DNA from: Candidatus Nomurabacteria bacterium | GTDB taxonomy: Bacteria > Patescibacteriota > Minisyncoccia > Phycocordibacterales > UBA9973 | NCBI GenBank assembly: GCA_023267275.1 | Contig: JAHFNO010000008.1 | Coordinates: forward strand, 1-56,254 | Length of the DNA stretch: 56,254 nucleotides | Reading direction: 5' to 3' | Notes under the pieces: generated by a model | The model's database searches: none | What the model was told of the DNA's origin: nothing | What the model saw: the letters and a program-made list of their open reading frames with translations, nothing else | Translations under genes and position numbers: made by a program | In this document: positions 1 to 56,254 of the stretch, in pieces | How the letters are laid out: each line of letters opens with the position of its first letter | How positions within the stretch are numbered: the stretch's first letter is position 1

Positions 1-218
1 ATATTCTTTATATATATGTTTGTTTCTTTTACTAAACCAAAAATGGAGACGAGAAATGCGGTAGCAGTAAGTCCAAGGAAAAAGAATGGCTCAGTGTCAT
101 ATTTTGCGTCGAGCCACTTCCCCGCAACAAGTGCAAGAAGAATCGGTCCAATAACCCACCCAGACATTCGTCCAAAGGCAACAAGCGGATCTCTCCAATA
201 TGATTTTTTTTCATTCAT
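1..218 (-). CDS. AtpZ/AtpI-like small membrane protein, truncated by window edge
   Basis: Minus-strand frame open to the edge translates MNEKKSYWRDPLVAFGRMSGWVIGPILLALVAGKWLDAKYDTEPFFFLGLTATAFLVSIFGLVKETN; two TM segments and GKWLD motif resemble AtpZ/AtpI. Not in the ORF track because it is cut by the edge. Confidence 0.55.
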   Translation of the reverse strand, partial: MNEKKSYWRDPLVAFGRMSGWVIGPILLALVAGKWLDAKYDTEPFFFLGLTATAFLVSIFGLVKETNIYIKN

Positions 219-365
219 AACAAATCAAATACTATTGAATGCTTACACTTGCTCTGTCTTATAAAAACAAATGAGGACGGTGCAAGAACTTGTTCTCATG
301 ACATCCGAATGCTGTTTTTATAAAGTACTCTTTATAAAAGCTAGCGAGGAAAAATGTGTGCTATG

Positions 366-437
366 TGCGTGCGGTAGGAATCGGACCTACGACCTCTGTC
401 TTATCAGGACAGCGTTCTACCACTGAACTACGCACGC
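366..437 (-). tRNA. tRNA-Ile (GAT)
   Basis: Cloverleaf by hand: acceptor GCGTGCG/CGCACGC, anticodon loop CTGATAA (GAT), T arm GTAGG TCCGATT CCTAC. Confidence 0.93.
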
Positions 438-486
438 ACATAATACACATTTTTTCCGAGCGACGCTTTTATATCGTAAGCGATAT

Positions 487-565
487 CAGGGACTCGTTCT
501 ACCACTGAATCCCGACGATTTATAATGTCGGGATCCCGACCTAATGCGTCGGGGCTACGCACGCA
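487..565 (-). pseudogene. Degenerate partial copy of the tRNA-Ile 5' half interrupted by a 45-bp palindromic segment
   Basis: cgttctaccactgaa (495-509) and ctacgcacgca (555-565) are contiguous in the intact tRNA but split here by tcccgacgatttataatgtcgggatcccgacctaatgcgtcgggg. Confidence 0.6.
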
Positions 566-662
566 TTTTCATTTTTTCAAAGGCTTAAAACACCTCTCAA
601 AACACAAGAAAACGACCCTTTTTGGGTCAAAAATACTATATCAAAAAAAACTCAATACAGCA

Positions 663-1103
663 ATGAACAAAAGGAGAACATATCACGAACTTGACAACAC
701 AATATACTTGATGCAATATGGAGCAAAACTATACTTTATGCACATAACAGAATTTTCCAAATACAGTTTGTTTAAAAACCACCTTGGTTTTCAAACAAAC
801 CTAAAACAGCTATACCAAATTCAGAAATTACTTGAATTGACGGTTAAAGATATCCAAAAAAATTGTTCCCATAAATTCTGCAATATCAGAAGTCTCCCTG
901 AAAAAGGTGAATCAATCGGTATTCTTCTTGAAAAAGAGTGTTCCGAATGTGGTTTCAGATTAGAAAAACCTCATGCTCATTCATGGCAAAAATGTAAGTA
1001 TTGCTGGGGTAATATGGAAGATATGGGTCAACGATTATTTGGTGAGGATAGAAGACACTATTTCAAATGCACTGAATGTGGCCAGGAACATTGGCACACA
1101 TAA
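663..1103 (+). CDS. Hypothetical protein with C-terminal zinc-ribbon-like CxxC pairs
   Basis: ORF with likely start MNKRRTYHEL; CSECG, CKYCW and CTECG motifs. Confidence 0.55.
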   Translation: MNKRRTYHELDNTIYLMQYGAKLYFMHITEFSKYSLFKNHLGFQTNLKQLYQIQKLLELTVKDIQKNCSHKFCNIRSLPEKGESIGILLEKECSECGFRLEKPHAHSWQKCKYCWGNMEDMGQRLFGEDRRHYFKCTECGQEHWHT

Positions 1104-1116
1104 AAAAATAGAGAGT

Positions 1117-1147
1117 AAAGACCACGGTATTACCGCGGTCTTTTTTA
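1117..1147. terminator. Rho-independent terminator, probably bidirectional
   Basis: AAAGACCaCGGTATTACCGcGGTCTTTTTT between convergent genes. Confidence 0.75.
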
Positions 1148-4100
1148 ATGTGAGTTCATATATTTCATTGTTGACGGACCAAATATGCCTGTGCCCTTTT
1201 TTAAACCAAGCGGTTCCAAAATATCGACAGAATGAAATTCCTGAAATAAAGTCAATGCTTTTTTTGTTGCTAGACCAAAATATGTTGTTTCGTTACCCAC
1301 AGATCCTGGGCCATCTTTGGTAACAAAAATTCCATGAGTGTTTAAATATTTTTGCAATTCAAAAACATCAAAACTGCGCATACCAAGCCCGAATGTAAAC
1401 TTAAAAATATGGTGTGATGTTTTTTGTAATGGAATATTTTGCGGTTGCAGAAATATAAAACCACCTCCGCCCGACATTCTTGTGGTAGTTGTTGTAGAAC
1501 ATGCACTTGTAGAAAATGATAATCCTGAACTTGTACCTGTCGTACCAAGTATGTCAGTCGAAATAACACGGAAATAATATGTTGTTCCGCATGTAAGACC
1601 AGAGACAATCGCGCTATGTAAAATTACTCGCGTCGATGTATCGGTTTCAGTTGTGAGAGTTCCATACCCAGTAGTCAAACCATATTCAACTTTTGATGAG
1701 GCATTCTTATCTGTTGTCCAAGTTATTGTGGAAGTAGTTTGTGCTGGCGAAACACTAATAGCAGAAAAAACTGGTGCTGAATCTGGACTATAAGTAAATG
1801 TACTCGATGCGACTGTTGAAAGTTTATCCGAAACACTTGCACCTTGCACATGTAAAGTAGCAGAACCTTCTGCTGGTGCAGGAATGTCAGCGCCATTTTG
1901 AGAACAATCTACCGTACTAAAAACTGTTGTATACGAATAGGTACAGGTTGAAGACGTTCCCCAATTTACAACTGGTGCCCATGTAAGAACAGTATCTGAA
2001 CTTGCCGGTGCAGTGATAGAAACAACAGGCGCAGTTGAAGTATCGAAAGCATAAAGTGTCGGATATGTTGCGGGATGTTTAATCCAAACACCCACTGGAG
2101 CAAAATCCCAATTGGTTGTACCGCCAGAAAATGGAGCATTCGTTGAGGTGTTATAAAAATAAGTTGAATTTGGCACACCAAGAGTATTTACTGCTGTACA
2201 TCCTGAAATATCACCCGACGTCAGACAAGTACTTTGTAAACTACCTATCTTGTCATAAAACGAATCACTTATTGTCAATGAATTTTTAGTTCCAATAAAT
2301 CCTCCTGTTGTAGAAACAAAATTTGATACCGCCCCGGAACTAAATGAATCCCGAACAATTCCACCTTCAATATGACCGACTAAACCACCAGCATCATTTG
2401 AACTGAAAGTATTAATCCCTGTAACACTACCTGACGCATAACTTCTTTGAAGAAAAACGTGTGCAGTCTCGATTTCACCAATAAGTCCCCCCACCTGCAA
2501 ATCGCCGGTAACTGCACCATTCGCATATATATCTGAAACGGTGAGCTGAACAACTGAAGGCTGAGAGACGTGGAGAGAAAGTAAATCACCCGCAAAACCA
2601 CCCGAGAGTGGTCCTGTGCCACCAATGGTTGCAAACGAATAGCTTTGCGAAATTGTTCCAGAAATTCGATCACTTGCCGTATCATCCTGTGACGAAATAT
2701 ATCCGAATTGTCCGCCGGTATACGCAACTCCGGAGATAGTACCACCTGTTTTATTTTGACTAAATGTATAGGTAACAATTCCTGTTCCCGTATATTCGTG
2801 CGCCTCATATGCACCGAACAAACCGCCAACATTTGCTCCCGTCGAAGATACAGTACCAGTCGCATATGAATTACCTGAAACCGTAAAATTGGCAGGGCCG
2901 CTCGAATCAGACTCAGAATATGCAAAACCAATGAGTCCTCCGACACTTGCTCCTGCACCTGTTACATTTCCAACAGAAGAATTGTTTGTGAAAGTAAAAT
3001 TGATTGTTCCTGTTGCTGTGTTCAATTCAGAAACCTGACCAATCATTCCTCCGATCGATCCATCCGTACTGCTACTTACATTTCCGGTAGAAGTATTTGT
3101 GTTAAACACAGCACTACTATCAACGCCATTTCGTGTTGCATTGTAATTTACAAAACCAACAAGTCCTCCAGCATATAAACCAACAGAACTAATAGTGGCG
3201 CTTACAGAATTGTTATCCATCTGCAACGTTGCAGCCGACAATAAATCAGCTTCACCAACCAAACCGCCCGCCACAATAGTGCCAGCACTCACTGAACCCA
3301 AAATCGTATTATGAGAAAATGTAGATGTTCCACTTTGTGTTACCAAATTTCCAACCAATCCACCAACACTACCACTCGAACCAGAAACAGTAACGTTGCT
3401 TGTAATATACTGAATCGTCAAATTTGTCCCATTACCCACAAGTACACCCAAATTACTTTCACCTGAAACAATACCAATCACTGTGAGATTTTCAATGGTT
3501 GCTCGATTTGCTATTGTAAATAATCCTTGATTTTTTATTGTCTGAGTTATAGAAAAATTGGTAATTGTATTAAGTTGCCCGTCAAAAATTCCAGAAAATG
3601 GTAGGTTCCATGAGAGTGTTTGAAAATCGATTCCCGTACAATCGATTGTAGCTACTGTTATATTGTAATTATCGGCATAACCGGTCAAAGGATCAGCATC
3701 AATTGCTTGCAGCTGTGCGCAAGATGTAATTGAAGTAGTAGAAGCAGAACCTGGTGTGGTATATGAAATAATTGAGGCAGGACCTTGACCTAAGTCATTA
3801 CCTGCAACGACCCCAATATCAAAATCTCCGTAGCCAGGTAATTGCAATGTTGTAGTAAAAGTTATTCCATCTGTACTTGTGGCAACAACATCTGAATCAG
3901 TCCAATCTGCAGTCGGTCGCTTCGCATTAATAAAATACTGCGTTGGCAATTGGCTTCCATTTGGTGTTGGAGCAGACCACGTCACAGTCACATTAAGATA
4001 CCCAACATCGGCAACAGCTGCAACATCATTGGGGACATCGGGAAGATCGACTGCATGAACAAATCCAAAAACACCCAAAAAAAGCAGAGCGAAGAAAAGC

Positions 4101-4162
4101 AAAAAACCAATAGAAATAGTGACTTTTTTTCTTAAAAAAATAGATTTCTGCTTGAATTGCAT
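1145..4162 (-). CDS. Large secreted protein with GLUG-like repeats, Fn3-like region and C-terminal peptidoglycan-binding domain
   Basis: N-terminal hydrophobic signal; repeated GGLVG/GGLIG motifs; C-terminus LQKYLNTHGIF...FGLATKKALTLFQE...FGPSTMKYMN matches PG_binding_1 style. Confidence 0.8.
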   Translation of the reverse strand: MQFKQKSIFLRKKVTISIGFLLFFALLFLGVFGFVHAVDLPDVPNDVAAVADVGYLNVTVTWSAPTPNGSQLPTQYFINAKRPTADWTDSDVVATSTDGITFTTTLQLPGYGDFDIGVVAGNDLGQGPASIISYTTPGSASTTSITSCAQLQAIDADPLTGYADNYNITVATIDCTGIDFQTLSWNLPFSGIFDGQLNTITNFSITQTIKNQGLFTIANRATIENLTVIGIVSGESNLGVLVGNGTNLTIQYITSNVTVSGSSGSVGGLVGNLVTQSGTSTFSHNTILGSVSAGTIVAGGLVGEADLLSAATLQMDNNSVSATISSVGLYAGGLVGFVNYNATRNGVDSSAVFNTNTSTGNVSSSTDGSIGGMIGQVSELNTATGTINFTFTNNSSVGNVTGAGASVGGLIGFAYSESDSSGPANFTVSGNSYATGTVSSTGANVGGLFGAYEAHEYTGTGIVTYTFSQNKTGGTISGVAYTGGQFGYISSQDDTASDRISGTISQSYSFATIGGTGPLSGGFAGDLLSLHVSQPSVVQLTVSDIYANGAVTGDLQVGGLIGEIETAHVFLQRSYASGSVTGINTFSSNDAGGLVGHIEGGIVRDSFSSGAVSNFVSTTGGFIGTKNSLTISDSFYDKIGSLQSTCLTSGDISGCTAVNTLGVPNSTYFYNTSTNAPFSGGTTNWDFAPVGVWIKHPATYPTLYAFDTSTAPVVSITAPASSDTVLTWAPVVNWGTSSTCTYSYTTVFSTVDCSQNGADIPAPAEGSATLHVQGASVSDKLSTVASSTFTYSPDSAPVFSAISVSPAQTTSTITWTTDKNASSKVEYGLTTGYGTLTTETDTSTRVILHSAIVSGLTCGTTYYFRVISTDILGTTGTSSGLSFSTSACSTTTTTRMSGGGGFIFLQPQNIPLQKTSHHIFKFTFGLGMRSFDVFELQKYLNTHGIFVTKDGPGSVGNETTYFGLATKKALTLFQEFHSVDILEPLGLKKGTGIFGPSTMKYMNSH

Positions 4163-4205
4163 ATGTAATGAAAGTATACCACACCTCAGTTTATCTCTTC
4201 GGTCA

Positions 4206-7200
4206 TCAATGTGTATTTACATACTTCATTGTAGCTGGACCAAAATACCCTGTCCCCTGTGTCAGACCTATTGGTTTTAATATTTCATCAGCGTGTAATT
4301 CTTGAAATACACGGACTGCTTTTTGTGTAGCATACCCAAAATAATTTGTTTCGTTTCCTACGGATCCCGAACCAATCTCTGCCACAATTGCTCCATGTTC
4401 ATTCAAATATTTTTGCAGCGAGAGAACATCGACATTTCGATCACCCAAGCGCAACGTGGTTTTAAATATACCAGAATGTGGCGGTGTCACAACAGGAACC
4501 GTTGTAATCGTATTTCCAGTACTCGGTACTGTGTTTGATTTTATTGGTTGAGTGCTTTCTATCGGAACTGAAACCTTCTGTGGTCGTGTGACAGGCACCG
4601 CTCCTGTACCCACGCCACCATTTCGCGGATTTTTTATTTCAAATGTATTCAATGTAATTGTATTACTTGCTACTGTGGCCCAATCAAAGACCGTAATTGT
4701 ACATGATGCATATGTTCCGACAGGTAGTGTGGCAAACGAAACAGTGTTTGATCCCGCCACAGCATCGGTTGTCACCCCTTCACAAATACCGCCATACGAA
4801 ATTCCGCCTGCCTTAGTTGAAGTAAATGTAAACGATGGCGTACGATTTGTTGTTGGAGTTTCAACCTCGTTTACCAAAGAAATGATTGGCTCAACATCGA
4901 CAACAAACGATGAGATGCGAAGCGGAGTACTCACATTGCCTGCGTGATCGGTGAGTGTAATCGTGCAATCTACATATGACCCTTCGGCAAGTGTATTGAA
5001 GACGACTGTGTTTGTTCCCGTAGTCACATCGACAGTAGTACTTACACATCCATCTTCATACGTAATCGTTCCAGCTTCTGATGCATTAAATGTATAGCTC
5101 GGCGTAAAATTACTCGTTGGAGATGCTATTGCTGCCGACTCAGTCACCACGGGAAGAGTAGTATCCACGATAAAGCTATGAATGATGATCTCATTACTGA
5201 GATTTGTTGCCGAATCAATAACAGAAATTTTACAGTTTGCATGTTCCCCATCAGCAAGCGATGAAAACAAAATCGTATTTGTTCCGTTTAATGCCGTAGT
5301 GTTTGTGCTTGTACAATCACCGCTAAATACGATAATACCCGGCTCGTTTGTTGTAAATGTGTATGTTGGTGTGTGTGTTGCTACATATGTTGACACTGCA
5401 GTTATTTCAGAAATTGTTGGAGCAACAGTGTCGACAATAAATGAGGTGACGACGAGTGGAGTACTCACAAGACCGACACCGTTGGTCACTGTGATGCGAC
5501 AATTTGAATGAATTCCATCCGCGAGTGTTGTAAATACAACAGTATTTGTTCCGGCAATCGCCGTAGTATTGGCGCTGGTACAATCTCCAGTGTATGAAAT
5601 CGTACCGGAATCAGTCGAAGTAAATAAATATGATGGAGTAGGATTTTTTGTTGGTGTTGGCACAGGTGTTGATTCAAAAAGAGTGGATGCTGTTGTATCG
5701 ACAGTAAATGTGTTCACGGCAAGCACGTTGCTATGATTTCCGATTTGGTCTGTTGCCTGAATTGTACAATCGCTGTACGTACCATCGGCAAGAGAACTAA
5801 ATGTAACCGAATTCAATCCTGGCACACCAGAATGCGTTGAACTTGTACAACTACCTCCATACGCAAGTGTGACTGGTTCGTTTACAGAAAATGTATAACT
5901 TGGTGTGTGATTGTTTATCGGAGTAGGCACAGGCACAGCTTCAGTAAGAACTGGATCGTCAATATCAACATAAAAACTCGAAACACTTATTTGATTGCTT
6001 GGATTCGAAGCAGAATCGGTTACGATGATTTTACAATTTGAATGAAGGCCGTTTGAAAGCGCAGAAAAAGTAATTGTATTTACACCCACCGTTGCAGTAG
6101 TCGTTGTGCTCGTACAATCTCCAGTATATGAAATCGTACCTGCCTCACTTGAGGTAAAACTATACGACGGAGTTGCTGTACCTACCACTGCCGGCACAGG
6201 AGTAGTTTCAGAAATAACGGGTGCAATAGTATCGACAACAAATGCAACAGAGTCAGAATTTGCCGCAAGGAAACTGGTTGAACTATCTGATGAATCAGTA
6301 ACAGAAATTCCCCAATAGTACGAGCCACTTGCTAGTGTTTGCCCAACAGAACCAGCAGTATATGTACCGCCGGCAAGTGCCTGTCCAACAGTAAACGACG
6401 AGTTGCCTTGCGCGAGTAACGCTGAAGTATAATCGACAACGGGCGAAGAAAAATCGCTGTGTGTTGAAATTTTTATTCGGTATTTTACCGAATCAGCATC
6501 ATCAGGATCGGTCATGGTAAATGTGAGATTTGGTTGATTTACGTTTGAAATACTGCCATCTACTTTATTTGCCGGACCAAAATTTATTGGATCATATGGA
6601 GAAGTATTTAAAACTACCACCGCAGACCAAACGTTGGTATTCGAATTAACAGTCGCAAGAGTAAGTCCGTCTGAAGACATTGTGGTACTCTGCCAACTAT
6701 CATTACTATCTGCTACATTTTGTTTAGTCCATGTATTACCAAAGTTTGTAGAGAGCCAAAGTCCTCCAGAAGAAAGCGCTCCAGCAAAAATGATTGATCC
6801 ATCAGAAGATGAAACTATTGAACTCCAAAAATGTTGACCCGAGGCAAGAGCTTCCGTCCATGTTCCTCCAGTATTGATTGAGGTAAACATATATGAGCCA
6901 ATCAACCCAACAGCCATTTTTGTACCATCGGAAGAAATTGCAGATGTATACCACGACCCGCTACCAAGAGAAGAAAGGGTGGTCCAACTGGTTCCCGAAT
7001 TTGTTGATAGATAGATGTATCCTCCGTTTGTTCCTGCAATAATTTTAGTTCCATCATCAGATATCGCAAGCGTTCCCCAACGTAAGTTACCAAGTGAAGA
7101 TAAACAAGTGGCAACACCCCCAGAAATTTTTTTAAGACAACCATTGATAGGTCCAAAAAGTGCGTAGGTGCCATTGCGCGAAACTGCTACTACAGGACTT

Positions 7201-7664
7201 GTACCATCTGCTGATTCATATGAATTCCATGTCACGCCAGAATCGGTTGATAAATTTGCGGAAGCTGGAACATTTACCGTATCTCCAATATCATTATCAT
7301 AATAACTATAGGCGGGAGCAGAGACAAAAATTGTACTGTTATTTTGTGAAGCCGCGAGATTTGAAAGATTTAAAAAATTGCTTATCACTGACCAACTACT
7401 ACCGTTTGTTGAGCCAACCAAACCTGCATCGCTGATTCCGATATATCCTGTACTATTCGTATTTGCGTGTATCAATGAAACCCCCGTCGATACTCCCTTC
7501 TGTACCCAACTCGAACCAGACGCACATACTACTGGGCAGTGCGAAAATTTGCTGTGAAAAAAAATAACTGTTAGAGAAAAAACCACGAAGGAAGTAGCAA
7601 TACCCCACATCATAATTGTGTTCCAATTTTCTCGGATGTAACCCATCTCCCATAAGTATAACAA
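4206..7664 (-). CDS. Large secreted protein: BNR/sortilin-like N-terminal part, tandem Ig-like repeats, C-terminal peptidoglycan-binding domain
   Basis: Repeats of the form TPSYTFTSSEAGTISYTGDCTS...GTNTVTFSSLADGTYSDCTITVTD...SFVVDT; C-terminus paralogous to that of the 1145-4162 protein. Confidence 0.8.
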   Translation of the reverse strand: MLYLWEMGYIRENWNTIMMWGIATSFVVFSLTVIFFHSKFSHCPVVCASGSSWVQKGVSTGVSLIHANTNSTGYIGISDAGLVGSTNGSSWSVISNFLNLSNLAASQNNSTIFVSAPAYSYYDNDIGDTVNVPASANLSTDSGVTWNSYESADGTSPVVAVSRNGTYALFGPINGCLKKISGGVATCLSSLGNLRWGTLAISDDGTKIIAGTNGGYIYLSTNSGTSWTTLSSLGSGSWYTSAISSDGTKMAVGLIGSYMFTSINTGGTWTEALASGQHFWSSIVSSSDGSIIFAGALSSGGLWLSTNFGNTWTKQNVADSNDSWQSTTMSSDGLTLATVNSNTNVWSAVVVLNTSPYDPINFGPANKVDGSISNVNQPNLTFTMTDPDDADSVKYRIKISTHSDFSSPVVDYTSALLAQGNSSFTVGQALAGGTYTAGSVGQTLASGSYYWGISVTDSSDSSTSFLAANSDSVAFVVDTIAPVISETTPVPAVVGTATPSYSFTSSEAGTISYTGDCTSTTTTATVGVNTITFSALSNGLHSNCKIIVTDSASNPSNQISVSSFYVDIDDPVLTEAVPVPTPINNHTPSYTFSVNEPVTLAYGGSCTSSTHSGVPGLNSVTFSSLADGTYSDCTIQATDQIGNHSNVLAVNTFTVDTTASTLFESTPVPTPTKNPTPSYLFTSTDSGTISYTGDCTSANTTAIAGTNTVVFTTLADGIHSNCRITVTNGVGLVSTPLVVTSFIVDTVAPTISEITAVSTYVATHTPTYTFTTNEPGIIVFSGDCTSTNTTALNGTNTILFSSLADGEHANCKISVIDSATNLSNEIIIHSFIVDTTLPVVTESAAIASPTSNFTPSYTFNASEAGTITYEDGCVSTTVDVTTGTNTVVFNTLAEGSYVDCTITLTDHAGNVSTPLRISSFVVDVEPIISLVNEVETPTTNRTPSFTFTSTKAGGISYGGICEGVTTDAVAGSNTVSFATLPVGTYASCTITVFDWATVASNTITLNTFEIKNPRNGGVGTGAVPVTRPQKVSVPIESTQPIKSNTVPSTGNTITTVPVVTPPHSGIFKTTLRLGDRNVDVLSLQKYLNEHGAIVAEIGSGSVGNETNYFGYATQKAVRVFQELHADEILKPIGLTQGTGYFGPATMKYVNTH

Positions 7665-7677
7665 AAGAGGTTCAAAT

Positions 7678-7718
7678 AAAAAACACGCGCCACTAAAAAG
7701 TGGCGCGTGTTTTTTCTA
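7678..7718. terminator. Strong bidirectional terminator
   Basis: AAAAAACACGCGCCACT aaaa AGTGGCGCGTGTTTTTT. Confidence 0.85.
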
Positions 7719-7859
7719 AAATAGTTAGAAAAGAAAAATTTACAGAAACGGATGCAGTTCGAGGCGCGAGCGAGGCTTGTGACCAAGGTGTACTAACGTA
7801 CTCCGCGGGAGCAAACGAGCGAAGCAACAAAGAAATGCACCGTTTATATAAATTTGATA

Positions 7860-8120
7860 TTAGAATCGAGCTTCTTGTGGTCGAGCTGGAGAAACTGTAA
7901 GTTTGCGTCCCTGGAAGTCTGTGTTGTTCATCTTATCAACAGCAGCATCAGCATCAGCATCGTTTGTCATTTCAACGAAACCGAAACCTTTTGAACGACC
8001 AGTCATTTTATCCATGATAATAGTCGCAGATTCAACTGGACCAATTGTCTCAAAGTGTGCCTTGAGATCATCGTTTGTTGAAGAGTAAGGAATACCTCCA
8101 ACGTAGAGCTTCTTTGCCAT
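7860..8120 (-). CDS. RNA recognition motif (RRM) RNA-binding protein
   Basis: KLYVGGIPYSSTNDDLKAHF (RNP2) and RSKGFGFVEM (RNP1). Confidence 0.93.
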   Translation of the reverse strand: MAKKLYVGGIPYSSTNDDLKAHFETIGPVESATIIMDKMTGRSKGFGFVEMTNDADADAAVDKMNNTDFQGRKLTVSPARPQEARF

Positions 8121-8474
8121 ACATTAACTGTGCGCAAACGCGGCGCACGCGCGAAACTTATAAAAGCAGGTGGTTCGAAAGCCACCTCTTATATCACGTC
8201 TTCGTTCGCGAATCATGTCTGAGTACAGACGCGATTTCGCTCACTAGCCGTGATTAATTGAAAACCTTCGAGGTTTCCAGTAGCGCGTTCACACCGTACA
8301 ACACTTGCGTAACAAGGGAGCACATTGAGAGACGAGAACTACTGTATATAGCATATCAAATGCTGTATACAATGTCTAATGACTAATTTCTAATGTCTAA
8401 GGATGCAAAACAAAAGCTCACGTAAGTGAGCTTTTTTACCGTACGGTAATTTTTGAGTCTTGCGACTCGCTTAG

Positions 8475-8630
8475 TTAACCTCCAATTGATGTGCTAACAC
8501 CTCTTGGATTGTCAGCCTCGCAGTCTTTTGGATTGTCACCATCGCGACCTTTTGTATCTGTGTCGTGGTGACCCCAGCCAACATCATGTGATGAAGAAAA
8601 TTTCTTCATCAATGCTTTTACGTTCGCCAT
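8475..8630 (-). CDS. Small hypothetical protein (51 aa) below the ORF-track cutoff
   Basis: MANVKALMKKFSSSHDVGWGHHDTDTKGRDGDNPKDCEADNPRGVSTSIGG, ATG to TAA in frame. Confidence 0.4.
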   Translation of the reverse strand: MANVKALMKKFSSSHDVGWGHHDTDTKGRDGDNPKDCEADNPRGVSTSIGG

Positions 8631-8687
8631 AAAAATTGTTTTAGCACCAGGTTAAGAAATGTATTTATTCAAATAGTACCATACGTT

Positions 8688-9668
8688 TTATTCCTCGTCA
8701 CTCGCTTCTCCTTCCTTCCCTTCTTCAAGAGCAGCAATAATTTTTCCAAGATTTCCAGCCATGATACCAGGAATATTTGACCATGATTGTTTGATACGAT
8801 GATCAGTGACGCGGTCTTGCGGATAGTTGTAGGTACGGATTTTCTCACTGCGGTCTGCTGTTCCCACCTGAGTTTTACGCTCAGCAGAATATTTTGCATG
8901 CTCCTCCTGCTCTTTCAACATTTGGATTTTTGCTGTCAAAATTTCCATTGCCTTTTCGCGGTTTGCGAGCTGACTACGTTCACTTGTTGAACGTACATCG
9001 AGTCCAGTTGGGCGGTGAATCAAACGTACTGCCGTTTCCACTTTGTTCACATTCTGACCTCCCTTTCCACCAGCACGAGAATATTCCATATCAAGATCAC
9101 CGGGGTTGATTTCAAATTTTACTTTTTTACGAATCGGAAGCACTGCCACTGTTACGGTCGAAGTATGAATGCGTCCATTTTTTTCTGTATCAGGAATACG
9201 CTGCACACGATGGGTGCCTGTTTCAAAACGAAGTTCTTTGTATACATCTTTTCCGCGCACTTCAAATGAAGCTTCCTTATATCCGCCAACATCTGAAGCA
9301 GAACCTTCGAGCTTTTTCCAACTCCATTTTTTTGTTTCGGCATACGCTTGATATGCACCCGCGAGTTCGGCAGCAAAAAGACTTGCTTCATCCCCTCCCG
9401 CACCAGCGCGAATTTCCAAAACGATTTCGTTTGGAAATTGTTCTTCTTCTTTTTCAGAAGCTTCGATTGCAGCAATCTGTTCTTCGATTCCGTGTTTTTG
9501 TGTTTCGATGAGTTCAAGTTCTTTTACTGCCATCTCATGCAGGCTACTATCGCCTCCGAGCAATTCGCGAACTTGTTCTTCTTCACGCAAAAGTTTCTCA
9601 TAACTCTCGGCGAGGTATGAGGTCTTGTGATCTTTTTTTAATTCTGGAAGTCTATCGATTAAATTCAT
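8688..9668 (-). CDS. prfA: Peptide chain release factor 1
   Basis: [19 protein letters not shown] (GGQ) and [18 protein letters not shown] (PxT); start set at [12 protein letters not shown]. Confidence 0.95.
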
Positions 9669-9757
9669 GTGAGTTTCAGTATACAGTATACCGTATACTG
9701 TATGTAGTATGAAAAGCACAAAATCGCCTAGCGGCGATTTTGTGCTTTTCAAATACG

Positions 9758-9991
9758 TTATTTAGTAGCTTTTTTTGCTTTGATTGAAGTAGCTGTTGCC
9801 TGGCGCTTCTTGAAGCGATCAAGACGTCCAGCTGTGTCGAGAATGTTTTCCTTACCTGTATAGAAAGGATGACATGCTGAACAGATTTCAACAGTAAGCG
9901 CGTCTTTAGTAGAACCTACTGCATACGTAGCTCCACATACGCATTTTGCCGTTGCGTTTGAATGATATGTTGGGTGAATGTTTTTTTGCAT
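9758..9991 (-). CDS. rpmE: 50S ribosomal protein L31
   Basis: [10 protein letters not shown]...CVCGATY...[14 protein letters not shown]...DRFKKR. Confidence 0.95.
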
Positions 9992-10068
9992 AACGGGCTT
10001 TATATTAGCATATCAAAAATACTTTGACAAGCTACAAAACAGGCGTATAAATAAAGAAAAACATTGCT

Positions 10069-10410
10069 ATGGAATATTTAGATAGCGGACAACTTACTCG
10101 GCGAGTAATTATTCTTCTTTATTTATCGGGAGGTGCCACAATCCAAACCGCAACCCCAAACAAAACTAAAAACTCTCATGGTTCATGGTCAGTTTTTGTT
10201 ATGAATGGAGGGAATCCAATAATGGAGGTGTATGAAGACGAATTAGATTTCCTTTTGGAAGATAAGCTTATTGAAAACACTTCTGGAAGCGGTGAAGATC
10301 CTGACCTAAATTTCTGGTACGAAACTTATACGATAACCGATACGGCGTGGTCGCGTTTTAAAACTATTCGTGAGAAAATATTGAAGAAACAAAGGACTGC
10401 TCATAGCTGA
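10069..10410 (+). CDS. Hypothetical protein
   Basis: 113-aa ORF followed by GC-rich hairpin and T tract. Confidence 0.5.
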   Translation: MEYLDSGQLTRRVIILLYLSGGATIQTATPNKTKNSHGSWSVFVMNGGNPIMEVYEDELDFLLEDKLIENTSGSGEDPDLNFWYETYTITDTAWSRFKTIREKILKKQRTAHS

Positions 10411-10509
10411 TGGCGGTCTTTTTTATTTAGTCATTAGTCATTAGCTTTGCATAAGTGTTCCCTTAAGATTTAGACATTGTATTTCCCTTAGCTTTACATA
10501 GGTGTTCCC

Positions 10510-11892
10510 TTATCTACGCGAAATCCCGTATTGTTTCAAATAATCAATATCACTCTGAATGCTTGTTTTGAGACCCATAACACTTCGTCCATACGAACAA
10601 GTTGATCCGCCAGTTCCGTAATATTTACATGCGGCGCGGATCTGTCCGGTGTAGGTATCTCCTACGGCACCAAGGTCAGTAAGATAAAGCGCAGAAGCCA
10701 TAAATGCATCTTGAGGTGCCCATGGATTTGCATCATAGCCAAGTGCACTCTTCAAACGATCGGCAAAGAGTTGCCATGTTGAGGCGATAAATTGGGCAGG
10801 ACCCATCGCTCCTCCGTATCCACCAGCTCCTGCAATCGGACAAGAAACTACAGTCTTCATTGGATCGAGACCTAGACGACCAGTAATAGCAAGAAATGGT
10901 GGCACATCACGCGAAGGCTTCATCACATTTGGAAATACGCGGCCGGATTTGATACTCATTCCAGCACCAGTGCCAGTGTCGGTGAGATAACATGTTCCCA
11001 CATTCGAGCCGAGGTTTGATTCCTGCGTAGCAATCGCAAGCAAATACGCAGGATCGATACCAGTTTTGTTTGCTGCGGTTTGCGCATACTGCAATGCAAT
11101 ATCAAATCGAATAGCCTGGCCTCCTCCCGCGAGCTGGAAGAGTTTTGCTTTAATCTGCGCCACTTTTGCCTGTTGTTGCGCTATGACCTTCTGATATGCT
11201 GATTCTTTACTTTTACTTATTGAGAGCAATGTTTTCTGTGTAGACTGATCCTGCTCGATGCTTTTCTGCACCGACAACAAATTTTGTTTTTCGTCGATTG
11301 TTTTATTCTGTTCTTTTTCAAGATTTGCTTTGGTTTGTTCCGTCACGCCTTTGATCTGATTGATGGTATCTACAGAAGCTTTCACTTTTGCCTTCAGCGT
11401 ATCAAAGCGACTTATGTCGGAATAAAATTCAGATAGCGACTGTGATGCAAGCAAAAAATTCGTAACAGTTTGATGATCCATTTCGTTTGTTTTGCGAATA
11501 AGTTGGGCGAGCGATTCCTTCTGATTTTGAATTTTTTCAGAAAGAGAAAGAATAGTAGATTTTTTTTCACTAATCGAAGCAGAAAGTTGTGCCACTTTGA
11601 GTTGCTTGGCTTTGATCTCGGCTTTTTTTGCATTGATTTGTGTAGTAAGAATATTGATATCACCCTGGAGTGTTCCAGAGTTTGCTTTCTGAGCAGCAAG
11701 TTGATCACTCAGTACCTTGAGTTGCGCTTCAAGGTCATTGATTTGGTTTTGACAGTATGCACGCTGGTCGGGGGTGGCAGAAGATGTGAGCGTAAGACAA
11801 TCAAAATCGGCGTGCGCGAGCTTTGTGCCTGCAGGCACAAAGCTCGCGCATAGCACAACAATTAAGATGCTTGGTAAAAAATACTTTTTCAT
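10510..11892 (-). CDS. Secreted murein hydrolase: N-terminal coiled coil plus lytic-transglycosylase-like C-terminal domain
   Basis: Signal MKKYFLPSILIVVLCASFVPAG; long coiled coil; AIATQESNLGSNVG...GGYGGAMGPAQFIASTW. Confidence 0.85.
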   Translation of the reverse strand: MKKYFLPSILIVVLCASFVPAGTKLAHADFDCLTLTSSATPDQRAYCQNQINDLEAQLKVLSDQLAAQKANSGTLQGDINILTTQINAKKAEIKAKQLKVAQLSASISEKKSTILSLSEKIQNQKESLAQLIRKTNEMDHQTVTNFLLASQSLSEFYSDISRFDTLKAKVKASVDTINQIKGVTEQTKANLEKEQNKTIDEKQNLLSVQKSIEQDQSTQKTLLSISKSKESAYQKVIAQQQAKVAQIKAKLFQLAGGGQAIRFDIALQYAQTAANKTGIDPAYLLAIATQESNLGSNVGTCYLTDTGTGAGMSIKSGRVFPNVMKPSRDVPPFLAITGRLGLDPMKTVVSCPIAGAGGYGGAMGPAQFIASTWQLFADRLKSALGYDANPWAPQDAFMASALYLTDLGAVGDTYTGQIRAACKYYGTGGSTCSYGRSVMGLKTSIQSDIDYLKQYGISRR

Positions 11893-11956
11893 ATAATAAA
11901 ACAACCTCGTTAGAGGTCGTTTTATTATACCATTCTTAATTCCTAATTCGTAATTC

Positions 11957-12598
11957 TTAATTCTCTGTAGGTGCTTCTTCCTCTTTCTTTCCTTTCTTTT
12001 CAACTTCGATAGCTGCAAAGTCGATTGCTGCAGGAGCTTCTTCAACTTCTTCCTTCACTGCGGTGATTGAGGCAACAACGTCAGTAGGTTTTGCAAGAAG
12101 TTCTACGCCTGATGGAACAGCAAGATCAGAAACATTGATGTGACTATCAACAACATCGAGTGTTGAGATATCGACAGAGATTGAGTGTGGCAAATCCTTT
12201 GGAAGACCCTTCACATTGATTTCATGAATAACCTTTACGAGTGTTCCAAGACTTCCCTTGACTGCAGGAGAAACTCCAACGAATTCAAGTGGAACTGTAA
12301 CTTCGATAGGTTTGTTGACATCGATAGCAAGAAAGTCTACGTGCTGAGGAACACTTTTAATCGGATCATCAGAAACATCCTGTACAAGTACTGTAACAGT
12401 GCCAGTTGGGAGTTCGAGAGAAATTGTGCCAGATTCACCAGCTTCTTTGTACACTTTTACAAAATCGGTAAACGGTACTGAGATTGAAGCAGTCTCGCGA
12501 CCTGCTCCGTACACGACAGCAGGAATCATCCCTTCTGCGCGAAGATTACTAATGTTTTTACCCGCTTCACGGGCTGTTCCTTTAAGTGATATAACCAT
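11957..12598 (-). CDS. rplY: 50S ribosomal protein L25 (CTC family)
   Basis: GKNISNLRAEGMIPAVVYGAG...VQDVSDDPIKSVPQHVDFLAI. Confidence 0.92.
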   Translation of the reverse strand: MVISLKGTAREAGKNISNLRAEGMIPAVVYGAGRETASISVPFTDFVKVYKEAGESGTISLELPTGTVTVLVQDVSDDPIKSVPQHVDFLAIDVNKPIEVTVPLEFVGVSPAVKGSLGTLVKVIHEINVKGLPKDLPHSISVDISTLDVVDSHINVSDLAVPSGVELLAKPTDVVASITAVKEEVEEAPAAIDFAAIEVEKKGKKEEEAPTEN

Positions 12599-12799
12599 AG
12601 ACTGCTATTATACACACAAAATGCAATGAGTCAAAAATAACTCAGCGAAACAAATGCAAACTATTTTCAAAGACACCCATAAAATTCTGCTGAATTTTTG
12701 GTCACGCTCGGCTCGTCAGCCTGTGCGAGGTCTTTGAAAATAGTCTGCATACGTTTCTAGCCTCGAAAAAGCTTATAATACAAGGATGAAATGAATTTC

Positions 12800-12828
12800 T
12801 TGACTTTTTCTTATTAAAGTGATATAAT
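12800..12828 (+). promoter_or_regulatory. Sigma70-type promoter
   Basis: TTGACT-17 bp-TATAAT upstream of a hairpin leader and the 12910 ORF. Confidence 0.75.
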
Positions 12829-12909
12829 TAAGAAAATTAAGTTAGGAATTTCCTAGCGCTTATGTATGTGAGCCTTAAGATATTCCTAACTTTTAAAGCA
12901 CATTAGAAT

Positions 12910-13167
12910 ATGCGTGAATTATTCAATAGGATCTGGACACGTCCAAGATATGGAGCAGGATTTTTATTAGTATTATTCTTCGGATGGTTATTTTTCTGGA
13001 GGCTATTCAATCCTGAATCTTTTACAGAAAACATGAATGGTTTCTGGAGAGACGTCAACACATTATTCTGGTATTTGATAAAACTTGTATTAGTTATTAT
13101 CGGTTTAGCTGTAATGTGTGGCTGGCGTCCGTTCAAAAAGAAAAACACTGGGAGTGGGCATAAGTAA
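12910..13167 (+). CDS. Small membrane protein, hypothetical
   Basis: 85 aa with two hydrophobic segments; preceded by promoter. Confidence 0.6.
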   Translation: MRELFNRIWTRPRYGAGFLLVLFFGWLFFWRLFNPESFTENMNGFWRDVNTLFWYLIKLVLVIIGLAVMCGWRPFKKKNTGSGHK

Positions 13168-13236
13168 AATAATTTTGTTGTGAAAATGAGGGTTAAGGGG
13201 TAAGCGCGCCACGCTTGCCTCTTTTTTATTTGTATT

Positions 13237-13350
13237 ATTCTCCTCCTTTACTAAGGAGGAGTGTTTTGTATAAGTGTATCCTTAAAAACGAGGTGGTTCC
13301 TAAATCAAAATGCACCCCCTCTTAATCTCCCCCTTGGTAAAGGGGGAGAA
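13237..13350. repeat. Intergenic nested palindromic repeat, family 2 copy 1
   Basis: ctcctcctttactaaggaggag ... acgaggtggtt ... ctcccccttggtaaagggggag. Confidence 0.55.
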
Positions 13351-13379
13351 AAAATACCCTACACCCTAACCCCTATCCC

Positions 13380-15104
13380 CTATCCCCTAATGAGATACTT
13401 CCCAATATCACTCTTCATCAGTCCTACTTTTTTTCCAGGATTGAAAATAGTTTGTGGATCAAAAATCTTTTTTACTTCAGCAAACAATGCAATTATTTCC
13501 GCACCATATTGATCCAAAAGAAATGGCGTGCGAATAATTCCATCGTTGTGCTCGGCGGTAATAGATCCACCAAGCGAAAGTACGAGCGAGTACACTTCGT
13601 TGGAAACATCAAGAATCATTTTCTCTGCGAGACGTGCATCTTTTTCGATGAGTGGAATAATATGAAAATTTCCATTCCCCGCATGGCCGTGAATGTTGTA
13701 ATTGAGTTTATGTCCTTCCAAAATTGCTTGGAGTTTTGGCAAAAATTCTGGAAGTTTTTCTGGTGGCACAATAACATCGTCCACAAACGGTGCCGTGCGC
13801 TTCCCAGAAAAATGTTCGCGGAGAAGAGCGAAGCTATCGCGACGTATCGTCCAGTATTTTTCTCCATCAGCGTGATGTTCTACCATGCGAGTAGAAAGTT
13901 GTGGAAACCTTTGCAATTTCTTTTCAAGCAGATTGAGACGTGACAACGCTTCAGCTTTGTTTGGTCCGGCACATTCTACAAGAAGCACGATTTTCGGCAT
14001 TCCCGCTATCATCATCCAAAATTCTGGAATAAATCGTAGGCCAAGTTTGATTGCGCCCCAGAATCCTTGTTTTTTTATGAAGCCTCGCCAAAATTTTACG
14101 GCAAGCAATATTGTCTTGTCATCATATGCTTCTACAGCCTCAGGGCTCACAGTGAGCGTCTCGTCGACAACACTGCCGAGAATACTGAGGTCACACAGAA
14201 AAATCACAAGCAATGCAGAATGCTTTTCATCTTCAATATTTTCAACAAGACGCAGTGTCGCGCTGGTGGTAATACCGAGTGTTCCTTGCGAACCGGCAAT
14301 GAGCTGACTCAAATCTACCATTTCATTTCCCGACTTCTCGTCACGACGAACAATATTCCACAAATTGTATCCAGCAGAATTTTTTGAAACATGTGGACGT
14401 TTTGATTCAATCAGACTTTTATTTGCATCAAGAAGCGCAAGGAGAGATTTGTATATTCCACCCACAAACGAATTCTCACTAGCGCGATGTTCGGCTTCCT
14501 GTCGAGGAATTTCACTGAATGTTTCCACCGAGCCATCAGCAAGAACAACTTCAACACTCTTTATATAGTCTTGTGTCTTTCCGTATTTGAGTGAAAGCTC
14601 GCCACCGGAATTGTTGTTGATCATTCCACCAAGTGCGTTGATGCTTTTTGAAGCAGTAAAGCATGGCAAAAGTAAATCTTGCCTAAGTGTGAGATCCTCA
14701 AGGTCACGGTAAAAAGTGCCCGGCTCAATATGCGCCTCGCCAGAAATTGTCACTTCATTTGCATGATAAAAATGCGGAAGAATTGTATACGGAGAAACTT
14801 TTTTTATCTCAGGAGTTTTGTTAAGATAGCGAGTGGTGTCGAGACTAATAGAGTTGTTCAGCGATCCTCCTGCCATGCACGTCCCGGCTGAGCGAGCAGT
14901 GATAGAAATCGCAGGATTTGTTGCTTTTTCCTTTGCGACAAAACGCACGAGAGCGGAAACATCGGCAACATTTTTTGGATAGACAACGAGCTCTGGGCGA
15001 ATGTCGAACAAACTCGCATCACGACTATGTGTTGCAAGTGTTTTTTCACTATCATCAATGTCACCCGTAAAGAACTTTTGTATCTCCTGCTTCATACGTG
15101 ACAA
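13380..15104 (-). CDS. FAD-linked oxidase (glycolate oxidase/D-lactate dehydrogenase-like, GlcD family)
   Basis: RPELVVYPKNVADVSALVRF...SAGTCMAGG...; C-terminal GHAGNGNFHIIPL and ITAEHNDGI motifs. Confidence 0.88.
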   Translation of the reverse strand: MSRMKQEIQKFFTGDIDDSEKTLATHSRDASLFDIRPELVVYPKNVADVSALVRFVAKEKATNPAISITARSAGTCMAGGSLNNSISLDTTRYLNKTPEIKKVSPYTILPHFYHANEVTISGEAHIEPGTFYRDLEDLTLRQDLLLPCFTASKSINALGGMINNNSGGELSLKYGKTQDYIKSVEVVLADGSVETFSEIPRQEAEHRASENSFVGGIYKSLLALLDANKSLIESKRPHVSKNSAGYNLWNIVRRDEKSGNEMVDLSQLIAGSQGTLGITTSATLRLVENIEDEKHSALLVIFLCDLSILGSVVDETLTVSPEAVEAYDDKTILLAVKFWRGFIKKQGFWGAIKLGLRFIPEFWMMIAGMPKIVLLVECAGPNKAEALSRLNLLEKKLQRFPQLSTRMVEHHADGEKYWTIRRDSFALLREHFSGKRTAPFVDDVIVPPEKLPEFLPKLQAILEGHKLNYNIHGHAGNGNFHIIPLIEKDARLAEKMILDVSNEVYSLVLSLGGSITAEHNDGIIRTPFLLDQYGAEIIALFAEVKKIFDPQTIFNPGKKVGLMKSDIGKYLIRG

Positions 15105-15129
15105 TTATATCATGTAAACAATAAAATTT

Positions 15130-15207
15130 GTGTCATCCTGAACTTGTTTCAGGATCTAGTATTGAATGTATTAACCCATGGATCCTGAAACAAGTTCAGG
15201 ATGACAC
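15130..15207. repeat. 27-bp perfect inverted repeat, 24-bp spacer, each arm itself palindromic (family 1)
   Basis: gtgtcatcctgaacttgtttcaggatc (15130-15156) and its exact reverse complement (15181-15207). Confidence 0.9.
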
Positions 15208-15236
15208 TCGAAAAAGTAAAAGGTATAATAGACACT

Positions 15237-16226
15237 ATGAATACGTACGATTTTATCGCCATTGGCGACGTTGTTATTGATGATTTTATCCGATTGAAAG
15301 ATGCGGAGGCCACATGTGACCTCGATCAAGAAAATTGTAAACTTTCTTTGCGCTTTGGCGACAAAGTCCCCTATGAATTCAATCAGGTTTTATACGCTGT
15401 TGGAAATGGAGCAAATGCTGCAGTGTCGGCATCACGACTTGGAATCAATTCGGCACTCTCTGGTGTTGTCGGAAATGATGAACGTGGAAAATTGTGCATA
15501 GAAGAACTCAAGAAAAATAATATCGGCCTCGATTATCTCGAAACAGATCCTGCGCTTCCAACAAATTACCACTACGTTCTCTGGTATGGACCAGAGCGCA
15601 CTATTCTCGTGAAGCATGCATCATTTGAAAGAAATTTCTTAAACACTATTGTTGCGCCAAAGTGGATATATCTCACCTCACTCGGAGAAAATACCGAGGC
15701 ATTTCATCATGGATTTGCACAGTGGTTGAAAGCACACCCCGAAACAAAGCTCGCCTTCCAGCCAGGAACATTTCAAATGAAAATGGGCACGGAAAAATTG
15801 AAAGATATTTATCTCGCAACTGAAATTTTCTTTTGTAATTTTGAAGAAGCACAACGTATTCTCGCTACGCCAGAGACCGACCACAAAAAATTGATGGACA
15901 TGCTTCATGCACTCGGACCAAAAATCGTGGTGATGACCGATGGTATCAAAGGTGCATACGCTCGAGAGGAAAATGGCACGTGTTGGTTTATGCCAATCTA
16001 TCCACACGACCCAATAGAACGCACTGGTGCTGGTGATGCATACGCTTCAACAATCACTTCCGCTCTCCTACTTGGAAAAACAATGGCCGAAGCATTACTC
16101 TGGGCACCAATCAATGCCATGTCGGTGACTCTCGAAATCGGCGCACAAAAAGGATTGCTCACTCAGGAAAAAATTCAGGAATATCTTGCAAAGGCTCCAG
16201 CAGACTACAAGCCGGTTCAGATATAA
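15237..16226 (+). CDS. PfkB-family carbohydrate kinase
   Basis: MNTYDFIAIGDVVIDDF...GNGANAAVSASRLG...ERTGAGDAYASTITSALL (PfkB signature 2). Confidence 0.92.
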   Translation: MNTYDFIAIGDVVIDDFIRLKDAEATCDLDQENCKLSLRFGDKVPYEFNQVLYAVGNGANAAVSASRLGINSALSGVVGNDERGKLCIEELKKNNIGLDYLETDPALPTNYHYVLWYGPERTILVKHASFERNFLNTIVAPKWIYLTSLGENTEAFHHGFAQWLKAHPETKLAFQPGTFQMKMGTEKLKDIYLATEIFFCNFEEAQRILATPETDHKKLMDMLHALGPKIVVMTDGIKGAYAREENGTCWFMPIYPHDPIERTGAGDAYASTITSALLLGKTMAEALLWAPINAMSVTLEIGAQKGLLTQEKIQEYLAKAPADYKPVQI

Positions 16227-16235
16227 CCCTGGGGT

Positions 16236-16336
16236 GTGTCATTCCCGGCCTGACCGGGAATCTAGGTTAATACATGCCAATACGACTGGATCCCCGAGCG
16301 CCAAGCGCGAATTTGCTAATTCGCAAGTCGGGGATG
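16236..16336. repeat. Palindromic intergenic repeat, family 1-like
   Basis: tgtcattcccggcctgaccgggaatc ... agtcggggatgaca. Confidence 0.6.
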
Positions 16337-16378
16337 ACAACCTATCAGATAGATTGTATATGGAACAAAAAAATACAC

Positions 16379-16632
16379 TTGTCAAATTCATTTGGCAGGT
16401 GTATAATCTGCTCAAATCATAACTATTATGCAAAATTCACTACTTGTCGCTCCCCAAAGGAGACTGATTTTGATTAGAAGTTTTTGGGTAATAATCAAAA
16501 TCAGCAGGCACTCAGTAAGATTTTTTACCCCTGGTGAAAATTATCGTTTTAATTGGAGAGATCGCCTGTATTTTGCAGGCAAATAATGTTTCTAAATAAA
16601 TTTTAAAAGCTGGTCTCCACCAGCTTTTTTTA
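16379..16632 (+). ncRNA. Candidate independent transcription unit: promoter, structured RNA or 52-aa ORF, terminator
   Basis: TTGTCA-17-TATAAT (16379-16407); perfect 13-bp stem ctgattttgatta/taatcaaaatcag (16464-16504); terminator AAAGCTGGTctccACCAGCTTTTTTTT (16606-16632). An ATG-TAA ORF at 16428-16586 is the alternative reading. Confidence 0.5.
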
Positions 16633-16672
16633 TTTCTTGCATTGTATTACCTAGAGCCTAATAATCTAGAGC

Positions 16673-17668
16673 CTAGTTCTTCCTATCCATCACTTTTTTA
16701 ATTGCAGCAATAATATCCTTTACTCCCATTCCATAATGCTCAACGAGTTCGAGCGGTGTTCCAGACTGACCGTATTCGTCTTGTACACCCAGAAATTCTA
16801 TCGGCACTGGAAATTGTTTTGCCAAACATTCAGCCACTGCGCTTCCCATTCCTCCTGCCACTTGGTGTTCTTCTACTGTGACAATTGCTTTTGTTTCTTT
16901 TGCGAGTGCAACGATTGCCGGTACATCGAGTGGTTTGATTGTGGCGAGATTCATGACCTTCACGCGAATTCCCTCTTTCTCAAGTTTCTTTGCAGCACGC
17001 ATTGCATTGTGCACAAGCGATCCACACGCAATCACTCCAACATGAGCGAGTCCGTCAGGAGAAAAAAATACTTGTGCTTTGCCAATTTCAAATGGAGTAT
17101 CTTCTGTGGTAATCACTGGAGTTTTTTCGCGAGCGAGTCGAATATATGCAGGCTGTCCGAGTTTTGCGAGTGCCATCGTTGCTTTCTTTGCCTCAATAGA
17201 ATCACATGGAGCAATCACATTCATACGAGGAAGCACGCGCATGAGCGCGATATCTTCAATGGCTTGATGTGTGCCACCATCTGGTCCAACAGAGACACCT
17301 GCATGACTGCCCACGATAATCACAGGTACGTTGTTGTATGTGATGGTCGTGCGAATTTGTTCCCAATTTCTTCCTGGAGAAAACATGGCGTATGAAGAAA
17401 CGAATGGGATTTTCCCCATCGCCGCCATTCCCGATGCCGTGGTTACCAAATTTTGTTCTGCCACACCCACTTGTACAAATCGTTTTGGAAAACGATCAGC
17501 AAAGAGATTCATTTTTGTAGACTCGGTGAGGTCGGCACAGAGGCCAACAACTTTTTCATTGTCGATTCCCGCTTGCAAAAGTCCCTCGCCAAAACCCTGA
17601 CGAATCGGCACTTGCTCGACATCGTCATTCCAAATCTTGGGGTTAAGTTTTTGTAATGGATTTAACAT
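16673..17668 (-). CDS. Transketolase, C-terminal subunit
   Basis: GIDNEKVVGLCADLTESTKMNLFADRFPKRFVQVGVAEQNLVTTASGMA...DGGTHQAIEDIALMRVLP. Confidence 0.93.
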   Translation of the reverse strand: MLNPLQKLNPKIWNDDVEQVPIRQGFGEGLLQAGIDNEKVVGLCADLTESTKMNLFADRFPKRFVQVGVAEQNLVTTASGMAAMGKIPFVSSYAMFSPGRNWEQIRTTITYNNVPVIIVGSHAGVSVGPDGGTHQAIEDIALMRVLPRMNVIAPCDSIEAKKATMALAKLGQPAYIRLAREKTPVITTEDTPFEIGKAQVFFSPDGLAHVGVIACGSLVHNAMRAAKKLEKEGIRVKVMNLATIKPLDVPAIVALAKETKAIVTVEEHQVAGGMGSAVAECLAKQFPVPIEFLGVQDEYGQSGTPLELVEHYGMGVKDIIAAIKKVMDRKN

Positions 17669-17724
17669 TTAATTTGTATTTCTATTATAGCGCATTATTT
17701 AATGAAGGCATTAGGCGTTAGGCT

Positions 17725-18081
17725 CTAGGCTCTAGCTTTTTCAGTCAATTTATTTAATATTTTCATTACCTCAACAAGATTTGTATCAATTTTAGAATAA
17801 TCAAATTTCTTTGCTCTAAATATTTCCTTGGAAATTATAATTTGTGTTTCTAATTCTGCTGCCGAAGCAAACGCTATTGATAAAAATCTTTTAAATTCAA
17901 TATCTCCTCCTCTCATTTTACCTTCCGCAATATTTGAAGGAATAGAAACAGCAGCACGGCGCATTTGTGATGTTAATCCAAATATTTCTTCTTTTGGAAA
18001 TTTATCGGTTAAATCATAAACAGCAACAACTACTTTTATCGCCTTTTGCCAAACTATAAGGTCTTTATATGTTGTATTCAT
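17725..18081 (-). CDS. Four-helix-bundle protein of the 23S rRNA intervening-sequence (S23/IVP) family
   Basis: YKDLIVWQKAIKVVVAVYDLTDKFPKEEIFGLTSQMRRAAVSIPSNIAEG, the typical family motif. Confidence 0.93.
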   Translation of the reverse strand: MNTTYKDLIVWQKAIKVVVAVYDLTDKFPKEEIFGLTSQMRRAAVSIPSNIAEGKMRGGDIEFKRFLSIAFASAAELETQIIISKEIFRAKKFDYSKIDTNLVEVMKILNKLTEKARA

Positions 18082-18117
18082 TGCTAGAGCCTAACGCCTA
18101 GTGCCTAAAGCCTGGGA

Positions 18118-18981
18118 TTATTGGTGTTCGCTTTTAATCTTACCTCCGAGTGTTCGCAATTCTGCGAGAGCTTTTTTGCCCTGTTCAGCGTTTGGTGGAA
18201 CGCCATGCCAATGATAATCACCTTCCATAAAGTCTACGCCTTTACCAGGAATCGTGCGGGCAAGAATGACGGTGGGTTTTTCAAAAACAGTTTTTGCTTC
18301 TTCAAATGCAGAATCGATTGCGTTGAAATCATTGCCGTCAATCTCTATCACATGCCAATTGAAGCTTCGCCATTTTTCTGCAAGTGGTGCGAGTGGCATA
18401 ACATTTTCAACATATCCTTCGATTTGAATATTGTTGTAATCCACTGCTACTGTGAGATTGTGCAACTTGTACTTTGCTGCAAGCATCACTCCCTCCCAAG
18501 TATTTCCTTCTTCGAGTTCACCGTCGGAAAGAAATGCATATATTCGGCGTGTTGCAGTGTCACCAAAATCCATTTTGTCGGAAATAGCCATACCCACTGC
18601 TTGCGAAAGACCTGCACCGAGCGGACCAGATGATGTCTCCACGTATGGAAGCCATTCGCGATGTGGATGACCTTGGAGTCTACTGCCAAATTTGCGCAGC
18701 GTCTTGAGTTCGGCGATAGGAAAATAGCCCGCATGTGCGAGCGTGGAATAATACACAGGACAAATATGTCCATTGGAAAGTACAAAGCGATCACGTTCTA
18801 CCCAGTCGGGACGTTGTGGATCATGACGAAGCGCATGAAAATAGAGATACGTAAACATATCTGCCATACCAAGTGGTCCAGCAGAGTGTCCGCTTTTTGC
18901 TTCGAGCAACGCTTCAATAATCGACATGCGAATATTGTTTGCCGTTGTTTGCAGTTCTAAAATTTTTTCATCTGATAGCAT
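18118..18981 (-). CDS. Transketolase, N-terminal subunit
   Basis: GHSAGPLGMADMFTYLYFHALRHDP...LSDGELEEGNTWEG...TPP-binding motif. Confidence 0.93.
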   Translation of the reverse strand: MLSDEKILELQTTANNIRMSIIEALLEAKSGHSAGPLGMADMFTYLYFHALRHDPQRPDWVERDRFVLSNGHICPVYYSTLAHAGYFPIAELKTLRKFGSRLQGHPHREWLPYVETSSGPLGAGLSQAVGMAISDKMDFGDTATRRIYAFLSDGELEEGNTWEGVMLAAKYKLHNLTVAVDYNNIQIEGYVENVMPLAPLAEKWRSFNWHVIEIDGNDFNAIDSAFEEAKTVFEKPTVILARTIPGKGVDFMEGDYHWHGVPPNAEQGKKALAELRTLGGKIKSEHQ

Positions 18982-18989
18982 GATTCTTA

Positions 18990-19066
18990 CTGTGTCATTC
19001 CGGACTTAATCCGGAATCCATTCTTAGTTCTCGTGGATACCGGATCGTAGTCCAGTATGACAATAC
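18990..19066. repeat. Palindromic intergenic repeat, family 1-like
   Basis: gtgtcattccggacttaatccggaatcc ... ggataccggatcgtagtccagtatgaca. Confidence 0.65.
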
Positions 19067-19071
19067 TAGTA

Positions 19072-19788
19072 TTATTTTAACACAGATTTGAATCGAGCAA
19101 TTGTCTCTGGAATGTTTTCTGCGGAAAAAATTGCTGAGCCGACAACAAGACGCGTTGCTCCTGCAGTAATAAGAGCCTGAGCATTTTCGAGATTGACTGC
19201 ACCATCGACAGCAATCGGAATATTTGGATAGCGAGCACGCAAGATTTCAATATTTTTTATCACTCGATCGTCAAATGGTTGTCCTTGTACGCCAATCTTT
19301 GCGATCCCCATACACTGTACTGAAGTTACAAGACCTTCATCAAGTAATTCAAAAATAATCTCTGGATTTGTATCAGGATTGATTGCAATGACTGGTTCCA
19401 CAATAGTAGGCATGAGCTTGCAACACTCCTCTATCTCAGTGTAATAGTCGATAAACGCTTCTACCTGAAATACAACGCGCGCTGGACCGATAGCCATCAA
19501 GTCTGGGATGAGACGCTTGGCATCTGCCACCATGAGATGCAATTCAAAATCGAATTGTTCCCAATGAGGCATTTCCATTTCGTCAGCAATCATTGCCTTC
19601 AAACCATTTTCAATATTGAGTGATTTTCCTACAACAACGGAAGAAAGAAATGGCCAAGTAACAGTCGGCACAAAAGTACCGTCACAAATATCAATCTGTA
19701 CGGTTTTTGCCGAACCAACAATCTGGTCGAGTCGGTTTGCAACACTATCAAAATCTGCTTCTAAAATTGCGGGAATTATTTCTGCCAT
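19072..19788 (-). CDS. rpe: Ribulose-phosphate 3-epimerase
   Basis: IPAILEADFDSVANRLDQI...VQIDICDGTFVPT...IAVDGAVNLENAQALITAGATRLVVGSAIF. Confidence 0.88.
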   Translation of the reverse strand: MAEIIPAILEADFDSVANRLDQIVGSAKTVQIDICDGTFVPTVTWPFLSSVVVGKSLNIENGLKAMIADEMEMPHWEQFDFELHLMVADAKRLIPDLMAIGPARVVFQVEAFIDYYTEIEECCKLMPTIVEPVIAINPDTNPEIIFELLDEGLVTSVQCMGIAKIGVQGQPFDDRVIKNIEILRARYPNIPIAVDGAVNLENAQALITAGATRLVVGSAIFSAENIPETIARFKSVLK

Positions 19789-19802
19789 TGTATTGTATTT
19801 CT

Positions 19803-19922
19803 TCCCCTCCTTACCGAGGAGGGGTGGCTGTACTCAGACGAGGTGGTGATTTTTTTGTATTAAATTTAATCACCACCCCTCGCGCGAGTGCGCGTCGTTC
19901 CCCTCCTCGACAAGGAGGGGAA
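19803..19922. repeat. Intergenic nested palindromic repeat, family 2 copy 2
   Basis: cccctccttaccgaggagggg ... acgaggtggtgattt ... aatcaccacccct ... cccctcctcgacaaggagggg. Confidence 0.6.
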
Positions 19923-19929
19923 AATTATA

Positions 19930-20370
19930 CTAATTATCTAATTTTTTAATTCTTCGAATGTGTCGTTCTTCTCCAGAAAATGGAGTTTCGATAAAAATCT
20001 TTACTGCCTGTATTGCTTCATCATCGTTTATAAAACCTGTGGCGAGAGAAAGAATATTGGCATTGTTGTGTTCACGAGCGAGTTTTGGTATTTCAAGATT
20101 TCCGCCATGATACACAGCGGCGCGCACGCCTTTTGTACGATTTGCACACATTGCCTCCCCTTCACCTGTCTTTCCCATGATAATTCCAAAGCTACCTTCT
20201 TCGCCTGCGACTCCTTCTGCAACAAGAGAAATAAAATCTGGATAGTCGTCGTCTTCCATGTAAGTAAAAGCTCCTTCATCTTTTATCGCCACACCCAAAT
20301 CAACCAAATATGCTTTGATTTTTTCTTTGAGTTCGTATCCGGCATGATCTGTTCCTAGATATATTTTCAT
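19930..20370 (-). CDS. rpiB: RpiB/LacA/LacB-family sugar-phosphate isomerase
   Basis: MKIYLGTDHAGYELKEKIKAYL...GEGEAMCANRTKGVRAAVYHG...REHNNANILSLATGF. Confidence 0.93.
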   Translation of the reverse strand: MKIYLGTDHAGYELKEKIKAYLVDLGVAIKDEGAFTYMEDDDYPDFISLVAEGVAGEEGSFGIIMGKTGEGEAMCANRTKGVRAAVYHGGNLEIPKLAREHNNANILSLATGFINDDEAIQAVKIFIETPFSGEERHIRRIKKLDN

Positions 20371-20372
20371 AA

Positions 20373-20672
20373 TTATTTTTCTCCTTTTACAACAAATCCT
20401 TTTTCAAATCCGCCTTTGTCTGCTAATTTTTGCATTCTTGTTTCAAACAAATTAGTGAATTCGGGAAATTTTTTTAGTGATTCAATTACTTCAACAATAT
20501 CGGCAAGTTCTTCTACATTTTTTGCTTCAAGAAATTCTTTTACTTCTTCTTCAAGTTTTTTAATCAATTCATTTTTATATTCTTCTCCTTCCACAATTCT
20601 TTTCTCGTGAGGAATACCCTACGATTCAAGAATGTCAGGAATTTTATCTCGTACTAGTTTGTTGTATTCCAT
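20373..20672 (-). pseudogene. MazG-like/phosphoribosyl-ATP pyrophosphohydrolase-like gene with in-frame amber codon
   Basis: MEYNKLVRDKIPDILES*GIPHEKRIVEGEEYKNELIKKLEEEVKEFLEAKNVEELADIVEVIESL; TAG at 20619-20621 with the family sequence continuing in frame on both sides. Confidence 0.75.
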
Positions 20673-20841
20673 ATAAACATCATAACACGAGAACAAGGAG
20701 CATAAAAACAAAATACGGATAGAGATAGTTTTAGATGGTCAACTATAACGTAATATATTGACTTTTTGAATACTAATACGGTATACTACTACTCGTAAAT
20801 GGCTTCGGCCCTCCCCGCAAGGGGTCAAAATAAGAGACGCT

Positions 20842-21231
20842 TTATTTCAGAAATGAGCTAAGGCGTTTTTTGATTTCTTCAAAATCGTTCTCAGGAACCA
20901 TACCGATTTTATAACTCAATCTCTTGCTGTCGATAAGCCTCAATTGTGAAAGAATGGCAGAAGTAGACTCGCCTTCTCTGTATTCGAATTGAAAATAATA
21001 TTTTCCTTTCTTGTCTTTCTTTGTGGTCGGCACAACCCAGCACACCTCATTGTTAAATTTTTTTACAACGATTATGGGGCGCAAAAATTCTTCACCTTTT
21101 CCATCTTGTTCAAAACCAAGATTCAAGCCGATTGAAGAAAACCACATCTCACGCTCATGAAAAAATGGTCGATTCTTGTTTTCCTGCAAATTACTTTTTT
21201 GGCTATGCCATTCACCAAAATTTTTAATCAT
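20842..21231 (-). CDS. PemK/MazF-like toxin-family protein
   Basis: REMWFSSIGLNLGFEQDGKGEEFLRPIIVVKKFNNEVCWVVPTTKKDKKGKYYF...AILSQLRLIDSKRL. Confidence 0.8.
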   Translation of the reverse strand: MIKNFGEWHSQKSNLQENKNRPFFHEREMWFSSIGLNLGFEQDGKGEEFLRPIIVVKKFNNEVCWVVPTTKKDKKGKYYFQFEYREGESTSAILSQLRLIDSKRLSYKIGMVPENDFEEIKKRLSSFLK

Positions 21232-21239
21232 GTTTTTAC

Positions 21240-21362
21240 TTATTTAATCGTCTTTCCTGTCTTAACTACATGTTCAACAAGCGTATAGGTATACCCCAGT
21301 TCATGGTCATACCACGTCAGTGAAATCCCTTTTTCGACCGATGTTGCTTGTGTTGTTATCAT
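21240..21362 (-). pseudogene. C-terminal fragment resembling glyceraldehyde-3-phosphate dehydrogenase
   Basis: MITTQATSVEKGISLTWYDHELGYTYTLVEHVVKTGKTIK* resembles the GAPDH C-terminal WYDNEWGYS region; in-frame stop just upstream. Confidence 0.6.
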
Positions 21363-21412
21363 CGGTCTATTTTACCATATTAGAATTTCTTTTGAAATTT
21401 CCTGTCTAAGCT

Positions 21413-21454
21413 CGCCTGCTGATTCCCCGAATTCCTTCAGAATCTCAGCAGGCG
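21413..21454. repeat. Perfect 10-bp inverted repeat next to the integrase end
   Basis: CGCCTGCTGA (21413-21422) / TCAGCAGGCG (21445-21454), with inner GATTC/GAATC. Confidence 0.7.
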
Positions 21455-21529
21455 GGCGAAGTCTGTTTTCTTCTTTCAAGGATCGCTATTTTGTATTTTA
21501 CTCCAACTCCTAACAGGAAGCAAGCAAGT

Positions 21530-21781
21530 TTACCGCTTCTTGGGAGTGGATATCATATGGGGGTATTTTGTCTTGACAACTCGTGAAGATTGGGCTTTTT
21601 TGTCGCCTTGTTTAGCCTTTTCTCGCATGTAGATTTCATGCAAAGTAGACCGTGCAAGCGGCTTCCCTGTTTTCTTGTTTTTGTAGCGTGCCGATAGATT
21701 TGCAAATGAATGCTTTATCGGATCAAGGTCATGCAGTCGTACAATCTCATCATTTCGTTTTAGGTTGGGCTTGTTTGCCAT
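21530..21781 (-). CDS. Small basic hypothetical protein
   Basis: 83-aa basic ORF next to integrase. Confidence 0.5.
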   Translation of the reverse strand: MANKPNLKRNDEIVRLHDLDPIKHSFANLSARYKNKKTGKPLARSTLHEIYMREKAKQGDKKAQSSRVVKTKYPHMISTPKKR

Positions 21782-21810
21782 TACCCTATAATACTACGAA
21801 AATAGTTTGA

Positions 21811-22947
21811 TTAAAACTTTGACCACTTGCCTCCACCCGGTGTGTTTACGATCGTGTTGTGCTTCGGGCGATTAATAAATTGATCATTCGAGGGTATATT
21901 TCCTTTCTGCATAAATTCAATGAAGGAATCAAATATCTCTTTGGCGTTATCCAAGTTGTCGAGACTCATGATCCCTTTCAAGTTTTTATTGAGTCTGGCT
22001 TTGTCTTGTTTCGGATTACCCACGGTGTTTTGGAAAAGATTCCATCGCTCTTTCAAATCGGTTCCCCACATCATTGTGTAAAACTGTGAGCTCTCAAGGT
22101 TTGAGTGGCCGAGAATGTTTGTAACATCTGCACTTGCCCCGCCTTCCTTGATGATCTTTCGTCCTCCGTAGTGACGAGCTGAGTGTGCATTGAAAATTGA
22201 GGGCAGTCTGGCACGGTTCGATATCATTCTAAAAACTTCGCACACAGACCGATTCGTCATGCGCTTACCGCTAACATCGTATATGCCACACTTTCTGATT
22301 GAAATAAATACTGCGTTGGGATCGTCGAATGTCATGAGTTTTTGTATCTCACTTTTCTTCTTCAGCCACGCTTTGAGATACTTGCCAGTTTTTGCCGTCC
22401 AGAATATCTCTCGGACCGGACGCTTACCTCTCGATTTCTCGGTTCGTATAAGTGCACAGCCAGATAGGTCTTTATTAAATTGGAGCTCGTCTTCGTCTAC
22501 TGATATTATTTCTCCAGTTCGTGCCCATGAATCCCACACCATATGTACCAAGGCTAGATTTCTGATGTTGTTCGGATTGTTATCGCGCGGAATCGCGCTC
22601 ACTAGTTTTTTGAAGTCTTCATCATTTGCCACGCGCGGGATATTAAATTCTTTCTTTTGAAGCGGAATGAGTGATTCGTTGATGCAGTTGTGTCCTCTTA
22701 AGTTATAAAACTCGAAGAATTTTCGCAAGGCAAGTGCGACAATGTTTATGCCATTGCGCTTCCACCCGAGCCGTTCCATTTCTTTCATGTAGTGCAGTAT
22801 GTGGTGGATTTGAATCTGTTCGATATCTTGATCTCCCATGACAAGGCAAAAAATCCGCAGTGCGGAGTCATATCGAACGACCGTTTGGCCGGTTACTTTG
22901 AACCCTCTCCAATTTTTGAATTCTTCTATTGCTTGGCTTAATTTCAT
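21811..22947 (-). CDS. Tyrosine recombinase / phage integrase
   Basis: ARTGEIISVDEDEL...FNAHSARHYGGRKIIKEGGASADVTNILGHSNLESSQFYTM (catalytic R, HxxR, H, Y). Confidence 0.92.
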   Translation of the reverse strand: MKLSQAIEEFKNWRGFKVTGQTVVRYDSALRIFCLVMGDQDIEQIQIHHILHYMKEMERLGWKRNGINIVALALRKFFEFYNLRGHNCINESLIPLQKKEFNIPRVANDEDFKKLVSAIPRDNNPNNIRNLALVHMVWDSWARTGEIISVDEDELQFNKDLSGCALIRTEKSRGKRPVREIFWTAKTGKYLKAWLKKKSEIQKLMTFDDPNAVFISIRKCGIYDVSGKRMTNRSVCEVFRMISNRARLPSIFNAHSARHYGGRKIIKEGGASADVTNILGHSNLESSQFYTMMWGTDLKERWNLFQNTVGNPKQDKARLNKNLKGIMSLDNLDNAKEIFDSFIEFMQKGNIPSNDQFINRPKHNTIVNTPGGGKWSKF

Positions 22948-23307
22948 ACATGGGCAATCAAAAAGTCCACCTGATGCTAGTCAAAGTGGACTTTTTGTGA
23001 CGCATGCCTATTAATGAAATTAACTGGCTGTCGTCGCTCCCAAGCTTGGGATACATACTCTCGCGAGTATGCACTATCATCTTATTCAATCCCGAGGGAT
23101 ATAGCAAGACGCATGCTTGGCTAAAGTCCATTGCTAGCTTCTGACCGAGTATCGGCCTGATCCCTTTCGGGACAATGGATTCATATTTGATTGTCACTAC
23201 ATCCTAGTGTAGTGGCAATCTATTGTCAAGAAGGACAATCTATGTTCTAGCTGTAAAATCAATAAAATATCAAAAAAGTCAATTAAAATAAGGGTATTTT
23301 TAACCTA

Positions 23308-23345
23308 TAAAAAAGTCGCACCGCCTTGTGAGCGATGCGACTGTA
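23308..23345 (-). terminator. Rho-independent terminator after the phosphoribosyltransferase-like gene
   Basis: Minus strand: GTCGCAtcgctcacaaggcggTGCGACTTTTTT. Confidence 0.8.
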
Positions 23346-23368
23346 TTTCTAAAACCAAAAAAACTCTT

Positions 23369-24385
23369 TCATACAAGCTTGTTTCTCATTTTCTGAAGAA
23401 AACCTACAACCTCAGCATCCAAAGCTGGCAAAGTCTGATGATCCCCCATTAAAACGGGCAAGGAGACCCTCGGGCAAGCCTTGAGGAGATCCGCAATCGT
23501 GATCTTGCGACCAGTCAACTCGTCTACCCGACCAAAGATTTCGATGCTTGTATCCAAACAAAAGCGAGACAAGTCTCGAGCACCTTCGGTCGGCATCGTT
23601 GCCCACTTTTCCATTTTGCCGAACGGCAGAATGTAGGGATAGGCACAGCTTATACCGCTCACTGTCTGCACAGGCATGTATCCTGACGGCAATTGCTCGC
23701 CGAGTACGCGCCCGCAGTTCGGTATGAACGGAATCAAATCGTGATCAGGAATCCAGTCTACTAAGTTTTCGAGCGGATCGACAATCACAAGCTCTCCGTG
23801 GAATACTTCTTTGAGAACTGCGAGTGCACGGGTGCAACAGAAACCTATAACGACAGCTGTGACCTTGAGACCGAGATCGCTCAGTCTGTTCAGCACAAAG
23901 TGCATCGTACCGCCAGTAAATGCTCCGTCTTCGATTAATACAACGGATCGACCTGCAATCTTGTCGGCCAGTTCGTTGAATTGCTCATCTAACGGCTTGA
24001 AGCCCGGGCGAGCTCCGTGTCCTATCATTTCTCCTTCCGTATTGAACAGTCGGTTAATGTTGAGGACTAAGCCTTCGCTCTTTGGATTCGAGTCTGCGAT
24101 TTCTTGGCAAGTGCTGAGCACAACTTGGTTGGTCATGTCTTGAATGCGAGTCTCTACTTCTTTCCAGATTTTGAGTCTCACTTTAGTCATGCCGATCGTG
24201 TGTATGTTCACGTTCGGAAGAGCGTTTTGCATCTTCTCGAACAGGAGCCGATGAAAGCTCCCGAACAAGTGATCGTGTGGGTGCGGAACTTCTAAAGCGC
24301 CAGACCGGAATGCTTGAAGACGGCTGTCGACATCGTAGGTAACCACATAGGTACCACGATGTGTAGCCACATGTGCTGATTTCAT
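23369..24385 (-). CDS. Phosphoribosyltransferase-like protein
   Basis: VVLIEDGAFTGGTMHFVLNRL resembles the PRPP-binding loop of PRTases. Confidence 0.6.
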   Translation of the reverse strand: MKSAHVATHRGTYVVTYDVDSRLQAFRSGALEVPHPHDHLFGSFHRLLFEKMQNALPNVNIHTIGMTKVRLKIWKEVETRIQDMTNQVVLSTCQEIADSNPKSEGLVLNINRLFNTEGEMIGHGARPGFKPLDEQFNELADKIAGRSVVLIEDGAFTGGTMHFVLNRLSDLGLKVTAVVIGFCCTRALAVLKEVFHGELVIVDPLENLVDWIPDHDLIPFIPNCGRVLGEQLPSGYMPVQTVSGISCAYPYILPFGKMEKWATMPTEGARDLSRFCLDTSIEIFGRVDELTGRKITIADLLKACPRVSLPVLMGDHQTLPALDAEVVGFLQKMRNKLV

Positions 24386-24477
24386 GGTACCTCCTTTTTT
24401 AGTTGTTATGAAAATAAAAAGAACACGGGACCTTCCCGCTCTTTTCTAGTGTATCGTTTTATAGAAAATAAGGCGAA

Positions 24478-24798
24478 TTATTTTTGCTCGCCTTTCATCC
24501 GATCAATCATCATTTTGTATCCGCCAGTACCTTCTTTCAGCCAACGATTTATCTTGGTGATCGTAACTGGAGACTCTCCCGTTTCCTCAGTGATTTGGGT
24601 AAACGAAACGCCGGCATCAAGTTTCTTTGCGACTTCCCATCGCATTGCAAATTCTCGCAGATCTCGTTCGCTCATTAAATCTCGAAAGAATGCCTTTAGT
24701 TCATCCTCATTCTTTAATGACAAAAAAACCTTTATTAAATCAGGGGATTTCTGCTCAAGTTCAGCCCATATATCATTTTTTTCTACATCAGATATCAT
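24478..24798 (-). CDS. TrpR-related YerC/YecD-like regulator
   Basis: DLREFAMRWEVAKKLDAGVSFTQITEETGESPVTITKINRWLKEGTGGY. Confidence 0.85.
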   Translation of the reverse strand: MISDVEKNDIWAELEQKSPDLIKVFLSLKNEDELKAFFRDLMSERDLREFAMRWEVAKKLDAGVSFTQITEETGESPVTITKINRWLKEGTGGYKMMIDRMKGEQK

Positions 24799-24934
24799 AC
24801 TACAGTCAAGTGTAGCACTTTTTGTGAAAAAAGGAAAGTTTAGAATTTCTTTATCTTTTCTTTATAAAAAATTCATCCACAGGACACTTCCCCTCCGACT
24901 ACGAAGAAAAAAAATAGTATGCTAACTTTTCAGT

Positions 24935-25207
24935 ATGCCTAAATTTGAAATTGATCCATTCAAAGATTTACGAAAAAATGGACACATTTGGGAAGGAGAT
25001 AAAGCCACCCTTTGGTATCATGAAAAACTTGATGGCTCTTTCGTGCTGACCGCACTCTACGATTTTGAAGATAAAAAACGACGACTATATCTAGAAGTCG
25101 ACAACTATAAAAGAAAAGTTGAATTCAAAAACGAAGACATCTCTGACGAGCTATACCGCCATGTTCTGATGGAGATTGAGATGTTTAAGGGTATAGCAAA
25201 AATATAA
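24935..25207 (+). CDS. Hypothetical protein
   Basis: 90-aa ORF, plus strand inside a minus-strand region. Confidence 0.5.
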   Translation: MPKFEIDPFKDLRKNGHIWEGDKATLWYHEKLDGSFVLTALYDFEDKKRRLYLEVDNYKRKVEFKNEDISDELYRHVLMEIEMFKGIAKI

Positions 25208-25223
25208 ATATCTCTACGTTGGC

Positions 25224-25445
25224 TTATCTAATGAAATAATTAATATCTTTATTATAAATCTTCGCAAAAGCTTTGAGCTCCACGATGTCAACTCTTTGTT
25301 GCCTTGATTCAACATTAGAAACATGAGACTGCGGTCGCTTAAGTTTTTTAGCAACTTGTACTTGAGTCAATCCTGCTTCTTGTCGTGCCCTTATCAACCT
25401 CTCAACAAAATAAGCGTATTCTTTTGTGTGAATTGACTTGACCAT
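25224..25445 (-). CDS. XRE-family HTH regulator (73 aa)
   Basis: LIRARQEAGLTQVQVAKKLKRPQSHVSNVESRQQRVDIVELKAFAKIY. Confidence 0.92.
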   Translation of the reverse strand: MVKSIHTKEYAYFVERLIRARQEAGLTQVQVAKKLKRPQSHVSNVESRQQRVDIVELKAFAKIYNKDINYFIR

Positions 25446-25461
25446 ATATTACTATATGGTC
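25440..25461. promoter_or_regulatory. Perfect palindrome overlapping the XRE start codon; candidate autoregulatory operator
   Basis: GACCATATA ttac TATATGGTC. Confidence 0.7.
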
Positions 25462-25529
25462 TATCTAAAATATGAATATCCAAAGTTTAGATATCTATAT
25501 TCCCTAATGAGTCGATGCTTATTTGATTT

Positions 25530-26465
25530 TTATTTCCAATCGAACCCTCTACCAAAATGCCCCCACGTGCAAGTATCTTTGAATTTTACCTGATCAAGTT
25601 TCAGGTACTCCCGCAATCCGCGAGGACTTAGATCGTAGCCGGTGATTTCTTGCTCCTTTCCATCAATGATTGCTACTGCCATCACTGGCTCGTTCTTCCC
25701 TATCGCATATGCGAGCTTTGTTTGAACTTCTTTCGCTGCGTGTTTTTCCAAGAGCTCGACAGCAATTCTTCGAGCCATGTATGCACCCGATCGATCGACT
25801 TTCGTATAATCCTTGCCTGAGAAAGAACCGCCGCCGATCGTAATCTCGGGACCGTAATTGTCTACAATCAACTTGCGACCAGAGAGTCCAGTGTCTGCAT
25901 CAAAACCTCCCTGTGTCCATTCACCTGCGGGATTAATGAGATATTCTTCAGCAGGAATTATTTCCTGCACAAACTTTAAGAGCTCATCGTTTTTTGTATT
26001 CTGAAAACTCGCCACCACTGTGATAACTTTCTCGCCATCGATTGTTACTTGGGTTTTTCCGTCGTAGGGATACTTCTCGAAAATCTTCTTGCAAAGCATT
26101 CGGGCAAGCTGATATTCAAGTGGCATGAAGTTTGGAGTTTCTGCTGTTGCATATCCCTTCATGATTCCTTGGTCGCCAGCACCGCCGGTATCCACGCCGC
26201 GAGCTATCTCGGGGCTTTGTAGGGCAATGTGCGTTATAACCTCGAAATCTGCCCCTACGATGGCTTTTACAATCTGTTCTACCTCGGGCTTTGCTCTGCT
26301 TGTTACCTCGCCGTTTATCGTGACAAGGTTATGCCCACCCATAACTTCGATCGCCACACGGCTCTCTGGATCGCCCTCTAAATAGGCATCGAGAATGCTA
26401 TCGGCGATGTAGTCACATATTTTGTCCGGATGTTTCGGACTCACAAACTCACTTGTTTTTCTCAT
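25530..26465 (-). CDS. metK: S-adenosylmethionine synthetase (short form)
   Basis: MRKTSEFVSPKHPDKICDYIADSILD...GAGDQGIMKGYA...GGGSFSGKDYTKVDRSGAYMARRIA. Confidence 0.95.
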   Translation of the reverse strand: MRKTSEFVSPKHPDKICDYIADSILDAYLEGDPESRVAIEVMGGHNLVTINGEVTSRAKPEVEQIVKAIVGADFEVITHIALQSPEIARGVDTGGAGDQGIMKGYATAETPNFMPLEYQLARMLCKKIFEKYPYDGKTQVTIDGEKVITVVASFQNTKNDELLKFVQEIIPAEEYLINPAGEWTQGGFDADTGLSGRKLIVDNYGPEITIGGGSFSGKDYTKVDRSGAYMARRIAVELLEKHAAKEVQTKLAYAIGKNEPVMAVAIIDGKEQEITGYDLSPRGLREYLKLDQVKFKDTCTWGHFGRGFDWK

Positions 26466-26512
26466 GGTTGTAAATAAAAAATCCTCATAAAGAGGAAAGA
26501 TCGAGGACTAAT

Positions 26513-26626
26513 CGTATCTTTCCGTGACGGCACTTTCGCATCGTCTTGGCTGGATGTGGCACCTTCTTATTTCTAAGGGTTGCCGGTGGGTCGTTGAGCC
26601 AGTCTCTCGCCACTCTCTTGATAACA
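26513..26626 (-). promoter_or_regulatory. SAM-I-type (S-box clan) riboswitch upstream of metK
   Basis: Minus strand: TTATCAAGAGAGTGGCGAGAGACTGGCTCAACGACCCACCGGCAACCCTTAGAAATAAGAAGGTGCCACATCCAGCC..GACGATGCGAAAGTGCCGTC..GATA; keeps S-box landmarks TTATCAAGAG, ACTGGC, CCGGCAACC, GGTGCCA, TCCAGC. Confidence 0.92.
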
Positions 26627-26689
26627 AACTATTTTATTGTAAATGGATTATACCAAAATTATAAAAGATCAGCTAGCTCATTCATAAAT

Positions 26690-28345
26690 TTATGGTGTCA
26701 TTTTTGTTGATCTGTCTAACCGATAAAAAAGATGTGATAAGAGACTTAAAGCATCGAGACAATCTTTCTCAGTAAAAAGCCCAGAGTCTTTGAGGTCTGA
26801 CACGACCTCGTGTGCAACAACATTTCTTCCTCCTACAACTATTCCGTGAGAAAATTCTCGGTGGGCATTTTTTATGTTTTTTATCGTGTCTGGATCAAAG
26901 TCTGTTCCATCAGCTCTTTTGAAATTCTCCGTCACTGACAGGACTGGTGTCGCGAGTTGAAAAACATTTTCCATCATTGGAGCCGCATCTGCGATTGTTG
27001 ATCCTGATTTGTTTTTTACCGCGTTTATGTATACCTTGGCCGTTTCCAAAAAAGCAGTGTAGTAGTTTCCGTCTTCGTAGTATTGTTTTGAAGCTGTTTG
27101 AACCTCTGGATGCATATATCTCCAATGATAAAAAGCGTATTCTGGAATCAGTCCATGGATTTTTTTAACGGCACCACCCATTGCTTCAACTGGAAGTTCC
27201 GAATCTCTTTCCAAACTTTGAATAAGAGGCTTCACTTGATCTCTAATTTCAGGTGGTAATTTACTAAACCATTCAGGAATGTTAACTCCTGTAGATTCTG
27301 AGAGTTGACCTTCTCGCTTTGCTGCTCTTTTGTCGCGCCAGTCTTTTTCAAGCCATCGAATCATGCTCTGTAAATAGGCCCGCAGTTCGGCCATCTCTGG
27401 ATGATCCCAAATTAAGGATTGCCGATTAGTTTCAATTACATCTTCTGGAAGGTCGTCGATAAAATCAACCTCGAGCCAACCTGTTAGGTACGAAAAGAAG
27501 TGGCTCGATTGGCTATCAGAAAAATACTCGGCCTGATTCACCAATTTATTTCTCGAAAAAAGAACAATGCCACGCATGTTTGTTTTTGGAGAAATCGGCT
27601 TTTCAGTTGCAATAAGGTGTCCGACAACCTGAGCTTTGCGTGAGTATTCACTTTCTATGCCAATATCTACCGGCACATCCCACTCGATTTCTTTGTCGAG
27701 ATCAGCGTACTTGCGTTCGTTCGTTACTTCAATTGGAGCACTCGAATTGTGTTGTAGCGTGATTTTGAAACTAGTATCAATAATAAATATTTTTGAGAGA
27801 CTCGTAGCTATGTCTTCAGGTAAAAAATCTGAATCCCTCTGAAGTCGTCTTAGAGTGATTATTGTTCCATGTTCTCTGGGACCGCAGGGTTCATCTTTCT
27901 TCACAATCACGGGTGTATACTCCTTGTCGGCTCCTTTGATATCTTCCCATCGCATTATGAAAACATTCAACATGCCGTCCTTCTTTGTGGCGATTTCAAT
28001 CTCGTGTGATATTCCAAAAAAAGAAAGCTTTCCTAGACCTTTCTTACCTATAGCCTTTCGTCCTTTTACTGAAGCGTGATCACCATCATCGTCTCGACGA
28101 TTTCTGCCGATTCTTAAAAACTTATCATTGATGTCATCGAAACTCATTCCAACTCCGTCATCCTCTATTATGATTTCTTTGTCGGCAGTATTGTCTTTAA
28201 GATTTAATTTAATATTCTCGGCATCAGCATCATAAGAGTTTGCGATGAGCTCGGCTAACACGGGAGGAAGAGTTGAATACATGCGGACACCTAAGTGCTC
28301 GATGGTATTGGGATCAAATGTCATTTTTAGTTTGGCAGTAGGCAT
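26690..28345 (-). CDS. GHKL (MORC/HSP90-like) ATPase with TIGR02391/Ymh-like C-terminal domain
   Basis: ELIANSYDADAENIKL...IIEDDGVGMSFDDINDKFLRIG...GRKAIGKKGLGKLSFFG (GHKL N, G1, G2 boxes); C-terminal FSHGIVVGGRNVVAHEV...DCLDALSLLSHLFYRLDRS. Confidence 0.8.
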   Translation of the reverse strand: MPTAKLKMTFDPNTIEHLGVRMYSTLPPVLAELIANSYDADAENIKLNLKDNTADKEIIIEDDGVGMSFDDINDKFLRIGRNRRDDDGDHASVKGRKAIGKKGLGKLSFFGISHEIEIATKKDGMLNVFIMRWEDIKGADKEYTPVIVKKDEPCGPREHGTIITLRRLQRDSDFLPEDIATSLSKIFIIDTSFKITLQHNSSAPIEVTNERKYADLDKEIEWDVPVDIGIESEYSRKAQVVGHLIATEKPISPKTNMRGIVLFSRNKLVNQAEYFSDSQSSHFFSYLTGWLEVDFIDDLPEDVIETNRQSLIWDHPEMAELRAYLQSMIRWLEKDWRDKRAAKREGQLSESTGVNIPEWFSKLPPEIRDQVKPLIQSLERDSELPVEAMGGAVKKIHGLIPEYAFYHWRYMHPEVQTASKQYYEDGNYYTAFLETAKVYINAVKNKSGSTIADAAPMMENVFQLATPVLSVTENFKRADGTDFDPDTIKNIKNAHREFSHGIVVGGRNVVAHEVVSDLKDSGLFTEKDCLDALSLLSHLFYRLDRSTKMTP

Positions 28346-28360
28346 ATATGATATCTGTTT

Positions 28361-29416
28361 CTATTTACTCTCTAACGACCTGACTATTTGATCTCCCAGA
28401 ATCTTTCCGAACGCGGGAGGAACAGCATTGCCGATCATCTTCGATATTGAAGCGACGCTGTTTCCTATGAATTCGTAGTCCTTCGGAAAAGTCTGGATAG
28501 TGGCACCCTCTCGAATCGAGATGGCTCTGTTTTCTTCTGGATGTGCAAAGCGGCCATTGCTTATGCTGTAAAATTTGGTAGTGATTGTTGGGGCCGGACG
28601 ATCCCACCACATTCTGCCGTATGTGTCGTAGAACTTCTTTTCGCCCGAAGAATAGCATTCGAGTTTATATTTCTTTTTATTCTGCCAACCAGAACGATCT
28701 CCTCCATTCGCCGGCGTCATTTGCAATCTCTCAATATTCTTTTGGTTTAAATTTGCAGCACTATGTAAAAACTTACTAGAATCTTTTGTTCCTGCTTTTA
28801 TTTTTGAAAATCCATTTTTGGGGCCCAGAATATCCTTAAGAGTTTTTTGTTTGTTTGTTGGCTCAGGGAGAGAGATGTTTGACACTCTGGAAGCAAGCAA
28901 GGTGAACCTCTTTCTTTTCTGAGGAATTCCATACTGTGACATGTCCGTAACATGATGAGCAACTTTATATCCAAGTGATTCTAAAGTGCTTATAAATTTA
29001 CCCATTGGACTTCCCTCTTTTGAAGATATCCCGGGGACATTTTCTACAAGAACAAAGCCCGGATTAAAGTATTCGACAAATCTTTGAAAATCAAGTATTA
29101 AATCTTTAGTTTTTTTCGACTTTTCTCGGCTTGTGTGTATGATGCTCCAAAATTGGCACGGAGCACATCCCGCAAAAATCATGTTATTATCGTTTCTTTT
29201 TATTTTTAAATCCTTTTCGAGTTCTAGAGGAGAGTATTTCGTTACATCTCTTTCAAGGTATATTGATCCTTTGTTGTTTTTTTCATATGTCTCCTTACAA
29301 GACGCTTCAATGTCGACACCCGCAAGAACATTAATACCTGCCGATCTAAGACCGTGCGTGAGCCCCCCTGCACCAGAAAAGAAATCGATGGCTTTTAATG
29401 TGTTTTTTTTAATCAT
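28361..29416 (-). CDS. DNA (cytosine-5) methyltransferase
   Basis: AIDFFSGAGGLTHGLRSAGINVLAGVDIE...CAPCQFWS...VLVENVPGI...SQYGIPQKRKRF...IREGATIQTFPKDYEFIGNS..MIGNAVPP. Confidence 0.92.
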   Translation of the reverse strand: MIKKNTLKAIDFFSGAGGLTHGLRSAGINVLAGVDIEASCKETYEKNNKGSIYLERDVTKYSPLELEKDLKIKRNDNNMIFAGCAPCQFWSIIHTSREKSKKTKDLILDFQRFVEYFNPGFVLVENVPGISSKEGSPMGKFISTLESLGYKVAHHVTDMSQYGIPQKRKRFTLLASRVSNISLPEPTNKQKTLKDILGPKNGFSKIKAGTKDSSKFLHSAANLNQKNIERLQMTPANGGDRSGWQNKKKYKLECYSSGEKKFYDTYGRMWWDRPAPTITTKFYSISNGRFAHPEENRAISIREGATIQTFPKDYEFIGNSVASISKMIGNAVPPAFGKILGDQIVRSLESK

Positions 29417-30197
29417 GGTTTTTTTCTTTGGTTGGAATTTTTACTATTTCACAAGGATCAATTTTAAATTGAAGCATAGCAGCAGAAGGACGTCCGTTAT
29501 CTCCACCCTTTCTTTGCATACCGATTCGACCGATTTTGAGACTACCATCTCTGGTGATTCTTACTGGACCGTTTCCATAAAAATTCATAACCATTGCCAT
29601 TGGAAGCAAAGTCCACACGCTTATATTTTTTTGGTATAAAAGAAGCCAAGATGCAGGGAAACTATCGCGGCCTTTAAATAAATCCGCAACGATTAATATT
29701 TTGTTTTTCTCAAAAAAATCGATAATTTCCGCTTGCTCTTTTGAGGTTAGCTCATCTAGGAAAATCCTTCTTGAATCTTCTGGACTTGGTTTTGGAGGAG
29801 TCAATTCGCCAGTAAAATATTTTAATTGTTTTCCTATTCTCTCTGGTATACCCCAAAGCTCCACATATTTATCTATCCACCTCTTGTCTATTTGATTGAA
29901 TCCAGAATTGTTGCTTACGAGTTTTATTGAAATATTTTCTATACCAGTTCCTTTTTTGAAAAAAATTGTGATCTCCACCTGAACATCTGTTTTGAAATTA
30001 CCTGTTATTTTAACAGCCTTCACGTTTTCGATGTCTTTCATTTGATAGCCCATGACATCCAACCATTTTTGTGCGTCTTCGTCGCTTTTCCATGCGTTGA
30101 ATTTATCAACGACATCCTGTTCATTTTTAAATCCGCCTTTGGCTGTGGCGGAACCTCTTGCGATGAGCTCTTTTAGTTTTAAATTTGTGTCATCCAT
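29409..30197 (-). CDS. Type II restriction endonuclease, HinP1I-like
   Basis: GSATAKGGFKNEQDVVDKFNAWK..AQKWLDVMGY, KLVSNNSGFNQIDKRW, FTGELTPP, and GSLKIGRIGMQRKGGDNGRPSAAMLQFKIDP resemble R.HinP1I as recalled; directly follows an M.HhaI-like methyltransferase. Confidence 0.8.
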   Translation of the reverse strand: MDDTNLKLKELIARGSATAKGGFKNEQDVVDKFNAWKSDEDAQKWLDVMGYQMKDIENVKAVKITGNFKTDVQVEITIFFKKGTGIENISIKLVSNNSGFNQIDKRWIDKYVELWGIPERIGKQLKYFTGELTPPKPSPEDSRRIFLDELTSKEQAEIIDFFEKNKILIVADLFKGRDSFPASWLLLYQKNISVWTLLPMAMVMNFYGNGPVRITRDGSLKIGRIGMQRKGGDNGRPSAAMLQFKIDPCEIVKIPTKEKNHD

Positions 30198-30203
30198 ATA
30201 AAA

Positions 30204-31232
30204 TTAAGTTGTTAATGTTAAGTCGGGATACGCTTTTATAATCTGTTGAAATATTAATTTCAATACAGGTACGGATACGCTATCGCCAAACTGTTTGTAT
30301 GCTTCATTTCTATTTTCTGCTATTTCATAGTCTTCTGGGAAGCCTTGCATGCGGGCACATTCTCTCGGAGTCAGCTTTCTGACTTTACCGTTAATCAAAT
30401 ATGCTCCTGTTTTGCTTGCTGCACCGCCTCCATAGGCCGACAACGTTATACCGGCGGCTTTTGTTGAGTATATCCTCTCTCCTTGTCCACCCCCATTTAT
30501 CTTGCCTATCTGCAAAGGACGACGAGGGTCTACTACTTCCGCATCAGGCTTCGTTATTTTCATGTCTGGTCTGTCGATAAAACCATGAAAGATGTTATCT
30601 TGCTCAAGAATATCTTCAACAGTTTTAAACTCCTTGATTGGTTTTGGAAATTCAAAATTCTTTATTCCAAGGTCTTTCCTGAAGGCAACGATATAGACTC
30701 TTTCTCTCGCCTGAGGAACTCCGTAATCGCTTGATCTCAAAACTTTTATAAAGTGATCATATCCGATTTCTTCAAGTGTGTCTTTGACCACTTGGATTGT
30801 TTTTCCATTATCGTGTTTTAAGAAATTTCTTACGTTCTCCAAAAAAAGAACTTCTGGTTTTGCTTTTTTTGCGATTCTTGCAACATCAAAAAATAAAGTG
30901 CCTCTAGTATCACCGAAACCTTTCATTTTCCCTGAAATACTGAAGGCTTGGCAAGGAAAACCTGCACACAAAACGTTGTGCTTAGGAACTTCTTTTTCGT
31001 CTATTTTTGTAATGTCTCCTTCTGGGCACTCACCGAAGTTTCTTTCGTAAGTATCTTGAGACTTTTCGTCCCATTCTGATCCAAAGACACACTCCCCTCC
31101 ATGACTTTCTAGAGCAATGCGAAATCCTCCAATGCCAGCAAACAAATCAATGAAATCAAAAGTCTGTTGGGTTTTTTCCCAACTTTTCTTTTTGTTTACC
31201 TTTTGAGTTTGAAATAGTGTTGCGACTGGCAT
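30204..31232 (-). CDS. DNA (cytosine-5) methyltransferase, M.HhaI-like
   Basis: FIDLFAGIGGFRIALESHGGECVFGSEWD..LCAGFPCQAFSISGKMKGFGDTRGTLFFD..QGERIYSTKAAGITLSAYGGG..RKLTPRECARMQGFPEDY..QFGDSVSVPV. Confidence 0.95.
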   Translation of the reverse strand: MPVATLFQTQKVNKKKSWEKTQQTFDFIDLFAGIGGFRIALESHGGECVFGSEWDEKSQDTYERNFGECPEGDITKIDEKEVPKHNVLCAGFPCQAFSISGKMKGFGDTRGTLFFDVARIAKKAKPEVLFLENVRNFLKHDNGKTIQVVKDTLEEIGYDHFIKVLRSSDYGVPQARERVYIVAFRKDLGIKNFEFPKPIKEFKTVEDILEQDNIFHGFIDRPDMKITKPDAEVVDPRRPLQIGKINGGGQGERIYSTKAAGITLSAYGGGAASKTGAYLINGKVRKLTPRECARMQGFPEDYEIAENRNEAYKQFGDSVSVPVLKLIFQQIIKAYPDLTLTT

Positions 31233-31234
31233 AT

Positions 31235-31513
31235 TTATATTCTAATTACTAAATTAATTCCCGACAATTTTATTATTAATATTTTTCCTTCCAATTTCTT
31301 ACTCGTTTGTTGACCTATAAATATTCTTCCAGATAAATCTATTTTTCGATCCTTTAGTGTAATGTGACCGATTCTTACTGAAAATTTTTCACCAAGTTTT
31401 TTTCTTGCCTCCTTATCCATGGTCACAAACAAATAGCCTCGACTGACTTCACTCTTAGTGAGTGTCCTTTTGATACCGTCGTTAAGTCTTCTGAGTCCTT
31501 GCAGTGCGGCCAT
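31235..31513 (-). CDS. Hypothetical protein upstream of the restriction-modification genes
   Basis: Start inferred (ORF track opens at 31603). Confidence 0.4.
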   Translation of the reverse strand: MAALQGLRRLNDGIKRTLTKSEVSRGYLFVTMDKEARKKLGEKFSVRIGHITLKDRKIDLSGRIFIGQQTSKKLEGKILIIKLSGINLVIRI

Positions 31514-31610
31514 ACAAATACATTTTACAAACTTTGCGCTAGAATAGCAACTAACAATAAGAAGCACCATTAATGTGCCGTTGAGTCTACACTTGTCAGA
31601 CAATTAGATA

Positions 31611-31790
31611 TTATTTTCCTGCGTATGGTTGGGTCGTTTCCCCTTTGTTTGCAAAGTAAAAGGCGAATGCCATTGATGCGAGAGTCAAGAAATCCTTGGC
31701 ATCAATCTTGCCGATAAGCATGCCTGCGATCGTCGCAAGTGCCATCAAAATAAAAACGACCTTGGATGCTGATTGGTATATTGGTTGCAT
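31611..31790 (-). CDS. Small membrane protein (59 aa), candidate holin
   Basis: MQPIYQSASKVVFILMALATIAGMLIGKIDAKDFLTLASMAFAFYFANKGETTQPYAGK; two TM segments, adjacent to endolysin; below the ORF-track cutoff. Confidence 0.6.
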   Translation of the reverse strand: MQPIYQSASKVVFILMALATIAGMLIGKIDAKDFLTLASMAFAFYFANKGETTQPYAGK

Positions 31791-31803
31791 AAATTTTTAT
31801 GAA

Positions 31804-32805
31804 TTAATTATAAAGTTCATTGAGCTTTGCGATCGTCTTCGGACCACACTGCACGCCTCCATTATTTGATCCAAGATATTTATTTTGGAAAAGAAGGACA
31901 CCTCGCTGCGTAACTGGGCCGTACAAGCCGGTACTGTCCACGTTCGTCGGGAACATTCCCTCGTACTTGAGAATGTCTTGAAGTGCGATCACGTCTGCAT
32001 TCCTGTCTCCCCGCTTGAGCCAGTGCGTAAAGTTGTGATGCGGTTTATTGTCATTCGGCTCGTAAACAAAGTTGATCGTGTAGCCTGCGTAAAAACAACG
32101 AGCCTTGAGCCATTCTTGCGAGAGATATCGTTGTCCGAACTTTGCGTAATTCGGGCCCCATGAATCGTCCATCACAATATACTTTTTGCCACTGACGAGG
32201 ACATTGTCTACGCCTGCGGTTCCATGCCCGCACGTAAGCTTTGAATTTGGATCAACGGTCGGAAAGTCTGTCCATTCTGAATAATCGAATCTGTGACCAA
32301 GAAGGACACCTTTGCCTAGTGTGGTAATCGCTGCGATCGCATCAATGTCAATTGGAAGTGCGACTCGACCTGCTGACTTGTATCTTTGAGCTGTTGCATC
32401 TGTGTCGGCTGTGATTCCTGTCTTGTCATTCATTTCAGTCTCGCCTTTGTTTTCGGATGGGAGCAAAGATTCGAGTGTCGCACCGTGATTTCTTCCAATA
32501 TCCAAGGCTTCAGGCAGATACATACCGCCTCCCTGTGTTGTGCGACGTGTATAAATGTCACGAGGAGAAAGATGCACGAATTCCCTGCCCTCATAGACCT
32601 CGTCGATACCAAGAATTTTTGCCACCGCAAACGCTACACAAGCACTCGATCCGTCTTGATTGAAGATTGGGAATTGTTTTGGCGTACGCTCATCCCATTT
32701 CGGTGCGGGCGGTGCTGAGAATAATTCCTCGTGAATAAAACCTGTCTCTTTTTCTTTTATGTCTCTGATCGGGTCATCTACGATTCCGTTATAATTTTCG
32801 TTCAT
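31804..32805 (-). CDS. Putative endolysin: papain-like C1 peptidase plus peptidoglycan-binding domain
   Basis: DGSSACVAFAVAKIL (Cys), CGHGTAGVDNVLV (His), DDSWGPNYAKFGQRYLS (NSWG-like); C-terminal RGDRNADVIALQDIL...GLYGPVTQRGVLLFQ. Confidence 0.75.
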   Translation of the reverse strand: MNENYNGIVDDPIRDIKEKETGFIHEELFSAPPAPKWDERTPKQFPIFNQDGSSACVAFAVAKILGIDEVYEGREFVHLSPRDIYTRRTTQGGGMYLPEALDIGRNHGATLESLLPSENKGETEMNDKTGITADTDATAQRYKSAGRVALPIDIDAIAAITTLGKGVLLGHRFDYSEWTDFPTVDPNSKLTCGHGTAGVDNVLVSGKKYIVMDDSWGPNYAKFGQRYLSQEWLKARCFYAGYTINFVYEPNDNKPHHNFTHWLKRGDRNADVIALQDILKYEGMFPTNVDSTGLYGPVTQRGVLLFQNKYLGSNNGGVQCGPKTIAKLNELYN

Positions 32806-32834
32806 ATATTCTTTAACTTTTCTTTATAAATCTT

Positions 32835-33110
32835 TTAATTTTTCTTGAAGAAACCTTCAAGAAGCGCAATCAGTCCGCCGACTGCGGCTGCTGTGCCAAT
32901 AAGATATGCGAGGACTTTGCCAAATCCGCGCACGTTTGTGCCGAGCTCGATCGTCGGTTGCGCGCGCTCTTTCCACTCGTTGTCAGATTTGATATAGTCG
33001 TCGACTTTCTTATTCAAGTTGTCGATCTTTCCATTGACGGTCGCTTTGACGCTGATTTCGATCTGCTCAGTTACGACCTTTTGTAATTTTTCAAATTGTT
33101 CGGGTGTCAT
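32835..33110 (-). CDS. Hypothetical phage protein: coiled coil plus C-terminal TM
   Basis: MTPEQFEKLQKVVTEQIEIS...VLAYLIGTAAAVGGLIALLEGFF. Confidence 0.55.
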   Translation of the reverse strand: MTPEQFEKLQKVVTEQIEISVKATVNGKIDNLNKKVDDYIKSDNEWKERAQPTIELGTNVRGFGKVLAYLIGTAAAVGGLIALLEGFFKKN

Positions 33111-33114
33111 ATTT

Positions 33115-34254
33115 TTATGCTCCAAGATTAAACTCATAAATGACACCAGTTGCTCCGTTTGTGCCTGATCCGCCGTTTGAACCTGCGGGAATGCTTGGAG
33201 AAACTGTTAGGCTTCCACCAACTCCACCCGCACCACCTGATCCGCCGGCGACACTCTTGGTGATCGTGGTCGACCTTTTGTAGTAAGCGATAATCATTAT
33301 TCCTCCGACACCACCGCCCCCTCCACCTCCACCACCGCCGGCACCACCATTTCCACCGGCAGCAGTTCCCGAGTTTCCTCCCTTTCCGCCCGCGCCTCCA
33401 GTACCGCCGATACTTTCAAAAAGATTTCCACTGCCGTTGTCTACGATACTAAAAGCAAAAACCCAGAGAATACCCGCAGAGCTTGCACCACCACCACCTC
33501 CACCGCCCGCAGCAGAAACTCCGTTGAAGTTATTGTGTCCGCCACCTGCGCCACCTCCACCTCCTGCGGCTCCGCCCGCCACACGATAGCGATTCAAGGT
33601 ACCCACAACGAGGTCATGCATAAGATTCGCTGTCCACAATGAACGAGGAGCAGTGATTGCGGCCGTTGCAGTTCCGGCGGAACCGCCAGACGAGCCAGTG
33701 CCTCCACTCAATCCACCCGAAGTCAGACTTGGGCCGCCGTTTCCTCCAGTGCCTCCACCGGCTCCGCTTGATCCAAGTGCCTGAGATATTGGCGAACCGT
33801 TGTTTCCGTTTCCGCCCGGATTCGTACTGCTGTTGTTGTTTCCGGCACATCCCGATCCTCCCTGAGCTCCGGTAGCACCTTGTACGCCACCATCAACTGT
33901 TCCCGAGTTTCTCGCACTTGCAAGACTGCCGGAAGTTCCGCCCGATGAAGATGATCCGTTGTTATCAAGACCTGCTCCGCCTGCACCACCGTTGTTTCCG
34001 TTGGTGTGAATTTTATACGAGCTACTTCTAGTGAGAATTCCTTTAATGAAAATTTTGTAGCCATTCGCATCAATATTTCCTCCCGAGAGAGTGAGGTTGT
34101 TGTAGTACATGTCTCGAGTTATTGTCGTGTCGGTTCCGATCGTGACATCTCCGTCAGAACCATCACCGAACGGATGCTTCATCGGAATATCAAAGTTTCC
34201 GTTGAGATCGGATGCATTGACTGTATCTCCTGCGTTCCAAATTTTTACTCCCAT
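33115..34254 (-). CDS. Glycine-rich tail fibre/adhesin-like protein
   Basis: N-terminal MGVKIWNAGDTVNASDLNGNF is common in tail fibres; long Gly-rich runs such as GGAGGKGGNSGTAAGGNGGAGGGGG. Confidence 0.7.
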   Translation of the reverse strand: MGVKIWNAGDTVNASDLNGNFDIPMKHPFGDGSDGDVTIGTDTTITRDMYYNNLTLSGGNIDANGYKIFIKGILTRSSSYKIHTNGNNGGAGGAGLDNNGSSSSGGTSGSLASARNSGTVDGGVQGATGAQGGSGCAGNNNSSTNPGGNGNNGSPISQALGSSGAGGGTGGNGGPSLTSGGLSGGTGSSGGSAGTATAAITAPRSLWTANLMHDLVVGTLNRYRVAGGAAGGGGGAGGGHNNFNGVSAAGGGGGGGASSAGILWVFAFSIVDNGSGNLFESIGGTGGAGGKGGNSGTAAGGNGGAGGGGGGGGGGVGGIMIIAYYKRSTTITKSVAGGSGGAGGVGGSLTVSPSIPAGSNGGSGTNGATGVIYEFNLGA

Positions 34255-34256
34255 AA

Positions 34257-34790
34257 TTAGCTGATGGTATATTTACAACTGACAAAAAGACTCTGGGCGC
34301 TCGACTTCACCCATCCGCCGGTTGCGATATATGAGAACAACTGTCCAGTGTTCACCGATGCCGTTCCGTCAATCACATTTCCAAATTCCGTATATGTGCC
34401 GTTCGTATCGCCCGCCGTATAGAAAAAATCCACGTAGGCGATGTTGTTATCGTATGCAAGACTCGAAGCGAGCTTGCGGAATACTTCCGTACCGAGCTGA
34501 GTGCTTGAGTTACTTGGTGACGGGCTTACTTGTGTTCCAAGCAAGCCGTAGTTGATTGAGCCAGTGTAGGTTGTGTTGCCCGCAAGCCTGCGTGCGAGGA
34601 CAGTTCTACCTGCCGTAGTGATGAGATTGTGTTTGTGTTTTGAAAAAATAACGGCTCCACTTTTTTTCAGACTCGCCAAAATACTTTTTTTGCCAGTCTT
34701 TACATATTCACGGAGCATCATCACTTCTTTGCCAGTTTCTTTTACCCACTCGGCAAGGACAAATGTGTTGATGTTTACCTTTATTGTCAT
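34257..34790 (-). CDS. Phage structural protein, hypothetical
   Basis: Position between fibre and hub genes; NLITTAGRTVLARRLAG motif. Confidence 0.5.
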   Translation of the reverse strand: MTIKVNINTFVLAEWVKETGKEVMMLREYVKTGKKSILASLKKSGAVIFSKHKHNLITTAGRTVLARRLAGNTTYTGSINYGLLGTQVSPSPSNSSTQLGTEVFRKLASSLAYDNNIAYVDFFYTAGDTNGTYTEFGNVIDGTASVNTGQLFSYIATGGWVKSSAQSLFVSCKYTIS

Positions 34791-34812
34791 TTCGTGTTGA
34801 AGATTCATATGT

Positions 34813-36303
34813 TTAATAAACTTTTAGCGAATAATCCAAGCGACCCATGCGTTTAGTATCGGTCTGACTTGTTGGTGTGTAATCTGCAAGCACCCACAGC
34901 GGTTCGACACCGGCTCCGAGTGGATCATTCAGAATGCTTTCAGCGAGAGTGACGGTTACAAAATCTTGATAGGGTGAGAGCGTTGTAATGAGTTCGTCTA
35001 TCGTCACTTCCGCCGTGTCTGTTTTGATTGTCTCGGCAACTTCGGCATCATCCGCTTGTTGCGGATCAGGCTGAAGAATTTGCTGAAGAAGCTCTATCAA
35101 TCCGAATTGGCGAGTTGTCACAACGTCAACGGAATAGGTGAAATCGTTCAGGGTTCTCGCTTTGAAGTCGACTGAGCTGATTATGAAATCAACATTTGCA
35201 CCTCGTCGTGTACTTGTGAGATTGATAACCATGCCAGTGCGCAAGCCTGCAGTGTAGGTATCAAACTTCAGCGAACTGATCGGGTCTTTGTATGTATCCA
35301 CCTCCGCACCCGCACGTTTGCGAGCGACGGCCAAGTCTTGAATTGTGGTGTCTCGTATCAATTTTTCTTTCGCTCCATACAAAGCGATTGATGCGGGATC
35401 GCTTGCGATGGCAAGGACTGGAACTTTTGGATTTCCTGAGAATTGGATTTGATCGCCGTCGGCAAGCACGGCATTGAAACGGATTATCTTTTCTGTGAAG
35501 TTATACAAGACATCCTTTGCAGGAAAACTGTCGATGTTATCGATACCGACGGTCTTACTCACTCCATTTACGGTGATAGCCAAATTGGAGAATTTATACG
35601 GAAGAGTAAAAGTCTTTGAATTGTTTCCGTTGACCGTGATCTTGTCTGTGTAGGTCGCACCATCGTATTCTCCACCACGAACTTTTACCGTGTTAGCGAT
35701 CTGCGTTCCGTCTATGGAGCGTTCTAGTGTTTCGTTCACATAGTTGCCACTTGTATCCGTCAGATTGTACGGAGCGGAATTTGTAAACTTTGAGAAGAAG
35801 TGAATGTCTTTGTTTTCGTCGACATACCAGTCGTACCGAAGGACATCCGCAAGACGCTTGATGCATTGACTGATGGGTACCTGATTGAAAACAATTTTTG
35901 TGATAGAGAAAGTGCTTGATACATTTACCGAAGTGAATCCTGAAGCGTATTTAGTGAGAAGATCATTGATGATGTAGGCGACGGTCTGACTTGAATATGT
36001 TTCGCTCACGAGTTTGCTGTCGAGAAGAAATGTGTAATCGGTTACCTTCACTTCATACACGAGACCGTCAGCGGTGCTGATTTCCGTTTCGTTTACGGAT
36101 GTGATCGTTCCGCCGAATATCTTTGTTGTGTCTTGGAAGATACCAATATCATCGCCAACTGTCGGCACGACACTACGGCTTCCGTATTTCCGTAAAAGAA
36201 AAACCGCCGTATCCACTTGGGACGTTAGTATTTGATTTATTTCCAGACTGTCTCGTACCACAAGCGACGATCGGTCTGTGCTGTTTATCTTTAGGATGAT
36301 CAT
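34813..36303 (-). CDS. Phage tail/baseplate hub-like protein
   Basis: Position after tape measure; VDTAVFLLRKYG, CIKRLADVLRYDWYVDENKDIHF. Confidence 0.6.
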   Translation of the reverse strand: MIILKINSTDRSSLVVRDSLEINQILTSQVDTAVFLLRKYGSRSVVPTVGDDIGIFQDTTKIFGGTITSVNETEISTADGLVYEVKVTDYTFLLDSKLVSETYSSQTVAYIINDLLTKYASGFTSVNVSSTFSITKIVFNQVPISQCIKRLADVLRYDWYVDENKDIHFFSKFTNSAPYNLTDTSGNYVNETLERSIDGTQIANTVKVRGGEYDGATYTDKITVNGNNSKTFTLPYKFSNLAITVNGVSKTVGIDNIDSFPAKDVLYNFTEKIIRFNAVLADGDQIQFSGNPKVPVLAIASDPASIALYGAKEKLIRDTTIQDLAVARKRAGAEVDTYKDPISSLKFDTYTAGLRTGMVINLTSTRRGANVDFIISSVDFKARTLNDFTYSVDVVTTRQFGLIELLQQILQPDPQQADDAEVAETIKTDTAEVTIDELITTLSPYQDFVTVTLAESILNDPLGAGVEPLWVLADYTPTSQTDTKRMGRLDYSLKVY

Positions 36304-37706
36304 ATTCGTTGACTTGCTTTAATCTGTCCCATAAGAACATCACTGATATCGTTTGCCATTTTTCGGATATCGATTTTGTTGTCGACGTTTGCTTCAACAT
36401 TGAGAGTGATATTATTTTGATTGTTGTTTATTACTCCCCCTCCACCTGCGAGACTTTTTAAACGATCGAGAGGTATGACTGCTTCGGCTCCTGCCTCACC
36501 CACCATTGCGAATGTTGGTTTAGTAATGATTCCACCGTCAGCAAAACCGAGAGCATGACCAACATTTGTAAGTCCTTGACCAACTGCGTTTATTCCTCGG
36601 CCGACAAGCGATCCTACAGCCTGCGCGCCACCTATAACTTTGTTGACTGCATCAAGGAAGGGCTGAATGAGTGCCATGAGCCAATCAATCGCCGACTTGA
36701 AAACATCTTTTATTTGATTCCAGATGTTTGTGAAAAAGTCTTTGACGGCCGTGAATATCTCAATCGCTTTTTCTTTGAGCATTCCCCAATTGTCGACGAC
36801 CCAAACCACACCCGCGATTATTCCGCCGATGATTGCACCGCCAATAATGAATGGGGCAAGTGCCACGGCTGCAGCAAGAAACGCCGTCACCGCCGCATAC
36901 ACCGCGGGGACCAACGCACCTATGATCGCACCGGCAACTGCATACAAAACGGCGGGATGCTGTCTCAAAAATTCAATCAATTCTTTTGCTTTGTCTATCC
37001 ATTTCGGAAGAACACCAGTGATGAATTCAGTGGCAGCAGATGCCAGTTTTGTAAGTGCAGGCAGTACCTGTTCGCCGAGCGATTCCTTGAAATTTTCAAA
37101 GGTTACGGATAGCACCGCCATCTGTCCTTGGAATCCGCCCGCGAACGCCTGTGCTTGTCCACCCACTCTTTCTTGCAAGATACCTAGTGCTTCGAGCGGT
37201 GTCGCGCTGTCTTTTATGTCGATACCGAACTGTTTCAACACACGGCTGTTTCCGCTCAGCACCATACCTACGAGATTGCTCGCAGTCGCAAGGTCGATAT
37301 GTTTTGCTCTCGCCAAATCCATAGCAGTGCTGTTGAGTTTTTGTGCTTGAGTCAGATCGCCAGTGCGTTGATAGAGGCGTGCCATACTTACCGCAGCATC
37401 TTCGTCATCAAAGCCGAGCTGTACTGCAGCTTGAGACATTTTTATGATCGAGTCGTGTGCTTCCTCGCCTCCTTTTCCCATCGCACGGAGTGTTGCATCC
37501 ATGCTTGCAATTTGTGTCTGTGCTTCGGAAGCGGCTTTGACTACCGAATATCCAAATCCGACCGCAGCAACGCCGACACCAAGAAGTCCAAGGGCGAAAC
37601 CCTTGGATGCACTCTCAGCATCTTTCAGAGAGCCACCGAACTTTTTCATTCCGTCCGATGCCTCGTCTTTTAACTGCAATAAAATTTGTAATACGGTCTG
37701 ATCCAT
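36300..37706 (-). CDS. Tail tape measure protein
   Basis: Hydrophobic central segment, FADGGIITKPTFAMVGEAGAEAVIPLDRL C-terminal motif. Confidence 0.88.
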   Translation of the reverse strand: MDQTVLQILLQLKDEASDGMKKFGGSLKDAESASKGFALGLLGVGVAAVGFGYSVVKAASEAQTQIASMDATLRAMGKGGEEAHDSIIKMSQAAVQLGFDDEDAAVSMARLYQRTGDLTQAQKLNSTAMDLARAKHIDLATASNLVGMVLSGNSRVLKQFGIDIKDSATPLEALGILQERVGGQAQAFAGGFQGQMAVLSVTFENFKESLGEQVLPALTKLASAATEFITGVLPKWIDKAKELIEFLRQHPAVLYAVAGAIIGALVPAVYAAVTAFLAAAVALAPFIIGGAIIGGIIAGVVWVVDNWGMLKEKAIEIFTAVKDFFTNIWNQIKDVFKSAIDWLMALIQPFLDAVNKVIGGAQAVGSLVGRGINAVGQGLTNVGHALGFADGGIITKPTFAMVGEAGAEAVIPLDRLKSLAGGGGVINNNQNNITLNVEANVDNKIDIRKMANDISDVLMGQIKASQRI

Positions 37707-37709
37707 AAA

Positions 37710-38227
37710 TTATTTTTTATCTTTACTTGCTCGTGATTCCGCTTGGAGCATGTCGATGATCATGTCTATGAACCAACTAGGAGAGTTCAGGTATTCCTCG
37801 TATGTCCACTTCATCTCTCGACATATCACTGCTTGCACCATTTCTGGCGACAGCTCTGCTTTGCCTGCGGCGAAGTAACGCTCCCACTGGTACGTTACTT
37901 CGCCGCGATTAAATTTCCCTTGTTGACTTCCATTGCCTCTTTGACAACGAAGTCGTATTCTTCGGGCGTTGATTCAAGAAGTCTGTTGAGAATGTCATCA
38001 GAGTTTCCGTTATAGGAAGTGATGATCACTTCAATCAACTTTTTTTCCGATACTTCGAGCGTATCTCCCGAGAGTTGTGCTTGCCCGATTTCTTTTCCTT
38101 CGGTATCAAACTTCATATTGCCGAGAAGAATTGCACGGAGCTCATTGCGTTCTCGAGCCGTGACATATTCCTTAAGAATAAGTTCTTTGCCGAGCGGAGT
38201 TTGTAGTGTTTTTGTTTTGCGTTCCAT
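37710..38227 (-). CDS. Tail assembly chaperone G-T type fusion made by -1 frameshift (zero-frame product is 37895-38227)
   Basis: Heptamer GGGAAAT (minus strand, 37913-37919) in the XXXYYYZ zero-frame register AAG GGA AAT; the -1 frame continues as TTT AAT CGC ... FAAGKAELSPEMVQAVICREMKWTYEEYLNSPSWFIDMIIDMLQAESRASKDKK*. Confidence 0.82.
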
Positions 38228-38229
38228 GG

Positions 38230-39219
38230 TTAGTAAGAAGTGACGAGGTTCGTTGCGACGATTTGAACCATTTTTGTGTCAGTGATTGAATAATGCGCCT
38301 TAAAATTCAAGGTCTGCTTGACCATGTCGTTGACTTTGATTGGTCGAGTGAGCGGCTCAAAGACGACTTTTGCGAGATCAATCTTTATTTCAGGATGTGC
38401 TGATGTTCCAATTGTCACATCGGAATTGATGATATCGATTCGCATCGCTTTCGTTGTACCTGCAAGAACAAACGTCTTGAAGTCGGACTCGTTCTGCCAC
38501 ATTGCTTCAACGGTTCCAGTGATAGTGAATTGCTTGTTGAGAAAATCAACGGGTGCGATATTTCCCAGAACATAGTCATCTTCAGTATTGTTTTCAAACT
38601 TCAAACTCAAAGATTTTATGATTTGAGCCGATGCTCCAGTAAGACCTGCGTAGGTTGATGCAAGTTTGAATATGACGTGCTGTGGCAAAAATCTGTTTTC
38701 TGCTACGGTGGAAGGCGTATTGGTTGTCGATACTCCTTTCAGTGCCTTTATATCGAGCGAGTAGTCGAGGAATTTGCCCATTTCGTAGGCAATTTCAAGG
38801 CTCAAAGCCACGCCGTTTGCGTGCTTATAATCGGCACTTGAGAGAGGATCATCAAGGAAATAGGTCAGCGACTGATGCTGTGCAGTTTGCCCGACCGTGA
38901 TTGTGTGATCTTTTACTGATCCTGATCCGTCAGGGTTTGCTCCAGTTGAGAGCGAACCGAGGACAGAAAGCAGTATCAATGGGAAGTGTCGGTCGCCGAC
39001 TGGCGCTTTCATCTTCCCTTCTGCCCACTGCTTGGTGATTGTTTGACCGAGCGAGTCTTCAATGACTCCGTAGGATTGGTCGTCCACGATCTTGGTGTCT
39101 TTTTCTTCAATCGAAAGCTCGGAGAAAGGTATCCAAAACGCTGCAGATGCAATTGCAGTACCACGAACGACTTCTTTTGCTATTCCAACTTGGAACAGTC
39201 TTCCGATTCCTTTGCTCAT
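38230..39219 (-). CDS. Major tail tube protein-like
   Basis: Position upstream of chaperones; length and beta-rich sequence. Confidence 0.65.
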   Translation of the reverse strand: MSKGIGRLFQVGIAKEVVRGTAIASAAFWIPFSELSIEEKDTKIVDDQSYGVIEDSLGQTITKQWAEGKMKAPVGDRHFPLILLSVLGSLSTGANPDGSGSVKDHTITVGQTAQHQSLTYFLDDPLSSADYKHANGVALSLEIAYEMGKFLDYSLDIKALKGVSTTNTPSTVAENRFLPQHVIFKLASTYAGLTGASAQIIKSLSLKFENNTEDDYVLGNIAPVDFLNKQFTITGTVEAMWQNESDFKTFVLAGTTKAMRIDIINSDVTIGTSAHPEIKIDLAKVVFEPLTRPIKVNDMVKQTLNFKAHYSITDTKMVQIVATNLVTSY

Positions 39220-39428
39220 AGTGTTTCAGATTTATTAACTGGTAATGGTTCGACTTTTTGTTTTGTTTTTTCGTAGATTTCCTCAGCTTCTTCTTTGCTG
39301 TGTGCAGTCACTGTCTGTGGCTTGTACTCAAGCCCACCGGCAAAAAAGAATTCTTGCGGAGCTCCATCGATGATTTTGTTTTTTGATGGTGTTTGCATGA
39401 TGTTAGAAATTAAGCAGTTTGCTTGCAT
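39216..39428 (-). CDS. Hypothetical phage protein
   Basis: 70-aa ORF in operon, overlapping neighbours by short ends. Confidence 0.45.
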   Translation of the reverse strand: MQANCLISNIMQTPSKNKIIDGAPQEFFFAGGLEYKPQTVTAHSKEEAEEIYEKTKQKVEPLPVNKSETL

Positions 39429-39849
39429 GAACTTTTAAATTGACGGCGAAGACTATATACGACTTGTCTTGTGTGACCATCAGCTCGGGACTACTGCTCG
39501 ACGGTTCGACACCGCCATCTGCCAATCCCGAGAGAGTTGGATTGTTGTCGAACGCATCGAGAATTGTTTCCGATAATTCTTCAATGTCTTCAGCCGACTG
39601 TAGGTTCTCGCTTTTCTGAACGACCGTGATCACGAAGGTATAAATCCTCATGTTCTCTCGATTTGTCGAGTATCCGCTATCTGTGCTTGGAGCAATCAGA
39701 ATCGCGGCAGGGAATTTGGGTATATCTCTTTCGAGAGCGGCACTTCTTCGCAAATCGTCGATGATCGCACACTTAAGAGTTCCGGCGGTCACAAGTGCAT
39801 CAAGCATCTCTTTGATTTTCAGTTTTATGTTTGTTGCGTTTGATGCCAT
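39403..39849 (-). CDS. Tail terminator/completion-like protein
   Basis: Position and length typical of the head-tail joining region. Confidence 0.5.
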   Translation of the reverse strand: MASNATNIKLKIKEMLDALVTAGTLKCAIIDDLRRSAALERDIPKFPAAILIAPSTDSGYSTNRENMRIYTFVITVVQKSENLQSAEDIEELSETILDAFDNNPTLSGLADGGVEPSSSSPELMVTQDKSYIVFAVNLKVHASKLLNF

Positions 39850-39851
39850 TT

Positions 39852-40310
39852 TTAAGTGCTTAGTTTTCCGATTTCTCGGATGATAATATCGGCGGCTTGT
39901 CTGAATAATTTTTGTATGTCAGCTTGAGAATTTTCTACAATCTTTTTCATGAACGGTCTTGGTTTTGATGGTCGAGCGTATCGTGCAAAAACCATCTTTC
40001 CGTCGGCTCCTTGCCAAGAAAGCATTTTCCCTTTTTTTGGATAGACGAATCCCCTGCCATATTCGACAAACGGTGCATACGATGCGGTCGGGAACCATCT
40101 GCCTTGCAGTCTTCCCGATTGAAATCGGAAACTATGCAAGAGATTTCCTGTCCGCCACGGGACCGGATCGTCCTTGAGCGTATGCTTTGCGAATGTTGCC
40201 TGTGCCGCATCAATCGCTCTTTGTAGTATCGGTTCGGATATCTGCGGATAATTTTCGAGTGATCGTCTCAACCCGCTCAGACCTTTGATCTCTACCTCAA
40301 TGAGTGCCAT
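39852..40310 (-). CDS. HK97 gp10-like tail/head-closure protein
   Basis: ALIEVEIKGLSGLRRSLENYP...FVEYGRGF...RPFMKKIVEN. Confidence 0.65.
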   Translation of the reverse strand: MALIEVEIKGLSGLRRSLENYPQISEPILQRAIDAAQATFAKHTLKDDPVPWRTGNLLHSFRFQSGRLQGRWFPTASYAPFVEYGRGFVYPKKGKMLSWQGADGKMVFARYARPSKPRPFMKKIVENSQADIQKLFRQAADIIIREIGKLST

Positions 40311-40313
40311 ATG

Positions 40314-41006
40314 TTAGGAAAGAGTCGGGAGTCGACGATATCTATCCAAGACTCGCTTATCTTCCTCGACCAATGAATCGCGCCACGCGATTTGAGCACG
40401 CTCAAATGCATCGCTCACTTTTCCTTCCGCCTCTCGTCTTTTAAAGAACTTCACTACTAAACGCTCAGCAAGGTCGGTGAGATCGCTTGGAAGCGTGTGT
40501 AGTGATTCGTCGTAGCTGTTATCCCAATCGATCTTGTATCCCGCGGTGTACGAGATTCGCATGTATTTCGGAAGTGAGCCGAGCAACACTTCAATGATCC
40601 CCGACGATCCGCCCTCGAGTAGATCCCAAACATTCGGATCGAAGTCAATCCATTGAGCACTCGTATTCATGCCTATGCGAAATTGAAACGAAGTTATTTC
40701 TTTTACTGGTGCTTGCCTCAGAACAAGAAATAACTGACCGTAGGTGTGTATTGTGTAGAGCTCGTTTGTATACGTCGTCTCCTTGAGTTTTCTTCCGCAC
40801 TCGCCTTCAATAAAATCACTAACGCTGTTTATCAGATTAATGAACAACGTATCAAAACCGTCGGAGTCAATTCCGAGTCTGACTTGTCGCACTCGATCTA
40901 CGGTCGTGAGTGCGTATGATTTTGTTTGCGGTGTATTTGGCATAGGGATTGGATCAAGTCTCGATTCCTCCCTCCCATTGTTGAGAGAGAGCGAATCGAG
41001 ACTCAA
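40314..41006 (-). CDS. Head-tail connector-like protein
   Basis: LINSVSDFIEGECGRKLKETTYTNEL, MRISYTAGY. Confidence 0.65.
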   Translation of the reverse strand: MSLDSLSLNNGREESRLDPIPMPNTPQTKSYALTTVDRVRQVRLGIDSDGFDTLFINLINSVSDFIEGECGRKLKETTYTNELYTIHTYGQLFLVLRQAPVKEITSFQFRIGMNTSAQWIDFDPNVWDLLEGGSSGIIEVLLGSLPKYMRISYTAGYKIDWDNSYDESLHTLPSDLTDLAERLVVKFFKRREAEGKVSDAFERAQIAWRDSLVEEDKRVLDRYRRLPTLS

Positions 41007-41012
41007 TCAGGT

Positions 41013-41408
41013 TTAGTTGACTGGCTCATTGAATGCTCGGCCGAGCGCAAAGACAGCAGAACATGCAATTGACGGCGTGGTACCACCGACGACAAGCGAG
41101 GCACGAAGATATCGCTTGCGATCTCCCGTGTTTAATCCTTCAAGTCGGATCAGACCAACTTCGTCAGTTTCGGTGATCTCCACTTCCGTGTCGGAAATGG
41201 GTTCCCATCCAGTCGAACCATCATCTGATTCTTCTACATGGAACACATAGCTTTCGTCGCCGTCAGCTGTGTCAACGGTGCCGGCTGAGATGACTAATGC
41301 TGCCGATCCGAATCCAACGGTATCGACTGCACCACCATCTTCGCTAGCAGTTCTTGCGTTAGGCACAAAAGAAGCGAGAAACTTTATTGCGTCATAGACT
41401 GATTTCAT
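41013..41408 (-). CDS. Hypothetical phage structural protein
   Basis: Position downstream of capsid. Confidence 0.5.
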   Translation of the reverse strand: MKSVYDAIKFLASFVPNARTASEDGGAVDTVGFGSAALVISAGTVDTADGDESYVFHVEESDDGSTGWEPISDTEVEITETDEVGLIRLEGLNTGDRKRYLRASLVVGGTTPSIACSAVFALGRAFNEPVN

Positions 41409-41713
41409 AGATTTTCGTCAGGCTTATTATCGGTTTGAGTACCTTCCGTTTCTTTCTTTTCAGTCTCCGCACCGTCTTCAGGTTTCTCGGGTTCGGTAGG
41501 TTCTTTCTTTTCCTCCGGCTCCTTTGGTTGCTCAGGTTCATCGGGTTCTTTTGGAATCTCTGGTTCGTCGGCAGGCTCTGCCAACTTCAGATATTCCCCG
41601 CCGATGTTCTTGGCTTCCTCGAGGCTCAGGTGAATGATCGAACCTTTCTCGATACGATCGCCTTTGTACGCGATTGGTTTCTGAACTTCATATGGAAGTG
41701 TTGCTTCACTCAT
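41405..41713 (-). CDS. Small acidic Pro/Glu-rich protein
   Basis: EPADEPEIPKEPDEPEQPKEPEEKKEPTEPEKPEDG tail. Confidence 0.5.
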   Translation of the reverse strand: MSEATLPYEVQKPIAYKGDRIEKGSIIHLSLEEAKNIGGEYLKLAEPADEPEIPKEPDEPEQPKEPEEKKEPTEPEKPEDGAETEKKETEGTQTDNKPDENL

Positions 41714-41737
41714 AGTGATTTACTCAAACGCTAGCTA

Positions 41738-42922
41738 TTAAGAGGCAGCAGTTTTTACGACTACAAATGCTGCACCGAGTGCGACTACGAGAGCCACACG
41801 TTTCTTGATGACAAGCGCACGCTGATCTGCGAGCGCGATTTCTTTGCCACCAAAGGTTCCTGACTCGTGTTGTGACACGGTCATTTCGCCTTTTTCACCA
41901 AAGGCCAATGCCTTCATGTTTCCGAAGATGATGAATTTCTTGGAAACGGCTGATGCACCCATGCCCGGCAAATGTCGGGACGTGTACACAGCGAATCCGC
42001 CGATTTCTCCGGCAGGACGCAAACCGCCGCCTGTTGGACTGTTTGCGAGGACTTGAGCGGAGACCGCACCTGCTTGTGGCAAGATAAAGTTTCCGGCTGA
42101 GTCTTTTTGCGTTCGCAATTTTGCCCACACCGTGCGGTTCATGTACCAAGCGGCACCGTCGAGAACTGATTCCTCGAGGTTTGCGATCGTGTCGGCGGCA
42201 TCGGTCACCACATCAAACAAATCAAACGAGACTTTTCCTGTCGGCAAAGTGAACACCGTAACATCGTTGTGGTTAAGCACACCAATGAACGGACTTCCAG
42301 TACCAACAAAGCCTTGCTTGTCTGTCATGTTTGCGAGAGCTTCGCCACCGAGAGCAAGAAGCCAGTCAGCGAGTTGAACGCTTGCATCCGCGAGCAAATC
42401 ATTGCCCACAACAAACGCCAACTGCCACTTCTTGGCGATAAGATTCGCCTGACCGAAGTTGATTCCGGTCACACTGCCCACTGCATCGAAACCGAGGAAT
42501 TCGCCCTCAAGAAAGGCACCGGTGTAATTCGGAATTCCTTTTTCATCGGTACCCATAGGCCAAGATTGCGCTTGACTCATGATGAGACCGACGGATGCTG
42601 CGATCCTTAAGATTGCAGATTCCACTTCTTTGGATACCAAGTATCCACCGCGCGAATCCTGCTCGCCAATGAGAGCCTCGTTCGCTTTGGTTTTTATTCC
42701 GGCAGCCGCTTTCACGACTTCCACGAACTGAGTCTTTTGATCGTCGGACATTCCGGTGCGATCCTTGCCGAAGAGTGAGCGTTCGATTTGGAGTTTCTCC
42801 ACGATCGCACGTGTTTCTTTTGCAACAATTGGTGAGATAGCTTCGCCAAGGCGCTTTTCCATGACTTCGTCTACGACGGTCTGAAGCTGTGCCTTGATAG
42901 CTTCTAATTGTTTTTCATCCAT
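41738..42922 (-). CDS. HK97-fold major capsid protein
   Basis: N-terminal scaffold-like helix then SRGGYLVSKEVESAILRIAAS...; C-terminal FIIFGNMKALAFGEKGEMTVSQHE; follows protease. Confidence 0.85.
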   Translation of the reverse strand: MDEKQLEAIKAQLQTVVDEVMEKRLGEAISPIVAKETRAIVEKLQIERSLFGKDRTGMSDDQKTQFVEVVKAAAGIKTKANEALIGEQDSRGGYLVSKEVESAILRIAASVGLIMSQAQSWPMGTDEKGIPNYTGAFLEGEFLGFDAVGSVTGINFGQANLIAKKWQLAFVVGNDLLADASVQLADWLLALGGEALANMTDKQGFVGTGSPFIGVLNHNDVTVFTLPTGKVSFDLFDVVTDAADTIANLEESVLDGAAWYMNRTVWAKLRTQKDSAGNFILPQAGAVSAQVLANSPTGGGLRPAGEIGGFAVYTSRHLPGMGASAVSKKFIIFGNMKALAFGEKGEMTVSQHESGTFGGKEIALADQRALVIKKRVALVVALGAAFVVVKTAAS

Positions 42923-42931
42923 ATGTTTGGA

Positions 42932-43912
42932 TTAGGAGTGATTCTTTTCGTTGAATTTACGAAGAGCATCACTCGTTACGTTATTAATAACCCTGAGCAA
43001 CTGACGCTCTTGGTTCCATTCTTTGAAACCTTTATGAGCGTCAATCTCAGTGATCGACCTTTGTGCGGCATCGCCCTCGTCAGGCTCGCCAGTTTCTTCT
43101 TCACCCCCAAGGTCAACTGCTTTGAGCAGTTCCTCCAAGGCGACGAGGGAACTTTTGATTCCGACAATTGCCGTTTCTATATGTCCGCGACTTTTTGCTG
43201 ATATAACTCGACCCGATTTCATTCCCTTTTCTTCTTCAGGTTCATCTTCGGCGACTGGCTTGCATACAAGCGTTCCATCTTGATCTTCGTACACACCATC
43301 TTCGCCATCGTCCGTCGTACATGGATCGCCTGCCTGATTTCCCTTTTCTGTTTTTTCTTCAAGCAATAATCCTTTCTGAATAAAATCTGCGGTGTCGAGA
43401 TTCACTTCTTTCATGAGTGATAGTGCCATTGGATTTGCAGGCACTGGCACGAATGAAAACTCGAGCAACTCGGCTTTTGTAATCTTATTGCCATCCATTT
43501 CTCGGGCAATAAATCCGACCGATGTTGAGCGAAGAATTTTCGCATCGTACAAACGACGCACTTGCTGTGCGAATGGATTGGCTGACTCAGGTGCAAAGCG
43601 ACCGCTCGCCACGAGCTTGCCGTCTTTGATGTCGATTGAATCGGTCACGCCGATCGGAAGTCCTGTGTAGTTGTGACCCCACAAAACGATCGGATTGTTT
43701 TTGTAATGAGACAAATCCCATCCCGCTTGATCAATGACTTCACCTTGTCGGTCTTGATCTGCGGTTGAAATAATGACCTCGAATCTACCCGAGTCTTCAT
43801 CTGATGCCTTCATCTTCTCAATGAATTCTTTTGTCTCGGGAGTATTTAAATAACTGAACAGCTTCTCGCTGATTTCTTCGCTTATTTTGTTGTATGTGTT
43901 TTTTGTATCCAT
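42932..43912 (-). CDS. HK97-family prohead protease
   Basis: DRQGEVIDQAGWDLSHYKNNPIVLWGHNY...STSVGFIAREMDG...LLEFSFVPVPANPMALSL. Confidence 0.9.
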   Translation of the reverse strand: MDTKNTYNKISEEISEKLFSYLNTPETKEFIEKMKASDEDSGRFEVIISTADQDRQGEVIDQAGWDLSHYKNNPIVLWGHNYTGLPIGVTDSIDIKDGKLVASGRFAPESANPFAQQVRRLYDAKILRSTSVGFIAREMDGNKITKAELLEFSFVPVPANPMALSLMKEVNLDTADFIQKGLLLEEKTEKGNQAGDPCTTDDGEDGVYEDQDGTLVCKPVAEDEPEEEKGMKSGRVISAKSRGHIETAIVGIKSSLVALEELLKAVDLGGEEETGEPDEGDAAQRSITEIDAHKGFKEWNQERQLLRVINNVTSDALRKFNEKNHS

Positions 43913-43931
43913 AGCTTTGTAAAATTAATAA

Positions 43932-46118
43932 TTATTCGATCGAGATATCTTCAGGCTGTGTGTAGCATCGACAGCTCACATGAAGCGGAGGACTCCCGAC
44001 GCTGTCATACGTGATTGGTAATGTCGACCCACCAGTTCCCGTTACTTCGTCGCCTTTATCAAAAAAGTCATCTTCAATATCGATCGTTTTTCCGTCCATG
44101 CTATCGCACCATTCGCACACGCTGTCATCTTCGGCGGTGTACCACTTAATGCTTTTAACAACACCAGATTGTTTCCATGCTTCTTTGGTTGAATCGTTTG
44201 CAATACGGAATACTTCGGTGCGAGCGACTTGCCCCGCACGCACTTCGTTGCTGTAGTCGTACACGGCATTGATCTTGTCGGTCAGCTCGGGCAGTGACAT
44301 TCCCTCTGATAGACCTTGATCAAGCGTGTCTTTCAAAAGTCCGAGGGTTGTTTCGTTGTAGCTGTCCGCCATAAGTTCGATGGAATGATCAAGCGACTGT
44401 CTTACTTCTGGTGTCATGCGAAAGTTATCAAAGCCGACCAATGATCCGGCTTGTTTGGCTTCTTCTTGATATAGCTCTCGCATGATCGGACTTGAAAAAT
44501 CAATCATAATTCCAAGCCATTCTTGTTTGTTGAAAATGTCGGATGTTGAAACTGCTTTATAACTCTTGAGCTTTTGAATGTTCTTGATTACTTCTTTTCT
44601 TTGGTCATCATTGAAGGTTCGCACACGATCAGCGTGGAGCTTTTCGTAGGGACCAACTCGGATCGCAAATGCTTTATAAAAAATGGCGTATTCTTCGTGC
44701 GATAGCTCGGTTATATCTTTCACTTTCTTTGTCTTCAGTTCTTCAAGTTTTTTATTTTGAACATCAAGTGACTCGGTCAATCGCTTTGCTATTTCTTCCG
44801 AGATGCCCTTTCGTGCCTTGTGATTCTTTGCGAATCGAGTGGATGGTTTCTTTTCAGGTTCAGTATTTTTCTTGCTGAATCTTTTTGCGACTTTTGGTTT
44901 AGGTGCACCAAGTGGAACCTTCGAGAAATCAGTCATTACGCTATCGCCTTTATCGACACCATCAAGACCGAAGTATTCCTCTCGGGCTTCGTTGATTGAC
45001 ATGACTGGTTGCTGTCCAGTCGCTGCTTTCATTTCTTCTATGCGTTGTGCGCGGTCTTCAGGAACAGGATCGCTAAAGTCGAGGTACAAATTTTCGCCAA
45101 AGCGAGGCACAAGAAATTCGTTCAGCTGTTGCACTATCAATTCCATTTTTGGTTTGATGGTTCGAGCGGCAAAGACATAGTTTGCTGTTTCGGCAGTGGC
45201 ACGGTTTGTTTCTGATTCAGAGCTTCCAAGAATTGTTTTTGGCACACGGAACCCGCTCAGAATTTTGTCTCGCATTACTGCCTGCATGTTGGCGAAATCC
45301 ATGTCTTTCGGTGTACTGCTTGCCTCGTCATATTTCACACCTTTTGGAAGGACAGCTACTCGGTACGCATTGCCTGCACCTTTGTATAGATTTTCAAACG
45401 ATGCACGCAGAACTTTCATTTGTGCATCGGTGATTGCCGTCTCTGAAGAAAGCACACCGCCGAGACGAGCACCGTTTCTGAAGTAATTTAGATTTACGTC
45501 ATTGGCGAAGTTGTCTGTTTGAATCCAGTCCATGATTGCCTGCACTGTTCCGATGCCTTGGTATGGATCGTTTGGATCGGGGTATTTGAAATGCAAAATC
45601 TCATACGGCTTGAACGTCTGTGTTTCTCCGTTGATTGAATACTTGTAGCCTTTTATAAACTCCGGTAACTTGGCAGGAATCGGTGATGTGTATTTTGGAC
45701 TAAGTAAAAAGATTGCTTTTGGTATGTCAGTTTCGCTTTTAACTCCATCGAGAAGCCAGTAAGTATTACCAGTGAGTTCAAGGTGTGATGCTGTTAGATA
45801 TTTTAAATCGTAGCCGGTTTGATATGGATTTACTCCTTCGAGCAAATCAAGAATTTCGTGGTCAAATATTTCTTCGTGAACTCCGTCTTTGTTTACTTGA
45901 AAAAGTCGGAAGCGTTGCTTTGCAATTTCTTCAGCGATTGAGCGGACGCATGCATACACCCATCCGTTATATGTGGTCATTGCTTTGTCGATACCCACCT
46001 TTCTTGATTGCGACCACAAGAGAAATGGATCGACATCTGCGACGGCCGAAGCAAGCGCCAGTGTTGCCGCTTTTCTTACGAGACCGATTGTGTTTAATGC
46101 TTTATCAAAAATATTCAT
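43932..46118 (-). CDS. Portal protein fused to a Mu gpF/SPP1 gp7-like head morphogenesis domain
   Basis: Portal part YACVRSIAEEIAKQ..LSPKYTSPIP..IGTVQAIMDWIQTDN; C-terminal ARTEVFRIANDSTKEAWKQSG..EWCDSMDG..HVSCRCY. Confidence 0.85.
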   Translation of the reverse strand: MNIFDKALNTIGLVRKAATLALASAVADVDPFLLWSQSRKVGIDKAMTTYNGWVYACVRSIAEEIAKQRFRLFQVNKDGVHEEIFDHEILDLLEGVNPYQTGYDLKYLTASHLELTGNTYWLLDGVKSETDIPKAIFLLSPKYTSPIPAKLPEFIKGYKYSINGETQTFKPYEILHFKYPDPNDPYQGIGTVQAIMDWIQTDNFANDVNLNYFRNGARLGGVLSSETAITDAQMKVLRASFENLYKGAGNAYRVAVLPKGVKYDEASSTPKDMDFANMQAVMRDKILSGFRVPKTILGSSESETNRATAETANYVFAARTIKPKMELIVQQLNEFLVPRFGENLYLDFSDPVPEDRAQRIEEMKAATGQQPVMSINEAREEYFGLDGVDKGDSVMTDFSKVPLGAPKPKVAKRFSKKNTEPEKKPSTRFAKNHKARKGISEEIAKRLTESLDVQNKKLEELKTKKVKDITELSHEEYAIFYKAFAIRVGPYEKLHADRVRTFNDDQRKEVIKNIQKLKSYKAVSTSDIFNKQEWLGIMIDFSSPIMRELYQEEAKQAGSLVGFDNFRMTPEVRQSLDHSIELMADSYNETTLGLLKDTLDQGLSEGMSLPELTDKINAVYDYSNEVRAGQVARTEVFRIANDSTKEAWKQSGVVKSIKWYTAEDDSVCEWCDSMDGKTIDIEDDFFDKGDEVTGTGGSTLPITYDSVGSPPLHVSCRCYTQPEDISIE

Positions 46119-46129
46119 AAATTTGCAAC

Positions 46130-46190
46130 AAAAAAAGGGATTGCAACGCAAGCCCATCTCCAGTAGAGACGAAATCGCGTTACAAGCCCT
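46130..46190 (-). terminator. Hairpin plus T tract in the leader between RT and portal genes
   Basis: Minus strand: AGGGCTTGTAACGC ... GCGTTGCAATCCCTTTTTTT. Confidence 0.55.
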
Positions 46191-46259
46191 CTTGTGTATC
46201 AAGTCAGACTGTACGAACCAAATTAAAAATGTACTCTTATATTATACCGGCTTACTTTT

Positions 46260-47240
46260 TTAATACAAGGCAATCCCTACCCGCTTTTGCACTTTGTAAG
46301 TGTTGCCGTGACCAAGCAAACCTCTATATGAGCTTATTGTTTCGGGCTTCGGATATCCCTTTAGTTTTCTGATTAATTTCCGCTTTGTCGTAGTCCTGAT
46401 CTTTCGGTGATGCGGGAAATGGACCCAACCAAGGAAATCCACACCCGAACCATATGTTTTGATATATACCTTGTGAGGATGAAGTTTCAGTTTTAACCTT
46501 TCGTTCAGAAAATCATCAATCTTTGGAAGTAAATCTTCTAGATATTTTTTATTATCTGACAAAATAGCGAAGTCGTCTGCGTAACGAATATAATGTTTGA
46601 CCCGGAGTCCTTGCTTCATGTACATGTCAAACTCGTGCATGTAGATATTCACGAGAAGTTGAGACGTTAAATTTCCCAATGGCAACCCAACACCTTCTTG
46701 TTCCGTATGAAAACTTTTCACCACTTGGTTTATGAGCCAGAGTATTTCTTCGTCTTGGATATGTCTCTTCAGGATGGAACGCAAAATATCATGATCCACA
46801 CTCGCAAAGAATTTTCTTATATCGCATTTCAAAATGTAGCATGTACGCGTGTTATTTTTTGATACCCTGTCGGCAAAAACTTTGAAACGCTCAAATGCTC
46901 GGTGCGTTCCTTTGTGCTTCCTGCATGAGTAAGAATCAAAAATAAAACGTGAATCAAAATACCAATACAATTCTTTATAAATCAGATGGTGAAGAACCCT
47001 GTCTCGAACGATCGCCTTGTGAATGTTTCTCGGTTTGGGATCGGAAATATTAAAAGCTGAATACCCAGAATGTTCGTACGTTCTGTCTTTGAGCATGACG
47101 TAAAGTTCAATGAGATTATCCGACAGTTGGACTTCGAATTTCATAACGTCCTTCTTTTGCCTTTTCCCACAGATAAAATGATTCCATGTGGAGAGGATAT
47201 TTTCTATCGATATGATATTGTTATATTTATGAGTGAACAT
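46260..47240 (-). CDS. DGR-type reverse transcriptase
   Basis: YIRYADDFAILSD (RT domain 5), GLPLGNLTSQLLVNIYMHEFD (DGR-type xGxxxSQ in place of the usual SP), KPRNIHKAIVRDRVLHHL; start set at MFTHKYNNIISIENIL. Confidence 0.95.
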   Translation of the reverse strand: MFTHKYNNIISIENILSTWNHFICGKRQKKDVMKFEVQLSDNLIELYVMLKDRTYEHSGYSAFNISDPKPRNIHKAIVRDRVLHHLIYKELYWYFDSRFIFDSYSCRKHKGTHRAFERFKVFADRVSKNNTRTCYILKCDIRKFFASVDHDILRSILKRHIQDEEILWLINQVVKSFHTEQEGVGLPLGNLTSQLLVNIYMHEFDMYMKQGLRVKHYIRYADDFAILSDNKKYLEDLLPKIDDFLNERLKLKLHPHKVYIKTYGSGVDFLGWVHFPHHRKIRTTTKRKLIRKLKGYPKPETISSYRGLLGHGNTYKVQKRVGIALY

Positions 47241-47627
47241 AAGGAAACTACTAAACCTGCCATGACGCAAACCCCTCTCGTTTTGGTGAGAACCAAAGAA
47301 GCATACCGCACTTGGCACGACGCACTGGTTAAAGTGAATCGAGTCGATCGCTATACGATCGGTGCTCGAATCGATGAAACCTTCCTTTCCTTGCTTGAGA
47401 CTATTTTCAGAGCTACTTTCGCCCACGATAAATTTGAGAAGCTTTCTCTTGTTTCTGAGGCTTTAGGTAAAAACGATCTTCTGAAATTCTTTCTTCAGAT
47501 TGGCTGGGAACAAAAAGCTATTGATCATACTGTATACGGTGCACTGATTCTTAATCTCGACGAGGTTGGAAGGATGCTCGGCGGATGGAAGAAAAATCTG
47601 CAAGAAAAAACTCCCACCAACAAATAA
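47229..47627 (+). CDS. Avd-like DGR accessory protein
   Basis: YTIGARIDETFLSLLETIFRATFAHDKFEKLSLVSEALGKNDLLKFFLQIGWEQKAIDHTVYGALILNLDEVGRMLGGWKKNL; alternative start at 47262. Confidence 0.85.
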   Translation: MSEHKETTKPAMTQTPLVLVRTKEAYRTWHDALVKVNRVDRYTIGARIDETFLSLLETIFRATFAHDKFEKLSLVSEALGKNDLLKFFLQIGWEQKAIDHTVYGALILNLDEVGRMLGGWKKNLQEKTPTNK

Positions 47628-47640
47628 TGTGGTGGGAGAA
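47605..47640 (-). terminator. Terminator at the 3' end of the TR transcript
   Basis: Minus strand: CTCCCACCA ... TGGTGGGAG followed by TTTTTTC; the avd stop codon lies in the loop. Confidence 0.75.
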
Positions 47641-47651
47641 AAAAATGAGTA

Positions 47652-47770
47652 GCAGAAGCACAACAGGCAGTTGTCGTCATTCCAGTCATTCTCGAAGTAA
47701 CCGAGGTTGAACTTCCAGTCACCGTCCGAGTTGCGGTTCACGTTCGGCACCCTGTGGTTGCCGTCAGCGT
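47652..47770 (-). repeat. DGR template repeat (TR)
   Basis: 119-bp near-copy of 48116-48234; all 8 mismatches are at A (minus strand) in this copy. Confidence 0.97.
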
Positions 47771-48027
47771 ACGCACAAGCAATGTACGAGAGATCATCCA
47801 TTCCACCACGCTCAGCACCAGCCAAGCGTTGTATTTCATTCGGAGTTTTTAAACTCTCCAATATCTCGCACCGACTTATTTTTGTTTTTTCATAAAAGGA
47901 GGCACTCATCCGGAAGCCGTGACCGCCGAACCACTCGCCAAACCCTTATACGAGATTTCGACTCCGCGAAGCCTTGACCGCACGATAATATCTACTTTCT
48001 GGATATCAGTATATCGGATATTCAAAA

Positions 48028-48060
48028 TAAAAAAAGAGCCTTTGCTTTCGCAAAGGCTCC
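48028..48060 (-). terminator. 10-bp GAAA-tetraloop hairpin plus T tract downstream of VR
   Basis: Minus strand: GAGCCTTTGC GAAA GCAAAGGCTC TTTTTTT. Confidence 0.9.
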
Positions 48061-48106
48061 AAGGGTCAAAGACCCAATTGATACTAAGTGACCAAGCGAC
48101 CAAGGA

Positions 48107-48772
48107 CTACTTGTCGCAGAAGCACAACAGGCAGTGGCCGTCATCCCAGTCATTCTCGAAGCAACCGAGGCTGAACTTCCAGTCACCGTCCGAGTAGCGG
48201 TCCACGCTCGGCACCCTGTGGTTGCCGTCAGCGTCTTCCCAGAGAGCGTCCTTCTCATCGAAGGAAACAGTCCATTTGGACACTGGGAACTGGTCCGCCT
48301 TGCTGTCCTGCAACAACGTGATGCCCTGTCCGCCGACGAGGATGGCCCCCTGCTTCTTCAGGAAGGTCATGCAGTCTCCGCTCGTTACTGTTGCCAGTAT
48401 CGGGAAGATTCGCACGCGGTAGGTTTTGCCCGGCTCGAGTTTGTTCGTCGCTTTCGCGAAGTTCTCGCTCGAGAGGTCATCGTTGAAGTAGTAGGTGGTC
48501 TTCAGCTTCTTGGTCTTCTTGGCGAAGGTGTCGAGCTGGGTGTCGTGCTTGTAGTCTGCCGGCACCGTAAACTCGAAGTCCTTCATCGCGGGACCGAAGC
48601 GCTGATCCACCATGGCGAGCTTCTGCAGGATGGGCTTCATTTGCTCTTGCAACGTGCCACCTGCTTTAATGATTTCCTGAGCCTCATCTTTCGAGAAGCC
48701 CAACGCACGAACCGCGTCTCTTACGAGATCGGCAATGCGATTTTCTTGGTTTGACGTGATCTTTTCAGTCAT
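48107..48772 (-). CDS. DGR target protein with C-terminal variable region (C-type-lectin-like VR style)
   Basis: MTEKITSNQENRIADLV...GNHRVPSVDRYSDGDWKFSLGCFENDWDDGHCLLCFCDK*; VR occupies the last ~40 residues; AAGGAAA before ATG. Confidence 0.93.
   Translation of the reverse strand: MTEKITSNQENRIADLVRDAVRALGFSKDEAQEIIKAGGTLQEQMKPILQKLAMVDQRFGPAMKDFEFTVPADYKHDTQLDTFAKKTKKLKTTYYFNDDLSSENFAKATNKLEPGKTYRVRIFPILATVTSGDCMTFLKKQGAILVGGQGITLLQDSKADQFPVSKWTVSFDEKDALWEDADGNHRVPSVDRYSDGDWKFSLGCFENDWDDGHCLLCFCDK
48116..48234 (-). repeat. DGR variable repeat (VR)
   Basis: Differs from TR at 48136, 48138, 48145, 48162, 48171, 48196, 48202 and 48207 only. Confidence 0.97.
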
Positions 48773-48842
48773 CGTATTTCCTTTTTTGAATGTACAATCC
48801 AGAATCTGCTGGAACAGTTGCAAGGATACTTGCTATGGGAAC

Positions 48843-48871
48843 ATTATAGCAAAAACAACACTATTTGTCAA
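48843..48871 (-). promoter_or_regulatory. Perfect consensus sigma70 promoter for the DGR target
   Basis: Minus strand: TTGACA-17 bp-TATAAT. Confidence 0.9.
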
Positions 48872-48891
48872 TATGTCAAGTATGCCTTTAT

Positions 48892-49086
48892 TTATAAAGG
48901 GAAAGCAGTGAATTCGTCGGTTTCTTCCCCTTTTCTTTTTATTCTATATTCCGTAAGAATAACCTTTTGGTCTTGGATTTTTATTATAATTTCTCCGAAC
49001 TTAATTTGAGACGCCAAAGTCATGATCTCATCCCATTCAGAGGTAACTTCTCTCACAACTCTCGGTTTTTGTTTTTGTTGGTTCAT
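48892..49086 (-). CDS. Small protein resembling DUF2292/YezD family
   Basis: SQIKFGEIIIKIQDQKVILTEYRIKRKG. Confidence 0.55.
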   Translation of the reverse strand: MNQQKQKPRVVREVTSEWDEIMTLASQIKFGEIIIKIQDQKVILTEYRIKRKGEETDEFTAFPL

Positions 49087-50537
49087 ATGAGTCCTATTAC
49101 TTCGGGATTCTGCATTCCTTGCTGCACTAATCCAAGGATTAAATACACGAATGCATCGACAAGGTCATCGTGTTCTTCCACTCCAAATCCGAGAAGCTGA
49201 ATCAATAAGTCTTCACATCCGTAGCGAGGAAAAACCACTGTTCCGTTTTGAATGTATATTGCGATCGCACGAAGTCTCGCTCGCTTGTCCCCACCGGCAC
49301 GCATCGCAATCACTGGTAAAAGTGCACGCTCCATTTCTTCGATCGCTGCACGCTGATACTGAACGTCTTCTACGAAAAAAATTCCGAACGGATTGCCGAC
49401 AGCCATTGCTTTAGTTGTCTCGATTGTTTCGTGGAATGAAAGACGAGCATTAATCGGATTTGGTTTTATGTAAATTTTCGGGATGCCATCTCTCACGAAT
49501 GATGTACCGGAAACCATCGACGTGTAGTCGGCAGTTTCCTTTTTTGAAATAGCGAGGTCAATGCCTGTGCCATGCAGTCCGTCTTCAAGCTCGGGAGGTA
49601 TTCTATCGTAGTATTGTATCCAGTCTTCATGCACGTCGGCTCCTTCTTCCGGTACGACTTTGAGCAGATACTCTCTTTGGTATGCATTCAATCCTACTTT
49701 GTCACGCTGAGCATCGAGTGCATATTGATTCGGATACTTTCCAAGCCACATAATCTTGCCGTCTTTTACGAGTGGATAGTCCAGTTGCTTGAACGTCTTG
49801 TCTCGCTTGAGTCGTGCCATCAATGCATCGGTGTGCAATTGGTTGCCGATAACCACAAGTCGTCCGTTCAATTCGTCGATAGCAGGAATTACTTCGCCTC
49901 TGAGCCATCTCTCTGTCTTGTCTCTATTTTCTTTAGTACGCACCCATTCCAAATCTTCAGGATCGTCTACGACTATGAGTTTTGGTCTGTGTTGGTTGTG
50001 TCTCAATCCACGAACCTTTTGCCCTCGGGACCGAGCAAGGATGCGAACACCATTTGAGAGAAGCATGTTCTTTGCTTGCCATTCTTCTTCGCTTTCAAGC
50101 GTCCAGTCAGCGACAAACTCGCCTTTCACAGCTCCGTAATCTTGTTTTATGATCTCGTTGTTTTCGAGCTCGTTCTTAATGTTGGCGATGTTGATTGCCG
50201 ATTGCAGTCCAGTGTCAGCGATCGGCAAAATGAATTTATACTGTTCGGGATATTCGAGTGCTGCCCACAACGGTAACGCCAACGATCCGAACGTACTCTT
50301 TGCACTTCCACGGAAACCGACAATCTCAATCATCTTTTCTTTATGGTCGCCAAGTATTCCCAAGAGTTCCGAATGAAAAATCGCAGGCTCTATGTCTAAG
50401 TAGTGCGACAAATACACGAGACAAAATCCAGTAAGTGTTTTAGCGAGCAGTCGGCGCGTTTCGTAATCATCAGGAAATGCGTTACTGTTCCGCCACTCTG
50501 CTGTCTGTTGATTCAATTGTGAGGGTTGGTTCTGCAT
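49083..50537 (-). CDS. Terminase large subunit
   Basis: EMIEIVGFRGSAKSTFGSLALPLWAAL (Walker A-like), PKLIVVDDPEDLEWV, TGIDLAISKKETADYTSMV. Confidence 0.9.
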   Translation of the reverse strand: MQNQPSQLNQQTAEWRNSNAFPDDYETRRLLAKTLTGFCLVYLSHYLDIEPAIFHSELLGILGDHKEKMIEIVGFRGSAKSTFGSLALPLWAALEYPEQYKFILPIADTGLQSAINIANIKNELENNEIIKQDYGAVKGEFVADWTLESEEEWQAKNMLLSNGVRILARSRGQKVRGLRHNQHRPKLIVVDDPEDLEWVRTKENRDKTERWLRGEVIPAIDELNGRLVVIGNQLHTDALMARLKRDKTFKQLDYPLVKDGKIMWLGKYPNQYALDAQRDKVGLNAYQREYLLKVVPEEGADVHEDWIQYYDRIPPELEDGLHGTGIDLAISKKETADYTSMVSGTSFVRDGIPKIYIKPNPINARLSFHETIETTKAMAVGNPFGIFFVEDVQYQRAAIEEMERALLPVIAMRAGGDKRARLRAIAIYIQNGTVVFPRYGCEDLLIQLLGFGVEEHDDLVDAFVYLILGLVQQGMQNPEVIGLI

Positions 50538-51054
50538 GTGGAATGATGCCCCAGTTTGCGAATGCTTTGAGCATTTGTGCTTTCAGCTCCGGCGACAATG
50601 GGCGGCTGCGTTTTTCTATTTCAAGTTTGCCAAGGTGTCTTTCAAAGATTCCTGCATCAAGCTCGGCACCGAAGATGGCCACGTCGAGTTTGCTTATTTC
50701 TCGGAGCGCGGTGATTTGATCACGATAGCTTGGTGGAGGCATTCCGTCTTTTTTCATGTCGTCACTGTAGAAAGCGATGCGTACCAATCTCTCAAAGACA
50801 AGACGATATCTTTCTTTGAGTTGAGCGATTCGTTCGGTCACTTCCTGATGGTTGACGTTCTCGATTGATTGCCGATGAACTTTGTTTTTTAATCGTGCGA
50901 CATAATCCCAATCGAGAGACTGATTGCTGTGTGTCTTGTAGCCTTTTTCAAACAACGCATCTTGGAGGCGGGCGATGGAAATAAGCGGATCAATGACGAT
51001 CACGTCTCGTATCGCCCTTTTTATCTTTTCCTCTTGGGTGCGTGGCTTTTTCAT
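50482..51054 (-). CDS. Terminase small subunit-like protein
   Basis: Directly upstream of terL; helix-rich N-terminus. Confidence 0.6.
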   Translation of the reverse strand: MKKPRTQEEKIKRAIRDVIVIDPLISIARLQDALFEKGYKTHSNQSLDWDYVARLKNKVHRQSIENVNHQEVTERIAQLKERYRLVFERLVRIAFYSDDMKKDGMPPPSYRDQITALREISKLDVAIFGAELDAGIFERHLGKLEIEKRSRPLSPELKAQMLKAFANWGIIPHAEPTLTIESTDSRVAEQ

Positions 51055-51179
51055 TTACGATTCTTGATGCTTTTAATTGCAATGTGCAATTTGTGTTTGA
51101 GTTCGTCTACTTTCGGCCAGTTCTTCTCTGCCCGATAAATCTGTATCAAGCGTTTAAGGTTTCTTATTTCGTCGTGCAT
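51051..51179 (-). CDS. Small hypothetical protein (42 aa), ATGA-coupled to the terminase small gene
   Basis: MHDEIRNLKRLIQIYRAEKNWPKVDELKHKLHIAIKSIKNRK; stop overlaps next start; below the ORF-track cutoff. Confidence 0.6.
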   Translation of the reverse strand: MHDEIRNLKRLIQIYRAEKNWPKVDELKHKLHIAIKSIKNRK

Positions 51180-51221
51180 ATTTTGCGTTCAGGGTTATTC
51201 AGGGTTATTTTTAATAAATCC

Positions 51222-52319
51222 TTATTTTGCAAGGAGCATACGGCTGATGACTTCACGCACTGTGTTGACCGTGACGGCGTTTCCGAGGCACTTGTAGCGT
51301 GCTGTGTCGCTGACGCCGGCAGTCCAGTTGTCGGGAAATCCCTGAAGCCGTTCGCACTCGACAGGCGTAAGTCTGCGTATGGTTGTGCCATTAAATACGC
51401 CATGCTTGTCTTGTGCCGTCAATGTGAAGCTCGGGTCGTTATGGCTCTTTACTCGCCTGCCATTCTGCCGTTTGTTGATACGGTCGGGAGTAAGCACAGG
51501 AATGGCGTACAGCCCTGTTTTAGCCCCAACACCGCCCGCCTGACTGGCCAATGTGATTGATATTCCCTTGGGATCGTAGACTCGGTATCCTTGGGACCCG
51601 CCCGCAAGCTGTACCAAATCCCACGAATGCTTTTTACTTACGCTCCCACGACCGCCAGTTCTGATCGTATTTGAGAGATTAGTTTCCTTGTTAGTTTCGG
51701 CGAGAGGAAATATTTTTGCGGTACGTCCTTTTCCAAGATGTCCGACAATGAACACTCTTTCCCGATTTTGCGGTACCCCGAAGTTTTTGCTGTTAAGCAC
51801 CTGCCATTCAACGTCATACCCCAACTCATGAAGGGTTGAAAGGATGACAGCAAATGTTTTTCCTTTGTTGTGAGATAGAAGCCCTTTGACGTTTTCAAGA
51901 AGTAGAAAGCGTGGCCGCTTTTGTTTAATGATCCGAGCGATTTCAAAGAAGAGCGTACCTCGCGTATCTTTGAACCCGAGACGCTTTCCAGCGATCGAAA
52001 ATGATTGGCAAGGAAAGCCTCCGATGAGCAGATCAAAGTTTGGTAATTCTTTGGTTTTGATTTTTCTGATGTCTCCATAATTTTTTTGCTCTGGGAAATG
52101 TTCCTTATAAATTTTAATTGCCGACTTTTCAATTTCGGAATATCCAACACAAGAGGCACCTGACCTCCGCCCATTCCCATTGCTGATGTGAGACAAGGAC
52201 AAAGTTCTACCATGAGTGCTGCGTTTCTTTGCTGACTTCCTAGTGCGATGCTGATCATATGCTTGTTGTATTCCGAGCTCGAACCCACCGATGCCTGAGA
52301 ATAGACTGAAGTATTTCAT
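51222..52319 (-). CDS. DNA (cytosine-5) methyltransferase
   Basis: MKYFSLFSGIGGFELGI..GGFPCQSFSIAGKRLGFKDTRGTLFFE..LLENVKGLLSHN..RRLTPVECERLQGFPDNW..KCLGNAVTVNTV. Confidence 0.93.
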   Translation of the reverse strand: MKYFSLFSGIGGFELGIQQAYDQHRTRKSAKKRSTHGRTLSLSHISNGNGRRSGASCVGYSEIEKSAIKIYKEHFPEQKNYGDIRKIKTKELPNFDLLIGGFPCQSFSIAGKRLGFKDTRGTLFFEIARIIKQKRPRFLLLENVKGLLSHNKGKTFAVILSTLHELGYDVEWQVLNSKNFGVPQNRERVFIVGHLGKGRTAKIFPLAETNKETNLSNTIRTGGRGSVSKKHSWDLVQLAGGSQGYRVYDPKGISITLASQAGGVGAKTGLYAIPVLTPDRINKRQNGRRVKSHNDPSFTLTAQDKHGVFNGTTIRRLTPVECERLQGFPDNWTAGVSDTARYKCLGNAVTVNTVREVISRMLLAK

Positions 52320-53578
52320 TGCTTTGCATGATTCATTCGCTCCCATCTGTCGCGTATCACATCACAGAATTTAGGGTCGAGTTCAATCATGAATGCACGC
52401 CGACCGACTTTTTCGGCTGCCGTCATCGTACTACCTGAACCTCCGAATGGATCGAGTACGATGTCGTTTCTTTTAGTGGAGTTTCGCAATGCTCGCATAC
52501 AGAGCCAGTCTGGTTTTTCCGTCGGGTGTAAATAACGAGCCGTTGCTTTGCGTGGCATTTCCCACACATCATATTCGTTGTCGCCGAAGAACATGTGCGT
52601 ACCGACTTTCCATCCATAGATAATGCTCTCTGCTGTTTTCGGATCGGGTTTCTTTGCCTTGGCGATCCACTCGTGCTTGTAGCGGTAATCGTTCCATCCC
52701 ATGCTCGGTACATTCTTGACCCATATGATCACTCCAGAATGTCTGAAGCCGTTGGAGAGCATGCTCTGTAAAAATTGCGGGTACGAGCTCCATCCCGAGC
52801 AGATATAGAGGGACCCGCCCTCTTTGATATAGGTGATCATTCCCGAGAATGCACCGTCAATAAACGCCTTGAATTCTTCGGGAGTCATATTGTCGTTTTT
52901 GATTTTCTCCAAGTTGTCGCCTTTGAGTTTTTCTCCACGTGAGTGATAGTCCACGTTGTATGGCGGATCGGTGAATATCATGTCGGCTCTTTCTTTGCCA
53001 AGCAGTGCTTTGTACACCTCGGGGTCGGTTGAATCTCCGCAAATCAAACGGTGCTGTCCAAGCTCGTATATTTCGCCGAGCTTTGAGCGTGCCTCTTTGG
53101 TTTCGTCTATTGGTTCTTCTTCGTCCTCGTCTTCATTGAGTGTCTGATCGAGAATACGACTGATTTCGTCTTCTCTGAATCCCGAGGACGGAAGTGTTGG
53201 GCTTTCTTTGATGTCGACAATAAGTGTGTAGAGTTTTTCTTCGTCAAACTTTCCGTGAATCTTATTAAGACCTAGATTGAGTTCAACTTCTTCAGTAAGA
53301 TTCTCTAACTCAACAAAGACAACAGGAATCAAATAGTCATCGCCTTGCTTCTCTATGTTCTTTGGAGTGATTGATCGGGCGATTAAGTATTCGATTGCCG
53401 CGAGCCTTTGGTGTCCGCCGATAATAATTCCGTATCTGTCTTTGAAAGAATTGACCACCATCGGCTCTACGAAGCCTTTTGTCTCGATGGATTTTATGAG
53501 TGCCTGCATTTCAGAGTCAGGCATGATGCGCGGGTTGTAGTCGGCCCGCTTGAGGTCTCGGATTTTAATTGTCGTCTG
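52316..53578 (-). CDS. ParB-like nuclease domain fused to N4/N6 DNA methyltransferase
   Basis: MQTTIKIRDLKRADYNPRIM..IIIGGHQRLAAIEYL; FTDPPYNVDYHSRG; VLDPFGGSGSTMTAAEKVGRRAFMIELD. Confidence 0.92.
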   Translation of the reverse strand, partial: QTTIKIRDLKRADYNPRIMPDSEMQALIKSIETKGFVEPMVVNSFKDRYGIIIGGHQRLAAIEYLIARSITPKNIEKQGDDYLIPVVFVELENLTEEVELNLGLNKIHGKFDEEKLYTLIVDIKESPTLPSSGFREDEISRILDQTLNEDEDEEEPIDETKEARSKLGEIYELGQHRLICGDSTDPEVYKALLGKERADMIFTDPPYNVDYHSRGEKLKGDNLEKIKNDNMTPEEFKAFIDGAFSGMITYIKEGGSLYICSGWSSYPQFLQSMLSNGFRHSGVIIWVKNVPSMGWNDYRYKHEWIAKAKKPDPKTAESIIYGWKVGTHMFFGDNEYDVWEMPRKATARYLHPTEKPDWLCMRALRNSTKRNDIVLDPFGGSGSTMTAAEKVGRRAFMIELDPKFCDVIRDRWERMNHAKQ

Positions 53579-53951
53579 CATATAACGATTCGTCGTATTT
53601 GAAGTCTTTTGCAAATTCGACCCTGTGTCTGAGATTCTTTATTTTCTCAGTATCTTTTCTGATGCTTTCATTTATGAGACTGATCGTCTCATCACAACTC
53701 ACAATAAAGCTCTCTGCTTTTTCGATATTCGCCTCGAGTTCTTTTCTATGCAGGCGAGTTGCTTTTGATGTATCACGTGGAGGAATTGCGGTGAGATCAT
53801 TTCTTAATCCATCGAGCTCGGTTTGCTTGTCATCCTGAAGTTTTTTTACATCAGGGATTTTTGTTTTATCGAATTCGATATTTACCGCCTTTCTCCAGAT
53901 TTGCTCATTGAGCTCGTTTGTAAAATTTTGCAAATATAATTTTGTGTCCAT
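53565..53951 (-). CDS. Hypothetical coiled-coil protein
   Basis: 128-aa ORF in operon. Confidence 0.5.
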   Translation of the reverse strand: MDTKLYLQNFTNELNEQIWRKAVNIEFDKTKIPDVKKLQDDKQTELDGLRNDLTAIPPRDTSKATRLHRKELEANIEKAESFIVSCDETISLINESIRKDTEKIKNLRHRVEFAKDFKYDESLYADDN

Positions 53952-53953
53952 GA

Positions 53954-54367
53954 TTAGATATTTAGAGCTATGTCGACTTCGACTCGACCTTTGCCGTCTG
54001 GTGAATAATGAGTTTCAAAACTACCATCAAGATATTTGTCATTCTTGAAGAGTGCATCGGCAATACCTTTGAAGATGTTGTCAGGATCGCCGTGGATACC
54101 ATTGCGCCAATAAATGCGGATATCCATTCGAGCTTTTTCGCCTGAGCTCGTTGTGAATGGTTGCAAGTCAGTCAGCATAGTATTTCCGGCTCTCATCAGA
54201 TACTCAGGGTAGTCGCCGTAAAAAGAACGTCTGACATAACTTTTCCATGCGTTGTATCTTTTTGCTGCAGGTAACCACAAGGCTCGCTTCACGACTCTCA
54301 CATACGGAATCGGATTGCCGTGCCAGTCTTCTTGGTTGCCTTTGACTGTAAAAGTGATTTTTTTCAT
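53954..54367 (-). CDS. RusA-family Holliday junction resolvase-like
   Basis: GDPDNIFKGIADALFKNDKYL, RMDIRIYWRNG. Confidence 0.85.
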   Translation of the reverse strand: MKKITFTVKGNQEDWHGNPIPYVRVVKRALWLPAAKRYNAWKSYVRRSFYGDYPEYLMRAGNTMLTDLQPFTTSSGEKARMDIRIYWRNGIHGDPDNIFKGIADALFKNDKYLDGSFETHYSPDGKGRVEVDIALNI

Positions 54368-54385
54368 TTCTTTATAGTGAATTTC

Positions 54386-54925
54386 TTAATTTCTAATGGT
54401 CATCTTTTTTGCTAGGTCTTTCACCTTTTGATTGAAGTTATCCCCAGAAAAATCATTAATTTTTCTAAAACTAGGTTTCTCTTTTTTCTCTTTCTTTTGT
54501 GTGTTAAATTTTTTAACCACTTTTGGTAAAGATTTTTTACTACTTTTAGTTAGATTTCTTAACTGGTTAATTTCTTTAACTACTTTATCCACATCCATAT
54601 GCAGGTTGAGTCGGTACCTGTTTCCCTTGGCTCTTTGCTGAACGGAAATGACCCCCACCTTGATGAGACATTGGAGTGCGGCGCTTACGGATGGACGAGA
54701 CATGCCAGTGCCAAAATCAAGCTGTTTCCCTTGGCTTGTTTTGATACCCCTTTCAAACTGAGACAGGCTGATATTGTCCTCGTCCTTATGGAACCCGAAT
54801 GTACGCCTGCAAATGTAAAGCAGACATCGAGCTTCCGCCTCGGATATGCGTGGAAGAACGAGATCCAAAATTACATTTGGAATTTGCGAGCTGTTTGGTA
54901 TTAAGTTTTGTTTATGTTCGTCCAT
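54386..54925 (-). CDS. Phage replication protein with winged helix (O-like N-terminus)
   Basis: IPNVILDLVLPRISEAEARCLLYICRRTFGFHKDEDNISLSQFERG..RPSVSAALQCLIKVGVI. Confidence 0.75.
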   Translation of the reverse strand: MDEHKQNLIPNSSQIPNVILDLVLPRISEAEARCLLYICRRTFGFHKDEDNISLSQFERGIKTSQGKQLDFGTGMSRPSVSAALQCLIKVGVISVQQRAKGNRYRLNLHMDVDKVVKEINQLRNLTKSSKKSLPKVVKKFNTQKKEKKEKPSFRKINDFSGDNFNQKVKDLAKKMTIRN

Positions 54926-54936
54926 TGCTTTATGAA

Positions 54937-54971
54937 GAGAGAAGCATCGACGATTAATCGATGTTTCTCTC
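54937..54971. repeat. Near-perfect 14-bp inverted repeat upstream of the replication gene
   Basis: GAGAGAAGCATCGA / TCGATGTTTCTCTC (13 of 14 pairs). Confidence 0.7.
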
Positions 54972-55022
54972 TATTTGGTTTTATTGTCGACCTTTATGGC
55001 TGCAGGATGTTAGCCACCTATC

Positions 55023-55061
55023 TCAGCCCTCATGCCACTGAATCAGGGCTGAGTCAGTGGC
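55023..55061. promoter_or_regulatory. Interleaved pair of 8-bp inverted repeats (A-B-A'-B')
   Basis: TCAGCCCT(55023-30), GCCACTGA(55034-41), AGGGCTGA(55045-52), TCAGTGGC(55054-61). Confidence 0.65.
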
Positions 55062-55069
55062 CAAGTTAC

Positions 55070-56251
55070 TTACTTGCCACTTTTCTTTCCCTTGTCAGTT
55101 GCTGATTTTTTGGGACTGTCTTCTTTCGAGTCCCGCAGATCTTTATCGAACTTTTCCGCAGGTGTAGGTTCGGCAGGAAGCTCGCCTTTTGCTTCAGCGA
55201 TCTTTTGTTTTCCGAACTCCACCACTCTTGCGAATCCATCCTCGAGCATCTCGGGATGCATTGCTTCGATTGCAGACCAACTTCGAGTTGCAAATGCATA
55301 CTCGAGCGCATCAGTTTTGTTTTTCTTTTCTGCTGCACTTGTACTTGGCCAGACCGATACAAGGTATCCTTCGATTTCTTCGAGCCATCGCTTTTTTGCT
55401 CTGACCCATTCACGCTTATCTTCTTCAGTCTTGATAAGCTCGCCTGCATCCTGTTCAGCATGGCTGAACCGTGCAGCTACAGGGTCTTTAATCACGGCTT
55501 CCACCGCAGGAGCAAAGTCTTCGTAGGTCGGGTTCTTGAAAACCTTTCCGTCTAGGAGATTGCCTCGGCCTTTGAGCACAGTCGCTTGTCGCCATACTTC
55601 TCGCTTTGTGCGAGTGATGAGCTCGTGGCGTTCCATGAGTACCAAGACATCAAATTCGTATGCTGCGTTCTTTTCCGCTTGCATCTTCACTCCAGTCTTA
55701 GTGAACTCTTTGCGACCATCTTCGTCTACTTCCTGTTCCATGCGATCCGACACACGGCCGGTTGCAAGGATGTGCAGGGGCGATTGCACAAGTGGGATTG
55801 AGAAGTATTTATTCCACTCGCTTTTGATCGACATCCAATCCTGTATTTGGAAAGTTGTTCGATTCAGCTTTCGCTTGTAGGCTTCTTGGAAGTCCATCCA
55901 GATGTGGGTGATACTGTCGATCACCATGATGTCTGAATATCCATCCGAGCAGAGCTTCATCGCTCTTGATAGATCGGCGAGTGAATGTGTTTCGCGCACC
56001 ATCACTTCGACTCCGTGTTCTTTGAACAGGGGGACCAAGAATTTCGACGCTTTCTCGGTATCGATAAGCACGATCGGCTTTTTGCTGTTGATCTTCTTGT
56101 GAAGACCAATTGCTACTAATGCGACAGACCAACTTTTGCCGGTTCCCGGCTCCCCTTCAAATGCCGCTTTGAAGTAGGGTTTTGTATTCCCGATGGCTGT
56201 GAAAAATTCACTTTCCACACCTTGGGAATTGCTTCGTTCTAGTGTTTGCAT
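55070..56251 (-). CDS. Sak4/RecA-like phage ATPase
   Basis: FEGEPGTGKSWSVALVAIGL (Walker A), DIMVIDSITHIW (Walker B), position in replication/recombination module. Confidence 0.8.
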   Translation of the reverse strand: MQTLERSNSQGVESEFFTAIGNTKPYFKAAFEGEPGTGKSWSVALVAIGLHKKINSKKPIVLIDTEKASKFLVPLFKEHGVEVMVRETHSLADLSRAMKLCSDGYSDIMVIDSITHIWMDFQEAYKRKLNRTTFQIQDWMSIKSEWNKYFSIPLVQSPLHILATGRVSDRMEQEVDEDGRKEFTKTGVKMQAEKNAAYEFDVLVLMERHELITRTKREVWRQATVLKGRGNLLDGKVFKNPTYEDFAPAVEAVIKDPVAARFSHAEQDAGELIKTEEDKREWVRAKKRWLEEIEGYLVSVWPSTSAAEKKNKTDALEYAFATRSWSAIEAMHPEMLEDGFARVVEFGKQKIAEAKGELPAEPTPAEKFDKDLRDSKEDSPKKSATDKGKKSGK

Positions 56252-56254
56252 AAT

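Follow-up and report, generated by a model that had tools for sequence, protein, structure and literature searches.

How did a diversity-generating retroelement (DGR) come to lie among the head genes of a Patescibacteria prophage, and how is the RNA that serves as its template organized? Few groups are as rich in DGRs as the Patescibacteria and, to our knowledge, the mechanism of these elements is known almost only from BPP-1. The window analysed here is a stretch of 56,254 nucleotides corresponding to one whole contig of a Candidatus Nomurabacteria genome (1.02 Mb in 33 contigs, with estimates of 100% for completeness and 4.1% for contamination). Its features are collected in Table 1.

Table 1. 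Features of the retroelement and of the surrounding prophage (positions in the window).
Feature	Position	Strand	Remarks
Prophage	21400–56254	-	Integrase, portal, TerL, capsid, tail tube; left edge at about 21.3–21.5 kb
Integrase	21811–22947		Host genes to the left, head and tail genes to the right
Portal/Mu F-like fusion	43932–46118	-	Start at 46118 suggested by homologues
Inserted DGR cargo	46256–48891	-	Between the ORF 48892–49086 and the portal gene
Reverse transcriptase (RT)	46260–47240	-	326 aa from ATG 47240
avd	47229–47627	+	Antisense to target, TR and RT; start at 47229 or 47262
Spacer and hairpin CTCCCACCA/TGGTGGGAG followed by T6	47605–47648	-	Terminator-like 3' end of the TR RNA; hairpin at 47611–47638; overlaps the 3' end of avd
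Template repeat (TR)	47652–47770	-	119-bp TR/VR pair
Structured RNA leader	47771–48001	-	About 230 nt; 5' domain 47884–47987, 3' multibranch domain 47781–47878
A-rich linker	47875–47891	-	Proposed, from permutation tests, to pair with the spacer 3' of the TR
-10 box TATACT of the TR RNA	48008–48013	-	Putative transcript start at about 48001
10-bp stem, GAAA loop, T-run	48036–48059	-	Target terminator and/or target-site hairpin
DGR target gene	48107–48772	-	221 aa; predicted C-terminal C-type-lectin fold
Variable repeat (VR)	48116–48234	-	119-bp TR/VR pair
Target-gene promoter TTGACA-17-TATAAT	48843–48871	-	12/12 match to the sigma-70 consensus
Terminase large subunit (TerL)	49083–50537	-	phrog_38, 5e-63

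A complete retroelement between the terminase and portal genes of a prophage

Judged by gene content, the integrase gene, with host genes to its left (rpiB, rpe, transketolase, and prfA) and head and tail genes to its right, identifies the region as a prophage. For the ribulose-phosphate epimerase encoded on the host side of the integrase, the best matches were to the same genus. The contig stops at position 56,254, so that the prophage lacks its right end; the gene order of the related phage L166 suggests that an estimated 1–1.5 kb lies beyond the contig. The DGR is flanked by genes encoding TerL, the portal/Mu-F protein, a protease, and an HK97-type capsid.

The prophage region also contains a SAM-I riboswitch (26512–26627, minus strand) upstream of an S-adenosylmethionine synthetase gene (25530–26465), and a HinP1I-like restriction-modification set (28361–31232) beside this pair; the related prophage L296 has an S-adenosylmethionine synthetase gene too. 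A Trp-repressor-like gene (24478–24798) is located in the integrase region and a MazF-like toxin gene (20842–21231) at the prophage edge. In the host, the two transketolase genes are separated by a gene (17725–18081, minus strand) for a 23S rRNA intervening-sequence protein, which also has a weak match to the bAvd profile.

The RT ORF matched RVT_1 (6e-24) and phrog_1423 (2e-100), and its intact translation carries the LGNLTSQ motif and the catalytic YADD motif. ATG 47240 is the most likely start codon of the RT, judging from the start positions of its nearest relatives. In a tree containing only DGR RTs, the protein grouped with RTs of Patescibacteria DGRs, which have TR/VR pairs. Avd matched bAvd (3e-10) and phrog_3206 (2e-15). 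The target matched no known phage protein family in PHROGs. Its AlphaFold model had a pLDDT of 86, and the matches listed by fold comparison were mostly C-type-lectin domains, with middling Z scores of up to 6.7; the VR falls in the ligand-binding end of this predicted fold. The target may have a role in lysogenic conversion or host defence instead of one in the virion. The same genome harbors a second DGR (L031, G000:C22:66–69 kb), which has the same leader RNA and an RT of a different group, about 55% identical.

The sequence-only reading of this DNA had proposed a complete DGR, with a DGR-type RT and an Avd-like protein, placed between the terminase and portal genes of a CPR prophage. All these parts were recovered, and in the tree of DGR RTs the RT grouped with Patescibacteria members. 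That reading overlooked the location of avd on the plus strand, antisense to the rest of the cassette, the terminator after the TR, the structured RNA around it, and the status of the cassette as an insertion of cellular type that close phages lack.

Divergence of the repeats is restricted to template adenines

TR and VR differed at 8 of 119 positions. All eight were TR adenines, all eight changes were nonsynonymous, and six of them were in AAY codons, in agreement with what had been read from the sequence. Extending the repeat by 3 nt added a single mismatch, at a non-A position of the 3' edge. Whether VR variation strays from adenine positions was examined by comparison with the closest related cassette, L069, in place of sequencing reads. 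Over 116 positions, the two cassettes had 10 differences in the TR and 28 in the VR. Of the sites with an adenine in both TRs, 18 of 25 differed between the VRs, versus 1 of 81 identical non-A sites (p = 9e-14). The differences between the two VRs thus follow the adenine-only pattern, as seen between lineages rather than among reads.

The cassette had been described as active-looking. Its intact parts and the 8/8 substitutions at adenines agree with this description, with the caveat that the proportion of changed template adenines in the window VR (8/30) is the lowest of 77 loci of the clade. In L069, 20 of 28 adenines were changed. Having the fewest changed adenines in the clade, the VR of the window is perhaps slow, recently reset, or idle; the value is compatible with a recent reset, few rounds of diversification, or low activity. 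The same value, together with the occurrence of RT-less or eroded cassettes in relatives, would be expected if the cassette had been carried into the phage and was now an inactive, decaying passenger. We consider this unlikely for an element in which RT, Avd, target, and RNA helices are all intact and every TR/VR change is nonsynonymous and at an adenine.

The cassette was inserted into the phage

Homology between the window and three phages with an empty site (L048, L050, and L149) ends at about position 48891 (48862 in one of them) and restarts at 46246–46250. In the five close phages (L048–L051 and L149; TerL identity of 87–92%), a small ORF comes after TerL and is separated from the portal gene by a short promoter region that is compact and alignable. 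RT, Avd, and target were absent between TerL and portal in every relative (about 30) in which both of these genes were found. The closest cassette, L069, is chromosomal and located between tig (trigger factor) and clpP in Paceibacterota Tobar13m-G46 (JAIPIY010000001.1, also recorded as L292). Its RT is 79% identical and its target 75% identical to those of the window, the two RTs are sisters in the tree of DGR RTs (98% SH-aLRT), and DNA homology spans the region from the target ATG to the RT stop codon. Other cargo was detected between TerL and portal, namely a GNAT-like gene in L156 (7641–8147) and a cytosine methylase in L170 (9936–10839); the presence of the GNAT-like gene at the same place in a relative indicates that the site takes cargo. 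The inserted unit is absent from close phages and has its own promoter and terminator. By these comparisons, the element looks like a cellular cassette captured as a moron, a recent insertion and not an ancestral part of the phage.

Phage DGRs are common, and Patescibacteria-type DGRs were found near terminase genes in L134, L136, L144, L184, and L185. It could accordingly be argued that the DGR is ancestral in this phage lineage and was lost from all sampled relatives. We regard this as very unlikely in view of the absence of the DGR from all TerL-portal relatives examined, the compact promoter region found at the site in the five closest phages, the chromosomal location of the nearest cassette, and the use of the site by other cargo. 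The RTs of the terminase-adjacent DGRs are, moreover, scattered in the tree. Because they sit on scattered branches, Patescibacteria-type DGRs were probably captured by phages several times.

Could a chromosomal DGR have been joined to a prophage contig by faulty assembly or binning? The genome is a multi-contig assembly with some estimated contamination. Both junctions are nonetheless internal to a single 56-kb contig, and phage homology restarts at the expected place on both sides. The genome contains no second identical copy of the RT, and the cassette RT is 21% different from the nearest known RT. An artefact is scarcely credible on these grounds, and we retain the insertion of a cellular cassette.

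Avd is antisense in Patescibacteria cassettes

In the window, avd lies between the TR and the RT gene on the opposite strand, and RT and avd form overlapping head-to-head genes. The conservation of this layout was surveyed in DGR loci found by their RT; viral contigs searched with a single RT sequence yielded no locus, and an alignment query yielded 78. Avd was encoded opposite to the RT strand in all 93 Patescibacteria loci with a detected Avd (a few loci being the same contig represented twice; three further loci had no detected Avd) and in 8 of 8 related viral contigs. In the other viral DGRs, Avd was on the RT strand in 50 loci and was not detected in 20. The order target-VR, TR, antisense avd, RT was conserved in 75 of the 76 Patescibacteria loci that could be scored. 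The window cassette departs from the BPP-1-type layout, in which avd is co-oriented and 5' of the TR. The long structured 3' spacer that precedes the RT gene in that layout was likewise not found, as a hairpin begins within about 10 nt of the TR and is followed by antisense avd.

A conserved RNA structure precedes the TR

The region of about 230 nt located 5' of the TR was aligned for 15 close loci and folded with RNAalifold. The consensus comprised 54 base pairs, 37 of which displayed compensatory changes, and 96.4% of cells paired. None of 500 shuffled alignments reached the observed value for any measure, and slid controls were far lower. Folding of the whole element gave a modest z of -1.64. 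Conservation at the DNA level rather than in RNA was considered and rejected: some positions keep G-U pairs in 13–15 of the 15 sequences, where the opposite strand would have C-A mismatches, indicating that the structure is formed by RNA. Coding constraint was also considered, since a 148-aa ORF (47463–47909) extends across the TR, and rejected, since L069 has an in-frame stop codon in it with the RNA conserved.

No Rfam family covered the leader at its gathering score in the window and 12 relatives; a match to RT-9 scored 19.9 bits, below its cut-off of 46.1, and was attributed to chance. Among the other loci, a LOOT RNA (RF03000) was present just downstream of the DGR RT in L144 (11063–11180, plus strand), a contig from Patescibacteria that also has a terminase gene.

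The 3' domain of the leader was used to build a covariance model, R1, which matched 62 of 76 held-out Patescibacteria DGR loci; several of the 14 loci without a match have divergent RTs. The match ended at most 21 nt from the start of the TR in all 50 loci in which the distance was measured, and at most 8 nt from it in 46 of these. R1 matched none of 55 other viral DGR loci and none of five phages without the cassette. In a scan of genomes not selected by RT, R1 matches were obtained in 54 of 297 genomes. Of the 68 matches in this unbiased scan, 45 were located 522–622 nt (910 nt in one case) upstream of an RT gene on the same strand; some of the remaining matches were near contig ends.

Three loci combined the leader RNA with TR/VR pairs whose mismatches were at adenines (18/18 in L313, 20/22 in L320, and 10/10 in L323) and had no RT or Avd within the stretches of about 7 kb that were available. 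RTs were present elsewhere in genomes G253 and G321, and none was found in G221. A TR/VR pair and leader without a nearby RT or Avd are compatible with a trans-acting RNA; these arrangements fit, and do not prove, action of the TR RNA in trans.

Putative signals bounding the TR RNA and a proposed long-range helix

TATA-type hexamers upstream of the leader occupied a narrow range of positions in the 15 aligned loci and were found in this region in 50 of 79 clade loci, versus 7–8 of 79 elsewhere. A perfect hairpin followed by a T-run was detected within 70 nt 3' of the TR in 39 of 79 clade loci, where shuffles would lead one to expect 0.35. On the opposite strand it was found in 1 of the 79 loci, and none of 51 other viral DGRs had it. 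The strict hairpin is hence present in only half of the clade. It was also considered as the terminator of avd itself, and this was rejected because A follows it on the avd strand and because of the opposite-strand count. No RT promoter was identified in the cassette. The hairpin with a GAAA loop located after the VR may be compared with the GRNA loops found downstream of the VR in BPP-1-like DGRs (PMC3240598).

Complementarity of the A-rich linker, which precedes the 3' domain, to the spacer just 3' of the TR was greater within than between loci (0 of 20,000 permutations). This pairing had a z of -6.6, versus -1.7 to +1.5 for five control pairings. Examples of linker and spacer are AAATGAAGA/TCTTCATTT, AAATAAAGA/TCTTTATTT, and AAATGAAAA/TTTTCATTT; in the window, the helix consists only of an A/U run of 7 bp.

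A promoter-like box precedes the leader and a terminator-like hairpin comes after it; the spacer immediately before this hairpin can pair with the linker of the leader. This arrangement would also suit a cis-regulatory element, attenuator or riboswitch-like, controlling transcription into the TR and beyond, instead of a scaffold for RT-Avd. No alternative pairing that breaks the terminator hairpin was found, however, no same-strand gene lies directly downstream except RT, beyond antisense avd, and the leader accompanies the TR even where RT and Avd are not nearby. Cis-regulation is the chief rival to the scaffold mechanism, and we judge it rather doubtful.

Proposed mechanism

The scaffold mechanism would operate as follows. 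A temperate phage would have captured a Patescibacteria-type DGR as a moron between TerL and the portal gene. A short TR transcript would start at its own promoter (-10 at 48013) and end at the hairpin just 3' of the TR. The folded leader of about 230 nt and the long-range helix between its linker and the spacer would present the 3' end of the TR to RT-Avd, which would bind the leader. RT-Avd, made separately from the overlapping head-to-head genes, would copy the TR with random bases opposite adenine, and the cDNA would replace the VR at the 3' end of the target. A discrete TR transcript in which leader and closing helix hold the TR 3' end for RT-Avd, replacing the 3' spacer of the BPP-1 type, is the most likely organization.

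For the locus as a whole, we consider it probable that a Patescibacteria-type cassette (cellular, similar to 'clade 2' of Roux) was captured by a temperate phage and diversifies its own C-type-lectin target from the prophage by means of a leader-bearing TR RNA. A broader proposal, to which we give about even credence, is that the template RNA of Patescibacteria DGRs is a stand-alone molecule of a type not yet described, comprising the folded 5' leader of about 230 nt, the TR, the leader-spacer helix, and a terminator, which would act in trans and replace the 3' spacer scaffold of BPP-1; its portability would allow cassettes or RT-less TR/target units to move between chromosomes and phages.

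The conserved RNA on the other side of the TR and the antisense Avd suggest that RNA recognition and cDNA priming are differently organized in this clade. A conserved folded leader on the template RNA, which the textbook system does not show, opens the working of these common cassettes to experiment. The leader is thus a testable element, and R1 provides a search model for such cassettes, including those lacking RT. The prophage, with its empty sites in relatives and a chromosomal sister cassette, documents the entry of a largely cellular DGR type into a phage.

Comparison with known systems

The DGR itself is of a known kind. In the literature searched, no report was found of the leader RNA, of the terminator after the TR, or of the clade-wide antisense Avd, although the orientation of Avd may have an earlier description; two recent papers on Patescibacteria phages and prophages leave DGRs unmentioned.

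The cassette resembles DGR clade 2, which Roux et al. (2021; PMC8144416) present as Patescibacteria-restricted and almost entirely cellular; Avd, its orientation, and a TR leader RNA are not mentioned in the text consulted. The relatives of the window RT are nearly all from Patescibacteria chromosomes, and in our own tree of DGR RTs this RT is sister to a chromosomal RT within a Patescibacteria group. The target similarly has no recognisable transmembrane or other conserved domain. The window cassette differs from clade 2 in being carried by a phage.

The chromosomal cassette of Tobar13m-G46 shares gene order, leader RNA, hairpin, and the target and RT identities given above. It differs by its chromosomal trigger factor/clpP location, its upstream region, and its larger fraction of changed VR adenines. 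Phage morons are likewise inserted genes with their own promoter and terminator, located between essential phage genes and absent in relatives; here, the cargo is a whole self-diversifying retroelement.

The BPP-1 DGR (mtd-avd-TR-brt) shares with the window cassette an RT, Avd, adenine-restricted TR/VR change, a C-type-lectin target with a C-terminal VR, and a hairpin after the VR. It diversifies a tail fibre, whereas the target of the window is unlike any known phage protein family. The avd gene of BPP-1 precedes the TR in the same orientation, and its essential RNA structure is the spacer 3' of the TR, which recruits bRT-Avd and from which cDNA synthesis is primed (PMC12875486). In the window, the TR has just a short spacer and a hairpin after it, an antisense avd separates TR from RT, and the conserved RNA structure lies 5' of the TR instead of 3' of it.

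Follow-up and report, generated by a model that had tools for sequence, protein, structure and literature searches.

A Patescibacteria DGR lineage with a head-to-head avd and a structured RNA on the 5′ side of the TR

Detailed knowledge of template choice and priming in DGRs comes mostly from the Bordetella phage BPP-1, where a folded spacer on the 3′ side of the TR plays the central part. In that element (mtd-avd-TR-brt), the structured spacer 3′ of the TR recruits the bRT-Avd complex and supplies the adenine from which cDNA is primed, the avd sequence 5′ of the TR is where cDNA synthesis ends, and placing the TR RNA under its own promoter in a reconstituted system led to 35-fold activity (PMC12875486). 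Components distributed over two strands are known from the "inverted" DGRs of Shewanella, Vibrio and Photobacterium (DiGReF, PMC3521204) and from the G5 cassette (PMC6642488), which are rare, one-time events. In the Patescibacteria (CPR), Roux et al. (2021) delimited DGR clade 2, described as mostly cellular; their text on this clade is silent on avd, on its orientation and on an RNA leader (PMC8144416), and the orientation of avd may have been noticed earlier elsewhere.

The locus considered here lies in a stretch of 56,254 nt (contig JAHFNO010000008.1, referred to as the window) from a Candidatus Nomurabacteria assembly of about 1.02 Mb, and is carried by a provirus, with the genes for portal, head protease, major head protein and terminase on its flanks; the nearest named relatives by RT search belong to Candidatus Paceibacterota and Nomurabacteria. 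The same window as the provirus also contains a SAM riboswitch (26512-26627, minus strand) and a tRNA-Ile gene (365-437, minus strand), and the latter could be an attachment site. The components of the cassette are collected in Table 1. The RT matches phrog_1423 (E 6e-100), has the DGR-type GNLTSQ motif and groups with DGR RTs on the RT tree, and of the nine positions at which TR and VR differ, eight are adenines in the TR. Profile searches, Pfam and PHROG among them, gave no confident family, C-type lectin-like or other, for the target protein. A minus-strand ORF across the TR (47463-47909), considered as a second target, was discarded, since 1-nt indels between relatives and the RNA pairing speak against it.

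Table 1. Features of the DGR cassette and their positions in the window.
Feature	Position	Strand	Remarks
DGR RT, 326 aa	46260..47240	-	GNLTSQ and YADD motifs
avd (accessory variability determinant), four-helix protein, 132 aa	47229..47627	+	head-to-head with RT; alternative ATG 47262
avd/RT 5′-end overlap, 12 nt	47229..47240		
Terminator hairpin and U-tract directly 3′ of TR	47605..47638	-	avd stop codon in loop
TR	47649..47770	-	TR/VR mismatches mostly at TR adenines
DGR RNA structured 5′ leader/scaffold	47771..48001	-	
Leader P3-P5 domain	47778..47890	-	covariance model R1, 103 bits
Leader helices	P1 47985-47964; P2 47931-47908; P3 47871-47860 with 47795-47784; P4 47856-47843	-	
DGR RNA predicted -10 box TATACT	48008..48013	-	positional enrichment in relatives
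Target gene intrinsic terminator	48035..48060	-	
VR, target gene 3′ end	48113..48234	-	
DGR target gene, 221 aa	48107..48772	-	without confident family
Target promoter, sigma-70 consensus 12/12, extended -10	48843..48871	-	

The plus-strand ORF had been predicted to encode an Avd, lying on the opposite strand to the target, TR and RT and with a start overlapping that of the RT, and these points are borne out. The ORF (47229-47624) matches PF22296 (bAvd) above cut-off (E 1.4e-10) and phrog_3206, "Avd protein of DGR" (7.9e-16), with a further match to NF033474 (3e-14) that is below the cut-off of that model; an AlphaFold model built from 46 relatives reached a pLDDT of 94.6 (only 46 in the single-sequence version), and its best PDB match is the BPP-1 Avd (4dwl). 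Both bAvd and phrog_3206 were also matched by all 46 inverted genes tested. No alternative minus-strand avd, which the original prediction had named as one of the findings that would speak against it, is present between target and RT in the window. The two starts (47229 on the plus and 47240 on the minus strand) share 12 nt, and ATG 47229 sits at the commonest start position of the clade (offset -1; 22/152 loci). In the shortest reading, the gap between the avd and RT starts among 101 loci has a median of 7 nt, with overlap in 46 and a distance of 60 nt or less in 95. Across ten places of the window's genome (G000), eight or more four-helix genes match PF05635 (23S rRNA intervening-sequence), one of them at 17749-18066 of the window; such genes are relatives of Avd by fold.

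Relatives were gathered with the window RT from viral contigs, from the genomes of relatives, from phylum-wide genomes and from named genomes, and avd was placed in each locus by an iterated Avd profile, which also recovers the BPP-1-type Avd in a Bordetella phage, where it is codirectional. The avd is head-to-head with the RT in 159 related loci, including every locus with a visible avd at an RT identity of roughly 45% and above; of the latter, those carrying a name are all Patescibacteria, the others being bacteria or viral contigs. Where the RT is more distant, avd is mostly codirectional, also in several Patescibacteria (L175, L183, L185, L207-L209), and the codirectional controls keep the canonical order VR-avd-TR-RT on one strand; an avd on the TR/RT strand and upstream of the TR, as in BPP-1, was found in these canonical controls and not in the window. 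In a tree built from 143 non-redundant RT rows by a quick method with no bootstrap, the head-to-head loci form one clade of 121 rows (SH-aLRT 97), in which avd is visible in 117 and was not seen in four, and the orientation of avd changes once. The layout had been regarded as unusual for its kind; the comparison with close relatives returns the same head-to-head arrangement, which is the rule within this RT clade, and, being present in 159 related loci, reflects more than chance. The description of avd as inverted holds, while that of a gene merely flipped in place does not, since its order relative to the TR also differs (canonical avd-TR-RT, here TR-avd-RT): the order of the clade is VR-[RNA]-TR-<avd-RT>, in which avd is inverted and, in addition, relocated 3′ of the TR. 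Such a pattern might have arisen as an accident, avd having been inverted and moved once in an ancestor with no functional meaning, and the RNA upstream of the TR being either the former spacer in refolded form or some unrelated 5′ UTR; the single origin on the RT tree and the one-time inversions of RTs known elsewhere (PMC3521204) fit this explanation, which is nevertheless judged unlikely, as the arrangement is retained almost universally and none of the 117 non-redundant head-to-head RTs shows a reversion. Within the phylum, a single contig (G043:C32) carries a canonical codirectional DGR (L209) and, about 3 kb away, a head-to-head DGR (L048), and other Patescibacteria have avd downstream of the RT, either convergent (L174, L182, L184) or codirectional (L205, L206). 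The window's genome itself has a second head-to-head DGR (L194, G000:C22:65000-71500).

The geometry around the TR is equally constant. With TR/VR pairs located by diagonal scan, 141 of the 152 head-to-head loci show a TR immediately past the stop codon of avd (median distance 19 nt), and the VR ends another 341 nt (median) upstream of it; in the remaining 11 loci no TR was recovered, partly through contig ends. Over the 141 clade loci, 96.7% of the TR/VR mismatches are at adenines. A terminator-like hairpin on the TR strand follows the TR in 68 of 103 non-redundant loci (66%) vs 2% of shuffles, and in 44 of the 103 the avd stop is placed inside this hairpin or its U-tract; in the window, as originally predicted, the avd TAA (47625-47627) lies in the loop of a minus-strand hairpin (47638-47611) that is followed by T6. 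A structured spacer between TR and RT is absent: behind the TR come the avd stop, about 19 nt away, and in most loci a terminator; avd, having moved to the 3′ side of the TR, stands in for the 3′ spacer between TR and RT. The recurrence of this stop codon placement and of the tight starts in very divergent loci is a further point against a meaningless accident.

The convergence of avd on the TR, also part of the original prediction, is confirmed, and avd-strand terminators are at background level only (2%; 103 loci). The anatomy would thus let transcripts of avd extend antisense into the TR RNA, and it had been suggested that the layout exists for the sake of this antisense control: an avd mRNA lacking a terminator would enter the TR RNA gene and tune the level of guide RNA, or the expression of the RT, by antisense pairing or transcriptional interference. 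The terminator background, the stop codons within the TR terminator in 44 loci and the close 5′ ends of avd and RT (95/101 loci) are compatible with such a coupling; compactness by itself, however, explains this overlap, and no test speaks for antisense control rather than for an architecture that is simply fixed, so that the coupling appears improbable as the reason for the layout. The promoter signals do not add to it either. Boxes resembling a -10 element and directed towards avd occur within RT codons in 77 of 111 loci, yet the encoded peptide accounts for them, with no excess over the amino acid constraint (z 0.6 and 1.8), and the conservation of a putative avd promoter is no higher than this constraint; they were therefore rejected as a promoter signal, and for neither avd nor RT did a promoter stand out from the signal that the encoded amino acids impose. 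On the RT strand, RT codons 1-3 (about 47220-47232 in the window) show a mild excess of TATAAT-like boxes inside the gene (96 vs 80 expected from synonymous codons, z 3.2). With the two 5′ ends overlapping, avd and RT would each presumably have a promoter within the coding sequence of the other.

On the other side of the TR, the 250 nt between it and the target terminator are conserved in sequence among relatives, with 1-nt indels, and in these relatives -10-like boxes are concentrated at 220-250 nt before the TR, the corresponding box of the window being TATACT (48013-48008, minus strand). This non-coding element of about 230 nt is a strongly covarying structured RNA. In an alignment of 50 leaders, 38 of 43 pairs have compensatory changes on both sides, 94.2% of the pairing cells form a pair vs 65.7% in shuffled alignments, and the covariation is 0.868 vs 0.304 (sd 0.011) for shuffled and 0.15-0.20 for slid alignments; because the leader covaries this strongly, selection acts on the RNA, which is at odds with a functionless 5′ UTR left by an ancestral accident. 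A covariance model of the TR-proximal half of the leader (R1) matches 81 of 90 held-out head-to-head loci and none of 40 loci that lack a head-to-head avd; it failed on eight divergent head-to-head loci and does not match the leaders of a deep sister group (L176-L181), in which avd is head-to-head and the leaders, of another sequence, follow a similar fold plan (five sequences only). R1 occurs in 69 of the 379 genomes that make up a phylum sample, where 26 of the best 30 matches precede a same-strand RT by 0.5-0.8 kb; the second DGR of the window's genome scores 61.7 bits. The leader has no family in Rfam 15 above the gathering score; RT-9 reaches only 20-25 bits against a cut-off of 46, and the matches of RT-9 and BjrC68 on the window were judged to be due to chance. 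Matched vs mismatched duplex energies gave no signal of base pairing between leader and TR.

Since the element is upstream of the RT and on the same strand, it might be thought to act in cis on the expression of the downstream RT, in the manner of a riboswitch or an attenuator, rather than as part of the template RNA. Its position, however, is fixed relative to the TR start and not to the RT, a terminator separates TR and RT in 66% of loci, and cassettes of RNA, TR and VR exist with neither RT nor avd (L226), all of which make a cis-regulator very improbable. In L226 (G029:C8:5500-10000), the R1 RNA, TR, VR and terminator are present and 13/13 TR/VR mismatches are at A, with neither avd nor RT found nearby; further guide-RNA cassettes with no nearby RT or avd are located at G379:C7:106395, G327:C3:80599 and G173:C4:129137, and such cassettes suggest a supply of these proteins in trans.

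Compared with the described systems, the window shares with BPP-1 the DGR-type RT, the Avd fold (4dwl), the adenine-specific TR/VR mismatches and a hairpin behind the VR. It differs in that the BPP-1 avd is upstream of the TR on the same strand, whereas that of the window is inverted and 3′ of the TR, and in that the structured spacer of BPP-1 follows the TR, whereas the window lacks a spacer and has its structured RNA 5′ of the TR. The inverted DGRs (PMC3521204, PMC6642488) resemble the window clade in having components on two strands and a single origin, but their RT opposes TR and VR, while in the window avd alone is on the strand opposite to RT, TR and VR. A structured RNA adjoining a DGR TR is also known from Rfam RT-14 (RF02921), found in the canonical control L004 between TR and RT, and so 3′ of the TR, in contrast to the leader of the clade, which is 5′ of the TR and outside Rfam. 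The clade is very likely the same as DGR clade 2 of Roux et al., to judge from the agreement in phylum, both being DGR RT lineages confined to it; clade 2 was described as mostly cellular (PMC8144416), whereas the copy of the window is placed among phage head genes.

Taken together, these data point, with a probability of about 0.7, to a stand-alone guide-RNA gene whose folded 5′ leader is a likely substitute for the spacer, accompanied by a divergently transcribed avd and RT. The guide RNA, presumably transcribed as one unit, would be a small gene of its own, consisting of a promoter just behind the target terminator, the folded leader of about 230 nt, a TR of about 120 nt and a terminator, and avd, on the other strand and in the position of the canonical 3′ spacer, would diverge from the RT with overlapping 5′ ends. 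A separate gene for the TR RNA is plausibly advantageous, given that an own promoter for this RNA raised BPP-1 activity 35-fold (PMC12875486). The folded leader most likely replaces the canonical spacer by binding the RT-Avd complex and bringing it to the template, and most likely also sets the start of cDNA synthesis, although it could serve some other role. Since a folded RNA domain precedes the TR instead of following it, the rules for the start of copying in BPP-1 cannot simply apply. A broader reading, somewhat favored over its negation, is that the guide RNA is reversed in the whole DGR lineage, with the scaffold that binds RT-Avd 5′ of the TR, a priming that differs from that at the 3′-spacer adenine of BPP-1, and the inverted avd as the genomic footprint of this reversal.

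The head-to-head lineage occurs in ultra-small Patescibacteria and their viruses, and across one of the largest bacterial phyla it appears to be free of the spacer and to have another folded RNA at the opposite end of the TR. This makes it testable which parts of the RNA mutagenic reverse transcription truly requires, gives directed-evolution tools a compact natural design of guide RNA, and provides an RNA signature by which such elements, cassettes without an RT included, can be found.

Follow-up and report, generated by a model that had tools for sequence, protein, structure and literature searches.

A prophage of a Candidatus Nomurabacteria bacterium carries a probable chromosomal-type DGR cassette with an apparently self-contained target gene

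Results

Prophage layout and position of the DGR cassette

The window, that is, the whole 56,254-nt stretch of DNA analysed here, corresponds to contig C31 in an assembly of 33 contigs totalling 1.02 Mb; genomes within the host's order are small (0.4-1.4 Mb). Host genes (PfkB, transketolase, RPE and others) occupy it left of ~21.2 kb. There, a remnant of the gapdh 3' end (21243-21326, minus strand) marks the edge of a prophage and is followed by an integrase gene (21811-22947). Since the last 120 bases of the window (56135-56254) are the first 120 bases of contig C13, which has an intact gapdh at 1227-2243, the prophage runs on into C13 towards this gene. The gapdh remnant and the intact gene yielded no exact crossover core.

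The head genes are located on the minus strand, in the order TerS (assigned by position), TerL, DUF2292, portal, protease and capsid, and a DGR cassette lies between DUF2292 and portal. Its left-hand phage flank is the small DUF2292-like gene (48892-49086, minus strand) and its right-hand flank the portal leader (46126-46260, minus strand), which aligns with the pre-portal leader of a related prophage, L075. This leader has a promoter-like site of its own, a TATAAT followed by a hairpin and T-run directly before the portal gene, and similar promoter-like and hairpin leaders precede the portal in L075, L076 and L078. It is possibly a late promoter with attenuation or antitermination.

The reverse transcriptase (RT) gene of the cassette (46260-47162, minus strand) matches PF00078 (3.3e-24) and phrog_1423 (4e-94). 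The avd gene (47229-47627, plus strand; PF22296, 3.1e-10; phrog_3206, 2.2e-15) is antisense to the rest of the cassette, an arrangement shared with L013, L014, L020, L024, L079-L082 and L123. The target gene (48107-48772, minus strand) encodes 221 amino acids and has the variable repeat (VR; 48113-48234, minus strand) at its 3' end; VR is 93% identical to the template repeat (TR; 47649-47770, minus strand). Eight of the nine differences between these 122-nt repeats fall at TR adenines (P = 4.5e-5). With RT, Avd and an adenine-biased TR/VR pair, the cassette is, judged by its sequence, a genuine DGR. Upstream of TR, a conserved leader with its own -10-like element (47771-48015, minus strand) is kept in ten RT-linked cassettes. 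This non-coding stretch presumably forms the 5' portion of the TR RNA.

The target protein and its composition

The target belongs to no named family: neither the family libraries nor any PDB sequence recognised it, and a structure model made without an alignment reached a pLDDT of 36. As to a C-type lectin fold around VR, the mark of C-type-lectin-fold DGR variable proteins, the analysis thus gave an absent PDB match and a low-confidence model. The original prediction had seen no obvious signal peptide, and none was found, the most hydrophobic 15-residue stretch within the first 45 residues scoring 0.77. An RT-less relative, L018, differs from the window target in having a hydrophobic N terminus. 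Residues 1-60 are similar to the N-terminal parts of further DGR targets, among them the target of a second, distant DGR that has the same layout and lies near the integrase of the G231 prophage (L077:2851-5563). The module of about 60 residues (window 48572-48772; L077:2851-3051; L118:1480-1680) is common to targets with differing C-terminal parts. Pattern-limited scans of 2.9 million viral contigs found no relatives of the target.

The target had been described as clearly more GC-rich than the flanking phage genes, which proved right for the target itself. Its GC content is 0.556 against 0.442 for the prophage, and its GC3 of 0.779, compared with 0.32-0.53 in other phage genes, is the highest among the window genes measured. 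The description does not extend to the RT (0.392) and avd (0.429) of the cassette, which are not GC-rich. The same bias is found in chromosomal relatives of the target, with GC3 of 0.63-0.78 against 0.20-0.34 for host tuf and 0.20-0.46 for the RTs of the same cassettes. Target genes with GC3 of 0.63-0.78 in AT-rich hosts are those of the window, L012, L020, L079-L082 and L123. Because GC richness is thus a family trait, present in chromosomal copies as well, it does not date the acquisition of the target, and its use as proof of recent acquisition had to be abandoned. Two causes of the high GC3 were considered and are unsupported: high expression, as tuf of the hosts has a GC3 of just 0.20-0.34, and adenine avoidance, as third codon positions are poor in T as well as in A.

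The target promoter and 5' leader

A perfect TTGACA-17-TATAAT promoter had been claimed for the target at 48843-48871, and it lies exactly there. On the minus strand, TTGACA (48871-48866) is followed by a 17-nt spacer and TATAAT (48848-48843), with TG before the -10 box, giving a sigma-70-type promoter of the extended -10 form that matches at 12 of 12 positions, 99 nt upstream of the target. It is the sole 12/12 match in the region 40.0-56.3 kb, where promoter-like sites are fewer (10) than in shuffled sequences (20.2 +/- 4.6), and no 12/12 promoter arose in 200 dinucleotide shuffles of the region upstream of the target.

We surveyed 220 nt upstream of the target at 22 loci of the same order, the window counted. 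A promoter with at least 10 of 12 matches precedes the target at 18 of them, where about one would be expected from shuffles. The close relatives L012, L013 and L014 share the 12/12, 17-nt, extended -10 form, and L127 has a 12/12 promoter with 16-nt spacing.

Between promoter and gene lies a conserved 5' leader (48773-48842, minus strand) with two small hairpins, at about 48820-48833 and 48798-48813, and a ribosome-binding region; the second hairpin has a CAGATT loop. Read by eye, the stems vary among homologues yet still pair. RNAalifold returned no consensus structure from an alignment of the leaders that was poor, with misplaced gaps, and the only Rfam matches (BjrC68, mir-4524) were far below gathering scores and were treated as chance.

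The hairpin downstream of the target

A hairpin with a GAAA loop and a subsequent T-run (48035-48060, minus strand) lies 46 nt past the target stop codon. Read from 48060 to 48035 and on into the tail, it is GGAGCCTTTGC-GAAA-GCAAAGGCTCT followed by TTTTTTATTT. The stem has ten Watson-Crick pairs and one G-T pair, and none of 200 shuffles matched its score. Terminators of this kind, a stem followed by a T-run, are found downstream of the target at most loci of the family. Their stems differ in both arms but remain paired, as in the window (GAGCCTTTGC/GCAAAGGCTC), L013 (GTCCCTTTGC/GCAAAGGGAC), L123 (GAGCACTTGC/GCAAGTGCTC) and L024 (GTAGCTCCGC/GCGGAGCTAC). By eye, L130, L017, L127 and L018 have bulged versions; the match at L129 is weak, being reached by 16 of 200 shuffles, and at L019 no terminator was called downstream of the target.

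Hairpins of similar shape are known for another role. A GRNA-loop hairpin downstream of VR is a published DGR homing element (PMC3240598): in phage DGRs such hairpins lie 4-34 bp after VR and have a GC-rich stem of 7-10 bp and a GRNA loop (Guo et al., PMC3240598), and in BPP-1 this structure matters for homing (PMC3240598). The window hairpin fits this consensus in its 10-bp stem and its GAAA loop, and might chiefly be a DGR target-recognition hairpin or cruciform and no terminator, in which case the target unit would be less insulated than it appears. GRNA loops occur in the window, L123, L013 and L081, all of them RT-linked, and no RT-less locus whose hairpin is clear has one. However, six other RT-linked loci carry other loops, the T-run follows the stem at nearly all loci, the RT-less copy in genome G039 keeps stem and T-run around a TTCG loop, and the window hairpin is 52 nt from VR, beyond the published 4-34. 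We therefore regard a recognition hairpin without terminator function as a rather improbable explanation. Termination is the better-supported role because the T-run is a more general feature than the GRNA loop; a homing role is compatible with it, the two functions are not mutually exclusive, and both may coexist. Of the GAAA-loop terminator predicted at 48028-48060, the hairpin and T-run are confirmed, and the function is ambiguous owing to the resemblance to a homing hairpin.

With its own 12/12 promoter and hairpin/T-run, both conserved in the family, the target would form the autonomous transcription unit that had been proposed. In the ten RT-linked cassettes, the -10-like element and the TR leader come after the terminator, so that the target and TR/RT look like two adjacent transcription units.

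Insertion into the prophage and source of the cassette

In three other prophages of this family, whose head genes are homologous (G234/L075, G231/L076 and G025/L078), the terminase adjoins the portal and no DGR lies in between. The DUF2292-like gene separates TerL from portal in L075 and L078, and a small ORF takes its place in L076. As the pre-portal sequence of L075, CGTATAGTCCGACTGGATACCCCAGAGGGCTTGTGATG, matches the portal leader of the window, CGTACAGTCTGACTTGATACACAAGAGGGCTTGTAACG, the phage sequence on either side of the insertion is identifiable. The insertion boundaries in the window bear no mobility signature. Since all three prophages lack the target, it is probably no part of the core virion gene set.

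In the RT tree, the window RT falls in a 12-member clade (100/99) and in a 5-member clade (100/99). We examined the neighbourhood of ten of the 11 other members of the larger clade (all except L126), and all ten lie among chromosomal genes: beside SecDF/FtsW (L013, L014), FAD oxidase and aldolase (L020), trigger factor, NusA and RNase Y (L123), IleRS and Maf (L024), UvrA (L046/L079), DEAD helicase and ECF sigma (L047/L080), rpoD and dnaG (L048/L081), M16 peptidase and tRNA synthetases (L050/L082) and, weakly, beside one phosphoribosyltransferase-like neighbour (L130). The window copy is the only phage-borne one seen among them. The simplest reading is that the cassette was transferred from a chromosome to the phage. 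We also considered that imprecise excision had captured a gene from beside gapdh, and rejected this, as the target is not located at a prophage end. Of the suggestion that the target is a recently acquired gene, acquisition accords with the three empty sites and the chromosomal RT clade, and recency is left undated by GC content.

RT-less targets and the gapdh site

All four related prophages (those of the window, G231, G025 and G234) are located at the gapdh 3' end; their loci at this site are window 21243-21326, L076, L077 and L132-L134. Two genomes with no RT match, from different families, carry a target directly downstream of gapdh (L019:53-1952 and L012:8888-10919). In G039, rated 100% complete, the chromosomal target has gapdh on one side and dapF on the other, and the GC content of the locus is 33.8%; in G066, a fragmented assembly, it likewise directly follows gapdh. 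The G039 locus aligns with the window over 48018-48880; one end of the alignment lies 9 nt outside the -35 box, the other shortly beyond the terminator. The two target proteins share 93% identity over residues 1-177, while gapdh of the same genomes shares 80%, which suggests horizontal transfer of the target. Compared with the window TR, the VR of G039 is changed at 15 of 30 adenines and at 7 of 92 other bases (P = 1.6e-6), the pattern that earlier DGR mutagenesis with a similar TR would leave. Apparently, the unit of promoter, target and terminator can travel without RT. In the G039 target, a stretch of 99 nt immediately upstream of VR is also duplicated in tandem and in frame (L012:9023-9220). 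An origin of the G039 copy from a prophage remnant was rejected, as no duplicated gapdh end was found beside it.

The coincidence of RT-less targets with the prophage integration site at gapdh is suggestive. It is conceivable, though we consider it doubtful, that this prophage family shuttles diversifying genes of the hosts, the RT-less unit moving between phage and chromosome and landing downstream of gapdh, where the RT of a resident prophage could diversify chromosomal copies in trans. This idea arises from the targets adjoining gapdh in G039 and G066 and from the adenine-specific differences between the G039 VR and the window TR.

Discussion

We consider it probable, on the genomic comparisons above, that the prophage carries a chromosomal-type DGR cassette as accessory cargo, and that the target is self-contained and its protein more likely serves the cell than the virion. 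A bacterial-type cassette would have been inserted between the terminase/DUF2292 genes and the portal leader. Its target would be a self-contained sigma-70 transcription unit composed of strong promoter, structured leader, gene and terminator, and the transcript of TR RNA and RT would begin at a separate promoter-like site just past the target terminator. In a resident prophage, the target would therefore be read by host RNA polymerase and be independent of phage late control. RT and Avd would copy TR into VR with errors at adenines, producing variants of a small soluble protein of probable use to the bacterial cell rather than the virion. Expression in the lysogen, present DGR activity and the host role are what we infer from this arrangement.

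Tropism switching is the usual interpretation of phage DGRs. In that light, the target would be a virion protein, receptor-binding or otherwise, whose diversification serves host tropism, like Mtd of BPP-1, and its promoter would be incidental. The target does lie within the structural gene region and in late-gene orientation, and PMC10743442 gives receptor-binding proteins as the main targets of studied phage DGRs. Against this stand its position between terminase and portal, away from tail genes, its absence from three related prophages, the chromosomal nature of its homologues and its conserved constitutive-type promoter, and we hold a virion protein to be unlikely. The target had also been placed in a late-gene region where genes would normally be co-transcribed. 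The shared direction agrees with this and makes readthrough from the terminase operon possible, but since the portal has its own promoter/hairpin leader, the neighbourhood is not plainly one late operon. That the target has its own promoter and terminator makes it more likely that the hypervariable protein works for the host than for the virus particle, even though a phage could recruit a diversified host protein into its virion.

Least probable of all, in our opinion, is that the cassette is an old native gene set of the phage, lost by the three other prophages and ancestral to the chromosomal copies: the second DGR of similar layout near the G231 integrase and the RT-less targets at gapdh, the site used by these prophages, would fit, but the G231 RT is distant (47% identity) and located elsewhere in the phage, among the members of its RT clade that were examined the window copy alone is phage-borne, and the pattern-limited search of viral contigs yielded no target relative.

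In favour of cargo of chromosomal type, the reading we prefer, DGRs of Patescibacteria are described as almost entirely cellular, and their targets as being without transmembrane domains (Roux et al. 2021, PMC8144416). The window cassette resembles the Patescibacteria/CPR cellular DGRs described as clade 2 (PMC8144416) in having RT, Avd, TR and VR, a target without recognisable transmembrane or conserved domain, and chromosomal relatives in small-genome bacteria. It differs in that clade 2 DGRs are almost entirely cellular, whereas the window copy lies within the head-gene region of a prophage. With the BPP-1 DGR (mtd/avd/brt) it has in common that it is phage-borne, that transfer from TR to VR is adenine-specific and that a GRNA-loop hairpin lies downstream of VR. 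Unlike in BPP-1, the target stands apart from tail genes, comes with a promoter and T-run terminator of its own and is chromosomal elsewhere, and avd is antisense.

The unit is also comparable to phage morons: to judge from the nucleotide sequence, it has its own promoter and terminator, it is placed between phage genes and it is absent from related phages. Composition unlike that of the neighbours, another moron trait, holds for the target (GC3 0.78) and not for RT and avd. It departs from morons in comprising a whole DGR cassette instead of a single gene, and its host benefit and lysogen expression are putative. A bacterial-type DGR would here be prophage cargo with an independently transcribed target, which makes it a concrete candidate for a lysogenic conversion brought about by a hypervariable protein and points to a possible route for the spread of DGR targets among ultra-small bacteria. 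The role of soluble DGR targets in such bacteria also becomes easier to test, as cells that have the cassette can be compared with cells that lack it.

The prophage further encodes S-adenosylmethionine synthetase and three DNA methyltransferases (25530-26465, 30204-31232 and 51222-53614), two of the methyltransferases being of the C5 type and one of the N6/N4 type with a ParB-like domain. Two more reverse transcriptases are present in the same genome (G000:C22:67811-68758 and G000:C1:22728-23216), and the one on C22 is DGR-like and accompanied by an antisense avd.
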